Assembly: GCA_016866335.1 (NCBI GenBank)
Contig: VGMT01000015.1
Coordinates: 1-56,267, forward strand
Length of the DNA: 56,267 nt
DNA from: Bacteroidota bacterium
GTDB lineage: Bacteria > Bacteroidota > Bacteroidia > CAIKAF01
Reading direction: 5' to 3'
The first letter of the stretch is position 1. Every line of letters starts with the position of its first letter. Below the pieces are notes generated by a model. The model was not told where the DNA came from, made no database searches, and saw nothing but the letters and a program-made list of their open reading frames with translations. Made by a program: the position numbers and the translations under genes. This document shows positions 1 to 56,267 of the stretch, one piece after another.

Positions 1-90
1 AGCGGCATAGATAAAGGCATAATTTGAAGTGATTCGTTCGGAAACGGACAAAATTTAATATTCAGTAAAATTTCCTTGGTCCTTAATTGG

Positions 91-98
91 TATTTTTG
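91..98 (+). promoter_or_regulatory. Putative -7 box (TATTTTTG) of the tandem small-protein array
   Basis: TATTTTTG fits the Bacteroidota -7 consensus TAnnTTTG and lies 15 bases before the ATG at 114. I see no TTG at the expected -33 distance. It is the only clear promoter box in front of the four-gene array. Confidence 0.5.
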
Positions 99-113
99 AT
101 AAAATCATTAAAA

Positions 114-470
114 ATGCGCACTTCGTTGATTCTAGTTTTTTTTGCCACCCTTCTCCAATTCGCAAATAAGGCAAACAGCCAAACCCTTCAATTTAGCCGA
201 GTATTGTTGGTTTCTACAACCCAAACGGTGCCTGCAAATAAGGTCTGGAAGATTGAGTCATTTTTCCCTTCTCAGAATTTCAATGTAGGTAACAATCATT
301 CGACCGCCTTTATAACCATCGACAATGTTTCGTGTTATATCGGCCAGACTCGAAGTGATGCTGGAATGTCTTATATGCCACTTCCTGCTTGGATTCCGGC
401 AGGAACCACCATAGCGGCAGGGCAAAACATAAGCAGCATTTCAGTTATCGAGTTTACTGTTCTCCCTTAA
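114..470 (+). CDS. Small secreted protein, tandem family copy 1
   Basis: Encodes 118 aa of an unnamed family. I chose the ATG at 114 over an upstream TTG at 87 because it aligns with the starts of the next three copies. It begins with a signal peptide ending near NSQ, followed by a conserved strand-rich block (TLQFSRVLLVSTTQTVPANK). The middle of roughly 45 residues is unlike the other copies, and the C-terminal block (WIPAGTTIAAGQNISSISVI) is conserved again and ends EFTVLP. The mature protein would be under 100 residues and mostly beta, probably periplasmic or surface-exposed. There are no cysteine pairs beyond a single Cys and no catalytic motif. Function is unknown. It is the first copy of the array; no copy lies further upstream in the window. 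Confidence 0.75.
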   Translation: MRTSLILVFFATLLQFANKANSQTLQFSRVLLVSTTQTVPANKVWKIESFFPSQNFNVGNNHSTAFITIDNVSCYIGQTRSDAGMSYMPLPAWIPAGTTIAAGQNISSISVIEFTVLP

Positions 471-496
471 ATAATTCTGTTATAAATCCTTTGCCT

Positions 497-832
497 ATGC
501 GTCATTTATTTCTTCTGTTAGTTGCCTTCGTTTTTCCAGTTGCCAGTAAGCTGCAGAGCCAAACTCTTCAATTTAGCCAGGTTTTGCTTATCTCAACCGT
601 ACAAACGGTGCCTGCAAACAAGGTTTGGAAAGTTGAAAGCTACACGCAAAACAACTCAGGAGCAAACCTTTACCACCAAATAGTGGTCAATTCAAATACG
701 AGTATTGTTGGATCTACAAACTACACACTACATAACCACCCCTTCCCCATGTGGCTGCCTGCAGGTACAACCTTGGCGGCAGGCGCAAACGTAATTAACA
801 TTTCCGTCATCGAGTTTACTGTTCTTCCTTAA
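497..832 (+). CDS. Small secreted protein, tandem family copy 2
   Basis: Encodes 111 aa of the same family as the preceding gene, 26 bases after its stop. I chose the ATG at 497 because the MRHLFLLL signal peptide starts there and is nearly identical in copies 2-4. The N-terminal block (TLQFSQVLLISTVQTVPANK) and C-terminal block (MWLPAGTTLAAGANVINISV) are conserved. The centre is rich in Asn, Thr and Tyr and does not align with its neighbours. The 26-base spacer is almost the same as the next one, so the duplication unit includes gene plus spacer. Probably co-transcribed with copies 1, 3 and 4. Function unknown. Confidence 0.75.
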   Translation: MRHLFLLLVAFVFPVASKLQSQTLQFSQVLLISTVQTVPANKVWKVESYTQNNSGANLYHQIVVNSNTSIVGSTNYTLHNHPFPMWLPAGTTLAAGANVINISVIEFTVLP

Positions 833-858
833 ATAATTCTGTAATAAATCCTTTGCTT

Positions 859-1215
859 ATGCGTCATTTATTTCTTCTTTTAGTTGCCTTCGTTTTTCCT
901 GTTGCCAGTAAGCTGCAGAGCCAAACTCTCCAATTTAGCCAAGTGTTGCTAATCTCAACCGTACAAACGGTGCCTGCAAACAAGGTTTGGAAGGTGGAAG
1001 CTGTGATTCCCGATGGGCAAACATTGTTTAACAGCAGCTCAAATACCCCTAGAATAAGTATAAATAATCATACAACCGCTGTTTCGGGCTGGAATAATTA
1101 TGGGACTACCTTGTCTAGCTTTAACCAACCCATTTGGCTGCCAGCCGGTACAACCTTAGCGGCCTCTTCGAATACGTTCCGAATTTCTGTCATTGAGTTT
1201 ACTATTGTTCCTTAA
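859..1215 (+). CDS. Small secreted protein, tandem family copy 3
   Basis: Encodes 118 aa. Its first 48 or so codons are nearly identical to copy 2 at both protein and DNA level, which points to a recent duplication or gene conversion of the 5' part only. The central segment (about residues 50-88) is different, and the C-terminal WLPAGTTLAASSNTFRISVI block returns to the family pattern and ends EFTIVP. A TTG two codons earlier is possible, but the ATG at 859 fits the other copies. The spacer to copy 2 is 26 bases. Function unknown. Confidence 0.75.
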   Translation: MRHLFLLLVAFVFPVASKLQSQTLQFSQVLLISTVQTVPANKVWKVEAVIPDGQTLFNSSSNTPRISINNHTTAVSGWNNYGTTLSSFNQPIWLPAGTTLAASSNTFRISVIEFTIVP

Positions 1216-1242
1216 AAATAGGCTATAACAAATCCCTTGCTT

Positions 1243-1623
1243 ATGCGTCATTTATTTCTTCTATTGACGGTCTTAGCATTACCAATTACGAATAAATTGC
1301 AAGGCCAAACACTTCAGTTTAGTCGGGTATTGTTCGTTACAACAACCCAAACGGTACCAGCCAACAAAGTTTGGAAGGTGGAATCCATTTTATATAGTGC
1401 GGCTCCAACAAACATTATGGGTGGCAATCAAAACGACCAGCTTGTAATCGATGGCAATGCAATGACCGTGCGCGCAACAAGGTCTTCTAACGGCGGTTAC
1501 AACGCTGTAACCTATGGTGTATGGGAGCAAAAACTTCCGCTTTGGATGCCGGCGGGCAGTACCTTGGCGGCAGGACAAAATGTGAACAGCATTTCAGTCG
1601 TTGAATTTACCGTGGTTCCTTAG
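1243..1623 (+). CDS. Small secreted protein, tandem family copy 4
   Basis: Encodes 126 aa, the last copy of the array. It has the MRHLFLLL signal peptide, the block TLQFSRVLFVTTTQTVPANK, a long unique centre (about residues 50-97) and the closing block (LWMPAGSTLAAGQNVNSISV) ending EFTVVP. It has diverged more from copies 2 and 3 than they have from each other, and its spacer (27 bases) is also more diverged. A 62-codon reading frame on the opposite strand inside this gene has no support. Function unknown. Confidence 0.75.
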   Translation: MRHLFLLLTVLALPITNKLQGQTLQFSRVLFVTTTQTVPANKVWKVESILYSAAPTNIMGGNQNDQLVIDGNAMTVRATRSSNGGYNAVTYGVWEQKLPLWMPAGSTLAAGQNVNSISVVEFTVVP

Positions 1624-1724
1624 CTTTAAAAAAACCGATAGGGATTAAGCTTAACCAAGACCTGTGTAAAATTCAGACACAAGATAAACACGCTCTTAGC
1701 CCAGCAAAGCAATTTTCGATATTA

Positions 1725-1875
1725 CCCCGCCCGCGGCAGGGATTGAAGCGGCTAGCCCGCAAGGTTGGCGGGGACTGGCCCGCGAGGCGCGGAGGCGACT
1801 TTAGGAGCCACCGCAAGCCCGCTGGGCCAGCCCCCGGCAACCGCGGACTAGCGCTGAAAGCCCGGCTGCCGCCCC
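1725..1875 (+). repeat. GC-rich structured intergenic repeat, copy A
   Basis: A GC-rich element in a 340-bp gap that has no other gene. The 5' box GCGGCAGGGATTGAAGC (from 1733) and the 3' box GCTGAAAGCCCGGCTGCCGC (to 1873) close a stem (GCGGCAG with CTGCCGC). An inner stem pairs GCTAG with CTAGC. The apex is a stem GCGG/CCGC around AGGCGACTTTAGGAGCCA. The same plan recurs five more times in this window. A 60-codon reading frame across it is compositional and is not called as a gene. Confidence 0.8.
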
Positions 1876-1939
1876 TTAAAAAAACAGCACATTTGCAAAG
1901 GGCAGCGGCCGCCGAGCCTTGCTAAGTGCCCGACCTTTG

Positions 1940-1947
1940 TATCTTTG
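1940..1947 (+). promoter_or_regulatory. -7 box (TATCTTTG) before the RemB/Wzi-like gene
   Basis: TATCTTTG matches TAnnTTTG exactly and ends 16 bases before the ATG at 1964. It lies just downstream of repeat copy A. Confidence 0.6.
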
Positions 1948-1963
1948 AGCAGAAATTCAACCT

Positions 1964-3625
1964 ATGGTATTGCGCACTGCCCTTTCTCTTGTCCTGATGC
2001 TGAGCCTGAATGCCTTGCTGGCGCAGCATTACCACGTTCCGTTCGACCATTTTAACCAGCTGCGCTACGAACGCGAAATGACGCGGAAAGGCATGGGCCT
2101 GGCCACTTCAATGAAACCCTACCGTACTTCGGCCATTCAGCCTGTGGTTTCGTTGGATTCGGCCATTGCACCGGCCCCACTAAAATGGAGGTTCGCTCGC
2201 AGTTTGGTGGGAAGAAAGCTGTTTTCAGAAGATTTGATTCGGGTGTATGCCAAAAATTTTGCCCTGGAAATAAATCCGGCTTTTGACTTTACCGTGGGCG
2301 TTTCTGACAACGGAGCGCGCCGCACCTGGAACAACACCCGCGGACTAACGGCCCGGGGAAATTTGGGCTCGAAAGTTTCGTTTTACACCGAATTTTATGA
2401 AAATCAAGCTGTTTTTGCCGGATTCGTTCAGCGATTTGTTGATTCAGCCCGGGTAACACCCGGCATGGGCCGGCCAAAACCGTTTGGTACCAACGGACAC
2501 GATTTTGCCTTTGCTACCGGATATGTGCGGTATCAGCCTACCGAATTTATTGGCTTCGAGCTGGGCCATGGAAAGCATTTTATTGGCGATGGATACCGTT
2601 CGCATATTTTATCGGATGCTGGGTTCAACTATCCCTATTTTAAAATTGAAACCGAAATTTGGAAATTTAAGTACGTAAACCTTTGGGCCGAATTCACCGA
2701 TTTAAGCCCCCTTATGCAATCGGGCGGAGCCGATGGAATTCAGAATAAAAAGTTTGGAACCTTTCACTACTTGATTTTTCAACCCGCAGACGGATTGGAA
2801 ATTGGTTTGTTTGAAACCATTATTTGGAGGGGCGGGGTGGATTCGCTGGGCAACAGCCGAGGATTCGATTTCAACTATCTGAATCCCGTTATTTTTTATC
2901 GGCCCGTGGAATTTGGCCTGGGCTCGGAAGACAACGCCCTGCTTGGGTTGAACCTGCGCTGGAATTTTTTGAAGCATTATCAATTTTATGGGCAGGTGGT
3001 GTTGGATGAGTTCAATCTGAGCGCCATGCTGGGCAAACCAAGTCCCGGCTGGAGAGCCAACAAGCAGGCCTTTCAGGCAGGGTTGAAGTATTTCGATGCC
3101 TTTGGGTTAAAGAATCTGCATTTGCGTTCGGAATTTAATTTCGTTCGCCCTTATATGTACAGCCACTTTAAATCGGTGGCCAGCAATTATGGACACTACA
3201 ACCAACCCCTAGCCCACCCCATGGGATCGAACTTTTGGGAAATCAATGCGGGCCTTGAATACACCAAAGGACGGTTTGCTTTTCGGGGCAGGTTAAGCTA
3301 TGCCAAAAAAGGACTTGACCCCGGCGACGGAATCCACTATGGCGGGAACATTTTTGAACTGGACGACAGCGCCCCCTGGGGCGGAACCATTGATGGGCCC
3401 GACGGTATTGGATCCTATGGAAATTACGTGGGTCAGGGCCTAACCACCGAATTTGTTTTTGTAGAGACCACGGCCTCGTACTTGGTGAATCCAGCCAGTG
3501 GATTGCGCGTGGAATTGGGCATGCTGCACCGCTCGCAAACCAACAGCCAATGGTCAACAGCCAGTCCTTGGATTTGGTTTGGATTAAAAACCCGTTTGCC
3601 GAACAGGTACTTTGATTGGATGTAA
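1964..3625 (+). CDS. RemB/Wzi-like outer-membrane beta-barrel protein
   Basis: Encodes 553 aa with a signal peptide (about residues 1-20, ending ALLAQ), then alternating aromatic strands typical of a beta-barrel. Segments such as GFELGHGKHFIGDGYRS and FKYVNLWAEFTD are like the capsule-assembly Wzi family and the Flavobacterium gliding-motility protein RemB, which has a similar length. In those families the protein sits in the outer membrane and helps surface polysaccharide or adhesin display. The role here is inferred from this resemblance only. It is a single transcription unit with its own -7 box. A weak inverted repeat (GGTTTG/CAAACC) follows the stop. Confidence 0.6.
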   Translation: MVLRTALSLVLMLSLNALLAQHYHVPFDHFNQLRYEREMTRKGMGLATSMKPYRTSAIQPVVSLDSAIAPAPLKWRFARSLVGRKLFSEDLIRVYAKNFALEINPAFDFTVGVSDNGARRTWNNTRGLTARGNLGSKVSFYTEFYENQAVFAGFVQRFVDSARVTPGMGRPKPFGTNGHDFAFATGYVRYQPTEFIGFELGHGKHFIGDGYRSHILSDAGFNYPYFKIETEIWKFKYVNLWAEFTDLSPLMQSGGADGIQNKKFGTFHYLIFQPADGLEIGLFETIIWRGGVDSLGNSRGFDFNYLNPVIFYRPVEFGLGSEDNALLGLNLRWNFLKHYQFYGQVVLDEFNLSAMLGKPSPGWRANKQAFQAGLKYFDAFGLKNLHLRSEFNFVRPYMYSHFKSVASNYGHYNQPLAHPMGSNFWEINAGLEYTKGRFAFRGRLSYAKKGLDPGDGIHYGGNIFELDDSAPWGGTIDGPDGIGSYGNYVGQGLTTEFVFVETTASYLVNPASGLRVELGMLHRSQTNSQWSTASPWIWFGLKTRLPNRYFDWM

Positions 3626-3814
3626 TTGGGTTTGTAAAGGCAAACCTAAATCAAGGCCGTAGCACCCATGCCTAAAAGGGACCTGACCTTTCAGCGTTGT
3701 TTTTAGATTGTTGGAAAATGTTCAAGGGAATTGCCGACATTCCCAGTTTGGGTATTTGGGTTGAAGGCTCTGTTAAAGAGTACAAAAGAACGAGCCTGAG
3801 CAGAAAAATCTTTG

Positions 3815-3821
3815 TACTTTG
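3815..3821 (+). promoter_or_regulatory. Possible -7 box (TACTTTG) before the subtilisin gene
   Basis: TACTTTG is the -7 consensus with one spacer base missing, 17 bases before the ATG at 3839. Moderate match only. Confidence 0.35.
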
Positions 3822-3838
3822 AACCCATAATTTTACCC

Positions 3839-6800
3839 ATGAAACGAATTTGTCCATTACTGTTTGCCTTTGCCGCCTGCTTCATTTGGCAACCTGCTTT
3901 TGCCCAGACCTTGCTAGAAACGGGAACAGAACCCATTGCCGAGAATCTGAATGCAGAAGGCAATCAAACCTGGAAAAAGGGCAGATACATTTTGCAATTT
4001 GACCGGAGTATTTCAAAAGCCGAACGGGAATCGTGGGAATCAAAAGGAATCGTTTACAGTGCTTACTATCCTAAAAACAGCTATGGAGTTAGTTTGAGCC
4101 GGGACCTAAGTTCTGTAGAGCTACGTGAAATGGGTGTAAAAGGAATGCTTGAATTTCAAGATCGCTGGAGAATGGCTCTGGGCTTAGACCCTTTAAATCC
4201 GCCTACATCGGCTCAGGCAGCGGCGGGCGGTTTAATGTATATTGTTCAGCCCTTTGCTGGTTTAAACCAATCTTTTGTAGAGCAGGAATTGGTCAAACTG
4301 GGTGGAAAACTGCTTAAAAAAATGCCCTACGATTTAGGCTATGTGGCCTTGCTGCCTCAGGGTAAATTGCCATCTCCTTTGCCTGAATGGATTCAATTGA
4401 TTTCCTTTCCCGATGAAAAGGGAGAACCCGAAAACCGCGAGGGCTCGGCCAACCATCGAACCCACTATTTGAGGTTGTCGGCCTTAAATCCTGGCTCAAG
4501 GCTTACAGGAAAAGGGGTAAATGTAATCATGAACGACGATGGAGCTTTGGCTCCGCACATAGATTTTCACAACCGAACCAACGATTTATGTACCACCAAT
4601 CAGGGTAGCCATGGAGACCATTGTGCAGGGATAATCATGGGCGCGGGAAATTTAGAGCCTCGTGCCACGGGGAATGCCACGGGGGCTCACCTAACAGTGT
4701 ACGATTACACTACCGACCCAAATTCAGGAGTTGGGTTTTTCTCCTTTCCTGCTTCGTACACCCAAGATACCATAGTATTGACCTCGTCCTCGTACAGCGA
4801 TGGATGCAATGCCGGATACACCTCATTGGCCCAATACCTTGACCAAACGTCAAGAACCCATACCAGTTTACTGCATGTTTTTTCAGCGGGAAACAGCGGC
4901 ACCAGCAATTGTGGCTATGGGGCAGGATCGAATTGGGGCAACATTACGGGGGGGCAAAAGCAGGGTAAAAATGTAATTGCTGTTGGAAACCTTTTAAAAA
5001 CCGATGCTTTAGCGGGATCTAGCAGTCGCGGTCCAGCCAAAGATGGTCGCATTAAACCTGACTTTTGTGCTGTCGGGACTGATGTGTACAGCACTTTCGA
5101 CAATGGTACCCAATACGCTTCACAAACAGGAACGTCCATGGCTTGTCCGGGTGTAGCAGGCGCTTTGGCCGTTCTGCAGGAAGGATACCGTAAACTCAAC
5201 AACCAACAATTGCCCAATGGCGGATTGCTAAAAGGATTGTTGATGAATACGGCGGAAGATTTGGGGAATCCTGGCCCAGATTTCAGGCATGGATATGGCC
5301 GGGTAAACCTAAGAAGGGCTTACCGTGCCATGCAAAACAACTGGTACGCCTACGATTCATTAGACCAAGCTCAAACCAGAACCTTTACCATTCAGGTGCC
5401 TGCCAATATGCGCGAGATTCGGGTAATGGCTTATTGGCAAGACAAACCCGGTCAGGTATTGTCGGCCCGGGCTTTGGTGAACGATTTAGATATGACGGTG
5501 ACCGACCCCAATGGAGTTTCATGGCAACCGTGGGTGTTGAATCCCGCCCCCAACAGTACCACCTTAAATCAAAACGCCACGCGCAGCCGCGATTCATTAA
5601 ACAACATGGAGCAAGTAACCTTGTTGACCCCCGTAGCGGGAACCTATACCATCACCGTTAGTGGATACGCAGTGCCCGAAGGGCCCCAAGATTTTCATGT
5701 GGTTTGGGAAATGCTCCAAGAAGAGTTGGTTGTGGTGTATCCAGCTGGTGGCGAAGGATTTAGTCCCGGAACCCAAGAAAACATTTATTGGGATTATTAT
5801 GGGCCGACAGGGGGTTTTACCCTTGAATATTCAACCAACGACGGAAGCACTTGGACCAGCATTGCAACCACAGCAAGTACAACGCGGAATTATACTTGGA
5901 CTGTACCCAATGTACTTACTGGAAAAGCCAGGGTTCGGGTTTCCCGAGGTAGTTTAAACGACATGGGCTTGGCACCCTTCTCCATTATTGGGATTCCGAC
6001 GGGCTTAAGTTTTGATACCATTTGCCCTTATTCGGTGCAGCTAAAATGGAATCCGTTGGCCGGTGCAACCGCCTATGATGTTTTTATGTTAGGGCAACTT
6101 TACATGGATTCTGTTGGAACAACCAACGGGACGCGCTTCACCATAGCACCTGTAAATACAGCTCAGGTAAATTGGTTTAGTGTGCGCGCAAGAGGGGCCA
6201 ATGAGGCAGTAGGTACACGTGCCAGAGCCATTCGGCAGAATCCTGGCTGGGGTCCTTGCACGCCTATTTACGATTTGGCTATGGAAGAAGTTGTTTTCCC
6301 TTTTGCCCCAACTACTCCATCTTGCTTTAACCAGCAAGGGCCATCCGTAAAAATCAGAAACAGAACCTGGACCGATTTTGTTAATGTACCCATCCATATG
6401 TCGGTGAATGGACAAACCATTACAGACACCTTGGACTTTTTGGGATATCAGCAAGATACCCTGTTCGTATTTAGCAGTCCTTTGGCATCTATAGCAACAG
6501 GAACAGGGCCTCATTTACTTAGTATTTGGCATAGCGACACCCTTGATAATATAGGATTCAACGATACCATCTACCTTACATTTAGTTGGGATGGACAGCC
6601 TGCCTATGCCTTACCCTGGAGAGAAGATTTTGAATCTCAAACGTTTTGCTTGCCTTTGCCTGCATGCGGCACAGCAACCTGCAATCTTATAAATGGCAGC
6701 AGCAACCTTCAAAATGGTCAGGGCGACGACATAAACTGGCTGGTTTGGTCGGGCAATACGCCAACGGCTGGCACCGGACCTGTTCAAGATTTTTCGGTTG

Positions 6801-7873
6801 GCAATCCGAATGGACGTTACGCTTACTTATACAACTACAACTGCAACAACCAAACAGGAATTTTAGAATCGCCTTGTTTGGATTTAAGCCAAGCCATTCG
6901 CCCGTACACCATGCTGGCCTACCATTTGGATTCGGCAAACGATGCGAAAATCCACATGGATATTTTTGCTCGGGGCCTATGGCATACCGGTTTTGGCAGC
7001 TACAATCAGGGCATTCAAGATTGGCAAACAGATACCCTATCGCTCGTCGATTTTATCGGTGAGCCCATATTAATTCGGTACCGAGGTATTACAGGAAGCA
7101 ATGGCCTAGGCGATCCTGCCCTTGATTTATTAAGGGTTTCAGATTTTAACCCTGGAATTCAGGTTGGCGACACGCTGTGTTTAAATCAAGCGAGCTCCAT
7201 ACAAGTTGGGGGCGATGGTATTTTTGGCCAATGGCAATGGCAATTTGGTTTGAATGCAAATCCATCTTCGCATGCCGGCGAAACTCCCCCTGCAGTTGTA
7301 TTTCAGCAAACAGGTATGCAAACCATCCAATTGCAAGTTCAAGGCCACGATAGTATGGCCACCGTTTCGCGTCAAGTAATGGTGATTGACCAGCCAAATG
7401 CAGCGTTTAGCAGCAGTCAGGGAATGGGTGGCAATGTAACCTTAGATGGCAGTGGCTCTGGTATTGGCAATTATACCTGGTGGATTGGGAACAATGCCCC
7501 AATTTGCTGCGACTCCATTGCAAATACAACCCTTCCTGTAGGAACATACCCTGTAACCCTAGTGGTAGAAAACCTATGCGGCAGCGACAGCAGCAAATTG
7601 GACTTGGTGGTTTTGGGCTTGAACGACTGGGAGTCGGCCGGATTTTCTTTGTACCCCAACCCCAGCACGGGCGGGCAGGTGCGCCTAGCCTTTACCGATG
7701 CTTCGGTTCAACAGGTGGGCGTGTACGATGGAAGGGGAAGGCTGCTTAAGCTCATTTCTATTGAATCGGGGCAATCTGAAGTTCAGATTCAAGGCCAATG
7801 GTCGGCAGGTCTTTATGTGGTTCGCGTGCAAACTGCCGAACGACATTACCACTTGCCTTGGGTTGTTCATTAA
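3839..7873 (+). CDS. Secreted S8 (subtilisin-like) serine protease with T9SS sorting domain
   Basis: Encodes 1344 aa. I chose the ATG at 3839 because it opens a clear signal peptide (MKRICPLLFAFAACF, cleavage after FAQ at 23). Residues of about 24-215 look like a propeptide. The S8 catalytic domain follows, with Asp233 in NDDGA, His258 in HGDHCAG, the oxyanion Asn in SAGNSGTSN and Ser433 in GTSMACPG. Then come beta-rich modules: one Ig-like (from ELVVVYPAGGEGF), one fibronectin III-like, and one PKD-like (from GDTLCLNQASSI). The C-terminal 75 or so residues (FSLYPNPSTGGQVRLAF onward) are a type A T9SS sorting domain. The protein is expected to cross the outer membrane by T9SS and act at the cell surface or outside. 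The substrate is unknown. Confidence 0.9.
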   Translation: MKRICPLLFAFAACFIWQPAFAQTLLETGTEPIAENLNAEGNQTWKKGRYILQFDRSISKAERESWESKGIVYSAYYPKNSYGVSLSRDLSSVELREMGVKGMLEFQDRWRMALGLDPLNPPTSAQAAAGGLMYIVQPFAGLNQSFVEQELVKLGGKLLKKMPYDLGYVALLPQGKLPSPLPEWIQLISFPDEKGEPENREGSANHRTHYLRLSALNPGSRLTGKGVNVIMNDDGALAPHIDFHNRTNDLCTTNQGSHGDHCAGIIMGAGNLEPRATGNATGAHLTVYDYTTDPNSGVGFFSFPASYTQDTIVLTSSSYSDGCNAGYTSLAQYLDQTSRTHTSLLHVFSAGNSGTSNCGYGAGSNWGNITGGQKQGKNVIAVGNLLKTDALAGSSSRGPAKDGRIKPDFCAVGTDVYSTFDNGTQYASQTGTSMACPGVAGALAVLQEGYRKLNNQQLPNGGLLKGLLMNTAEDLGNPGPDFRHGYGRVNLRRAYRAMQNNWYAYDSLDQAQTRTFTIQVPANMREIRVMAYWQDKPGQVLSARALVNDLDMTVTDPNGVSWQPWVLNPAPNSTTLNQNATRSRDSLNNMEQVTLLTPVAGTYTITVSGYAVPEGPQDFHVVWEMLQEELVVVYPAGGEGFSPGTQENIYWDYYGPTGGFTLEYSTNDGSTWTSIATTASTTRNYTWTVPNVLTGKARVRVSRGSLNDMGLAPFSIIGIPTGLSFDTICPYSVQLKWNPLAGATAYDVFMLGQLYMDSVGTTNGTRFTIAPVNTAQVNWFSVRARGANEAVGTRARAIRQNPGWGPCTPIYDLAMEEVVFPFAPTTPSCFNQQGPSVKIRNRTWTDFVNVPIHMSVNGQTITDTLDFLGYQQDTLFVFSSPLASIATGTGPHLLSIWHSDTLDNIGFNDTIYLTFSWDGQPAYALPWREDFESQTFCLPLPACGTATCNLINGSSNLQNGQGDDINWLVWSGNTPTAGTGPVQDFSVGNPNGRYAYLYNYNCNNQTGILESPCLDLSQAIRPYTMLAYHLDSANDAKIHMDIFARGLWHTGFGSYNQGIQDWQTDTLSLVDFIGEPILIRYRGITGSNGLGDPALDLLRVSDFNPGIQVGDTLCLNQASSIQVGGDGIFGQWQWQFGLNANPSSHAGETPPAVVFQQTGMQTIQLQVQGHDSMATVSRQVMVIDQPNAAFSSSQGMGGNVTLDGSGSGIGNYTWWIGNNAPICCDSIANTTLPVGTYPVTLVVENLCGSDSSKLDLVVLGLNDWESAGFSLYPNPSTGGQVRLAFTDASVQQVGVYDGRGRLLKLISIESGQSEVQIQGQWSAGLYVVRVQTAERHYHLPWVVH

Positions 7874-7901
7874 AAATAGAAAAAGGCTTTATTCGGTAAA
7901 C

Positions 7902-8312
7902 ATGGCCAAGCCGCATTCCTGGCAAGCTAAATTCGCAAAACCGTATTCAGCTCAGCTAAAACGGGTAGATAAACCCATGATGGGTATGCCAGGGGGAAGC
8001 CTGATGTACATATCGACGCCAGCCGAAATTGAAGCGTACATAACTCAAATTCCTAGAGGAGTTTGGATTGATGTACCTACGCTTCGCAACGATTTGGCAC
8101 AAATTCATGGGGCCGATTGGACCTGTCCTTTAACCACCGGTATTTTTTTACGCATTTTGGCTGAAGCCCACTTTGAGCGGTTTCGGGAGGGAATATCGAA
8201 TGAACCCACTTGTCCATTTTGGCGGGTTATTTCTCCGAGCAGTCCGCTGGCGAAAAAGCTCAGTTTTGGACCGGATTACATACTAGAAAAACGCAAAGAA
8301 GAGCAAGGCTAA
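7902..8312 (+). CDS. MGMT-family (alkyltransferase-like fold) protein
   Basis: Encodes 136 aa. I placed the start at ATG 7902 because SWQAKFAKPY at residues 6-15 is the usual N-terminus of this family; the reading frame is open further upstream but overlaps the protease gene. The core IPRGVWIDVPTLRND followed by TCPLTTGIFLRILAEA resembles the DNA-binding fold of O6-alkylguanine transferase relatives, and FWRVI near residue 108 fits too. It lacks the PCHR acceptor motif of active MGMT, so direct alkyl transfer is unlikely. Homologues are usually labelled only MGMT family; the function is not settled. It lies 28 bases after the protease stop, possibly by read-through. Confidence 0.6.
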   Translation: MAKPHSWQAKFAKPYSAQLKRVDKPMMGMPGGSLMYISTPAEIEAYITQIPRGVWIDVPTLRNDLAQIHGADWTCPLTTGIFLRILAEAHFERFREGISNEPTCPFWRVISPSSPLAKKLSFGPDYILEKRKEEQG

Positions 8313-8360
8313 ACCTGATTGCATTAATCAGCAGGAATGGAGCTAAGAATTAAAAGGAAA

Positions 8361-8477
8361 GGCGGCAGGGATTAAGCCAAGAACACCGCAAGAGAGGCAT
8401 TGAGGGCTTCGCGGGGAGCGAAGGCGACCTAAGGAGTCAAAACAAGTCCGATGAAAAAGTCCCCGGCATTCGGGCAT
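8361..8477 (+). repeat. Degenerate copy B of the GC-rich structured repeat
   Basis: GGCGGCAGGGATTAAGCC (8361) matches the 5' box, AAGGCGACCTAAGGAGTC matches the apical box, and the 3' box is eroded (near GAAAAAGTCCCCGGC). It lies in a 353-bp gap that otherwise holds the palindrome at 8594-8638. Orientation is the same as copy A. Confidence 0.55.
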
Positions 8478-8593
8478 CTACTCCTGAAATCCAGGCCATT
8501 TTACAAACTAAAAAATCTACCCACTAAAAAAAACGATCAAATTTGCCTTCTGTTAGGCTCGAGCTATCCCTTTGCAGACGGGGCCTGCAGAAA

Positions 8594-8638
8594 TTATCCG
8601 TTTGTTAAACGTTTATTAAACGTTTAACAAACGGATAA
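8594..8638. promoter_or_regulatory. 45-bp perfect palindrome with 11-bp phased sites, putative operator
   Basis: A 22-bp arm (TTATCCGTTTGTTAAACGTT followed by TA) is repeated exactly in inverse after one spacer base. Inside it, CG dinucleotides fall at 8599, 8610, 8621 and 8632, exactly 11 bp apart, giving three abutting CGTTT-N3-AAACG sites. Its right end covers the -33 region of the promoter at 8655-8662. The AAACGTTT core resembles LacI/PurR-type half-site junctions, but the binding protein is unknown. It has no T-tract on either side, so it is not a typical terminator. Confidence 0.65.
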
Positions 8639-8654
8639 ACGAAAGGGCCCTTGC

Positions 8655-8662
8655 TACATTTG
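8655..8662 (+). promoter_or_regulatory. -7 box (TACATTTG) of the unknown gene at 8666
   Basis: Exact TAnnTTTG match ending only three bases before the ATG at 8666. A transcript starting about 7 nt after the box would have almost no leader. The 45-bp palindrome lies 16 bp upstream. Confidence 0.6.
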
Positions 8663-8665
8663 GGT

Positions 8666-9115
8666 ATGGGAAACATTGCAATCGCTCTTGGAGCAGAAAT
8701 CCGCTGGCTTGGGATGGAAATTTCATCTATCGAGTCAAACTTGCCCCCGCATTTGGTGGAAGAACTTATGATTGTTCAAGGGAATCTTCTGAAAGCTCGA
8801 TCGGGCATAGAGGTAGAGGTTGGGCTGTGGTACCTTTGGCTGGCACTGGAAGAAATTTTGGACCAACGTCATGAAATTCATCCTGCCTACAAACCTGAAT
8901 TGTTGGCTCGGGTAACCACGATTCAATCTATGGCCTTTAGGCTTAGCCAACGCTATAGTTTTGTTGGAGGAAAGCATGTTAAAGAAGAGTTGCCTAAACG
9001 CCCCCGAATCAAAACAATTAGAACTGGTGCTTTGCCCTCCATGCCTGCAGTTGTTGCAATGCATGAACCGGAGAAACGCTACCTTCCTGAAGTAAAATCA
9101 GTCCGCGGGAAATAG
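8666..9115 (+). CDS. Hypothetical protein behind a palindromic operator
   Basis: Encodes 149 aa, which I do not recognise. The ATG at 8666 follows the TACATTTG box; a TTG at 8651 would lie inside the promoter. The first 110 residues look mainly helical (for example WLGMEISSIESNLPPHLVEE and WYLWLALEEILDQRHEI). The tail is basic (KEELPKRPRIKTIRTG) and could be flexible or bind nucleic acid. There is no signal peptide or membrane segment. It converges with the gene at 9018-9509 and overlaps its 3' end by 98 bp. The elaborate palindrome in front argues for tight regulation. It could belong to a stress or DNA-damage response, but nothing in the protein shows this. Confidence 0.55.
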   Translation: MGNIAIALGAEIRWLGMEISSIESNLPPHLVEELMIVQGNLLKARSGIEVEVGLWYLWLALEEILDQRHEIHPAYKPELLARVTTIQSMAFRLSQRYSFVGGKHVKEELPKRPRIKTIRTGALPSMPAVVAMHEPEKRYLPEVKSVRGK

Positions 9116-9509
9116 TGCCGGTATTTGATACTTGGCACGTAAAGGCATCGGGATAACGCTTGCCCAAATACTGCAGAATATACCTAGGAATGGACGAGCC
9201 AAGAAAAAGCAGTTCATTGGGATTTTTTACATGCTGTAATGCCAACTTGAATTCAGTTGGAACTTGACGAAGCAGGCGTTGCCAAAGCCGAATACGAACG
9301 TAAATGGTTCTGGGCGAAGACGGCAAACCTGAATTTAGGTTTGACTTAGAAAGAAACCTAAGCGAAAACAGTTCAGGTAGGGATTCCGCACGAACAACGA
9401 ACTGAAGTTCCTGCTCGCTTGGGACATAGGCCGTTTTCAAGGCATCGGATTTTTGGCTTTGAACAACAAGAATCTGGATTTCCTGTGGCTGGTTAAAAGA
9501 CCGATGCAT
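9018..9509 (-). CDS. Hypothetical protein downstream of ligA
   Basis: Encodes 163 aa, not recognised. The ATG at 9509 lies nine bases after the ligA stop, so it reads as the last gene of the DUF481-prmC-ligA unit. The composition looks like a soluble mixed alpha/beta protein (for example IQILVVQSQKSDALKTAYV and TIYVRIRLWQRLLRQVPTEF) with no signal peptide. The last 98 bases overlap the convergent gene at 8666-9115 on the other strand, so one of the two may be shorter or wrong. It is listed because its length and position after ligA support it. Confidence 0.5.
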   Translation of the reverse strand: MHRSFNQPQEIQILVVQSQKSDALKTAYVPSEQELQFVVRAESLPELFSLRFLSKSNLNSGLPSSPRTIYVRIRLWQRLLRQVPTEFKLALQHVKNPNELLFLGSSIPRYILQYLGKRYPDAFTCQVSNTGTISRGLILLQEGSVSPVHALQQLQAWRAKHQF

Positions 9510-9518
9510 GGCAGAAAT

Positions 9519-12364
<2,846 letters not shown>

Positions 12365-12382
12365 TCAATCGATAATTTCAGG

Positions 12383-13150
12383 TTAAAAATTGCTCATAGA
12401 AACTCCAAAAGTCCAAAGGAAATCAAGATTTCTTCGGGTACTTATTACAATGTTTTCGTAGGTAATTTGAGTACCGGTGCGGAACGAGAAAACAGTAAAG
12501 ATAGGCACGGTAATACTCAAATTGCTATCGAAGCGAAAGTTAGAGGTATTAATCAAGGATTGCTGAAACTTTGCGGCATGAACCACAGCCACATCGTTTT
12601 TAAAAAACTTATGGTTCCCCGTCCAGCCAACCACCATACCCACCGTTTGCAAATCGAGCCGCTTGAGGTTTTCAACCACAATCGAATCGTTAAATAGGGT
12701 AAATTCATAGGACAAATTGACAAAGGGTTCAAGCTTATTTTTTTCTTTATTAAACACCCTAAAGCTAACTCCGGCCCCACTTAAGGCCCTTGCTTGAAAT
12801 GCCCTAAGCAAAGAAGATTCAAAGCCACCATTGACAAACCCTGAAACCCGCTTTTGGGGAAACAAAGACAATGAAGTATTTGCCGTAAATTCATTGGCGT
12901 TGGTAATCGTATCAATGATTCCGTACCTGTATTGCACCACATTTTTCAAGGCAAAGACTCTTTTTTCAAAATTCAATTTGCCTTGATTAACGGTGTTGAT
13001 GGACGATAAATTACCTGCTGAAACCGAAAAATCACTCGACAACAAGTACTTGATCCGTAAGCTGTCATTTGCAGCTGCCGAATCGGCCGAATTCGCGAAA
13101 AGCAGGATTCCATGAAAAAGAAATGCAAACAAAAAGGTAAACCGTGACAT
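12383..13150 (-). CDS. DUF481-like outer-membrane protein
   Basis: Encodes 255 aa from the ATG at 13150, which opens a signal peptide (MSRFTFLFAFLFHGILLFAN); a longer reading frame to 13201 would run through the promoter box. After cleavage the protein is made of alternating beta strands (for example SGFVNGGFESSLLRAFQA and VNLSYEFTLF) and ends in Phe, as outer-membrane barrels often do. It resembles YdiY/DUF481 proteins, whose function is unknown. It is the first gene of a unit with prmC and ligA. Confidence 0.65.
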   Translation of the reverse strand: MSRFTFLFAFLFHGILLFANSADSAAANDSLRIKYLLSSDFSVSAGNLSSINTVNQGKLNFEKRVFALKNVVQYRYGIIDTITNANEFTANTSLSLFPQKRVSGFVNGGFESSLLRAFQARALSGAGVSFRVFNKEKNKLEPFVNLSYEFTLFNDSIVVENLKRLDLQTVGMVVGWTGNHKFFKNDVAVVHAAKFQQSLINTSNFRFDSNLSITVPIFTVFSFRTGTQITYENIVISTRRNLDFLWTFGVSMSNF

Positions 13151-13169
13151 ACTATAATGAAATATTGCG

Positions 13170-13177
13170 CAAATATA
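13170..13177 (-). promoter_or_regulatory. -7 box (TATATTTG) of the DUF481-prmC-ligA unit
   Basis: Exact TAnnTTTG match on the minus strand, 19 bases before the ATG at 13150. It lies back to back with the ribD box at 13214-13221. Confidence 0.6.
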
Positions 13178-13213
13178 CTCCAATGGAATCCGCCACAGCA
13201 CGCTAAAGAAGTT

Positions 13214-13221
13214 TACTTTTG
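13214..13221 (+). promoter_or_regulatory. -7 box (TACTTTTG) of ribD
   Basis: Exact consensus ending three bases before the ribD ATG at 13225. This predicts a leaderless or near-leaderless mRNA and decides the start against the TTG at 13219, which lies inside the box. Confidence 0.6.
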
Positions 13222-13224
13222 AAC

Positions 13225-14241
13225 ATGGAATTCACCGGACGTGGTTGGTCGGCCAAGGACATCTTGCACATGAAACGGTGCTTAAACCTTGCCGAAAAAG
13301 GAAAATACCAGGTTGGCGATAATCCTATGGTGGGCTCGGTTTGGCTGAAGGGCGATGAAATCATTTCGGAAGGTTTCCATAAAAAATTTGGTGCTGACCA
13401 TGCCGAGGTTGATGCTTGGAAAAAAGCAGGTCAGCCCAGCACATTTAATGAAGGCACCATTTATGTTTCCCTTGAACCATGCAACCACCATGGCAAAACA
13501 CCCCCTTGCTCCGACCTTTTGATTCGATTGCGGCCAAAACGCATTGTCATTGGCTCAACCGACCCCGACATTCGCGTTGCAGGCAAGGGCATAAAGCGGC
13601 TTTCTGATTCTGGCATAGAGGTTTTGTCGGGATGTTTAGACAGGGAAAACCGATGGTTAAACCGGCATTATTTTACCCAACGGGAATGCCACCGACCTTT
13701 TGTAACGCTTAAATGGGCCGAAACCCTTGAGGGAAAAGTAGGACAAAGCCAAGCCAAGCCCCAATCTCGTTTGATCATTTCAGGGCAGGCAGCCTTGGTG
13801 TATGGACATCGGTTGCGGGCCGAACACCAGGCTATTTTGGTGGGTGGGGGAACCATTTTGGCCGACAACCCCAAACTAAACCTCAGGAATTTTACAGGGA
13901 ATTCGCCCAAGGTTTTGGTTTGGTGGAAAAGACCTTCACCAGAGCAAACCTTCTTATTCCAGACAAATCTGGAATTTAAAGAAATCGTTCATGCTTCTTT
14001 AAAGGACGCTTGGCCTGAAATCATTGAATATGCGGGGAACTCCCTATTGGTGGAAGGAGGCCCAAAAACCCAAACCCAGTTTATTGAAATGGGATTGTGG
14101 GACGAAATACACCGCATAGTAAGCCAGAACCCCCAGCACCCTGGCGACATTGCAGCCCCCACGCTTCCAGATAACGCCCAACTCGTTGATTCAATTCCCA
14201 TCGGAAGCGATATCGTTTACATTTACCATCCAAAAAAATAA
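13225..14241 (+). CDS. ribD: Riboflavin biosynthesis deaminase/reductase RibD
   Basis: Encodes 338 aa and catalyses two steps of riboflavin synthesis: deamination of the pyrimidine intermediate and reduction of its ribosyl side chain. The zinc deaminase domain has HAE at 59-61, Cys86 in LEPCNHHGKT and Cys95 in PPC. The C-terminal reductase domain starts near FVTLKWAETLEGKV. No FMN riboswitch precedes it, since the promoter abuts the ATG. The EamA transporter follows after five bases. Confidence 0.95.
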   Translation: MEFTGRGWSAKDILHMKRCLNLAEKGKYQVGDNPMVGSVWLKGDEIISEGFHKKFGADHAEVDAWKKAGQPSTFNEGTIYVSLEPCNHHGKTPPCSDLLIRLRPKRIVIGSTDPDIRVAGKGIKRLSDSGIEVLSGCLDRENRWLNRHYFTQRECHRPFVTLKWAETLEGKVGQSQAKPQSRLIISGQAALVYGHRLRAEHQAILVGGGTILADNPKLNLRNFTGNSPKVLVWWKRPSPEQTFLFQTNLEFKEIVHASLKDAWPEIIEYAGNSLLVEGGPKTQTQFIEMGLWDEIHRIVSQNPQHPGDIAAPTLPDNAQLVDSIPIGSDIVYIYHPKK

Positions 14242-14246
14242 AATTC

Positions 14247-15083
14247 ATGACCTGGCTTTTAGGCAGTATCGCTTGTTATTCTCTAATTTTCATCCTATTT
14301 CGCATAGCCGGGCAAAGAGGACTTGCCATGGCTCCTGTACTTTTTGTCAATTATGTAGTGTCTTTTGCGTTCAGCTTGCTAATAACCAAAGATTGGCCCC
14401 AAGCCGAATGGTGGATGCTTAGTTCGGCCTTGCTGGGTTTCTTATTTATGGTGGTTTTTCAGGTGATTGCCCATTCAACCAATACGGCAGGAGTAGGCTC
14501 GACCGCCACGGCCTCTAAGCTCAGTATGGTTTGGCCCATTTTAGCTTTTAGTTTTTTGTTTGGGGAATGGCCAAAACCTCTTCAATGGGTTGGTATTGGA
14601 TTGGTATTAGCCTCGGTGCTGCTTCCCTTTTTTAGCACCCGGCAAACCTCGAAATCTTGGATTTTACCCTTAACCGTTTTCCTTTCTACCGGTTTGGTTG
14701 ACACCTTAATTGCCCTGCACGGACGCCCACAATGGGTTTTGCCCGAACACAAAGAGGCTCTATTCACCTTTATTTTCGGATTTGCTTCGGCAACCGCTTT
14801 ATTTCAATCCCGCAAAGAAATAAAGGAACTGAATAAACCGTCTATTTGGGGATTGGGCTTGGTTTTAGGCCTTATTAATTATGGCTCGCTCTTCTTTTTA
14901 TTAAGCACCTTGCAATCTAAATTTCTGTCGGGCTCTACCTTTTTTCCTGTTAATAATATGGGGGTAATTGCCCTAACCTCTTTGGCAGGGGTTATGTTGT
15001 TTCATGAACGGCCGAAGCCAAGCGAATGGATGGCTTTGATTCTAGGTTTATTGGGTTTATTTTGCATCCTGTGGTTTTCGTAA
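14247..15083 (+). CDS. EamA/DMT-superfamily transporter
   Basis: Encodes 278 aa with about ten hydrophobic segments in two homologous halves, as in EamA permeases of the drug/metabolite transporter superfamily. It would sit in the inner membrane. The segments TASKLSMVWPILAFSFLFGE and GVIALTSLAGVMLFHERPKP occupy matching positions in the two halves. The substrate is not predictable. It lies five bases after ribD, so export or import of a flavin-related compound is possible, but this is only guilt by position. Confidence 0.8.
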   Translation: MTWLLGSIACYSLIFILFRIAGQRGLAMAPVLFVNYVVSFAFSLLITKDWPQAEWWMLSSALLGFLFMVVFQVIAHSTNTAGVGSTATASKLSMVWPILAFSFLFGEWPKPLQWVGIGLVLASVLLPFFSTRQTSKSWILPLTVFLSTGLVDTLIALHGRPQWVLPEHKEALFTFIFGFASATALFQSRKEIKELNKPSIWGLGLVLGLINYGSLFFLLSTLQSKFLSGSTFFPVNNMGVIALTSLAGVMLFHERPKPSEWMALILGLLGLFCILWFS

Positions 15084-15211
15084 CGCAGATGAAAAATGGA
15101 AATGCAGCTACCTACAATTGAACGCACAACGCTACAAAACGCCTTATTAAAATCGTTGACACGCTCCATTCCGCTACTTGTGGGCTCTTAGCGTTTTAAA
15201 CAAAGCTAAAA

Positions 15212-16423
15212 TCAACCTTCCAACCCCGTCAATTCAAACACTGAAATTTCGGGGCGGATTCCCACCCGCCCGCTGTACCCAATGCAGCCTGTTCCGCGGT
15301 TAACGTACAGGTATTGGCCGTTGTTCGAGTACAATCCCGCCCACTGCTTGTAAACGTATTGAGAGGGGCTCCACTTAAAACCCGGTATTTCCACCCCAAA
15401 CTGAAATCCATGGGTATGCCCCGACAAGGTTAACCCTACCCGTTTGGTTTCCAAAATTTCTGCCTCCCAATGAGAGGGGTCGTGCGACATCAACACCACA
15501 CAGGCCTCTTCGGGAATGCCATTCAGGGTTTTCGCCAAATCGCCATACCGCTTAAAATTCAAATGCGCGCCCCAGTTTTCGCCCCCTGCCAGGTAAAAAG
15601 ATTGCCCTTCGGATTCCGCAATTTTAACATTAGAATTCAACAGTAGATTCCAGCCCATTTTTGCATGCGCATCGTACATGGCCTGCAAATTTGCCTGTTT
15701 TGACTCCGCATCGTCCCAGCGATAATAATCCCCATAATCGTGGTTTCCCAGCACCGAATAAACGCCCAAAGGCGCAGACAATTGTCCAAGTATTGAAATA
15801 AAAGGCAATACCTCATCGCTGGTATTGTTCACCAGGTCGCCGGTAAATAAAATCAGGTCTGCCTGTTCGGCCATCACCGCATCTACCATTTTCTGCATGG
15901 TACTGCGCTGCAAAATAGAGCCTGTATGGATATCTGAAATTTGAACCACCTTCAACACTCCCAGCTTTTTTGGAAAACCGGGTAGGCGCAAACGCTGCCG
16001 AACCACTTGAAAATCTGAGGCCGTACGCACCAATCCGTACAGAAAAGTAAAAAACGGTAAGGCTGCTGCCACAGCAAAGGTTTGGCGCAGAAATTCCCTA
16101 CGGCTATGAACGAGGCCCTGCACATCGGCTGCGGGTGTAGAAACCAAATAAAACAAGTTGATACTGCCAACCAGAATGAAGGCAACAATTTTTGAAACCA
16201 AAACAACGAACAAAAGGTTGGCGGCCCAGAGAGAAACGACGCTGGGCAGCACCGATCGAAGCAGGGTCATACCCAGCAACAAAACAGGCAGCCCAAACCA
16301 CAGCAGCGCAAACAACCATCGAAAAGAAGGGCTAGGCCAATGCCGTAAAAGACGGAACAAATACAGCTCTGAAAATATCCAAAAGGCCAAAAATACCATG
16401 GCCAAAATCCACCGTGGATTCAT
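15212..16423 (-). CDS. Membrane-anchored metallophosphoesterase
   Basis: Encodes 403 aa. The first 150 or so residues hold four hydrophobic segments. The calcineurin-like phosphoesterase domain follows with its metal motifs in order: DIHTG, GDLVNN, GNHDYGD, MSHDP and GHTHGFQF. The YkuE/YaeI type of this family acts on lipid-linked or cyclic phosphates at the membrane; the substrate here is unknown. It starts six bases after the small membrane protein at 16430-16624 and probably shares its promoter. Confidence 0.85.
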   Translation of the reverse strand: MNPRWILAMVFLAFWIFSELYLFRLLRHWPSPSFRWLFALLWFGLPVLLLGMTLLRSVLPSVVSLWAANLLFVVLVSKIVAFILVGSINLFYLVSTPAADVQGLVHSRREFLRQTFAVAAALPFFTFLYGLVRTASDFQVVRQRLRLPGFPKKLGVLKVVQISDIHTGSILQRSTMQKMVDAVMAEQADLILFTGDLVNNTSDEVLPFISILGQLSAPLGVYSVLGNHDYGDYYRWDDAESKQANLQAMYDAHAKMGWNLLLNSNVKIAESEGQSFYLAGGENWGAHLNFKRYGDLAKTLNGIPEEACVVLMSHDPSHWEAEILETKRVGLTLSGHTHGFQFGVEIPGFKWSPSQYVYKQWAGLYSNNGQYLYVNRGTGCIGYSGRVGIRPEISVFELTGLEG

Positions 16424-16429
16424 AAAATG

Positions 16430-16624
16430 TTAGGAATGAATGGAAAAGTGCTTAATAATGAGCAGCAGGGCAACACCAAGAATCAAAAACACGGCAAGCC
16501 CAGTTAATTGCTTGTATTGCGAACGAATATCTTTCAAATCTTTCCAGTACAGCCAGCCGGTAAAGCCTAGAAAAACGACGGCAAAAATCGCCGCAAAGTA
16601 AACATGTCCGATGCCAATGCTCAT
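16430..16624 (-). CDS. Small two-helix membrane protein
   Basis: Encodes 64 aa with two transmembrane segments (about 9-25 and 44-60) separated by a charged loop (YWKDLKDIRSQYKQ). The ATG at 16624 lies five bases after a promoter-like box. No family recognised. It is coupled to the metallophosphoesterase, six bases upstream of it, and might stabilise that enzyme in the membrane. Confidence 0.65.
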   Translation of the reverse strand: MSIGIGHVYFAAIFAVVFLGFTGWLYWKDLKDIRSQYKQLTGLAVFLILGVALLLIIKHFSIHS

Positions 16625-16629
16625 GGGCA

Positions 16630-16637
16630 CGAAGATA
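16630..16637 (-). promoter_or_regulatory. Near-consensus -7 box (TATCTTCG)
   Basis: Seven of eight positions of TAnnTTTG on the minus strand, ending five bases before the ATG at 16624. Confidence 0.4.
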
Positions 16638-16690
16638 CGCCAATGAAGGAATTTTTAGTGCGAAAAAAAAAGTTTAGTTGAGTTGTTTTT

Positions 16691-16833
16691 AGGGCGGCTA
16701 TTCCGGCTATCGCGGGTAGTACGCAGGGCAAGGGGCAGCTGCAGTTTGTTGGCAGTAGCTCCTAAAGTCGCTCTGCCATCAAACGCAGCTTGGCCCTTAC
16801 CCTTTGCGCGCTACCCTGCTTTATCCGGGCCGC
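16691..16833 (-). repeat. GC-rich structured intergenic repeat, copy C
   Basis: Same element in reverse orientation. Read on the minus strand, GCGGC at one end pairs with GCCGC at the other, GGTAG pairs with CTACC, and the apex is GGCAG/CTGCC around AGCGACTTTAGGAGCTA. It lies between two divergent promoters in a gap with no protein gene. Confidence 0.75.
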
Positions 16834-16895
16834 AAAGGCCTTGTTAATTAAACCCCGTTAAGACAATAAAGCCACCTACGGTTCATTCTTTTTAT

Positions 16896-16903
16896 TAGAT
16901 TTG
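16896..16903 (+). promoter_or_regulatory. -7 box (TAGATTTG)
   Basis: Exact TAnnTTTG match, 18 bases before the ATG at 16922. It would drive the unit with rsmD and coaD. Confidence 0.55.
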
Positions 16904-16921
16904 CCAAGCAAAAAAACGACC

Positions 16922-17716
16922 ATGAAAAATATTTCATACTGGATTTCAAAGCTTCTTCTTCCGGGATTGTTTACTCTGGCAGGCTTAATTATGTTGTTAA
17001 CCGGCATTAATCCAAGCAAACCACAATCCGTATGGTATGTGCTTTCAGGCTTTTTCATGGTTTCGTGTTCTATGGTTTGGGCATTGCTGGTTACCGGAAA
17101 ATTAACCATGGCTTGGGTAAGAAAATACGCTGCACTTATTTTTATTCCCGGTTTGGTGGTGATGGGGGGAATAATTCTTAGCATACGCAAAAGCATTCGA
17201 TTTGAAGAAATCAAGATTGAACGCGAAAACATAGTTAAAAACAAATTAATGAAAATTCGAGAGGCTCAGTTGGCCTACAAAGAAGTTAAAGGAGAATTTG
17301 CCGACAATTTCAAAGACCTTATCGAATTTTTGAAGAACGGAAAAACATTGGTCGTTAAGGTTGAGGGAAATGTTGATGACACCTTAGCGGTTGCTCAAGG
17401 AAGGGTAAAAATTGACAGCCTTTGGGTTCCTGTGCTTGGTTTAAAATACATTGAAACCTTTCCTATTGACTCCCTTCGGTATGTACCTTTCGCAATGGAT
17501 CCTTCAACCAAGAAACCTACAGGAGAAGAGTTTTTGATTGAAGCGGGTAAAATTGAAACTCCAGAAGGGCTTCAGGTACCTGTTTTTGCTGCATCAACCA
17601 ATTATGGAATTTTCTTGGAAGACTTGCTGTTGGAGTTTGGGAAATTCAGCATGGATTCCTTAATTCAGGTAGGTTCGATGACCGAACCAACCACCAACGG
17701 TAGCTGGCGAGATTAA
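16922..17716 (+). CDS. Conserved membrane protein of unknown function upstream of rsmD
   Basis: Encodes 264 aa from ATG 16922. Three hydrophobic segments lie in the first 95 residues (for example LLLPGLFTLAGLIMLLTG and YAALIFIPGLVVMGGIILSI). A helical stretch (KLMKIREAQLAYKEVKGEF) follows, then a soluble domain likely outside the inner membrane. Proteins like this are common in Bacteroidota but I know of no assigned function. The rsmD start lies two bases after its stop, so they are coupled. Confidence 0.75.
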   Translation: MKNISYWISKLLLPGLFTLAGLIMLLTGINPSKPQSVWYVLSGFFMVSCSMVWALLVTGKLTMAWVRKYAALIFIPGLVVMGGIILSIRKSIRFEEIKIERENIVKNKLMKIREAQLAYKEVKGEFADNFKDLIEFLKNGKTLVVKVEGNVDDTLAVAQGRVKIDSLWVPVLGLKYIETFPIDSLRYVPFAMDPSTKKPTGEEFLIEAGKIETPEGLQVPVFAASTNYGIFLEDLLLEFGKFSMDSLIQVGSMTEPTTNGSWRD

Positions 17717-17718
17717 CC

Positions 17719-18264
17719 TTGAGAATCATTGCCGGTGTTTTAAAAGGGCGAACCTGGGCTTTGCCAAAGGGCTTAGAAATAAGGCCTACCACCGACCGAG
17801 CGAAAGAATCGTTGTTCAATGTTTTACAGGCTCAGATGGATTGGACCAATGCCTTGTGTTTGGACGCCTTTGCTGGAACAGGATCCATTGGATTTGAAAT
17901 GCTGTCGAGGGGGGCAAAGGAGGTATATTTTCTAGATAAAAACCAAAAATCCATTCAGCATATTCAGCGGCAATTAGACACGTGGAAGTTAAACAACACG
18001 AAAGCGCTGCAAACCGATGTGTTTGAGTTTGCCTTTCGGCAAAAAATGGCATTTGACCTTATTTTTTTAGATCCCCCCTATACCTTAGACGAAGCGCTTA
18101 AGCTACCTGAGCAATTTATTTCAAACGGTCTTTTGAAAAAAGAGGGCGTATTGGTTTTAGAGCATGGCCCAAATTGGGTAACCCAAATTTCAACGATGCC
18201 CGGTTTGGAAAAAACAAAAAAATACGGCCATGTTCATTTTTCCTACTTTCGTAATGAAGAATAA
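17719..18264 (+). CDS. rsmD: 16S rRNA (guanine-966 N2) methyltransferase RsmD
   Basis: Encodes 181 aa and methylates G966 of 16S rRNA with SAM. It has the invariant N-terminus MRIIAGVLKGR, the SAM loop DAFAGTGSIGFE (49-60) and catalytic DPPY (118-121). The start is a TTG: there is no ATG in the right place, and RsmD proteins begin at exactly this MRIIAG. It lies between the membrane protein gene and coaD with two-base gaps on both sides. Confidence 0.93.
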   Translation: MRIIAGVLKGRTWALPKGLEIRPTTDRAKESLFNVLQAQMDWTNALCLDAFAGTGSIGFEMLSRGAKEVYFLDKNQKSIQHIQRQLDTWKLNNTKALQTDVFEFAFRQKMAFDLIFLDPPYTLDEALKLPEQFISNGLLKKEGVLVLEHGPNWVTQISTMPGLEKTKKYGHVHFSYFRNEE

Positions 18265-18266
18265 AA

Positions 18267-18746
18267 ATGAGCATCGATCAAAAACCCATCGGCTTTTTTC
18301 CTGGCAGTTTTGACCCGCCCACCAAAGGCCACTTTGCTATAGTACAAGCCGTAATTCCGCTTTTTTCGCGCTTGGTAATTGGAATAGGTCAAAACAGTCA
18401 AAAAACGTATTCTTGGTCGCCCAGCCTTCGCAAAGAAATGTTGGAAGAAATGTTTCAAGACATGCCGTCAATAACCGTGATGATTTACGAGGGAATGACC
18501 ATCGATGCTGCCGCTGAAGTTGGGGCTCGCTATTTGATTCGCGGCATCCGCGACGAAAAAGACAGTGCGTATGAGCGGCAGATAGCCGAGGCCAATAAGG
18601 CATTGTTGCCCAACATTGAAACCATTTTTGTCCCCTCGCCGACCGGAGCTGCCCATATAAACAGCAGTATTGTTCGTGAGATACACAAGCATGGGGGTAA
18701 TGTTCGCCCCTTTATACATGAACGCCTTTGGAGGTTTTTTGACTGA
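18267..18746 (+). CDS. coaD: Pantetheine-phosphate adenylyltransferase CoaD
   Basis: Encodes 159 aa, the normal length. It makes dephospho-CoA from 4'-phosphopantetheine and ATP. The nucleotidyltransferase signature FPGSFDPPTKGH (11-22) contains the T-x-G-H motif. RGIRDEKDSAYERQ and the C-terminal INSSIVREIHKHGGNV are also typical. The order rsmD-coaD is common in bacteria. Confidence 0.96.
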   Translation: MSIDQKPIGFFPGSFDPPTKGHFAIVQAVIPLFSRLVIGIGQNSQKTYSWSPSLRKEMLEEMFQDMPSITVMIYEGMTIDAAAEVGARYLIRGIRDEKDSAYERQIAEANKALLPNIETIFVPSPTGAAHINSSIVREIHKHGGNVRPFIHERLWRFFD

Positions 18747-18793
18747 ACCACGTTGCCATACTTTTTAACCCTGCCCATCGTTACCCATTCAAT

Positions 18794-20152
18794 ATGATGC
18801 GTTTGTTTTTCGCTTTCCTTATGCTGGGTTCAATGCAGGCTCAAGAAATTAAAATTATTGGGGAGGCTCCCTTTTTCCCATCCACCCGAATCGAACTGCT
18901 TGGAATGGAAGATTGGGTGGTTGCTGAACCCAAATTGCTTGCAGCCACCAGTACAACCTCAACGGGGCATTTTGATTTAACCGTTCCGGCGGGGCTTAGC
19001 AATCAGGTAGCCTACCGACTAAAAATTGGGCGCGACAAAACGGCTTTGCACTTGGAGGCTGGAAAAACCTACAGGCTTATTTTGCCCAGCCGCAATGCGG
19101 GTTCGGTCGGAATGACACAAGATAACGATACCACCCTTAATTGGTTCTCGATTTCAAGGTTTGAATTGGCTTACAGTGAATTTTTAAACCGCCACTATGA
19201 TGTGTTTATGAGAAGGCAACACAAGCCCGTGGTTGATAGCTTTGAATTGGCATTAGCAAAAGATACGGCCCTGTATGCGACCCCCTTTTTAAAGGCCATG
19301 ATAAAATACCGTATGGCAGATTTGCGCGTAACTACTCGACTAATGAGTGAAAAAACCGCGGTCAGAACCTATATTTTTAATTATCCGGTGCTGTACTCCC
19401 ACCCTGATTACATGGATTTCTTCAAAAACCTGTATCGGGGAATGCTTCAAAAATGGGCCACACTTCCAACCGAGGCAAAGCTTTACGAATGGTTGGTTGA
19501 AAAACCAAACTACGATTCTGCATTTCACCGCATTATGGAATTGGAAATGGTACCTGGCCGAGAAGCGGCAGAACTGCTCATTGTAACGGGTATGTTGGAT
19601 TGGCAGCGCGATAAAATTTTAGATGAGGCCAAACTCATTGCCCTTTTTCAACAGGCATGGCCCAAGCAAATAGACCCTATTCTTCAGCGTATTACACAGC
19701 AAGCCATTGATCATTTGCAAAGGTTAAAACCAGGCCAGCAGGTTCCTGACATTATTTTGAAAGACGAATTGGGCCAACGTATTGAGCCATTTGGCAAAAA
19801 AAATGGACTGCACGATTACCTAATCTTCTTTTCATTAAAAAGTCCGGAAGCGGTGGCAGAGGTAAAAGCGGCTTCAGATTTTATTGCCCGCGAAAAGCGA
19901 AAAATCAACTTGATTTCAATTTGCTTGGATTGCCAATACACCGATTTGCATAACCTGAAAAAACAATACAACCTGCAGGGTGTATTGGGTATACCAACCG
20001 AAGACCCATCCTACATTTTTAAATTAGGCGGGTTTGTTGATGCTTTTTTATTGAACGAAGATCACCGCTTCGTATTAAGCCCAGCATCAACCCCATCAAC
20101 CGGCGGTTTGCTTCAAATTCAGAAAGTAGCAGGGGTAGAGCGAAACCGCTGA
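18794..20152 (+). CDS. Secreted thioredoxin-fold protein lacking CxxC
   Basis: Encodes 452 aa with a signal peptide (MMRLFFAFLMLGSMQAQ). The N-terminal 100 or so residues form beta strands like DUF4369-type domains of Bacteroidota TlpA proteins. A helical middle follows, then a thioredoxin-like domain (from PGQQVPDIILKDELGQRI). Where TlpA has its CxxC after the first strand, this protein reads YLIFFSLKSPEAVAEV, so a redox function is unlikely. It may be a structural or binding relative. It lies 47 bases after coaD, with no clear promoter box between them. Confidence 0.6.
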   Translation: MMRLFFAFLMLGSMQAQEIKIIGEAPFFPSTRIELLGMEDWVVAEPKLLAATSTTSTGHFDLTVPAGLSNQVAYRLKIGRDKTALHLEAGKTYRLILPSRNAGSVGMTQDNDTTLNWFSISRFELAYSEFLNRHYDVFMRRQHKPVVDSFELALAKDTALYATPFLKAMIKYRMADLRVTTRLMSEKTAVRTYIFNYPVLYSHPDYMDFFKNLYRGMLQKWATLPTEAKLYEWLVEKPNYDSAFHRIMELEMVPGREAAELLIVTGMLDWQRDKILDEAKLIALFQQAWPKQIDPILQRITQQAIDHLQRLKPGQQVPDIILKDELGQRIEPFGKKNGLHDYLIFFSLKSPEAVAEVKAASDFIAREKRKINLISICLDCQYTDLHNLKKQYNLQGVLGIPTEDPSYIFKLGGFVDAFLLNEDHRFVLSPASTPSTGGLLQIQKVAGVERNR

Positions 20153-20195
20153 GTCTGTCTGCTGGTTTAAGAATATAAAATCGATTCTTATATCG

Positions 20196-20203
20196 TACCT
20201 TTA
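20196..20203 (+). promoter_or_regulatory. Near-consensus -7 box (TACCTTTA)
   Basis: Seven of eight positions of TAnnTTTG, three bases before the ATG at 20207. Confidence 0.4.
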
Positions 20204-20206
20204 GCC

Positions 20207-21718
20207 ATGCTTTTTTCACGATTCAAATTTCCCAAATCAAGCGCCCGTTTAGTCATTCTCGCCTCTGTAATGTTTTTTTATTCCAGAGATCTTAATGCCG
20301 GCCTGAATGTTTCCATTCAGCATCAGGTAATGTACTCGAACCAAGGCAAACCCTATATTGAATCATGGCTTTTGGTGGAAGGCAATTCATTGCAATTCAA
20401 GCAAGACGCTGAAAATCGCTGGAAAGCCTCGGTTCAATGTGCAATTATAGCCCATGGTTCAAACGGAGTTTTAAATTACAGTAAGTTCAATTTAGGCCAA
20501 GAATTTCAAGAGGGCAGCGAAAAAAATAGTTCTAGCAACCAAATACAGGATTTATTTTACATTGAACGCCTTGAAATAGATACGGGAACCGTCGTTTTAG
20601 AATACATGGTTTTGGACGTTGGAGCCGAAACCATTGACACCCTGAAATACCTTGACACCCTTTACATTGAGAGCCTTACTGCCCCCTTGAGTTCAAAGCC
20701 CTTTTTTATTTCAACCATTTCAACATCTATTCAAAATGCCATGCTGCTTAGAGGCAAGTACCAGATAATGCCTATTCTTGGAAACGCCTCAATTGAAAAC
20801 GAAAGCCCTGAATTAAAAGTGTATCAAGAATGCTATTTTCCGATTGAAAATTTAGACAGTGGAATGGTGTTTTACCAAACCATTTGGGTTGAAAATGCGA
20901 ACGATTCCAGCGTGGTACCCGGATTTGCTCTACGAAAGCGCATTGAGAACCTAAGGCGTGTGGTACCTGGAATTCAAACGCTGAATCTAAAAGAACTATC
21001 CTCTGGACATTACTGGCTAACAACTCAACTTTCCGATAAAAATGGAAAGGTTTATGGTTCTTCAAAAAGCTATTTCTTCAGAGACAATCCAGAACAACCC
21101 ATTGATTTGCAGAGCGTACATCAAACGGATTACCGGGGAAGTTTTTTAGAGCCAATTCAAAATTTAGATACCCTTAAAACCATGCTGGGTTTTTTAAGGC
21201 CATTGTCGTCGGGCGAAGAGATTCAATTTGCAACAAACGCTGCTGCCACCGAGGACCTCCATTTGATCAAGCAATTCATTTGGAGTTTTTGGTTTAGAAA
21301 ATACCCCAAACATCCAGCGGAGGAATGGAGCAAATATGTGGCCTTATTAAAAGCTATTGACAAAGAATTTGGAACGGCGGCCATGCGTGGTTACGAAACC
21401 GATCGGGGTAGAATTTGGCTAAAATATGGCCCCCCAAATTCCCGAAACAAACAATACAATGAACCCTCGGCGTATCCCTATGAAATTTGGCAGTACTATC
21501 AAATTAAAGCCCAGTCGAACGTTCGGTTTGTTTTTTACAATCCAAACAATCTAAACAACGATTTCACCTTAATTCATTCCGATTGCCGTGGTGAAATCAA
21601 CAACCGTCAATGGCAAGCTTTTATTTACCAACGAAACAACTCCTTTAACATAGATCAAAACCAAGCGATTCGTCACTTTGGAAATTGGAGCAACGATTTA
21701 TTCAATTCTCCCCGATGA
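20207..21718 (+). CDS. GWxTD-domain protein
   Basis: Encodes 503 aa with an N-terminal signal or membrane segment (ARLVILASVMFFYSRDLNAG). The N-terminal half is beta-rich. The C-terminal GWxTD domain is recognised by RGRIWLKYGPPNSR, then YPYEIWQYYQ, FVFYNP and the closing SDCRGEINNRQW. The name-giving motif reads GYETD here, with Tyr for Trp. The family is common in Bacteroidota envelopes; its function is unknown. The glycosyltransferase start overlaps its stop (ATGA). Confidence 0.85.
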   Translation: MLFSRFKFPKSSARLVILASVMFFYSRDLNAGLNVSIQHQVMYSNQGKPYIESWLLVEGNSLQFKQDAENRWKASVQCAIIAHGSNGVLNYSKFNLGQEFQEGSEKNSSSNQIQDLFYIERLEIDTGTVVLEYMVLDVGAETIDTLKYLDTLYIESLTAPLSSKPFFISTISTSIQNAMLLRGKYQIMPILGNASIENESPELKVYQECYFPIENLDSGMVFYQTIWVENANDSSVVPGFALRKRIENLRRVVPGIQTLNLKELSSGHYWLTTQLSDKNGKVYGSSKSYFFRDNPEQPIDLQSVHQTDYRGSFLEPIQNLDTLKTMLGFLRPLSSGEEIQFATNAAATEDLHLIKQFIWSFWFRKYPKHPAEEWSKYVALLKAIDKEFGTAAMRGYETDRGRIWLKYGPPNSRNKQYNEPSAYPYEIWQYYQIKAQSNVRFVFYNPNNLNNDFTLIHSDCRGEINNRQWQAFIYQRNNSFNIDQNQAIRHFGNWSNDLFNSPR

Positions 21719-22746
21719 ACCTAAACCCAAGGCCCAGCGTCGCGGTTATCATATTGAATTACAATGGTCAACATTGGTTGTCTGAGTTCTTAGCTGGTGT
21801 TGTAGAACATAGTCAAGCTTGGGCCAGCGTTTGGGTGGCCGACAATGGCTCAACCGATGAGTCCTTTAAGGTGGTTGAAAAACAAGGGCAGGCAAAATGG
21901 CTGGATTTGGGGAAAAATTATGGTTTCGCTCAAGGCTACAACATAGCCATTGAGCGCATTGAAGCCGATTACGTGGTTTTGCTCAATTCAGATGTTGAAA
22001 TAAAATCGCCTTGGTTGCCACCTTTGATTTCGTTTATGGAATCCAACTTGGATTATGCCGCGTGTCAACCAAAAATAAAAGCCCAACGCGAGCCCCACTT
22101 TTTTGAATATGCGGGTGCCAGCGGAGGGTACATTGACGCTGTAGGATTCCCATACTGCAGGGGCCGGGTATTTTATACCACCGAAGAAGACCTTGGGCAG
22201 TACGATTCCATAACCGACATTCATTGGGCAAGTGGTTGTTGCCTATTTATTCGTCGCAAGGCGTATTTAGAGTCGGGAGGATTGGATGGGGATTTTTTCG
22301 CCCATATGGAGGAAATTGACCTGTGTTGGCGTTTGTTGGCTCAGGGATTTCGGCTAGCTGCCGTTCCAGAATCGGTGGTTTACCACGTAGGGGGCGGCAC
22401 CCTTTCGCAGAGTGCTCCTAAAAAAACCTATTTGAATGTCAGGAACAACCTGATTATGTTGGCCAAGAATTTACCCGCTGGCCGATTGGCCTTGATTTTA
22501 CCTTTTCGCTTATTTCTAGATGGATTAGGGAGCCTACGGTTTTTAAAGGAAAAAGGGGGAATTGCCCATATTTTGGCTGTAGTTAAAGCACATTGGGCCT
22601 TTTATGCCTTGCTGCCCAGCACCCTTAAAAAAAGAAAAGCCATAGCCCAGAAACGGGCCGATTTTTTGTCGCCGTTCTTATTGGTTAAGCGGTATTTTTT
22701 GGAGGGGCGGAAGACCTTTGTTCAGTTGCACAGCAGCAAAAACTAG
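21715..22746 (+). CDS. Family 2 glycosyltransferase
   Basis: Encodes 343 aa. The GT-A fold starts with VAVIILNYNGQHWL, then WVADNGSTDES, the DxD-like LLNSDVEI, and the acceptor-site motif EEIDLCWRLLAQGF. These are typical of rhamnosyl- or other sugar transferases acting on lipid carriers at the inner face of the membrane. A hydrophobic C-terminal stretch may contact the membrane. The sugar is unknown. I chose the ATG at 21715, which overlaps the previous stop by four bases. Confidence 0.9.
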   Translation: MNLNPRPSVAVIILNYNGQHWLSEFLAGVVEHSQAWASVWVADNGSTDESFKVVEKQGQAKWLDLGKNYGFAQGYNIAIERIEADYVVLLNSDVEIKSPWLPPLISFMESNLDYAACQPKIKAQREPHFFEYAGASGGYIDAVGFPYCRGRVFYTTEEDLGQYDSITDIHWASGCCLFIRRKAYLESGGLDGDFFAHMEEIDLCWRLLAQGFRLAAVPESVVYHVGGGTLSQSAPKKTYLNVRNNLIMLAKNLPAGRLALILPFRLFLDGLGSLRFLKEKGGIAHILAVVKAHWAFYALLPSTLKKRKAIAQKRADFLSPFLLVKRYFLEGRKTFVQLHSSKN

Positions 22747-22747
22747 G

Positions 22748-23194
22748 TTACTTTCCATTCACCGTAGGCCACTGCCCGCAGGCTTGCAAGGCCAAACGCA
22801 GGCCCAAATGATAGCCCTGTGTGCCGGCTCCGGCAATGCTGGCATTTACGCCAAGTGCGGTGATGCTTTGCCTACGAAATTCTTCCCTTGAAAAAATGTG
22901 GGTAATGTGGACTTCGACCTTGTAGGTGGTACAGGCGGTTAAGGCGTCTGACAAGGCGACCGAACTGTGGGCAAAACCACCAGGATTGATTATAAGGGCC
23001 TGGGCCTGAGAAGCCTGCTGCACCCAATCAATCAGTTCCCCTTCGTGGTTGGATTGCAAAAACCGAAAATGAACTTCGGGGAAAGCGGCCTGCAATTCTG
23101 ATTCCAATTGGGCCAAGGTGGTATAGCCATACTTTTCAGGCTCGCGGCTGCCCAGCAAGTTTAAATTGGGACCATTAATAACCCAAATTTCCAT
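22748..23194 (-). CDS. aroQ: Type II 3-dehydroquinate dehydratase AroQ
   Basis: Encodes 148 aa, the normal length for type II. It catalyses the third step of the shikimate pathway. NGPNLNLLGSREPEKYG carries the catalytic Tyr22, INPGGFAHSSVAL is the substrate loop, and EVHITHIFSREEFRRQS provides the His and the anion site. It is convergent with the glycosyltransferase gene, one base apart, with its own promoter box. Confidence 0.96.
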   Translation of the reverse strand: MEIWVINGPNLNLLGSREPEKYGYTTLAQLESELQAAFPEVHFRFLQSNHEGELIDWVQQASQAQALIINPGGFAHSSVALSDALTACTTYKVEVHITHIFSREEFRRQSITALGVNASIAGAGTQGYHLGLRLALQACGQWPTVNGK

Positions 23195-23198
23195 GCTG

Positions 23199-23206
23199 TA
23201 AAGGTA
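23199..23206 (-). promoter_or_regulatory. Near-consensus -7 box (TACCTTTA) of aroQ
   Basis: Seven of eight positions on the minus strand, four bases before the ATG at 23194. Confidence 0.4.
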
Positions 23207-23244
23207 GTGGATTTATGGTATTTGAATGGATTAACGCAGAGTGT

Positions 23245-23392
23245 GGCCCGCGGCAGGGATTGAAGCAGGTAGCCCACAGGGGCAGTGGGGCTGGCGGGGC
23301 CGGGGCCAAAGAGCGACCACAGGAAGCTACTTTGGCCCAAGCACCGCCCCCCACTGCGCCGAGGACTACCGCTGAAAGCCCGCAGCCGCCCC
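23245..23392 (+). repeat. GC-rich structured intergenic repeat, copy D
   Basis: 5' box GCGGCAGGGATTGAAGCAG and 3' box CTGAAAGCCCGCAGCCGCC. The inner stem is GTAG/CTAC and the apex is GCCAAAG/CTTTGGC around AGCGACCACAGGAAGCTA. It lies between the divergent aroQ and cystathionine beta-synthase promoters. Confidence 0.75.
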
Positions 23393-23459
23393 AGGAACAA
23401 AAAGCCTATGCATGAACGCGTTTGGAAACGCATTCCCGATGCCTGTCGATGGAATTAGT

Positions 23460-23467
23460 TACCTTTG
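23460..23467 (+). promoter_or_regulatory. -7 box (TACCTTTG) of the cystathionine beta-synthase gene
   Basis: Exact TAnnTTTG match, 22 bases before the ATG at 23490. It decides the start: the upstream in-frame ATG at 23412 would precede the promoter. Confidence 0.6.
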
Positions 23468-23489
23468 GCAACAACATTTACGAAAGCTC

Positions 23490-24851
23490 ATGTGGTGTAA
23501 AACTATTTTGGAAACCATTGGAAATACGCCGATGGTACAATTAAACAAGGTTGTAGCAGGCCTGCCTGCCACCGTGCTGGCGAAGGTCGAGACCTTTAAT
23601 CCCGGCAACAGCATAAAAGACCGAATGGCGCTGAAAATGATAGAAGATGCCGAAGCCAATGGGCTGCTGAAACCCGGCGGAACCATAATTGAAGGTACCA
23701 GCGGAAATACGGGCATGGGCCTGGCCATTGCCGCGATAATAAAAGGCTACAAATGCATTTTCACCACAACCGATAAGCAATCGCAAGAAAAGATTGATGC
23801 CCTTCGCGCACTGGGTGCCGAGGTTATTGTTTGCCCAACCAACGTTGAGCCTGAAGATCCCCGCTCGTACTACTCTGTATCGAGCCGATTGGTGGCAGAA
23901 GTTCCAAATGCCTATAAACCAAACCAATACGACAATCTGAGCAATTCGCAAGCGCATTACGAAAGCACTGGCCCCGAAATTTGGGAACAAACTGAAGGGA
24001 AAATCACCCATTTGGTGGTGGGTGTGGGTACCGGAGGTACCATTTCAGGAACGGCTCGCTATCTGAAAGAAAAGAATCCGAATGTTCAGATTTGGGGCAT
24101 AGACACCTATGGTTCTGTGTTTAAAAAATACCATGAAACGGGGGAATTTGATAAAAAAGAAATATATCCTTACATAACCGAGGGCATTGGAGAGGATTTT
24201 TTGCCTGAGAATGTAGATTTTTCGCTGATTGATCGATTTGAAAAGGTGAGCGACAAAGACGCCGCCATTTACACCCGGGAAATTGCCCGAAACGAAGGAA
24301 TTTTTGCAGGCAATTCGGCCGGAGCCGCAGTGGCGGGATTGCTTCAACTTAAGCATTTATTGAAGGAAGGCGATGTGGTGGTGGTGATTTTTCATGACCA
24401 TGGCATTCGGTACTTAGGGAAAATGTTCAACGACAATTGGATGCGCGACCGCGGATTTTTAGACCGAAAGCAATTAACAGTAAAAGACTTGCTGGTGTCG
24501 GGGGTTTTGGCAAAAGCCATTAGTATTCCGAAAGACCAGAAGGCTTCAGAAGTGGTTCAGTTGATGCAAACCCAAGGCATTTCGCAAGTACCCGTGGTTG
24601 AGGGAACGGAGGTAGTTGGCGCCCTTACCGACAGCCGCCTGTTTGGATTTTTAGTCCAAAATCCGGAGGGGAAAAACACGCCCATCGCCGACATCATGGA
24701 AAAGCCCTTTCCGGTTATTTCAGCCGATTGCGAATTAAATCAGGTGGGAAAAGAATTCTCGAAAGAAACCCACGCTGTATTGGTCAAAGATGGCATGGGA
24801 GAATACCACATCATGACGCGCACCGATGTTCTTACCCAACTAATTGGTTGA
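23490..24851 (+). CDS. Cystathionine beta-synthase-like PLP enzyme with CBS domains
   Basis: Encodes 453 aa. The PLP fold type II domain has the lysine of the Schiff base at 43 in NPGNSIKDRMA, the substrate loop EGTSGNTGMGLA and the phosphate cup GTGGTISGTARYLKE. Two CBS domains follow from about residue 330 (VKDLLVSGVLAKAISI, VVGALTDSRLFGFLV, HIMTRTDVLTQLIG). Such enzymes make cystathionine from homocysteine and serine, or cysteine from O-acetylserine; the CBS pair favours the former and adenosyl-ligand regulation. The next gene starts four bases after its stop. Confidence 0.88.
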   Translation: MWCKTILETIGNTPMVQLNKVVAGLPATVLAKVETFNPGNSIKDRMALKMIEDAEANGLLKPGGTIIEGTSGNTGMGLAIAAIIKGYKCIFTTTDKQSQEKIDALRALGAEVIVCPTNVEPEDPRSYYSVSSRLVAEVPNAYKPNQYDNLSNSQAHYESTGPEIWEQTEGKITHLVVGVGTGGTISGTARYLKEKNPNVQIWGIDTYGSVFKKYHETGEFDKKEIYPYITEGIGEDFLPENVDFSLIDRFEKVSDKDAAIYTREIARNEGIFAGNSAGAAVAGLLQLKHLLKEGDVVVVIFHDHGIRYLGKMFNDNWMRDRGFLDRKQLTVKDLLVSGVLAKAISIPKDQKASEVVQLMQTQGISQVPVVEGTEVVGALTDSRLFGFLVQNPEGKNTPIADIMEKPFPVISADCELNQVGKEFSKETHAVLVKDGMGEYHIMTRTDVLTQLIG

Positions 24852-24855
24852 TTCG

Positions 24856-25641
24856 ATGCGGGTAACCGACCAGCTTGGATATTTGGTGGAAGTACCCGAA
24901 ATGCCTCGGCGTATTGTATCGCTGGTGCCCTCGATAACGGAATTGCTGGCTGATTTGGCGCTGGACAAAGAGGTGCTTGGCATAACCAAATTTTGCGAAT
25001 TTCCGGCCGAATGGCATAAAACAAAGGTGAGGGTAGGCGGCACAAAAAACCCGGATTTCAAGGCAATTGAGCTGCTAAACCCCGATTTAATTATAGGGAA
25101 TAAGGAAGAAAACACCCAGGAAATGCTGTTGAAGCTAAAGACCCGATTTCCGGTGTGGATCAGCGACATTGAAACCCTTGAACAAGCCTTGAAGATGATT
25201 GAAGCGCTTGGAGCCTTGACTCGGCGCTCCATGATGGCAGCAGAGTTGAACCAAAAAATTGCTACTGCTTTTCGGGATCTTGAGCCTATTCGCAGTCCAA
25301 AGCGTTGCTTGTATTTGATTTGGAGAAATCCGTATATGGTGGCCGGCAGGCAGACCTTTATTGACGACATGCTGCAATGGTGCGGTTTTGAAAATGTGGC
25401 GGCCGACCTAGAGGGAAGGTACCCGGAACTTGATGAAGAGGGCATTCGGGCCTTGGCACCGGATTTGGTTTTGCTGTCATCGGAGCCCTACCCTTTCAAG
25501 GATTCCCATGCCGAGGAGTTCAAGGCCTTGCTGCCAAAAACAAGCAAGTGCATCTTGGTTGATGGAACGTATTTTAGTTGGTATGGAAGCCGCCTTGCTG
25601 AATCGCCTGAGTATTTCAGGAAGGTAATTTCGGAGTTGTAG
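24856..25641 (+). CDS. BtuF-like helical-backbone metal/cobalamin receptor without signal peptide
   Basis: Encodes 261 aa. The fold is that of class III periplasmic binding proteins: RRIVSLVPSITELLADL, then VGGTKNPDFKAIELLNPDLI, and a C-terminal lobe with APDLVLLSSEPYPFK. Homologues bind vitamin B12, haem or siderophores for ABC import. Unusually there is no signal peptide or lipobox; the protein starts MRVTDQLG and would be cytoplasmic. A TTG at 24844 would add four residues and does not change this. It is coupled to the cystathionine beta-synthase gene; no permease or ATPase gene is nearby. Confidence 0.8.
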   Translation: MRVTDQLGYLVEVPEMPRRIVSLVPSITELLADLALDKEVLGITKFCEFPAEWHKTKVRVGGTKNPDFKAIELLNPDLIIGNKEENTQEMLLKLKTRFPVWISDIETLEQALKMIEALGALTRRSMMAAELNQKIATAFRDLEPIRSPKRCLYLIWRNPYMVAGRQTFIDDMLQWCGFENVAADLEGRYPELDEEGIRALAPDLVLLSSEPYPFKDSHAEEFKALLPKTSKCILVDGTYFSWYGSRLAESPEYFRKVISEL

Positions 25642-25758
25642 GGGGAGTTTTCAGGGGAGGGAACTGCAGGTTAAATCCGTTATGAGGAAAGAAATCGGTT
25701 CATGGGCAGGAGCTATCTTAACCCATGAGAGCCCATTTGCCGCGAAGTTCATCGCATG

Positions 25759-27069
25759 TTAATTCCTTTTTTGAATTGAGAACCAAGAATATCCTAAGGC
25801 CGATTGAAGCCAAATAAAGTAGGTCCCTTCTGGCAATTCAGAAACGGATATTGTGGGCGAGGCGCCCTCCTTGATTGTTTTTCCATCTTGACTTAGCAGA
25901 CGCCAGCTCAAGTTTAGAATGGTATGAGGTCCAATTGCAACTTCATGTTGAACTGGATTTGGATAGGCATAAAAAGGGAGGAATGCTGGGGCGTGAAGCC
26001 CAGCAAGGTACTCTGAAACGGCAGCATCCATCAAGGCAAAGCCTATTTGGAGGGGAAAGGAATTTAATTGATTCACCATAACAACAACGGTAATCCCTGT
26101 GGCAGTGTCGTACATTGCGGTTGAAGTATATCCGCCCCAAATGCTTCCCCCATGGAACCAAAGGGTACGGCCATTGCGAACCTGTCGGCCTAACCCCATG
26201 CCATAATTGCCCGAGCCAACGAATGTGGTCATTTCTTGAAAGCTGCTGGGTTGAAGAACCTGATGGTTCATCAGTGCGCCGTACCATTGCGCGAGTTCGT
26301 AGGCTGTGGAGTACATGGCACCTGCCGACCAAGCGGCACTGTTGACCGAAGTTCGGGGCACGGAGTGGTTGTCGAGTCCATCCTGCCAAGGATGAGCAAT
26401 GGGAATGATTGAGGTTTCGTAGGGATCCAAAAATGTGCTGTCAAGGTTTATCGGGTTTAGTAGCATTTGCCTAAGAAGTTGAGAAAAGGATTGCCCAGTC
26501 GCACTTTCGGCCACCAAACCTGCCAGCAAGTAATTTGTGTTGCAGTAGCCCCATCCGCTGCCTGGGGCAAACAAAGGTGGGCCTACCCAGCTCATAAGCT
26601 CGGAGGCAGTATAGAACCTATTGGGGTTATTCATCATGGAGTCTGGGTAACCTGTAACGCTGGACACATCGGCTAAGCCTGAGGTGTGATTGAGCAATTG
26701 ACGCAGGGTAATTTGGGGATTAATGTTGTTCCAAGAGGGCAAAAATGTGCCTATTGAATCATCTAGGTGGAAGAGATTGGCTTCTGCCAATTTAAGCAAC
26801 AAAACAGCTGTAAACAGTTTGGTGTTGCTGCCAATTCCAAATTGCAATTGAGGGGTAATGGGTTGGCCGGCATGGGAAATGCCGCTTACGGCTTTGAAAG
26901 AGCCGTAGTTAGGATGCAGCACACAGACGGAAACTCCCTTTAAGTTCTGAGCTGAATGGGAGCTGTCAACCACAAACTGCATGCGGTTTTGCAGGGCAGT
27001 GGGGAAGGTTTGTGCTTCGAGGGTAGAAAAAAAGGAGCAAAGCCCAAAAAAAAGTAATTTCAATTTCAT
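25759..27069 (-). CDS. Secreted class C beta-lactamase-fold serine hydrolase with T9SS sorting domain
   Basis: Encodes 436 aa with a signal peptide ending EAQ (20). The beta-lactamase/penicillin-binding domain has the nucleophile motif SNTK (81-84), the second motif YCN (175-177) and an HGGS motif in place of KTG. NHTSGL is also typical. Such enzymes include esterases, D-amino-acid peptidases and carboxypeptidases; the substrate is unknown. The last 75 or so residues (FYAYPNPVQHEVAIGPH onward) are a T9SS sorting domain, so it is exported like the S8 protease. Single transcription unit. Confidence 0.88.
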   Translation of the reverse strand: MKLKLLFFGLCSFFSTLEAQTFPTALQNRMQFVVDSSHSAQNLKGVSVCVLHPNYGSFKAVSGISHAGQPITPQLQFGIGSNTKLFTAVLLLKLAEANLFHLDDSIGTFLPSWNNINPQITLRQLLNHTSGLADVSSVTGYPDSMMNNPNRFYTASELMSWVGPPLFAPGSGWGYCNTNYLLAGLVAESATGQSFSQLLRQMLLNPINLDSTFLDPYETSIIPIAHPWQDGLDNHSVPRTSVNSAAWSAGAMYSTAYELAQWYGALMNHQVLQPSSFQEMTTFVGSGNYGMGLGRQVRNGRTLWFHGGSIWGGYTSTAMYDTATGITVVVMVNQLNSFPLQIGFALMDAAVSEYLAGLHAPAFLPFYAYPNPVQHEVAIGPHTILNLSWRLLSQDGKTIKEGASPTISVSELPEGTYFIWLQSALGYSWFSIQKRN

Positions 27070-27103
27070 CTTGGAAGGAATTGAGCAGAAAGGCTGGGAG
27101 GGT

Positions 27104-27111
27104 TAAATATA
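27104..27111 (-). promoter_or_regulatory. Near-consensus -7 box (TATATTTA) of the serine hydrolase gene
   Basis: Seven of eight positions on the minus strand, 34 bases before the ATG at 27069. Confidence 0.35.
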
Positions 27112-27137
27112 CTACGAAGATTGATCCATTTGGTTTC

Positions 27138-27173
27138 AAAAAAAGAAAAAGGGCTGGAATTTCTTCCAGCCCT
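27138..27173 (-). terminator. Intrinsic terminator of the sigma/anti-sigma operon
   Basis: On the minus strand a stem GGGCTGGAA / TTCCAGCCC with a GAAA loop is followed by TTTTTCTTTTTTT. It lies right after the stop at 27181 and ends the five-gene operon. Confidence 0.9.
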
Positions 27174-27180
27174 AGCAGGT

Positions 27181-27675
27181 TTAGTTAAGGTCGTCGGTAT
27201 CCTCTTGGTCGGGAATTTCTCCGCGTTGTTCCTTAATTTTCTTGAGCAATTCGCGCCTCCATTGTTTTTCTGCCAGTTGAATGCGCAGCACTTTTTTGGC
27301 ACCCAGTTGCTGCCGTGCAGCTTCAATGCTAGCTTTACGAAGCGCAATGGCTTTTTCTGCTTTTGAAATTCGTTCCGTTAAAACAGCTTCGGCTTGAGTT
27401 TCGGTCATAGATTCGATCGAGGTTTGGGTCAAGCGTTGCAGCTCTGGTTTAGGTAAGTTGGCCTCGGATGTGTTTCCCCTTCTCTCGGGCCTATTCGCCT
27501 TCTGGATGCCCAGCCAGGTCTTCATTTCGGCATCAGTAAGTTGGGCTTCCTTTTGAATAAACGCCTGTTTCTGGGCTTTTAGTTCTTGCATTTTAGCACG
27601 AGCAGGTTGTGCGCTAATGGAGAGTGAGCTGATGAAGGCAAGGCCGCTCATCAATAAAAACGGGATTTTGTTCAT
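27181..27675 (-). CDS. CpxP/Spy-like periplasmic helical protein
   Basis: Encodes 164 aa with a signal peptide (MNKIPFLLMSGLAFISSLSI, then SAQ). The mature part is almost all helix and highly charged, with LTDAEMKTW and later MTETQAEAVLTERI, which resemble the paired LTxxQ regions of Spy/CpxP chaperones and sensors. It would be periplasmic. It is the last gene of the double sigma operon, and in other Bacteroidota such proteins follow sigma/anti-sigma pairs. This fits an envelope-stress output or feedback role, by inference. Confidence 0.65.
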   Translation of the reverse strand: MNKIPFLLMSGLAFISSLSISAQPARAKMQELKAQKQAFIQKEAQLTDAEMKTWLGIQKANRPERRGNTSEANLPKPELQRLTQTSIESMTETQAEAVLTERISKAEKAIALRKASIEAARQQLGAKKVLRIQLAEKQWRRELLKKIKEQRGEIPDQEDTDDLN

Positions 27676-27695
27676 GGTGTTTGGTTTTGGGGTTA

Positions 27696-28067
27696 TTAAA
27701 AAACGAAAGGGTCTGATTCAAGGCCATAATTGAGGGTTTCGTCTGCCTCTTCGCCAGTTAAAATCAACAGCAAATCGGCTTCGGTTACGTGTTCCTCATT
27801 CCATAGGTACGCTTCAACAACCTGTTTTGGAATTGCCTCCCCTACCGGAGGTTGTTCGCCCATCAACATCCAAAAGTTGAACGCCCCTAGCAGAACAAAG
27901 ATGGCTGCTGCGGTGCCAAATAAGGTAAAAGAGTAGGGTTTTTGATAAAAATAAACGGGTTGATTTGCGCCATGTCGAAGTAAAACCCTCTCCACCAAAT
28001 CATGCGCATAGTTTGGTGGCATTGCATTTTCAGCAGAAAATGTGGGTATGTGGGGTTTGGATTTCAT
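27696..28067 (-). CDS. Small membrane protein, probable anti-sigma partner of the second sigma factor
   Basis: Encodes 123 aa. The N-terminal 43 or so residues are cytoplasmic. One transmembrane segment (TLFGTAAAIFVLLGAFNFWM) is followed by an acidic periplasmic tail (ADLLLILTGEEADETLNYGL). No zinc-binding anti-sigma motif is visible. The call rests on position, 38 bases after the sigma gene, and on topology. Confidence 0.55.
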   Translation of the reverse strand: MKSKPHIPTFSAENAMPPNYAHDLVERVLLRHGANQPVYFYQKPYSFTLFGTAAAIFVLLGAFNFWMLMGEQPPVGEAIPKQVVEAYLWNEEHVTEADLLLILTGEEADETLNYGLESDPFVF

Positions 28068-28105
28068 ACTTTAATATAGGTTGGTGTGGAAAAATAGGGC
28101 AAGGT

Positions 28106-28624
28106 TTAATGTTGAAGTAAAAAATACTGTTCCAATTTGGTTTTAGCATGGTGGTATTGGGCTTTTACATTCCCTTCGGTGGTTTGGGTAAGCGTCGATA
28201 GTTCAGCAAAGGGCATATTTTCAAAATAGCGCAGCACAAAAATCAAACGCTGTTTCAGAGGCAGTTCCGAAAGAGCATGTAGCAACAAGAGCTGGGGGTT
28301 GCTGGCTAGCGCATCGTGGGTGCTGGCCTCGGCTTGACCTTCAATGGCACGCTTGGTATGGGCTCTTTGCTTTTTAATAAAATCCCATGCTGTTCTAACG
28401 GCAATGCGGTGCAGCCACGTTTTCAGGGCCGAATCTGCCCGAAACCGATGGAGTCCTTTCCAAGCGTGAATAAAAACAAGTTGCAAAACTTCGTCGGTAT
28501 CCTCGTGCGAATCAAGCATGGGCCGAACCAAACCATATAGGTAGGGGGTGAAAACCGAAATCAAGGCACGCATGCCCCGATTTGGATTTTGTTCAAAAGC
28601 CTGAATAATTTCAGTGTCGCTCAT
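28106..28624 (-). CDS. ECF-type RNA polymerase sigma factor (second in operon)
   Basis: Encodes 172 aa. Region 2 includes DEVLQLVFIHAWKGLHRF and LKTWLHRIAVRTAWDFIKK. Region 4 includes LPLKQRLIFVLRYFENMPFA and the helix-turn-helix TQTTEGNVKAQYHHAKTKLE. It directs RNA polymerase to a regulon unknown here. It is preceded by the first sigma/anti-sigma pair and followed by a small membrane protein. Confidence 0.9.
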   Translation of the reverse strand: MSDTEIIQAFEQNPNRGMRALISVFTPYLYGLVRPMLDSHEDTDEVLQLVFIHAWKGLHRFRADSALKTWLHRIAVRTAWDFIKKQRAHTKRAIEGQAEASTHDALASNPQLLLLHALSELPLKQRLIFVLRYFENMPFAELSTLTQTTEGNVKAQYHHAKTKLEQYFLLQH

Positions 28625-28654
28625 GCATATTGGTGCATGAAAGTGCTGAAAGGT

Positions 28655-29425
28655 TTAACGGCGCGTCCACACCTTTCCTTTCGAATTAAATGCAGGCAAC
28701 AAAGAGTCTTTACCGGCAGGTGTTTTAATAAGCAGCCAAAGCGTGTCGTTTTTCCAAATGCTGTCGCGCACCATCGGAATTCCTTTAGGCAAGGCTGGGG
28801 AAGATTCTTCAGCACGTCTGGACTTTCTTGAGGAGATGGATTCGGTCTGGGTTGGTTCAGGAATCCCTTGATCATAAGCAACCCCCGCAGAACTAGGTAG
28901 GGCATCCATTTCTGCTTCTTGAATTTCTTCCAATTCAGAATTCGAAACAACTACGACTTCCCGCTTTGGTTTCAGATTGGATTCTCCAAGTTGAGGGGCC
29001 GATTCTTCTTGAACAGGGATAGGTATTCCCGGTTTAATTTGCTCGGAATGGCTGTTTTCGTTGGAAGACATGTTGGTTGACCTTTCCAACTGGGTGCGGT
29101 CCTCTGACTTTGAGTAGGCAAGTTGCTGGGGTTGGTTGGGCAGGGTTAAATAACCCAAAGAAATCAAAAGAGCAAGTGCGGCAGCTGCGGCAATGCCATA
29201 GGGCAATCTTCTTAAAAAAGGTTTCTTGGCGACCTGTATTGAACGCTCCTCCGAAAAAAGGGCTTCCGATTGAATCAGCAATTGACGCGCTTGAGCGTAT
29301 TCAATCTCGTTGAAAAACGGCAGGATTGTTTCGCGTTGCTCCGGGTTTAGAGAATTCCAATCGTGGGTTTTAAGCAAGTGCTCGATAGACTCCCAAGGGA
29401 TTTGGATGTTTGGTTCTTGTTCCAT
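28655..29425 (-). CDS. Single-pass membrane protein, probable anti-sigma factor of the first sigma
   Basis: Encodes 256 aa. About 70 cytoplasmic residues (with SLNPEQRETILPFFNEIEYA) are followed by a transmembrane segment (AAAAALALLISLGYLTLP) and a long, polar periplasmic region rich in Ser, Glu and Pro. The C-terminus (WKNDTLWLLIKTPAGKDSLL) is structured. No HxxxCxxC zinc motif. The start lies two bases after the stop of the first sigma gene, a strong sign of a functional pair. Confidence 0.65.
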   Translation of the reverse strand: MEQEPNIQIPWESIEHLLKTHDWNSLNPEQRETILPFFNEIEYAQARQLLIQSEALFSEERSIQVAKKPFLRRLPYGIAAAAALALLISLGYLTLPNQPQQLAYSKSEDRTQLERSTNMSSNENSHSEQIKPGIPIPVQEESAPQLGESNLKPKREVVVVSNSELEEIQEAEMDALPSSAGVAYDQGIPEPTQTESISSRKSRRAEESSPALPKGIPMVRDSIWKNDTLWLLIKTPAGKDSLLPAFNSKGKVWTRR

Positions 29426-29427
29426 AA

Positions 29428-30039
29428 CTACATGGATTGGTAAATAGGTTGAAGGTGATTCAGCATACCACCCAATTTTTTCACTGCGTAAAATAGCCGG
29501 GACTTAACTGTTCCCTCGGGAACTTCAAGCACCTCGCTAATTTCTTTGATGCTAAATTCTTGTTGATAGCGCAACAAAAAAACGTTTCGGTGCGATTCAT
29601 CTAGCTTTAAAAGTGCCTCTTGCAACGATTGACTAAACAGATTCAAATCGGTTTGAACATCGGGAGCCGTATCCAGGCTGCCTTTTTTTACCTCTTCGGC
29701 CTTCAAACCTGGGCTATGAACCTTTCCTCGAACCTGCATTTTACGCCATTCGCTCTTGCTTAAATTGGCAGCGATGGTAAACAACCAGGTTTTAAATTTG
29801 TATTCTGGATTAAACAGTTGGGGTTTTTCCCAAATCCTGGCAAAGGTTTCTTGGGCCAAATCCTGAACAAGTTCAGATTCTCCGGGGTGCATACGCAGTA
29901 AAAACGACATTAGGGATTGTTTGTGTCGATCGTACAAACACCTGAAATCATCTGCGTCCCTTTTGAGTACGCCGGCCATCAATTCGGCATCGTCGACCTG
30001 CCCCGTTTTATTTGACCACCACATAGAAATGACTTTCAT
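29428..30039 (-). CDS. ECF-type RNA polymerase sigma factor (first in operon)
   Basis: Encodes 203 aa from ATG 30039; a start at 30024 (MWWSNK) is also possible. Region 2 includes DFRCLYDRHKQSLMSFLLRM and ELVQDLAQETFARIWEKPQL, followed by KTWLFTIAANLSKSEWRK. Region 4 has FSIKEISEVLEVPEGTVKSR, a classic recognition helix-turn-helix. It heads a five-gene operon and is divergent from purK with a 57-bp spacer. Confidence 0.92.
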   Translation of the reverse strand: MKVISMWWSNKTGQVDDAELMAGVLKRDADDFRCLYDRHKQSLMSFLLRMHPGESELVQDLAQETFARIWEKPQLFNPEYKFKTWLFTIAANLSKSEWRKMQVRGKVHSPGLKAEEVKKGSLDTAPDVQTDLNLFSQSLQEALLKLDESHRNVFLLRYQQEFSIKEISEVLEVPEGTVKSRLFYAVKKLGGMLNHLQPIYQSM

Positions 30040-30084
30040 AACATAGGGTTTACGCCCGAGTGCCAAATTAGTTCAAATTATAAC

Positions 30085-30092
30085 GAATTTTG
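30085..30092 (+). promoter_or_regulatory. Weak -7 box (GAATTTTG) of purK
   Basis: Seven of eight positions of TAnnTTTG, four bases before the purK ATG at 30097. Confidence 0.25.
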
Positions 30093-30096
30093 CAAA

Positions 30097-31239
30097 ATGA
30101 AAGTTAGACCCAACATAGGAATATTGGGCGGTGGGCAGCTTGGCCGTATGATGCAAGAGGCTGCTTTGCCGTTGAATATTCAACTGCGGTTTTTAGATCC
30201 TTCAGAAGAAGCACCATGCTCCGTTTTCATGGGCTGTTTCCACATTGGCGATTGGAAAGATACCAACAGCGTGGTTGCTTTTGGTTTAGAATACGATGTT
30301 ATAGGATTGGAGTTTGAAGACGTGAGCATTCGGGGATTAGAAGAATTGCAACGTCAAGGGAAAAAGTGCATACCATCTCCAAATGTTCTCAGCATCATTC
30401 AAGACAAATCGAAGCAAAAAGCATTTTTAAGGGATACGGGCATCCCTACCCTTCCCTTTCAGGTATTTAATACGGTGGGCGAAATACAGTCGGGCTGGCC
30501 TTTTATCCTTAAAAAAGCACAAGGAGGCTACGATGGGTATGGGGTAAAAAAAATCCATGCGTTTGAAGACATACCAACCGATTGGAAAGGTCCTTTTGTT
30601 GTGGAGCCGGTTTGTGAAATAGAAAAAGAAATTGGAGTTTTGGTTGCCCGAAATGAACATGGCGAAACGGCGGTTTGGGAACCGGTTGAAATGGTATTTA
30701 ATGCAGAAACCCATATGCTTGAGCATTTGATTTCGCCCAGCAACCTAACCCCTGAATTTCGGCAACGGGCAATTGAGGTTGCCTTAGATTGTGCCAACAA
30801 ATTAGATTCAACAGGTATTTTGGCTGTAGAAATGTTTCTAAGCAGCACAGGCGAATTCCTAGTTAATGAAATGGCTCCTAGGCCCCACAATTCTGGACAT
30901 TGGACCATTGAAGGGGCCGTAACCAGCCAGTTTGAACAATACGTTCGAATTTTAAGTGGTTTACCCTTGGGCCAAACATCCTCAATAGGCTTTTCAGCCA
31001 CGTTAAATGTTCTGGGAGCTGAGAATGCCGATGGGGTTGCAGATGATGATTTATTGCGGCAGAACGTAGCTGAAATCCCCTTCGCCAAGCTTCATTTGTA
31101 TGGGAAGAAAAAGGCAAAGCCCCACCGTAAAATGGGGCACTTGACAATTGTAGCAAAAACAGCCGAGGAATTACATGCCTGCCTATCAAAAATTCCTGCT
31201 AAAGCCTTGCGAATTTCGTCGCTACCCTCAAAATCTTAA
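30097..31239 (+). CDS. purK: N5-carboxyaminoimidazole ribonucleotide synthase PurK
   Basis: Encodes 380 aa and carboxylates aminoimidazole ribonucleotide using ATP and bicarbonate in purine synthesis. It is an ATP-grasp enzyme: GILGGGQLGRMM at the N-terminus, PFILKKAQGGYDGYGVKK for ATP, EIEKEIGVLVARN and the Mg site FLVNEMAPRPHNSGHWT. purE follows after nine bases. Confidence 0.96.
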   Translation: MKVRPNIGILGGGQLGRMMQEAALPLNIQLRFLDPSEEAPCSVFMGCFHIGDWKDTNSVVAFGLEYDVIGLEFEDVSIRGLEELQRQGKKCIPSPNVLSIIQDKSKQKAFLRDTGIPTLPFQVFNTVGEIQSGWPFILKKAQGGYDGYGVKKIHAFEDIPTDWKGPFVVEPVCEIEKEIGVLVARNEHGETAVWEPVEMVFNAETHMLEHLISPSNLTPEFRQRAIEVALDCANKLDSTGILAVEMFLSSTGEFLVNEMAPRPHNSGHWTIEGAVTSQFEQYVRILSGLPLGQTSSIGFSATLNVLGAENADGVADDDLLRQNVAEIPFAKLHLYGKKKAKPHRKMGHLTIVAKTAEELHACLSKIPAKALRISSLPSKS

Positions 31240-31248
31240 ATTTGCTAT

Positions 31249-31785
31249 ATGAACCAAGCTGCGAGAGTGGGTATTGTTATGGGAAGTGCATCTGATATGC
31301 CCATTATGTCGGCGGCTGCCGACGTGTTGGACCAAGCAGGAATACCTTTTGAAATGACCATTGTATCTGCACATCGAACTCCGGAACGGTTAATGAAATA
31401 CGGTAGCCGAGCCCACGAAAGGGGGCTATCTGTGTTGATTGCCGGGGCAGGGGGTGCGGCGCATTTACCTGGAATGCTGGGCAGTTTAACCCCCCTACCT
31501 GTGATAGGAGTTCCGATTTTATCGTCGAATTCCTTACATGGGGTTGACTCCATACTTAGTATTCTTCAAATGCCAGCAGGAGTGCCTGTTGCTACGGTCG
31601 GACTCAACAACGCAAAAAATGCAGCTCTCTTGGCATTGCGTATTTTGGGAGTAGGCGATGCCGAAATTCAAAAGCAGCAATTGGATCATTTGGCTGAGCA
31701 ACGGGATTCGGTTCTAAATACGCTGTCAAAGGTGGAAGCTCCTCGCTGGCCAAACCAACAACCCCTCCCCCCTGAGGCAATTTAA
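31249..31785 (+). CDS. purE: N5-carboxyaminoimidazole ribonucleotide mutase PurE
   Basis: Encodes 178 aa and converts the PurK product to 4-carboxyaminoimidazole ribonucleotide. The class I signature is complete: VGIVMGSASDMPIM, IVSAHRTPERL with the catalytic His, and IAGAGGAAHLPGML. It forms a unit with purK. Confidence 0.96.
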   Translation: MNQAARVGIVMGSASDMPIMSAAADVLDQAGIPFEMTIVSAHRTPERLMKYGSRAHERGLSVLIAGAGGAAHLPGMLGSLTPLPVIGVPILSSNSLHGVDSILSILQMPAGVPVATVGLNNAKNAALLALRILGVGDAEIQKQQLDHLAEQRDSVLNTLSKVEAPRWPNQQPLPPEAI

Positions 31786-31804
31786 CCTACCGACTCTGAA
31801 TGAT

Positions 31805-32644
31805 ATGACCATCCAACTTCGACATATCTTGTTTTTTTTCCTCCTTCCTATGTTCGCCATAGGTCAAAATTACCCCTCAGGAGCTAAATCTGCCTCTTTA
31901 GGGCACGCGTCGGTTGCGTTGTCAGACTTATGGGCATCGTACAACAACCAAGCGGGTTTGGCCTTTTTAGAGGCGCCGGAGGTAGGAGCCTTTTTTGAGA
32001 ACAGATTTTTGATGCAAGAATTAAACGCGCAAGGGGTTGCCTTTGCAATGCCTTTCAAAAAAATGGGGGGCACCCTTGGCATAAACCTGTACAGATTTGG
32101 CTACTCCAATTTTAACGATAACAAGTTAGGCCTAACCTTCGCAAAAAAATTTGGCAAGGTCTTTTCGGCAGGAATTCAATTGAACTTGCATTATTTTCAG
32201 CAAGGGGGAAGCTATGAATCGATCTTAACCGCCACAGGCGAATTATCGATGTTGCTGTATTTGGCAGAAAATTGGACCCTAGGTGCCCATGTATTTAATC
32301 CGACACGGACCTCGATGGCAAGTTTCGACCGCGAAAAAATTCCAACCGTTTTTCGACTTGGAACCGCCTATGCGTTCAGCGAAAAGGTACAAGCAAGCCT
32401 TGAAATTGAAAAAGATTTGGTGTACGAGCCAACCTTCAGGGCAGGCTTAGAATACAAACCAAGCAAAAAAGTATCCATACGGGCAGGATTAAATTCCAAT
32501 CCAATTTCGCCAGCCTTCGGTTTGGGACTAAACCTAGGCGATTTTGTTTTTGATGCCGCTTCATCTTGGCATCAAGTTTTGGGATTTAGTCCTCAGGCCT
32601 CTTTAAGCTACCGGTTTAACCGACCAAAAAGCCGCAGAAAATGA
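31805..32644 (+). CDS. PorV/PorQ-like outer-membrane beta-barrel protein
   Basis: Encodes 279 aa with a signal peptide (LRHILFFFLLPMFAIGQ). SGAKSASLGHASVALSDLW and the NNQAGLAF motif are typical of the PorV/PorQ/UPF0164 group, followed by repeated amphipathic strands. PorV shuttles T9SS cargo; whether this protein does so is not shown. It starts 19 bases after purE, and the following gene overlaps its stop by four bases. Confidence 0.75.
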   Translation: MTIQLRHILFFFLLPMFAIGQNYPSGAKSASLGHASVALSDLWASYNNQAGLAFLEAPEVGAFFENRFLMQELNAQGVAFAMPFKKMGGTLGINLYRFGYSNFNDNKLGLTFAKKFGKVFSAGIQLNLHYFQQGGSYESILTATGELSMLLYLAENWTLGAHVFNPTRTSMASFDREKIPTVFRLGTAYAFSEKVQASLEIEKDLVYEPTFRAGLEYKPSKKVSIRAGLNSNPISPAFGLGLNLGDFVFDAASSWHQVLGFSPQASLSYRFNRPKSRRK

Positions 32645-34761
32645 GGTTTATCCCACGGTGGTGTTTCATTTTAATTGGATTCATGGTTGCCCCAACGCTA
32701 GGGGCACAGTCGGTCAGTGGCGACCCCAAAAAAGAGAACCTGATTGAAAGGCTGATTGAAACAATTACAGAACAGAGCGATGCCGAAATTGATTACACAG
32801 AGTTTGTTGAAGACCTAAGTTTCTTCTACGACAACCCCATAAACCTAAATAATGCCAAACCCGAAGATTTAAGGCGTTTGCATTTGCTCAGTGAACTCCA
32901 AATACAAAATCTGGCAAGCTACCGCCGATTGTATGGAGACCTATTAAGCATTTATGAGGTGAACCTAATTAAAGGGTGGGACCAAGAAATAATCTACTCC
33001 CTTCTGCCCTTTTTAACCGTTGCCCCCGTAAAACAAAAACAAACGCTTAAATTCAAAAACGTTCTTAAATACGGCAAACACGAGATTATAGGTCGGTATT
33101 ATGATGTTTTAGAACCGCAGCAGGGCTATATCACTCAGCCAGGCGATAGCCTTCCCGACTACTTAGGCCCGTCTTATCAAGTTTTTACCCGATATCGATT
33201 TAAATACAAAGACCGGATAAGTATAGGTTTCACGGCTGAAAAAGACCGAGGTGAAGAATGGTTCGGAGGCTCACAACCCCAAGGATTTGACTTTTATTCC
33301 GCTCATTTGATGCTGAAGGATTTTGGCCCTATAAAAACATTGGTCATCGGTGATTTTCAAACTCAATTCGGCCAAGGTTTAACCCTTTGGAACGGCATTG
33401 GATTTCGAAAAACAGCCTATGCCATGAACATAAAACGAAACGCCGCTGGAATACGAGCCTATACAGCCACAAACCAATTTACATTTAACCGTGGTATCGC
33501 CGCAACCGCAAACCTGGGTTTTTTAAGCAAAGCCTTAAAAAACTTAGACATTAGCGGTTTCGCATCGCATAAACCCATCGATGGCAACATTGGAGAATTG
33601 GATTCCCTTACCGGTGAAGCCCTAGAAGTATCTTCTTTTTTACTTAGCGGACTACATAGGACTGCATCAGAACTTTCAAAGAAAAACACCATAGACGAAA
33701 CTGTTTTGGGCGGCAATCTAACCTATCGGGCTAAATCCTTTAAATTAGGCGCAACCGCCGTACACACGCAATTTTCTACCCCCTTTAGCCCTTCAGACCA
33801 ATTGTACAATAAATACCGATTTGCCGGCGATCAACTTACCAATGTAGGCCTTGATTACGACTGGCTTATTCGTAAACTGCATGTATTTGGAGAGTTCTCT
33901 ATGAGCGACAACGGAGGATTAGCCATGCTTCAAGGCATGCAAATTAGCCTTCACTCGAACCTGAATTTTTCCGCTCTTTACCGCAATTTTTCAAAAGAAT
34001 ACCAAAACCTTAAATCCAACGCCGTTTCAGACCGCTTTGGAACGCAAAACGAAGAAGGTCTTTATGTTGGATTTGAAGCTAGTCCATTCAAAAAAGTGAA
34101 ACTGCAAGGCTATGTAGACCTATTTGCCTACCCTTGGCTGCGCTCAAACATCGCTTACCCTTCAAGGGGATATGAATACTTGGTTCAAGCTTCATTCATT
34201 CCCAACCGAAACGTAGAAATGTACCTAAGATTTAGGCACCAAAATCGGCCAGAAAACGCAACAGGTATCGAAACCGGACCGGCTGAAGTCATTCATTATC
34301 AACGTCAAAACTACCGCTGGAATATTACGGTTAGGGTTAGCAAAGAAATTCAGTTGCGAAACCGATTGGAATGGGTAACCGTAAGCCGTCCAGATAAACC
34401 ATTTGAAATGGGCTTCATGATGTACCAAGACCTTATTTTTAAACCGCTGAAATTGCCCTTAGATTTCTCAGGTCGCATCGGTTTGTTTAGTACACAAGGC
34501 TCAGACGCTCGCGTTTATGCCTACGAAAATGACGTTTTATACAGTTTTACCGTCCCAGGATTCTCTGGTACCGGGATGCGGACCTACCTAAATATAAAAT
34601 GGGAAGTCCGCCCCAATCTAACCCTATGGTTTCGCTGGTCGCAAACGTACTACAGCGACCGTTCGGTTATCAGTTCTGGAACAGAAGAAATCGAAGGGGA
34701 CGCAAGAAACGACCTTCGAATTCAGCTTCGTTATACGTTCCGAGCAGGCGGAAAACGATAA
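32641..34761 (+). CDS. Helix-hairpin-helix protein with outer-membrane barrel-like C-terminus
   Basis: Encodes 706 aa with a signal peptide ending GAQ (23). Residues of about 68-100 (INLNNAKPEDLRRLHLLSEL) form a ComEA-type helix-hairpin-helix. The remaining 600 residues are aromatic beta strands like an outer-membrane barrel. The family is widespread in Bacteroidota and unassigned. It is translationally coupled (ATGA) to the PorV-like gene, which suggests that the two act together at the outer membrane. Confidence 0.75.
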   Translation: MRFIPRWCFILIGFMVAPTLGAQSVSGDPKKENLIERLIETITEQSDAEIDYTEFVEDLSFFYDNPINLNNAKPEDLRRLHLLSELQIQNLASYRRLYGDLLSIYEVNLIKGWDQEIIYSLLPFLTVAPVKQKQTLKFKNVLKYGKHEIIGRYYDVLEPQQGYITQPGDSLPDYLGPSYQVFTRYRFKYKDRISIGFTAEKDRGEEWFGGSQPQGFDFYSAHLMLKDFGPIKTLVIGDFQTQFGQGLTLWNGIGFRKTAYAMNIKRNAAGIRAYTATNQFTFNRGIAATANLGFLSKALKNLDISGFASHKPIDGNIGELDSLTGEALEVSSFLLSGLHRTASELSKKNTIDETVLGGNLTYRAKSFKLGATAVHTQFSTPFSPSDQLYNKYRFAGDQLTNVGLDYDWLIRKLHVFGEFSMSDNGGLAMLQGMQISLHSNLNFSALYRNFSKEYQNLKSNAVSDRFGTQNEEGLYVGFEASPFKKVKLQGYVDLFAYPWLRSNIAYPSRGYEYLVQASFIPNRNVEMYLRFRHQNRPENATGIETGPAEVIHYQRQNYRWNITVRVSKEIQLRNRLEWVTVSRPDKPFEMGFMMYQDLIFKPLKLPLDFSGRIGLFSTQGSDARVYAYENDVLYSFTVPGFSGTGMRTYLNIKWEVRPNLTLWFRWSQTYYSDRSVISSGTEEIEGDARNDLRIQLRYTFRAGGKR

Positions 34762-34784
34762 AAGGCTAATCATCGTAAAATGGT

Positions 34785-34930
34785 TGGGGGCGGCTATTCC
34801 AGCTATCGCGGGTAGTACACCAAGAACGGCCATGTGCCCAGCGGCTTTGCGCTGGCTCCTGAAGTCGCCTGCGCAGCTCGCGGGCACAAAGGCCATTCTT
34901 GTGCGCGCTACCCTGCTCTATCTGGGCCGC
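34785..34930 (-). repeat. GC-rich structured intergenic repeat, copy E
   Basis: Reverse orientation. On the minus strand GCGGC pairs with GCCGC, GGTAG with CTACC, and the apex is TGCGC/GCGCA around AGGCGACTTCAGGAGCCA. It follows the stop of the helix-hairpin-helix gene by 23 bases. Confidence 0.75.
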
Positions 34931-35013
34931 TACGCGCTAGAACTTAAGTCCCTCATTTTAGGCAAAAAACAATGGCTATATTACACGAAATTCAAAAAAA
35001 ATAAAAACGAGCC

Positions 35014-35044
35014 TTGACAATTGAAAACGACCTTCGTACTTTTG
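35014..35044 (+). promoter_or_regulatory. Strong orphan promoter (TTG-N20-TACTTTTG)
   Basis: TTG at 35014 and TACTTTTG at 35037-35044 are separated by 20 bases, close to the full Bacteroidota -33/-7 consensus. No protein gene follows on this strand before rpoC ends on the other. A perfect palindrome TTCATCGATGAA lies at 35048-35059, at or just after the expected start site. Confidence 0.6.
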
Positions 35045-35049
35045 TAGTT

Positions 35050-35215
35050 CATCGATGAAAAAATAAATGCTTCGTCACGTATTTGGGGTGGCGAAGAACA
35101 CTTAGGGTTCTTTTAGTTGTGAAGTGTGTATTGTGAATTTTAGGAGAGCCGGAAGGCAATTCGAAGGTTCACAGGGGTTCTCAGAACTGCTTTCCAAATC
35201 AATAGGGGAAACCTT
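35050..35215 (+). ncRNA. Candidate structured non-coding RNA
   Basis: Downstream of the orphan promoter the sequence folds into nested stems: CTTCGTCAC/GTGGCGAAG (35070-35096, one G-T wobble); ACACTT/AAGTGT; and TGTGAA/TTCACA enclosing AATT/AATT and a GCC-GGAA-GGC tetraloop hairpin. The only start codon near the 5' end opens a three-codon frame (Met-Lys-Lys-stop). It does not show the marks of tmRNA, SRP RNA or RNase P RNA. 6S RNA or a novel sRNA are possible. The 3' end is not defined. Confidence 0.4.
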
Positions 35216-35455
35216 GTTGAGGTGGGAGGCGGGAGTTTCGGGTATGAGACGGGGTGAAGTGGTAGATCATCCCATTTTCAGGTAGGGAAATTGGAAGGTA
35301 GAATGTATGGACTGTGAATGAGGAAGCAGGCCAAACAAATGAAATGTACGTTTCCTGAATTTTGATGGAAAGAGAGGGACAGTCCTAGAGGGGTCCATCC
35401 TGCCTTTAAGGTTTGGATGCGGCTCTATTGGTAGTGGCGTAAATTCTCGGGACAC
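35216..35455. other. Intergenic stretch without a recognisable gene
   Basis: G-rich on the plus strand, with local inverted repeats (for example GAAATGTACGTTTC near 35341). It may be the distal part of the candidate RNA. No supported reading frame. Confidence 0.3.
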
Positions 35456-35602
35456 GGCCCGCGGCAGAGATTGAGCGGAGTTGCCCGCAAGGGGCCTGCA
35501 GGCTGCCTGGGAAGGCTCAAAAGAGCGACTTTTGGAGCTACTTTTGGCCCATCTTCCCGGCCCAGAAGGCACCGCGGACAACCCTTGAAAGCCCGGTTGA
35601 CG
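35456..35602 (+). repeat. GC-rich structured intergenic repeat, copy F
   Basis: 5' box GCGGCAGAGATTGAGCGG and 3' box CTTGAAAGCCCGGTTGACGC. The inner stem is GTTG/CAAC and the apex is AAAAG/CTTTT around AGCGACTTTTGGAGCTA. It abuts the rpoC terminator. A 112-codon minus-strand frame across it is rejected. Confidence 0.75.
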
Positions 35603-35603
35603 C

Positions 35604-35631
35604 AAAAAAAAAGCGATTGGAATCCAATCGC
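35604..35631 (-). terminator. Intrinsic terminator of rpoBC
   Basis: On the minus strand GCGATTGG / CCAATCGC with a three-base loop is followed by nine T. It starts 25 bases after the rpoC stop. Confidence 0.92.
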
Positions 35632-35655
35632 CTTAAAAAATTAAGCAGAAAAAAC

Positions 35656-38600
35656 TTAGACCATTGTGGTGCCCCTAGTCCGAGAAAGTTCTTGCTCTTC
35701 GGAATTAGAATTTTTGAGGTTTTCAAAATCTTCCTGATTGTAAACAACGGAAGTTCTATACTCCTTTAAGCCCGTTCCTGCTGGGATTAAATGACCAACA
35801 ATAACGTTTTCTTTCAGACCATCCAAATAGTCAATTTTTGCAGCTACAGCAGCCTCGTTCAAAACCTTTGTGGTTTCTTGGAATGATGCAGCTGAAATCC
35901 AGCTATCGGTTTGAAGCGAGGCACGCGTAATTCCCTGAAGAACGGGCCTCGACGTCGCGGCTTGGGCATCAATTGCTTCAATTGGACGTAAGCCTTTGCG
36001 CTTCAGCGCGGAGTTTTCATCACGCAACTGACGAGTTGAAATTAGGTTGTCTTCTAAGAAATCGGTAGAATCTCCAGGGTTTACAACCTTTTTCATGCCA
36101 TAGATAGCATCATTCTTTTGTTGAAACTCCATTTTATTTACCAGGGAATTTTCCAAAAGGGTCGTGTCACCACGGTCGATAATTTCAACCTTTTTCATCA
36201 TTTGACGTACAATCACTTCAAAGTGTTTATCATTGATTTTCACACCTTGGGTCCGATAAACCTCTTGAATTTCGTTTACCAAGTATTCTTGAACCGCGGT
36301 TGGGCCTTTGATTGCAAGAATATCGGAAGGGGTTACAGCGCCATCGGTAAGCGGCTGTCCTGCTTTAACGTAATCGTTTTCTTGAACCAAAATGTGTTTG
36401 GTCATAGAAACCAAATAGGTTTTCTTTTCTCCAGATTTAGGTTGAATTTCAATTTCCCGGTTGCCCCGTTTAATGCCTCCAAAGCTAACCAATCCATCTA
36501 CCTCAGAAACAACAGCAGGATTTGAAGGATTTCTTGCCTCAAACAATTCGGTTACTCGAGGTAGACCGCCAGTAATATCTCCTGTTTTGCCACCTTGACG
36601 GGGGATTTTCACAAGGATATGGCCTGCTTTTAATTGGTCGCCATCGCTTACCATAATGTGGGCAGAGGTTGGGAGTGAGTATTCCCTTAAAACTTCTCCT
36701 TTTTTGGATTTGATTTTGATAGTAGGGTTCCGAGTTTTGTCGCGACGATCAATAATCACCTTTTCAACGAAACCAGTTTGTTCATCTAATTCTTCTCGGT
36801 AGGTTAATCCCTCGATAATATTTTCAAAAGCAACTTTTCCGTCAAACTCTGAAATAATAACTGCATTCCATGGATCCCATTCGCAAACAACATCTCCCTT
36901 GCTCACCTTTGCACCATCCATGGTTTTCAACGTACTGCCATAAGGAATGGTGCCTGTTGTCAAAACCATTCCGGTATTTGAGTCAATCAAGCGCATTTCG
37001 GCTGTACGACCAATAACGATTAAATCGGCTTCGCCGGAACTTTCGTTGGCTGCCTCGACATAGCGCAATTCATCTATTTGAAGAATACCGTCGTATTTGG
37101 CAACGAGGCGATTGGTAGCCGAGCTACCACCGGCTACACCGCCCACGTGGAAAGTACGAAGGGTAAGTTGGGTTCCAGGTTCACCGATGGATTGAGCTGC
37201 AATAACTCCAGCTGCCTCACCACGTTGAACCATCCTGCCCGTAGCCAAGTTGCGACCGTAGCATTTGCTGCATACACCGCGTTTTGCTTCGCAGGTCAAG
37301 ACAGACCTGATATCTACCGATTCAATCGGGGAATGTTCGACCAAAGAGGCTAGGTTCTCGTCAATTTCTTGAGCGGCTCTAATAATAACCTCTCCTGTAT
37401 TAGGGTGAATAACATCTTCTAGAGCAACCCGTCCAAGAATTCGCTCATATAAAGATTCCTTGACTTCGTCGTTCACCTTTAGGGCTGTCATAGTAAGACC
37501 ACGAAGGGTTCCACAATCCACCTCATTAATGATGACATCTTGAGCTACATCAACCAAACGGCGGGTCAAATATCCCGCATCTGCTGTTTTAAGTGCTGTA
37601 TCTGCAAGACCTTTCCGGGCACCGTGGGTTGAAATAAAGTACTCAAGAATAGAAAGTCCCTCTTTAAAATTAGACAAGATGGGGTTTTCAATAATCTCGC
37701 CGCCAGTATCTCCAGATTTTTGAGGCTTGGCCATCAAACCACGCATACCACACAATTGGCGAATTTGTTCTTGTGATCCGCGGGCACCCGAGTGAAGCAT
37801 CATGTAAACAGGGTTAAAACCTTGTTTGTCTTCGCTAATTTGCTTCATTACGATTTGAGTCAACGAAATATTCGTTGACGTCCAAATGTCAATGATTTTA
37901 TTGTAGCGTTCGGTGTTTGTTATGAAGCCCATGTTGTAATTGCTCCAAACCTCTTCTACTTGTTCCTGCGCGCTTTCAATCAAAAGTGCCTTTTCTTCAG
38001 GAATGACCAAATCATCGATGAGGAATGATAGGCCTCCGCGGAATGCCATGGCAAAACCAATTTCTTTGATGCTGTCAAGGAACTTTGCGGCCACCGATAA
38101 ATTGGTTTTCTTAAATACATCACCAATAATGTCGCGAAGAGATTTTTTAGTTAGCAATTGATTAATGTAACCATATTCCTTAGGAACCACCTGATTAAAA
38201 AGTACACGACCCACAGTGGTTTCGGTCAGCATATTTTTGAGGCTTCCGTCGGCTTGGCGAACATCCACTTTCACCTTAATTCCTGCATGAAGATCAACCT
38301 TGCGCTCATTGTAGGCAATAATTACCTCTTGGGGAGAGTAGAAAACCATTCCTTCGCCTTTAATAAGATGTTCGGTGGTGTTTTTACGCTCTTTTGTAAT
38401 GTAGTAGAGACCAAGAACCATATCTTGAGATGGAACTGCGATTGGGGCCCCATTGGCTGGGTTGATGATGTTGTGGGCTCCGAGCATCAACACTTGAGCT
38501 TCCAAAATGGCTGTGTTACCTAGAGGAACGTGAACGGCCATTTGGTCTCCATCAAAGTCAGCATTAAAAGCTGTACAAGCGAGAGGGTGAAGTTGAATCG

Positions 38601-39975
38601 CTTTTCCCTCAATAAGTTTAGGCTGGAAAGCTTGGATACCTAAACGGTGAAGGGTTGGGGCGCGGTTCAACAGTACGGGATGGCCCTTAAGCACGGATTC
38701 CAGAATTTCCCAAATAACCGACTCGCGCCTATCAACCATTTTCTTGGCTGATTTAACGGTTTTAACCAACCCACGCTGAATTAGTTTTCTGATGATAAAT
38801 GGTTTGAACAATTCAGCTGCCATGTCTTTAGGCAGTCCGCACTCATGAAGTTGCAAATCAGGACCAACCACAATTACAGAACGTGCAGAATAATCAACGC
38901 GTTTTCCCAACAAGTTTTGGCGGAACCGACCTTGCTTGCCTTTTAAAGAATCAGAAAGAGATTTAAGTGCCCGGTTTGAGTCCGTTTTTACAGCTGAAGA
39001 CTTTCGACTGTTATCAAAAAGGGCATCAACAGCTTCCTGAAGCATTCGTTTTTCGTTTCTAAGAATAACCTCGGGGGCTTTGATTTCAATTAATCTTTTC
39101 AGACGATTGTTGCGGATAATGACCCTGCGGTAAAGATCGTTCAAATCGGAAGTAGCAAAACGACCACCATCCAATGGAACAAGAGGTCGAAGATCAGGCG
39201 GGATTATCGGAATAACTTTAATAACCATCCATTCGGGACGATTATCGATTCTTGAGTTGGCATCCTTAAAAGATTCAACAACCTGGAGACGCTTTAAAGC
39301 CTCTTGGCGCCGTTGCTGAGATTTTGTATCGTTTGACTGACGTTCTAGTTCCTTACCAAGTCTATCAAAATCTACTCGAGAGAGCAGATCATAAAGGGCA
39401 TCACCCCCCATTTTAGCAATAAATTTATTAGGGTCGCTATCGTCCAGGTATTGATTTTCCTTGGGTAGAGTATCCAAAATCTGATAGTACTCTTCTTCGG
39501 ATAGGAAATCCAATTCATTGATTTCTCCAGCTTTGGCACCGGCCTGAATTACTACATATTTTTCATAGTAGATAATGGCCTCTAATTTTTTAGTTGGAAG
39601 CCCCAGAAGCAAACCAATTTTGTTGGGAAGCGAACGGAAATACCATATATGTGCAACGGGAACGGTCAACATAATGTGGCCGGTTCTTTCCCTACGCACC
39701 TTCTTCTCGGTAACTTCTACCCCACAACGATCGCAAACGATCCCTTTGTATCGGATACCTTTGTACTTACCACAAGCGCATTGCCAGTCTTTAACTGGAC
39801 CAAAAATGCGTTCGCAAAAAAGGCCATCTCGTTCGGGTTTAAAGGTCCGATAATTAATGGTTTCCGGTTTGGTAACTTCACCACGGCTTTGTTCCAAAAT
39901 ATAATCTGGAGAAGCTAGGCTAATTGTTATTTTGGAGAAATCTCCGGTAGTTTTGGCTTCGGTTTGAAAGGCCAT
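35656..39975 (-). CDS. rpoC: RNA polymerase subunit beta'
   Basis: Encodes 1439 aa. It forms the active-site half of RNA polymerase with beta. The zinc ribbon is at the N-terminus ([20 protein letters not shown]). The catalytic Mg loop [12 protein letters not shown] holds the three Asp. The second zinc site ([15 protein letters not shown]) and the trigger-loop region [15 protein letters not shown] are present. It lies 33 bases after rpoB, ending at a strong terminator. Confidence 0.98.
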
Positions 39976-40008
39976 ACTATACTATCTTATTGGTTAAATA
40001 ATCCGAAA

Positions 40009-43000
40009 TTAGTCGAGAACGATTTTGAGGCCAAGGCCACGAAGTTCATGTAAAAGCACATTGAAAGATTCAGGAATACCTGGTGTAGGTAAGGGGTCAC
40101 CTTTAACGATGCTTTCATAGGCTTTAGCGCGTCCCATGACGTCGTCGCTTTTTATGGTCAACATTTCTTGAAGAATATGCGAGGCACCAAAAGCTTCAAG
40201 AGCCCAAACCTCCATTTCACCGAAACGTTGGCCTCCAAATTGAGCCTTACCACCCAAAGGTTGTTGAGTAATGAGCGAGTATGGGCCAATTGATCTGGCA
40301 TGCATTTTATCATCAACCATGTGGCTTAATTTAATCATGTAAATCATACCAACAGTGGCAGGCTGATCAAATTTCTCACCGGTACCTCCGTCAAACAATT
40401 GTGTTTTACCAAGCCTTGGGAGACCAGCTGCTGCGATTTCGGTTTGGATACCGTCGATGCTGGCTCCATCAAAAATTGGAGTGGCGTACTTTTTACCCAA
40501 TTTGTATCCGGCCCAAGCTAAAATGGTTTCGTAAATTTGTCCAAGATTCATACGAGAGGGCACGCCCAAAGGATTCAAAACAATATCAACAGGAGTACCG
40601 TCTTCCAAGAAAGGCATATCTTCAGGGCGAACAATTTTAGCTACAATTCCTTTGTTGCCATGACGCCCAGCGAGCTTATCGCCAACTTTAAGTTTGCGTT
40701 TTTTGGCGATATAGACCTTAGCTAACTGAATAATTCCTGAAGGCAATTCATCCCCTACAGTAATATTGTATTTCTTCCTTTTGAATACACCAAACAAATC
40801 ATTGTGCTTAATGGAGTAGTTGTGAATAAGCTGCTTGATTTTTTGGTTTACCTCTTCATCTTTAACCCAATTTTCAGGATTGACATGAATAAAATCAACT
40901 CCGACAAAGGATTTCTTAGAGAATTTGGTTCCCTTCTTAATGACTTCTTCCCGAACGCTATTGTAAATACCGTTTGCAACTTTGCCTTCTAGAAGAATCA
41001 TAAGGCGATTAACCATTTTCTCTTTCAGAGCAAGGAATTCTTTTTCGTATTCCTTATCCAAAATATCCAACTCCTTTTTATCTTCTGCTTTAGCACGCCG
41101 ATCCTTCATGCTTTTCGAAAACAGTTTTCGATCAACCACAACACCATACAATGAGGGGGGGGCTTTCATTGAAGCGTCCTTCACGTCTCCGGCTTTATCG
41201 CCAAAGATGGCACGAAGCAGTTTTTCTTCGGGTGTCGGATCTGATTCCCCTTTTGGAGTAATTTTTCCAATTAGAATATCCCCAGGAACCACCTCCGCGC
41301 CAATGCGAATAATGCCATTTTCGTCCAAATCTTTTGTTGCTTCCTCAGAAACGTTTGGAATATCGGCTGTCAGTTCCTCATGCCCCATTTTAGTATCGCG
41401 CACTTCCATGATAAATTCATCGATGTGCAACGATGTAAATACATCATCCCGAACAATTTTTTCAGAAATAACAATGGCATCTTCGAAATTATATCCCTTC
41501 CAAGGCATAAATGCCACCAAGAGATTTCGTCCAAGAGCCAACTCACCATTTTCCGTTCCAAAACCTTCGCAAAGGACCTGACCACGCACTACCCTATCGC
41601 CTTTTTTTACGATTGGTTTTAGATTAATCGTAGTGTTTTGGTTTGTTTTACGGAACTTGATAAGATTGTAGGTCACTAAATCGTCGTCAAAACTTACCAA
41701 TTTCTCTTCCTCTGTTCGTTGGTATCGGATTGAAATATTTCGGGCATCAACCGCTTCAACCACCCCATCGAACTCGGCATTAAGAAGTAAACGAGAATCG
41801 CGGGCTACCCTTTCTTCAAGACCGGTACCCACGATTGGCGCCTGGGGCTGAAGAAGAGGAACAGCTTGACGCATCATGTTTGAACCCATCAGAGCCCGGT
41901 TGGCATCATCGTGCTCCAAAAATGGAATTAGAGAGGCAGCGATGGAGGCGATCTGGTTGGGTGCTACGTCCATCAATTTTACGGTAGTAGGCTCAGCCAG
42001 AGGGAAATCTCCCTCAAATCGACTCTTAATTTTGTTGCTTACAAATTCTCCTTTTGAGTTGAGGATGGCATTGGCCTGAGCAATGATGCTTTCTTCTTCC
42101 TCTTCAGCGCTTAAATAAGTAATATCCTCATTTAACAAAACTCGCCCCTCCTCAACCTTGCGGTACGGCGTCTCAATAAAACCGAGTTTATTAATCCTTG
42201 CGAAAACACAAAGAGAAGAAATTAGACCGATATTTGGCCCCTCGGGGGTTTCGATGGTACACAATCGCCCATAGTGGGTGTAGTGAACGTCACGAACCTC
42301 AAACCCTGCACGTTCTCTAGAAAGACCACCGGGACCGAGAGCAGACAAACGGCGTTTATGCGTAACCTCAGCCAAAGGATTGGTTTGATCCATGAACTGA
42401 GAAAGCTGATTTGTACCAAAAAAACTATTTATAACGGAGGCCAGCGTTTTAGCATTAATCAAATCGGTTGGAGTAAACACCTCGTTATCTCGAACGTTCA
42501 TCCTTTCCCGAATGGTTCTGGCCATGCGTGCTAGGCCCACACCAAATTGATTGTAAAGTTGTTCACCCACCGTTCTAACACGGCGATTTGAAAGGTGATC
42601 AATATCGTCAACATTGGCTTTGCTGTTGATAAGCATAATAAGCTGCTTAACGATAGCGATGATGTCCTCCTTGGTTAAAACTCGAACATCACTAGAAATA
42701 TTGAGTTCTAATTTGCGGTTAATACGGAAACGACCTACCTCGCCCAAATCGTATCGTTTATCGCTAAAGAACAACTTGTCTAAAACACTTCTAGCCGTTT
42801 CTTCATCAGGGGGATCTGCATTTCTTAGGACCTTGTAAATTTTTTCAACCGCCTCAAGCTCAGAATTGGTTTCATCTTTTTGAAGCGTATTGTAAATAAT
42901 TCCAAAATCAGCTGAATTCCCGTCTTCCTTGTGAAGAATAATGCTCTTAGCGCCTGATTCTAAAATTGCATCGATGTGAATTTCTTCTAAAACGACTTCG

Positions 43001-43839
43001 CGTTCAACAACCACATCGGTCCTTTCAATTGAAGTAACCTCGCCAGTATCTTCATCCGCGAAATCTTCAAACCAAACACGAAGGACTCTGGCAGCCAATT
43101 TTCTTCCAACAGATTTTTTAAGATTTGCCTTGTTTACCTTAACCTCATTAGCAAGATCGAAGATTTCAAGGATATCTTTATCAGAATCAAAACCAATAGC
43201 GCGGAAAAGAGTGGTTACGGGGAGTTTCTTTTTCCGATCGATGTAGGCGTACATAACGCTATTGATATCGGTAGCAAACTCAATCCAAGAACCTTTGAAG
43301 GGGATGATTCTGGCAGAATACAATTTGGTTCCGTTGGCATGTCGACTTTGACCAAAGAAAACACCTGGAGACCTATGCAATTGAGAAACAATAACCCGTT
43401 CAGCACCATTAATAACAAAAGTCCCTTTGGGGGTCATGTAAGGGATGGTACCTAAATAAACATCCTGTACGATGGTTTCAAAATCTTCGTGTTCTGGGTC
43501 GGTGCAATAAAGCCTTAATTTGGCTTTAAGAGGAACACTGTAGGTTAAACCTCTTTCGATGCATTCATCTAGGGTATACCGTGGCGGATCTATGAAGTAA
43601 TCCAAGAATTCTAGAACGAATTGATTTCGGGCATCGGTAATGGGGAAATTTTCGCTAAAAACAGCGTAAAGGCCTTCATTGATGCGGTTTTCAGGAGTAG
43701 TTTCAAGTTGAAAAAAATCCTTGAAAGATTTAAGTTGAACTTCCAGAAAATCAGGATAATCCACTTGATTTTGGATGGAGGCAAAATTGTGTCTTGCCGG
43801 AGCCAAAGGAGAAATAGAAGTTTTTTTAGTTGCTGCCAT
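40009..43839 (-). CDS. rpoB: RNA polymerase subunit beta
   Basis: Encodes 1276 aa from ATG 43839 ([14 protein letters not shown]). The frame stays open to 43911, but that extension is the hairpin and spacer after rplL. Hallmarks include [20 protein letters not shown] (rifampicin pocket), [14 protein letters not shown], the [12 protein letters not shown] active-site motif and the C-terminal [20 protein letters not shown]. Long frames on the opposite strand are shadows. Confidence 0.98.
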
Positions 43840-43901
43840 CGCTAATAATGAGCACGAAATTAGACAATCAAGAGAATAAAGAACGGGGTCAAACGACAAA
43901 T

Positions 43902-43936
43902 ACTTTACCATGTTCGGAAACCGAACATGGTAAAGT
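43902..43936 (-). other. 16-bp perfect hairpin between rplL and rpoB
   Basis: ACTTTACCATGTTCGG pairs perfectly with CCGAACATGGTAAAGT around a three-base loop, 62 bases before the rpoB ATG. There is no T-tract right after it, so it is more likely an RNase III-type processing site or mRNA-stabilising stem than a terminator. The same gap in E. coli carries an attenuator and an RNase III site. Confidence 0.7.
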
Positions 43937-43944
43937 GTAAAGGG

Positions 43945-43968
43945 GTTTAGGCGCCAAGAGCGCCAAAC
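43945..43968 (-). other. Hairpin directly after the rplL stop codon
   Basis: GTTTGGCGC / GCGCC-TAAAC with one bulged base and a TCTTG loop. It begins immediately after the rplL stop. Together with the 43902-43936 stem it makes a double hairpin. It could protect the 3' end of the ribosomal-protein mRNA or slow polymerase. Confidence 0.55.
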
Positions 43969-44346
43969 TTATTTAACCTCAACCTCAGCACCAGCTTCGG
44001 TCAAAGCGGCTTTGATAGACTCAGCTTCCTCTTTAGAAACGCCTTCTTTAACAGGCTTAGGAGCAGCGTCTACCAACTCTTTGGCTTCTTTCAAACCAAG
44101 TCCGGTCAAATCCTTAACGGTTTTAACCACATTCAATTTGGATTGACCAGCACTTTTAAGAATAACATCAAAAGATGTTTTTTCTTCAGCAGCTGGAGCA
44201 TCACCACCGCCGCCAACGGCAGCAACGGCAACGGCAGCAGCAGCTGGCTCAATGCCATATTCATCTTTCAGAATTTTAGCCAATTCATTGACTTCTTTCA
44301 CGGTAAGGCTAACAAGTTGTTCAGCCAATTCCTTAATTTCTGCCAT
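43969..44346 (-). CDS. rplL: 50S ribosomal protein L7/L12
   Basis: Encodes 125 aa. The N-terminal dimerisation helices ([20 protein letters not shown]), an Ala/Gly-rich hinge and the C-terminal factor-binding domain ([20 protein letters not shown]) are all present. It recruits translation factors. It lies 44 bases after rplJ. Confidence 0.97.
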
Positions 44347-44390
44347 AACTTTAGATTTACAGGTTTGTTTTAAAATTTAAAATGAGGAAA

Positions 44391-44915
44391 TTAAGCGGCA
44401 CGATCCTCAAGTGCCTTAACCAGACCTGCGATTTTTTGACCCGCACTGCCTTGCAAAGCTCCAATAACATTTTTAGCTGGAGATTGAAGTAGTCCGATAA
44501 TATCGCCGATAAGTTCTTCTCTGGATTTGATGTTAACCAAATTATCCAATTGATCTGCACCGAGAAATACGGCACTTTCAACATAGGCTCCTTTTAATTT
44601 GAGCTTATCGGATTTTTTAGAAAACTCCTTAATCAATTTAGCAGGTGCGTTGCCGGTATCAGAAACCATAAGAGCAGTGGTACCTTTTAAAGCCACATAG
44701 ATCTCAGAAAAATCCTTATCGGACTTTTCCATGGCTTTGGTAAGCAAGGTATTTTTAACTACTTGAATGGAAATTCCTTTGGCAAAACACAGCCGGCGAA
44801 GACCATTGGCTTGGGCCACGGTCATGCCAGAGGTGTCGGCTAAATAGAATATGTTGTTTTGAGTCAACACATCCAGAAGCGAATCAATGGCCTGGTTTTT
44901 TTCAGATTTGGTCAT
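44391..44915 (-). CDS. rplJ: 50S ribosomal protein L10
   Basis: Encodes 174 aa. It anchors L7/L12 dimers to 23S rRNA at the stalk base. The RNA-binding N-terminal domain includes LADTSGMTVAQANGLRR and VVKNTLLTKAM; the C-terminal helix carries L7/L12. It starts 17 bases after rplA. Confidence 0.96.
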   Translation of the reverse strand: MTKSEKNQAIDSLLDVLTQNNIFYLADTSGMTVAQANGLRRLCFAKGISIQVVKNTLLTKAMEKSDKDFSEIYVALKGTTALMVSDTGNAPAKLIKEFSKKSDKLKLKGAYVESAVFLGADQLDNLVNIKSREELIGDIIGLLQSPAKNVIGALQGSAGQKIAGLVKALEDRAA

Positions 44916-44932
44916 CCTTCGTTTGGATTAAG

Positions 44933-45628
44933 TTAGCCTACGAGATTTTTTGCTTCAATTCGGATACCCGGTCCCATTGTTGAGGAGAGGAAAATACTCT
45001 TCACATAGGTTCCTTTGGCCGACGAAGGTTTGAGTTTAGAAATGGTTTGAAGGAACTCGCGGGCATTTTCCGACAACTTTTGCGCATCAAAGGAAGAACG
45101 GCCAATGGTGGTATGAACAATACCAAACTTATCGACTTTGAAATCGATTTTACCGGCCTTAACTTCTTCAACAGCCTTTCCAACCTCCATGGTAACTGTT
45201 CCGGTTTTGGGGTTAGGCATCAAACCTCGAGGACCGAGAATTCTACCTAAAGCACCAATTTTTCCCATAACAGAGGGCATAGTAACAATAACGTCCACAT
45301 CGGTCCAACCACCTTTGATTTTCTCGATGTAATCGTCAAGCCCAACCATGTCAGCACCTGCAGCTTTTGCCTCCTCTTCTTTTTCGGGAGGACAAAGAAC
45401 AAGTACCCGTACACTTTTGCCAATACCATGAGGAAGCTTCACGGATCCGCGTACCATTTGATCGGCCTTCCTAGGGTCTACCCCCAATCGTACCGCAATG
45501 TCAACACTAGAATCAAATTTGGCAAAAGCCACGTCTTTAACAAGCTGCGTAGCCTCTTCTAATGCGTACGATTTATCCGCATCAATTTTGGCCATCGCCG
45601 CTTTCATATTTTTAGTTATTCGTGCCAT
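44933..45628 (-). CDS. rplA: 50S ribosomal protein L1
   Basis: Encodes 231 aa, the normal length. It forms the L1 stalk and binds 23S rRNA. The motifs [20 protein letters not shown] and the C-terminal [13 protein letters not shown] are diagnostic. L1 often represses its own rplKA mRNA; the site is not resolved here. Confidence 0.97.
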
Positions 45629-45639
45629 AATTTACAACC

Positions 45640-46083
45640 TTAATTCATTTCAGGAAAATCACCATCCACAGTAATGCCCATAGAACGAGCTGTACCGGCT
45701 ACCATACGCATAGCACTGCTAACCTCAAAACAATTCAAATCATTCATTTTGGTTTCAGCAATCTCACGAACTTGATTCCAATTCACCGACCCTACTTTTT
45801 TACGGTTGGGTTCAGCGGAACCTCCCTTGAGTTTGGTAGCCTCCATTAAAAGAATAGGAACTGGGGGACTTTTGACAATAAAGTCAAAGGACTTATCGGC
45901 ATAAACCGTAATTACAACGGGTAAAATTTTGCCAGTTTGATCTTGAGTTCTAGCATTAAATTGCTTACAAAACTCCATGATGTTAACACCTTTAGAGCCC
46001 AAAGCAGGGCCAACAGGTGGAGAGGGATTGGCTTGACCACCCTTAACTTGCAGCTTAATAAAGCCTGTTATCTCTTTTGCCAT
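45640..46083 (-). CDS. rplK: 50S ribosomal protein L11
   Basis: Encodes 147 aa. It binds the GTPase-associated region of 23S r[23 protein letters not shown] at the N-terminus and the C-terminal [20 protein letters not shown] are characteristic. It lies 12 bases after nusG. Confidence 0.97.
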
Positions 46084-46095
46084 AATTAGTTAGTA

Positions 46096-46650
46096 TCAAC
46101 CTTCTTTTTCAACTTGTAAATAACTTAACTCCAAGGGAGTTTTGCGTCCAAAAATTTTCACAGAAACTTTCAATTTCTTTTTGTCTTCGTTGACTTCTTC
46201 AATTACTCCCGAAAAATTGTTGAAAGGACCGTCAATAACTTTAACAGCCTCACCCACAATAAAAGGAATATTGATTTCGGCATCTGAATCTGCTAACTCA
46301 TCGACTTTCCCCAGCATTCTATTTACCTCGGCCGAAGACAATGGGGAAGGACGCCCCCCCTTTTCGCCAAGGAAATAAATAACTCCGTTCACATTATCAA
46401 TAATGTGAGGAAGTTCTCCGACAAGAAGAGCCTCAACGAACATATAGCCTGGATACAAAGATTGCTCCTTAGAGATTTTCTTTCCTTTCCGGATTTGATA
46501 TATCTTTTCAGTGGGAATCAAAACTTGCAACAGATAATCTTGAAGATTCGCACGACGAACTTCCAATTCAATTTGTGCTTTAATCTTTTTTTCTTGGCCA
46601 CTAATAACGCGAACAACGTACCAGTGTTTATAAGTATCTGTGAGGGCCAT
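46096..46650 (-). CDS. nusG: Transcription antitermination factor NusG
   Basis: Encodes 184 aa. It binds the RNA polymerase clamp and coordinates elongation, termination and translation. The NGN domain starts HWYVVRVISGQEKKIKAQIE; the KOW domain is VGEAVKVIDGPFNNFSGVIE. It lies 12 bases after secE. Confidence 0.96.
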   Translation of the reverse strand: MALTDTYKHWYVVRVISGQEKKIKAQIELEVRRANLQDYLLQVLIPTEKIYQIRKGKKISKEQSLYPGYMFVEALLVGELPHIIDNVNGVIYFLGEKGGRPSPLSSAEVNRMLGKVDELADSDAEINIPFIVGEAVKVIDGPFNNFSGVIEEVNEDKKKLKVSVKIFGRKTPLELSYLQVEKEG

Positions 46651-46662
46651 CTATTCTAAAAA

Positions 46663-46854
46663 TTAAAACAGAAAATCATAAATGGTACTCATGGAAAAGC
46701 TAAAGGCAAAATCCATGACACCCACAACTAGAGCGATCAAAAGAGAAGCAATCAATACCACCACAGAACTGCCTTGCAATTCAGACCAAGTAGGCCAAGA
46801 AACTTTGGTATTAAGTTCCTCGTAGCTGTTTCGTATGTAAGATAGTAGACCCAC
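46663..46854 (-). CDS. secE: Preprotein translocase subunit SecE
   Basis: Encodes 63 aa, the short Bacteroidota form with one transmembrane helix (VVVLIASLLIALVVGVMDFA) after an amphipathic segment containing LNTKVSWPTWSELQ. It stabilises SecY. It is placed between tRNA-Trp and nusG as in most bacteria. Confidence 0.95.
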   Translation of the reverse strand: MGLLSYIRNSYEELNTKVSWPTWSELQGSSVVVLIASLLIALVVGVMDFAFSFSMSTIYDFLF

Positions 46855-46871
46855 GATTTATGCTTTATTGG

Positions 46872-46945
46872 TGGCACGGGTGCCTGGATTCGAACCAAGA
46901 TCAACGGTTTTGGAGACCGCTATTCTACCGTTGAACTACACCCGT
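46872..46945 (-). tRNA. tRNA-Trp (CCA)
   Basis: Acceptor ACGGGTG pairs with CACCCGT. The anticodon loop holds CCA within GGTCTCCAAAACC, the T-arm is GGTTCGAATCC, and the 3' CCA is encoded. Its 5' end directly follows the T-run of the tuf terminator. Confidence 0.95.
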
Positions 46946-46982
46946 AAAAAACCGATTGGAACCTCAAAGAGGAACCAATCGG
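46946..46982 (-). terminator. Terminator/attenuator between tuf and tRNA-Trp
   Basis: On the minus strand CCGATTGG pairs with CCAATCGG and CCTC with GAGG (TTT loop), followed by six T that touch the first base of tRNA-Trp. No promoter box is visible between it and secE, so downstream genes seem to depend on read-through. Confidence 0.8.
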
Positions 46983-46999
46983 CGAATTTATTGATTCAA

Positions 47000-48187
47000 T
47001 TACTTGATGATTTCAGTTACCTGACCAGCACCAACAGTTCTACCACCCTCACGGATGGCAAAACGAAGACCTTTGTCCATAGCAACAGGAACAATCAAAG
47101 AAACGGTGATGGTAACGTTGTCACCAGGCATAACCATTTCACGACCGGCTTCCAAGCTAATTTCACCTGTTACGTCGGTAGTTCTCAAGTAGAACTGAGG
47201 ACGGTAGCGGTTTTGGAAAGGAGTGTGGCGTCCGCCCTCTTCTTTTTTCAAAACGTAGATTTCGGCTTTGAATTGAGTGTGAGGGGTAATAGAGCCTGGT
47301 TTAGCAATAACCATTCCACGGCGGATATTGTTTTTGTCGATACCGCGCAACAGAAGACCAACGTTATCGCCTGCCTCTCCAGTTGAAAGAATTTTGCGAA
47401 ACATTTCAACACCTGTTACAACCGACTTCATTTTGTCTTCTTGCATACCGATGATTTCCACCTCTTCTCCAGAGTTGATCACACCAGTTTCAATACGACC
47501 GGTTGCAACGGTTCCACGACCAGTAATTGAGAACACGTCTTCAACAGGCATAAGGAAAGGTTTTTCACGATCACGTGGAGGAACAGGAATGTACTCATCT
47601 ACTGCGGCCATAAGTTGACGAACAGTATCTACCCATTTTTCATCTCCATTCAAACCGCCTAGGGCAGAACCTTGAATTACAGGGGCATTATCGCCGTCAA
47701 AATTATAGAAGCTTAAAAGCTCACGGATTTCCATTTCCACCAGTTCAAGTAGTTCTGGATCGTCAACGGCATCCACTTTATTCATAAAGACCACAATTTT
47801 GGGCACACCAACCTGACGAGCAAGCAGAATGTGCTCGCGGGTTTGAGGCATAGGACCGTCCGTAGCGGCCACGACCAAAATAGCTCCGTCCATTTGAGCG
47901 GCACCGGTAACCATGTTTTTCACATAGTCGGCGTGACCAGGACAGTCAACGTGGGCGTAGTGGCGGTTTGCAGTTTCGTACTCAACGTGGCTGGTATTAA
48001 TCGTAATACCACGCTCTTTTTCTTCAGGAGCGTTGTCGATAGAATCGAAAGAACGGGCCTGAGTGTGACCATCGGCTGCCAATACTGAAGTAATAGCAGC
48101 TGTCAAAGTGGTTTTTCCATGGTCAACGTGACCAATGGTACCAATGTTAAGGTGCGGTTTCGTCCGCGCGAAGTTCTCTTTTGCCAT
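47000..48187 (-). CDS. tuf: Elongation factor Tu
   Basis: Encodes 395 aa from ATG 48187; the frame continues upstream only through tRNA-Thr. It delivers aminoacyl-tRNA to the ribosome. GTPase motifs: [29 protein letters not shown], and [10 protein letters not shown]. Domains 2 and 3 are complete, ending [14 protein letters not shown]. It is the first protein gene of the supercluster. Confidence 0.98.
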
Positions 48188-48231
48188 TTTTAGAGATTTA
48201 GAACCGGTTGAAAAAAAGGTTAATAATTCAG

Positions 48232-48304
<73 letters not shown>

Positions 48305-48337
48305 AATTCCATAAAGAACGCGTGCCACAAGGGACTT

Positions 48338-48414
<77 letters not shown>

Positions 48415-48437
48415 TTATAATAATTTCTAGCGGGTTG

Positions 48438-48445
48438 CAAAAGTA
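48438..48445 (-). promoter_or_regulatory. Internal -7 box (TACTTTTG) before tRNA-Gly
   Basis: Exact TAnnTTTG match on the minus strand with a TTG 20 bases upstream of it, between tRNA-Tyr and tRNA-Gly. It would give a second start for the tRNA-tuf unit. Confidence 0.5.
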
Positions 48446-48489
48446 GGAAAATTTGCAAACAAATGCAATAGCATTGCTAAAAATTATAG

Positions 48490-48571
48490 TGGGGAGAGCA
48501 GGATTCGAACCTACGAAGCCGCTGGCAACAGATTTACAGTCTGTCCTCGTTGACCGCTTGAGTATCTCCCC
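48490..48571 (-). tRNA. tRNA-Tyr (GTA)
   Basis: Class II tRNA of 82 nt with a long variable arm. Anticodon GTA sits in ACAGACTGTAAATCTGT. Acceptor GGGGAGA pairs with TCTCCCC; discriminator A; no encoded CCA. Confidence 0.95.
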
Positions 48572-48584
48572 AAGCAAAAAAAAG

Positions 48585-48658
48585 AGCCGATGGAGGGATT
48601 CGAACCCCCGACCAGCTGATTACAAATCAGCTGCTCTGGCCAGCTGAGCTACATCGGC
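48585..48658 (-). tRNA. tRNA-Thr (TGT)
   Basis: Acceptor GCCGATG pairs with CATCGGC. Anticodon TGT sits in GCTGATTTGTAATCAGC. First gene of the tRNA-tuf-ribosomal-rpo cluster. Confidence 0.95.
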
Positions 48659-48675
48659 TTGTATACAGCGGGGTG

Positions 48676-48704
48676 CAAAGGTATAATTATTTTAAATAAA
48701 TCAA
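48676..48704 (-). promoter_or_regulatory. Main promoter of the tRNA-tuf-rpo supercluster
   Basis: On the minus strand TTG (48702-48704) and TACCTTTG (48676-48683) are separated by 18 bases: a full -33/-7 consensus. It ends 17 bases before tRNA-Thr (TGT). Confidence 0.75.
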
Positions 48705-48783
48705 AAAATCCGAACACATTTGTTTTTTCTTAGGTAGCCTGAAAAAAGGCAAGGTGTTGGGCTGCAAAATTAAATGGAGCAGT

Positions 48784-48819
48784 TATTAAAACAGCGTTGG
48801 CCCCGAAGGGCCAACGCTG
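48784..48819 (-). terminator. Intrinsic terminator of the RNase P RNA gene
   Basis: On the minus strand CAGCGTTGGCCC pairs perfectly with GGGCCAACGCTG around a TTCG tetraloop, followed by TTTTAAT. Confidence 0.9.
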
Positions 48820-48821
48820 GG

Positions 48822-49164
48822 TTTTAATAAGCCGGGTTCTGTCAAGATCTGCCATTTATCTAGGATACACGTTGCCATGTACCTCGTTCAACCTACCCGT
48901 AAAGTTAACACCTAAGTGTTGGGCCAAGCCAGGCCTCAAACTTTACCTATTTGGTTTTTCAGCCTGTGGGGTTTTCCCTACCGTTTGTCTCCAAAAAGCA
49001 GTGTGAGCTCTTACCTCACATTTTCACCTTAACCCAGCAAGCTGGGATGTTTATTTTCTGTGGCACTTTCCGTCGCCTCGCGGCGCCTTCCTGTTAAGAA
49101 GCACAGTGGCTATTTGCTGCCCGGACTTTCCTCATGCTTTATTCAAGCACGCGACAGATTAAAA
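48822..49164 (-). ncRNA. rnpB: RNase P RNA
   Basis: Catalytic RNA that matures tRNA 5' ends. The conserved P4 strand GAGGAAAGTCCGGGC is near the 5' end and the universal 3' strand ACAGAACCCGGCTTA is near the 3' end. Intervening helices and the CCCACAGG-type region fit bacterial type A. Ends are estimated from the promoter box and the terminator. It lies just upstream of the tRNA cluster in the same direction of transcription. Confidence 0.93.
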
Positions 49165-49170
49165 ACCAAT

Positions 49171-49178
49171 CAAAGGTA
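49171..49178 (-). promoter_or_regulatory. -7 box (TACCTTTG) of rnpB
   Basis: Exact TAnnTTTG match, about 6 bases before the expected 5' end of RNase P RNA. A -33 TTG at normal distance is not seen. Confidence 0.65.
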
Positions 49179-49197
49179 AAGGATTTTATGGCTTGAT

Positions 49198-50733
49198 TTA
49201 GAAATCAAACCGAATACCCTGAGCAAGTGGCATGCTGGTTCCGTAATTGACGGTGTTGGTTTGCCTTCTCATGTAGGCCTTCCAGGCATCTGAACCAGAT
49301 TCTCTGCCACCACCCGTTTCTTTTTCGCCGCCAAATGCACCGCCTATTTCTGCCCCACTGGTACCCAAATTTACATTGGCAATACCACAATCAGATCCGG
49401 CAAATGAAAGGAATTGCTCTGCTTCTTGTAATTGCTGAGTGAAAAGGGCAGAAGACAATCCCTGAGGAACTCCATTTTGAATTTCAATGGCTTGATCAAG
49501 GGTAGAATATTTCATAATGTACAGCAAGGGAGCAAAGGTCTCGGTTTGGGTACATTTAAAATCACCCTCGACTTCTATAATGCAGGGTTTTACATAGCAA
49601 CCGCTTTGAAAATCTTCTCCACTCAATACCCCACCCTCGACAATAGGGATGCCTCCCTCCGATTTTGCAATTTCAATCGCCTTAAGGTAGCTGGTAACAG
49701 CATCCTTATCGATCAGTGGCCCCATATGGTTCTCGGGATTCAATGGGTCCCCAATTTTAATCTGCCCATATGCTTTAATTAACCGATTTTTAAATGAATC
49801 AAAAACGTGCTCATGAACAATTACCCTGCGGGTTGAGGTGCAGCGTTGCCCCGCAGTCCCTACCGCTCCAAAAACAACTGCCCGAATTGCTAAGTCTAAA
49901 TTGGCATGTTGACTCACAATAAGGGCATTGTTGCCTCCTAACTCAAGCAGCGTCTTTCCCAAACGAGCAGCCACGGTTTTGGCTACCTCTTTGCCCATTC
50001 TTACCGAGCCGGTAGCACTTATTAATGGAAGCCTAGAATCGTTCGACATCCACTCCCCTACTTCGCGTCCGCCTTGAACCAAGCATGATACTCCTTCAGG
50101 AACCCCCATCTCGGCAAACACCTGTATGGCGAGGTTTTGACAGGCAATTCCACACAGTGGTGTTTTCTCAGAAGGCTTCCAAATGGTTGTGTCTCCACAA
50201 ACCCAGGCAATTACCGTGTTCCAAGCCCAAACGGCAACAGGGAAGTTAAAAGCAGTTATAATTCCAACGGGTCCCAAGGGCTGCCATTGCTCCATCATTC
50301 TGTGGGAAGGGCGTTCTGAGGCTATCGTTAAACCATACAATTGCCTTGACAAACCCACAGCAAAATCGCAAATGTCAATCATTTCCTGGACCTCGCCCAA
50401 CCCTTCTTGAAGACTCTTTCCCATTTCGTACGAAACAAGAGCCCCCAAGGCTTCCTTATGCCCTCGAAGTTTCATTCCAAGTTGCCGAACCACCTCTCCC
50501 CTTCTTGGAGCCGGCCAGGTTCTCCATTCAGAAAAACCAACTTGGGCTTGCTTCACCACAAACTCATAATCTTCAACGGAAACGGTTCCCGTACTTCCAA
50601 TGAAATTACCGTCAACCGGGCTAGTACTTTTTATTTCGGCAGCCCTCCCCGGGCTATTTTTTTGTCCGGTTGAGGCCGCCATGTTGGCGACAGGATTGAT
50701 ACCTAATGTTTGAAGTGCTAAGTGGATATTCAT
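49198..50733 (-). CDS. ALDH7-type aldehyde dehydrogenase (alpha-aminoadipic semialdehyde/piperideine-6-carboxylate dehydrogenase)
   Basis: Encodes 511 aa. NAD-dependent oxidation of an aldehyde, most likely alpha-aminoadipic semialdehyde in lysine breakdown. General base Glu264 is in TLLELGGNNA and the nucleophile Cys298 in GTAGQRCTSTRR. The block around NHMGPLIDKDAV and the tail GGGRESGSDAWKAYMRRQT are typical of the ALDH7 (AmaB/antiquitin) family. It starts six bases after rseP, so it is the last gene of that operon. No other lysine catabolism gene is in the window. Confidence 0.9.
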   Translation of the reverse strand: MNIHLALQTLGINPVANMAASTGQKNSPGRAAEIKSTSPVDGNFIGSTGTVSVEDYEFVVKQAQVGFSEWRTWPAPRRGEVVRQLGMKLRGHKEALGALVSYEMGKSLQEGLGEVQEMIDICDFAVGLSRQLYGLTIASERPSHRMMEQWQPLGPVGIITAFNFPVAVWAWNTVIAWVCGDTTIWKPSEKTPLCGIACQNLAIQVFAEMGVPEGVSCLVQGGREVGEWMSNDSRLPLISATGSVRMGKEVAKTVAARLGKTLLELGGNNALIVSQHANLDLAIRAVVFGAVGTAGQRCTSTRRVIVHEHVFDSFKNRLIKAYGQIKIGDPLNPENHMGPLIDKDAVTSYLKAIEIAKSEGGIPIVEGGVLSGEDFQSGCYVKPCIIEVEGDFKCTQTETFAPLLYIMKYSTLDQAIEIQNGVPQGLSSALFTQQLQEAEQFLSFAGSDCGIANVNLGTSGAEIGGAFGGEKETGGGRESGSDAWKAYMRRQTNTVNYGTSMPLAQGIRFDF

Positions 50734-50739
50734 AACGGG

Positions 50740-52092
50740 TTACCTTATAAAGTCATTTAAATTGGCATAAATCAACAGTGCCAAAATCAACACAAAACCA
50801 ATGGTATTCGCCTTTTCCATAAATTTTTCACCTGGAGGCCGGCCTGTAACCATTTCAAAAAGAATAAAAATCATATACCCTCCGTCCAACATTGGGATAG
50901 GAAGAAAATTCATGAAGGCCAAAATCAAGGATATGATTGCCGTCAATTTCCAAAAGGCCTGCCAACTCCAATATTCAGGGAACAGCTCAGTAAAACGCTT
51001 GAAGCCTCCAACTTGCTTGTAGGCACCAGTAGAAGGTCTAAAGATTAACCCAAATTGCTTGACTTGGTCTGCAATGGTTCGGTAGGCAAGCCCAATACCT
51101 GCTGGGAATGATTCAGCGAACGAGAATTCAACATGTGTTGTAGAATACCCTAAGGCCTCCAGACGTTTTCCCAAGGGGGGCAACACTCCAATTTTAGCTT
51201 CTTCGTTGCATGTAATGCTAATCCAAACAGTATCCAAACTACGTTTAACTTCAAATAGATAGGTTTGATTGGGTTTTGTTAAACGCTCCTGAATATCCTG
51301 ATAAGATTGGATTGGCAAGGAATCCATAGACAAGATTACATCCCCTGAGGCAATTCCGGCCTTTTCAGCTGGAAAACCTGGAACCACGCTATCAAAAATG
51401 GGCGGTAAGGCGGGTTCCAAAATGCCACCAGCACCCGCGGCCCGAATAAGTTTGTTTTTGAAAAGGGGGGTCATCTGAATGTTTAAGGAGGAACCATTTC
51501 GCAAAATTGAAATCGTTTTAACGTCGTCCAAAAGCAAATTCCGAGGAATGGAAGTGTAATTGTCGATTTCTATCCCATCAATGGCATAAATGATATCCCC
51601 TTGCTTTAGCCCTTCGTCTAATAAAGAAGAATCCGAAAAATGCATTCCATAAGGCATATTTTTAGGGGACATTCGATCCTCACCATAGGTCCAAAATACC
51701 ATCGCGAAGATGAAAAAGCCTGCAATTACGTTTACAATGATGCCCCCTAAGATTATTATCAAACGCTGCCATGCCGGCTTTGCTCTGTATTCCCACGGTT
51801 GGACTGGTTGTTTTAAGGCTTCCTTATCGTCCGATTCGTCCATCATGCCTGCAATTTTCACATAGCCCCCAAGCGGAAACCAACCAAGTCCATATTCTGT
51901 ATCTCCCTTCTTCCATTTGAACAATGAAAACTTCAATAAATTTGGAAAAGGAAATAAGAAATCAAAAAACAGGTAAAACTTTTCAACCCTTGTTTTAAAC
52001 AAGCGAGCGGCTAAATAATGCCCGCCCTCGTGCAAAACAATCAAAAGGGAGAGACTAAGGAAAAATTGCGAAATTTGAATGAGTAGGCCCAT
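50740..52092 (-). CDS. rseP: Site-2 metalloprotease RseP
   Basis: Encodes 450 aa. It is an intramembrane zinc protease, which in other bacteria cleaves anti-sigma factors. HEGGH (21-25) in the first helix and NFLPIPMLDGGYM near the C-terminus provide the zinc ligands. A PDZ domain (for example PGFPAEKAGIASGDVILSMD) lies between, in the periplasm. The membrane anti-sigma candidates at 27.7-29.4 kb are conceivable substrates; this is only inference. Confidence 0.95.
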   Translation of the reverse strand: MGLLIQISQFFLSLSLLIVLHEGGHYLAARLFKTRVEKFYLFFDFLFPFPNLLKFSLFKWKKGDTEYGLGWFPLGGYVKIAGMMDESDDKEALKQPVQPWEYRAKPAWQRLIIILGGIIVNVIAGFFIFAMVFWTYGEDRMSPKNMPYGMHFSDSSLLDEGLKQGDIIYAIDGIEIDNYTSIPRNLLLDDVKTISILRNGSSLNIQMTPLFKNKLIRAAGAGGILEPALPPIFDSVVPGFPAEKAGIASGDVILSMDSLPIQSYQDIQERLTKPNQTYLFEVKRSLDTVWISITCNEEAKIGVLPPLGKRLEALGYSTTHVEFSFAESFPAGIGLAYRTIADQVKQFGLIFRPSTGAYKQVGGFKRFTELFPEYWSWQAFWKLTAIISLILAFMNFLPIPMLDGGYMIFILFEMVTGRPPGEKFMEKANTIGFVLILALLIYANLNDFIR

Positions 52093-52126
52093 GATGTATA
52101 TTAACGATAAGGTCGAGTTGAAGGTG

Positions 52127-52134
52127 CAAAGGTA
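52127..52134 (-). promoter_or_regulatory. -7 box (TACCTTTG) of rseP
   Basis: Exact match on the minus strand, 34 bases before the rseP ATG and just after the GH3 stop. Confidence 0.6.
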
Positions 52135-52139
52135 GATGT

Positions 52140-53639
52140 TTAGGCTGGAAGAATGGGTAATGCATCGGCAATTTTACGGTTGTCGGCCAATCTGGGCACT
52201 TTATTTTGTCCACCCAATTTACCTTCTGATCTCATAAATTCATGAAATCCACCTACCTTAACAGGACAAATTTCAAGGCTTTGCAGAATATTTCCCTGAA
52301 TCAGATCTCGGTAGTATGCATTCTGCTTTTGCATTTGTTCGTCTAAATAAAATTGAATTTCCACCAGATTTTCGGGCAGGGTATGAAATTCAATAAACCA
52401 CTGGTGGCGGGGCAATTCTGACTGACCGGCCTGAACAAGAGGGGCCACATGAAATTCCAATACCTGCAGTTGGAAAAAATCAATGGCCATTCGCATGGCC
52501 TGTTCAACTTCCTCGCCTATTACATGCTCTCCAAATGCAGAAATAAAATGCTTGGTCCTGCCCGTCACTTTAATGCGGTAAGGATTAATTGAAACAAAAC
52601 GAACGGTATCTCCAATAAGATACCCCCATAACCCTGCATTGGTATTTAGGATGATGGCATAATTCTCGTTTAATTGTACATCAGCTAGGGGAATCCTTTG
52701 TTGGTTTTCCTTACCGAGTTCGCGCAAGGGCACAAACTCATAAAAAATGCCAACATCTGTTTGAAGCAATAAGCCGTCTTCGCTTTGACTATCTTGAAAG
52801 GCAATAAAACCTTCACTTGCTGGGTAGGTTTCAATGGTTTTCACATTTCGCCCCAACAGGGCCATAAATCGAGCGCGGTAGGGCTCAAAATTGACTCCTC
52901 CAAATACATACAATTGAAGGTTGGGAAACAATTCCTTTATTGAATTGGTTTTTGTGTCTTCCAAAAGTTGTTCAAAATACATTTGAACCCAGCTTGGTAT
53001 TCCCCCTATCAAAGACAAATCTTCTTCTTTGGTTTCTTTAATTATGGATTTTAATTTTAACTCCCAATCCTCGATGCAGTTGGTCTCCCAACTAGGCAGT
53101 TGATTGCGTTTTACAAAACCCGGAATATGGTGGTTTACAATCCCACTCAGTCGCCCGGCCTTAATTTTACCGACAAAGTCTAAGATGGGGCTGCCCGACA
53201 GAAAAATCATACGTCCATCAAAAACCGAAGCATCGTTGGTTTCTGCGACATAACAAAAAACAGCATTGCGGGCCGAACCAACATGATAGGGCAAACTGTC
53301 TCGGGTAATAGGAATAAACTTGGTGCCCGATGTGGTACCAGAAGTTTTGGCAAAGTACAACGGCAACCCAGGCCAAAGCACATTGGCTTCGCCCGCGATG
53401 ATTCTAGACACATACCCATTCAAGCCTTCGTAATCGGTCAATGGAACCGAAGCCTTGAATTGTTCATAGTCCATGGTAGATTTTAAACCATGGTCTCTAC
53501 CAAACTGGGTCGAAGCCCCACGTTTTACCAAGGTCTTGAACCAATAATCTTGAGATTGAATGGCTCTTTTTGATTTTTGCTTTATGCGGCTAGCCCAAAT
53601 TCTAGCAAACGGAAGAATAATCAGCGATTTGAGTCCCAT
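52140..53639 (-). CDS. GH3-family acyl-adenylating enzyme
   Basis: Encodes 499 aa from ATG 53639. GH3 enzymes adenylate a carboxylic acid and conjugate it to an amino acid; bacterial members have no known substrate. The ATP motif is AKTSGTTSGTKFIPIT, followed by LYVFGGVNFEPYRARFM and ASEGFIAFQ. The adenylate-binding C-terminal domain includes FHEFMRSEGKLGGQNKVPRL. The start shares one base with the stop of the LytM gene (TAATG), so they are coupled. Confidence 0.92.
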   Translation of the reverse strand: MGLKSLIILPFARIWASRIKQKSKRAIQSQDYWFKTLVKRGASTQFGRDHGLKSTMDYEQFKASVPLTDYEGLNGYVSRIIAGEANVLWPGLPLYFAKTSGTTSGTKFIPITRDSLPYHVGSARNAVFCYVAETNDASVFDGRMIFLSGSPILDFVGKIKAGRLSGIVNHHIPGFVKRNQLPSWETNCIEDWELKLKSIIKETKEEDLSLIGGIPSWVQMYFEQLLEDTKTNSIKELFPNLQLYVFGGVNFEPYRARFMALLGRNVKTIETYPASEGFIAFQDSQSEDGLLLQTDVGIFYEFVPLRELGKENQQRIPLADVQLNENYAIILNTNAGLWGYLIGDTVRFVSINPYRIKVTGRTKHFISAFGEHVIGEEVEQAMRMAIDFFQLQVLEFHVAPLVQAGQSELPRHQWFIEFHTLPENLVEIQFYLDEQMQKQNAYYRDLIQGNILQSLEICPVKVGGFHEFMRSEGKLGGQNKVPRLADNRKIADALPILPA

Positions 53640-54505
53640 TAAAAGCGAATAATCGATTGGGGATTTAAAGGAGTTTGTCCATACCAAATTTGAAAGTACA
53701 AGGGCTCATTGTCAATCTCGACACCTCCACCCACCAAGGCAATAGGTTCAGCAGCCAGCACTGGGTCGCCCACTCGCTTTAAAAGAACTCCATTGTTGCG
53801 GTACACAGACAGCAGCAAATGGTCATGCTGAACAATTATGGTGTAACCTCCACCCATTGTCCAATCTGAAAAAACGACCAATCCTGGCAAAACCGCACTT
53901 ACGACCTCATTTTTTGAAGCCATCAGACCTATTCCATATTGTCCCTTTTCCAAGTCGAAAGAATCAACCACGGTTCCTTTGAAGGGCGGGAAAAACAAAA
54001 CAGAAGGAAAATCCCTAGGTTGTTTTGCTAGGGCGCTGTAGGCCTGTTTCTCGTCGTATTCAAATTGAGCACGAAACGTTGAATCAACCTTTGATCTTTG
54101 ATAGCTAGGTAGGTAGTTGATTAAATTGGAGTCGGGCATATTGGGAATGGTCTTGGGCAAAGGTGCACCAGCCAAAACGGCTTGAATATTACCCAAAAGA
54201 ATTTCTTTCTGAATTAAGTCTTTTTGCAACGAATCGGTTTGAAAAAGTAAATTTTGCAGTTCAATACGAACTTGGGGGTCGGCATAACCAGGAATGTACT
54301 CCCGAATTGGAGTAAAGGCCACCAAGTAAATTGTCAGCAGGACCATTCCCATCAAAGCCCCCCCTAACAGAACCATCAACTTTAATAAAGAAAGCCGAAA
54401 CGTTTGCTTGTTTTCAAAATCTTGTTCATCAAGCACCTGAATTCGATACCTGTGCCTAAGCCTTTGCATTAACAAGCTAAAATATCTTGAAAAACCTCTT
54501 TCCAT
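53639..54505 (-). CDS. Degenerate LytM (M23-fold) membrane protein, probably catalytically dead
   Basis: Encodes 288 aa from ATG 54505 (a TTG at 54526 is less likely). A transmembrane helix lies at about 43-64, then a helical region (VRIELQNLLFQTDSLQKDLI), then a LytM/M23 domain from about 170. All four zinc ligands of the family are replaced: Gln189 (for His), Gly193 (Asp), Asn237 (His) and Tyr270 (His). It may act as a binding or activating partner like EnvC. It is coupled to GH3. Confidence 0.8.
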   Translation of the reverse strand: MERGFSRYFSLLMQRLRHRYRIQVLDEQDFENKQTFRLSLLKLMVLLGGALMGMVLLTIYLVAFTPIREYIPGYADPQVRIELQNLLFQTDSLQKDLIQKEILLGNIQAVLAGAPLPKTIPNMPDSNLINYLPSYQRSKVDSTFRAQFEYDEKQAYSALAKQPRDFPSVLFFPPFKGTVVDSFDLEKGQYGIGLMASKNEVVSAVLPGLVVFSDWTMGGGYTIIVQHDHLLLSVYRNNGVLLKRVGDPVLAAEPIALVGGGVEIDNEPLYFQIWYGQTPLNPQSIIRF

Positions 54506-54512
54506 TGGTACG

Positions 54513-54520
54513 CCGAAAAT
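54513..54520 (-). promoter_or_regulatory. Near-consensus -7 box (TATTTTCG)
   Basis: Seven of eight positions, seven bases before the ATG at 54505. Confidence 0.35.
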
Positions 54521-54526
54521 ACACAA

Positions 54527-55552
54527 TCAAGCCCAAACTTTTGTTCCTTCGGTGCAGTTATTACATATGTCTATTTTGGAACGCGAGAATAAAATGGCCT
54601 GCCTGAATTGTTGGTAGGGTTCCGAATTCCAAATTCGGGCAAATGAACTTTCTTTTAGGCTCCCCATTTGATGGCTTGCATCTTTATCAAAACAGCAAGG
54701 AACAATACGGCCATCCCAGGTAACAACGCAGCCGCTCCACATCCTCCAGCATTGATTCAACAAAGGATTTTTTATTTCTAACTTTCCCTCGTCTGTTCTT
54801 TTGTACCTACTGTACTTTGCTTCGTCGGGTACCAAATGGTGGTCTGCACTTAAATCGTAAACCTGCGCGGTTTTAAAAACCACTCGATCGGCACCCAATG
54901 ATTTGGCCAAATTTTCCACCTGATTCTTTTCATGGATATTTGGTTTTACCAAAAGGTTTTGGACAACAATTTCAGGATTCCTTTTCCCCAACCTCTTACG
55001 TGCTTCAGCCACATTTTTTATTCCTTCAAGCACCTTATGAAGGGAGCCTCCTTTCCGATAGGCGGCATATACATCTTGGCTGGCGCCATCCATAGAAATA
55101 ATAAGGCTATGCAATCCACTGAGAACTACCCGCTCTGCCGTTTGAACATTCAAATAATGAGCATTTGTACTCGTAGATGTAAATATTGAACGCCCAACGC
55201 AGGACTCTACCAAATTTAAAAACGTAGGGTGCAAAAAGGGTTCCCCTTGAAAATAAAAGTTAAGATAAACCAAATGAGATTCGGTTTGATTTAGAAAATC
55301 ATCAAATAAATCGGGGCTTAACATGCCTGTAGGTCTGGTAAACGAACGAAGTCCAGAGGGGCATTCCGGACAACGCAAATTGCATGAAGTGGTTGGTTCG
55401 ACCGAAACGGAAAATGGGAGGCCCAGCATGGTTGGAACCTTTCTCCAACGGCTAAAGTGGTAGGTCAAGAAAACCTGAACCGCATTTATTGCCTTGCCAA
55501 AAGTCCAAGCCCTTAGCAAAGCACTGTGCGCAAATAGGGTATATCTATTCAT
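54527..55552 (-). CDS. Radical SAM/SPASM protein
   Basis: Encodes 341 aa. The SAM-binding iron-sulphur cluster is held by C57-x3-C61-x2-C64 (TTSCNLRCPECPSG). A C-terminal SPASM-type domain has further cysteines (NQCWRMWSGCVV, RIVPCCFDKD, CNNCTEG) for auxiliary clusters. Such enzymes modify peptides or other substrates; the substrate is unknown and no small precursor peptide is seen next to it. It overlaps the rbfA stop by four bases. Confidence 0.9.
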   Translation of the reverse strand: MNRYTLFAHSALLRAWTFGKAINAVQVFLTYHFSRWRKVPTMLGLPFSVSVEPTTSCNLRCPECPSGLRSFTRPTGMLSPDLFDDFLNQTESHLVYLNFYFQGEPFLHPTFLNLVESCVGRSIFTSTSTNAHYLNVQTAERVVLSGLHSLIISMDGASQDVYAAYRKGGSLHKVLEGIKNVAEARKRLGKRNPEIVVQNLLVKPNIHEKNQVENLAKSLGADRVVFKTAQVYDLSADHHLVPDEAKYSRYKRTDEGKLEIKNPLLNQCWRMWSGCVVTWDGRIVPCCFDKDASHQMGSLKESSFARIWNSEPYQQFRQAILFSRSKIDICNNCTEGTKVWA

Positions 55553-55920
55553 GGTTTGCCTTCCAAACCTTTTGGTTTATCAAGGGTCTGAAGCAAAGAA
55601 TCGATGCGTTGGGCATATTCGGCGGAATCGTCGTGAAAAAAATGCAGTTCAGGAACAATTCGCAACGATTTCCCCAGCTCCTTACCCAATTTAAACCGAA
55701 TACTCCTAGATGCGGAATCCATGCCCTCTAAAATTTCTTTGGGCGAACCTGGCCCAAGCATACTCAAGTAAATTCGAGCAATGGAAAGGTCAGGAGAAAC
55801 ACGCACCCGAGTTACGCTGGTTAAGCCACCAGGATTAAACGATTTTCCCTCACTTAAAAAAAACGACCCAAGAGCTTTTTGTAAAAGACGTGCTACCTTT
55901 TGTTGCCGCAATGATACCAT
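55549..55920 (-). CDS. rbfA: Ribosome-binding factor A
   Basis: Encodes 123 aa. It helps 30S maturation. The KH-like fold is seen in RQQKVARLLQKALGSFF, VTRVRVSPDLSIARIYLSML and LRIVPELHFFHDDSAEYAQR. It heads the operon with the radical SAM gene. Confidence 0.94.
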   Translation of the reverse strand: MVSLRQQKVARLLQKALGSFFLSEGKSFNPGGLTSVTRVRVSPDLSIARIYLSMLGPGSPKEILEGMDSASRSIRFKLGKELGKSLRIVPELHFFHDDSAEYAQRIDSLLQTLDKPKGLEGKP

Positions 55921-55924
55921 TCGA

Positions 55925-55932
55925 CAAAGGTA
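55925..55932 (-). promoter_or_regulatory. -7 box (TACCTTTG) of rbfA
   Basis: Exact match on the minus strand, four bases before the rbfA ATG at 55920. Predicts a leaderless or near-leaderless mRNA. Confidence 0.6.
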
Positions 55933-56169
55933 GACATTTGAACCTTCTTTTGGACCATTAATCTTGGGTGAATTTAGGTTTTAAGTTAAACGGAAGCCAG
56001 CCATAAGCAAGACATAGCCCAAAAATAGACCAAATGTAATCCTAAGCAAGCCAAGGGATGGGTAATTTAAGGAAACGAAGGTGAATCGAACAGAAAAAAC
56101 CAAAATTGTTCATGCAGCAAGCATTTTTCATTGTATATTCATGCCCTTAAATCTGAATGTAATTCGATT

Positions 56170-56267
56170 ATGGCTGTAATAGGAAGCATTAGAAAACGCG
56201 GAACCCTGCTTTTGGTGGTTATTGGGCTCTCTATGGTTGCATTTATTTTGGGCGAATTCTTACCCAG
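56170..56267 (+). CDS. PpiD/SurA-N-like peptidyl-prolyl isomerase (5' part)
   Basis: Partial: 32 codons before the window ends. MAVIGSIRKRGTLLLVVIGL followed by SMVAFILGEF is the typical N-terminus of Bacteroidota PpiD-like foldases: a short positively charged stretch, then a transmembrane anchor. The complete protein would face the periplasm and help outer-membrane protein folding. Divergent from rbfA. The 249-bp spacer holds only the rbfA box. Confidence 0.7.
   Translation, partial: MAVIGSIRKRGTLLLVVIGLSMVAFILGEFLP

Follow-up and report, generated by a model that had tools for sequence, protein, structure and literature searches.

An RNA gene candidate beside rpoC

The window analyzed here is the whole 56,267-nucleotide stretch of contig VGMT01000015.1 from a Bacteroidota bacterium (assembly GCA_016866335.1). 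On its plus strand, at positions 35014–35044, lies a predicted sigma-A type promoter of Bacteroidota, TTGACA ... TACTTTTG (TTG-N20-TAnnTTTG), where the first-pass annotation had reported a near-perfect TTG-N20 promoter; the match to TTG-N20-TACTTTTG is in fact exact. Taken alone, it is not statistically striking: 2.4 matches with one mismatch are expected by chance per 56-kb window, and a second exact match is found on the minus strand at 48438–48468. A single promoter match being within chance in 56 kb, the case rests on comparison between copies. The second match sits in a tRNA cluster, flanked by the genes for tRNA-Gly and tRNA-Tyr; RNase P RNA is also encoded there (48812–49170).

The 12-bp palindrome TTCATCGATGAA, previously placed at the expected start site, occupies 35048–35059. 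Because the flavobacterial −7 box spans positions −12 to −5 relative to the start (PMC9723704), transcription is predicted to begin at about 35049, inside the palindrome. From there a structured non-coding RNA of approximately 385 nt would extend to 35440 on the plus strand, as delimited by covariation, fold z-scores and the conservation boundary. A terminator at a fixed place was not found, so we infer the 3' end from the limit of family conservation, which a comparison of the copies' 3' ends puts near 35431–35440; the limit of 35455 given earlier is slightly too far.

The stretch had also been described as lacking a supported reading frame, and the family bears this out. Different copies have their longest open reading frame at different positions and on different strands, and the length of 199 of 220 indels is not divisible by three. 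A protein-coding gene was accordingly rejected as an explanation, as a conserved frame is absent, the longest frames lie on both strands and most indels would break the frame.

Copy number and distribution

Judged by sequence comparison, the stretch is one member of a dispersed, high-copy and genus-restricted family of predicted RNA genes. A similarity search of the window's own genome returned thirty-one matches, many of them beginning at the promoter. The first hairpin yields a 23-base pattern that occurs exactly at 27 places in that genome (its reversed control at none), and a covariance model, built from family members themselves, recovers 27 copies; a 28th is cut off where contig C41 ends. 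The home genome (G000; 2.45 Mb) therefore holds at least 28 copies, which are 69–96 per cent alike across their matched stretches. Several related RNA genes with their own promoters in one genome (here 27 plus the contig-end copy) are what defines a paralogous, or sibling, sRNA family. Three congeners also carry the family: about 30 or more copies in LaPlata_bin-1703 (G003), about 14–17 in casp15-mb.160 (G004) and about 7–8, several of them decaying, in ErkenSummer_bin-6618 (G001). Draft metagenome-assembled genomes break at many copies, which makes these counts lower bounds and some of the synteny statements below weak.

Among the genomes sampled, the family was found only in these four closely related aquatic bacteria, to which it appears to be confined. 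It was not found in two further congeners or in ten genomes of other genera of the same order, and a covariance-model search of 395 Bacteroidia genomes gave convincing matches only in the four congeners; besides the congeners, 390 sampled Bacteroidia genomes are without a copy. The sole match outside them (L180; 29 bits) is a plain P1-like hairpin beside an unrelated gene and was rejected as a family member. Searches of phage, plasmid and IMG/VR collections yielded no family match. In Rfam 15, the window copy matches no family at the gathering threshold or at loose E-values up to 10, and four other copies match none at E-values up to 1; the suggestion of a 6S-type RNA accordingly finds no support, as no 6S match appears within those limits. 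No description of the family was found in the open-access literature.

Promoter and palindrome across the family

In nearly all complete copies from the four species, the −35 element reads TTGA(C/A)A and the gap between TTG and TAnnTTTG is exactly 20 bases, with rare exceptions. A palindrome of the type TTCAYYRRTGAA follows 3–6 nt downstream of the promoter, again in nearly all complete copies. We accept the promoter, which is of a strong housekeeping type, as real because TTG-N20-TAnnTTTG and the palindrome are kept together in this way. A search of the home genome with the combined promoter-plus-palindrome pattern retrieved almost only family members, the rest being chance-level sites; a regulator gene sharing the pattern was sought in the same genome, and only those family copies and chance-level sites emerged.

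The center of the palindrome is TCGA, CTAG, CTGG or CCGG, depending on the copy. A CTGG center makes an imperfect DNA palindrome, yet as RNA it is self-pairing through G-U pairs. Because the center varies either symmetrically or as CTGG, the palindrome may be either an operator or a self-pairing 5' end of the RNA. In two copies, L112 and L159, it is altered on both outer arms (GACACTGGTGGA and GACACTAGTGGG, respectively).

A conserved fold with invariant GGG runs

The stems noted in the first-pass annotation, a GCC-GGAA-GGC hairpin within TGTGAA/TTCACA, are present in the sequence, and the comparison with shuffled controls is also in their favor: positions 35044–35445 fold at −127 kcal/mol versus −105 ± 5 kcal/mol after shuffling (z = −4.2). 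Over 59 copies, the core fold has a mean z of −4.7, with values below −2 in 57. Across 26 diverse copies, 95 per cent of the cells are paired, and 27 of the 44 pairs have changes on both sides. Double-change cells number 110, versus 28.7 in shuffles and 15–29 with slid partners, and the RNAalifold result agrees with this count. Such covarying secondary structure is the mark of a structured RNA class, and it proves that the predicted fold is real and conserved through compensatory change. The earlier proposal, a non-coding RNA gene driven by a dedicated promoter, is likewise supported by covariation in these 26 copies, and we infer its transcription.

Across the family, the RNA is approximately 300–400 nt long. 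In the window copy, helix P1 (CUUCGUCAC...GUGGCGAAG; 35070–35096) has nine pairs, with 100 per cent of cells paired, and displays a GGG in its loop at 35085–35087. Helix P2 (ACUU/AAGU; 35100–35125) encloses a second GGG tract (35105–35107) and is also 100 per cent paired, with C-G replaced by G-C in 4 of the 26 copies. Helix P3 (35131–35173), the TGTGAA...GCC-GGAA-GGC...TTCACA element, shows double changes in all six counted pairs and is dispensable, being wholly missing from copies L035 and L141. An invariant unpaired GGG(G) tract (35174–35177) precedes the central domain P4 (35178–35250), in which a closing helix and inner helices (helices 4–6 of the covariation analysis) surround an internal loop with invariant GGG at 35231–35233 and 35240–35242. 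Hairpin P5 (35252–35273) has a conserved UGGC/UGGU loop and double changes in five of five pairs. The arm P6 (35274–35375) is hypervariable and often purine-rich; here the paralogs diverge most and the fold signal is weak. The 3' domain P7 (GUCCAUCC...GGAUG...CUAUUGG; 35376–35440) is where family conservation ends when 3' ends are compared. All of these elements lie on the plus strand. G occupies 19 of the 24 invariant unpaired columns, mostly in five GGG runs, and no invariant C run able to pair with them was found among the invariant columns.

An improbable alternative places the molecule with large ornate RNAs such as GOLLD, ROOL and OLE; it would then form RNA-only or RNA–protein multimers and use its palindromic 5' end and G tracts for self-association. 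RNAs of this type are large, elaborate and of unknown or unusual function, and they form homo-oligomers (PMC12286853), to which the size of our RNAs, their strongly conserved unpaired bases and their self-complementary 5' dodecamer with its wobble-tolerant center would correspond. GOLLD and ROOL, however, are phage- or prophage-encoded (PMC12286853), whereas the present family is chromosomal, high-copy, absent from the phage collections and without an Rfam match.

Genomic surroundings

The window copy does lie beside rpoC, as first described, but this is incidental rather than a family trait: at least 27 further copies adjoin unrelated genes, and no neighbor gene is common to the copies. Among the 54 copies for which both neighbors could be seen, the flanking genes (heuristic picks by open reading frame length) are convergent in 34 cases, co-directional in 13 and divergent in 7; adjacent gene pairs in the window are convergent in 5 of 45 cases. 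Because the copies sit mostly between convergent genes and their neighbors have no feature in common, the unit is best read as an independent gene and the copies, on this positional evidence, as stand-alone RNAs and not leaders.

The orientation counts also bear on the idea of a cis-acting leader or terminator element of neighboring genes. A location at gene ends would suit such an element, but each copy has its own promoter, the neighbors are unrelated and the downstream gene points in the copy's own direction in only 15 of 54 cases, being opposed in the other 39. A leader or riboswitch is thereby refuted for most copies, and we regard any cis-acting role as highly implausible.

The window also contains another dispersed repeat. 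This imperfect palindrome, which is GC-rich and approximately 145 bp long (GCGGCAGGGATTGAAC...GGCGACTTTAGGAGCC...GCCCGGCAGCCGCC), occurs at 35456–35605, about 23245–23382 and 1729–1873, with an apparent reverse copy near 34785–34935. It is present in tens of copies in G004 and lies near 15 of the 27 family copies in the home genome.

Duplication, orthology and decay

Near-identical copies share a unit that starts just ahead of the −35 box and stops near the 3' end of the RNA. The window copy and its nearest paralog (on contig C1 of the home genome) share a longer segment of approximately 607 bp (34997–35603, plus strand; 95 per cent), which includes the downstream GC-rich repeat. Some copies have orthologs in other species (L018/L119/L130, L022/L118 and L035/L141/L107). 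In the orthologous pairs measured between the home genome and G003, identity from promoter to P5 is 0.73–0.97, whereas the flanks, at 0.40–0.56, are unalignable.

The rpoC spacer, where the first-pass annotation had suggested looking for conservation in relatives, does hold family copies in other species, but they belong to different subfamilies or have opposite orientations; the L015/L124 spacer behaves in the same way. In G003 and G004, one subfamily has expanded, in a burst-like manner in the former, and several copies lie at G003–G004 synteny breaks. Between these two genomes, a search for empty sites turned up only contig ends and synteny breaks. G001 has no element at the sites of home copies L021, L022 and others, and five comparisons of filled and empty sites with this genome revealed neither terminal repeats nor a target duplication. 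Two pairs of same-subfamily copies, L106 and L125 in G003 and L133 and L138 in G004, have exchanged neighbor genes, which suggests chromosome rearrangement by recombination between copies. Directly downstream of copy L122 in G003 begins a truncated gene fragment whose C-terminal end resembles a sorting domain; its G004 homolog continues into an apparently longer gene.

At sites with an intact copy in the home genome, those that G001 retains show graded decay, their scores falling from 190 to 22 bits: damaged copies score 128.6, 92.6, 29.9 and 21.6 bits, and the home copies at those sites 132–220 bits. No decayed copy was found among the 27 of the home genome, all of which score at least 124 bits; the lowest-scoring are cut by a contig end or have no P3. 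We therefore read the intact home set and the graded wrecks of G001 as selection on the whole set in the one species and its relaxation in the sister, and the contrast argues for a shared, selected function.

The main rival to this reading is that the repeat is a non-autonomous mobile element, in which approximately 450 bp of DNA (the promoter and the RNA) are mobilized in trans by an enzyme whose gene lies elsewhere. In that case the RNA would be part of the mobilization machinery, and insertions would survive best between convergent genes. The discrete unit shared by close paralogs, the subfamily expansion in G003 and G004, the mixed occupancy of the rpoC and L015/L124 spacers, the empty L021 and L022 sites and the copies at synteny breaks all fit such an element. 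Against it, neither terminal inverted repeats nor target duplications were seen, the 27 home copies include no wreck, contrary to what neutral insertion should produce, the core of orthologous copies is preserved between divergent flanks, the phage, plasmid and IMG/VR collections hold no match, and TnpB is absent from the six congeners searched (control positive). On balance we consider mobility rather unlikely as the explanation, and it is not exclusive with an RNA family.

A further alternative makes the RNA the guide of an OMEGA-type nuclease (HEARO/IscB or a TnpB omega-RNA), its orphan copies being served in trans. The length is near that of HEARO (343 nt in Limnospira; PMC12286853), the copies are many, and their 3' ends border variable flanking DNA. 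However, TnpB is absent from the home genome as well as from its congeners, none of five copies matches HEARO in Rfam and, as a further difference from HEARO and omega-RNAs, a promoter lies inside the repeated unit, so that this reading seems very improbable to us. A search for the IscB-type RRXRR domain returned no match, its control being likewise silent.

Nearest known families and proposed function

The nearest known family in kind appears to be FopS of Bacteroides thetaiotaomicron, with 14 paralogous sRNAs there and up to 15 members in a related species, although these are much shorter (approximately 65–70 nt, with a base-pairing seed; PMC11697453). FopS also supplies a functional precedent within the phylum. 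Both families belong to Bacteroidota and consist of many paralogous, mostly intergenic, scattered RNA genes; those of FopS have canonical sigma-ABfr promoters and are likely co-expressed (PMC11697453). By description, the present family differs in its at least 28 copies of approximately 300–400 nt, its large covarying fold, its start-site palindrome and its invariant GGG. At least 28 promoter-bearing copies of approximately 400 nt in 2.45 Mb are about twice the FopS copy number and take up roughly half of one per cent of this small genome, given over to an RNA class absent from Rfam.

RNAs of the CsrB/RsmY type carry the motif A(N)GGA, and those of the CsrB type titrate CsrA. They resemble our family in their repeated invariant G-rich loop motifs and paralogous copies (sibling sRNAs; PMC6262261, PMC4211561), a comparison of how they work only, since copies are far more numerous here and the motif is GGG. 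Stem-loop repeats provide a further comparison. Like bcr1 and other stem-loop repeats, the copies are dispersed and intergenic and have RNA secondary structure (PMC2267715, PMC6542083), but here a complete promoter accompanies every copy and selection acts on its long fold.

Our proposal, held at even confidence, is that the copies constitute a co-regulated RNA family of very high copy number whose members act in trans and share a G-rich binding core. All copies would be switched together via the palindrome, acting as a repressor or activator site or as a self-pairing 5' end, and the RNAs would act in trans. The common core P1–P5 would offer its five GGG runs, which are invariant and unpaired, to a single partner shared by all copies. 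That partner may be a protein recognizing GGG within loops, comparable to CsrA with CsrB-type RNAs; alternatively, the runs may themselves form a G-quadruplex. Both options are compatible with the invariant runs. The hypervariable P6 may make copy-specific contacts or may drift freely. Copies would multiply through DNA duplication into gene-end spacers and be retained by selection on total dose, possibly also on individual arms. More tentatively, and with doubt outweighing confidence, we suggest an undescribed class of large multicopy RNAs with a multi-GGG core (possibly an RNA G-quadruplex), a diversifying arm and one start-site operator, which would rank, by copy number, with the largest co-regulated families of RNA genes so far reported from bacteria.

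Loss of the partner or of the need would lead to joint decay of the copies, as we propose for the sister genome G001. The intact home set and the rotting sister set provide a direct handle for finding the partner via comparison of gene content. In one G001 region with a wrecked copy (L198; contig C56, 21700–24300), a CAGCCCTGAAGGGGCGTAATACGTCAGCGA-like short tandem repeat is also present.
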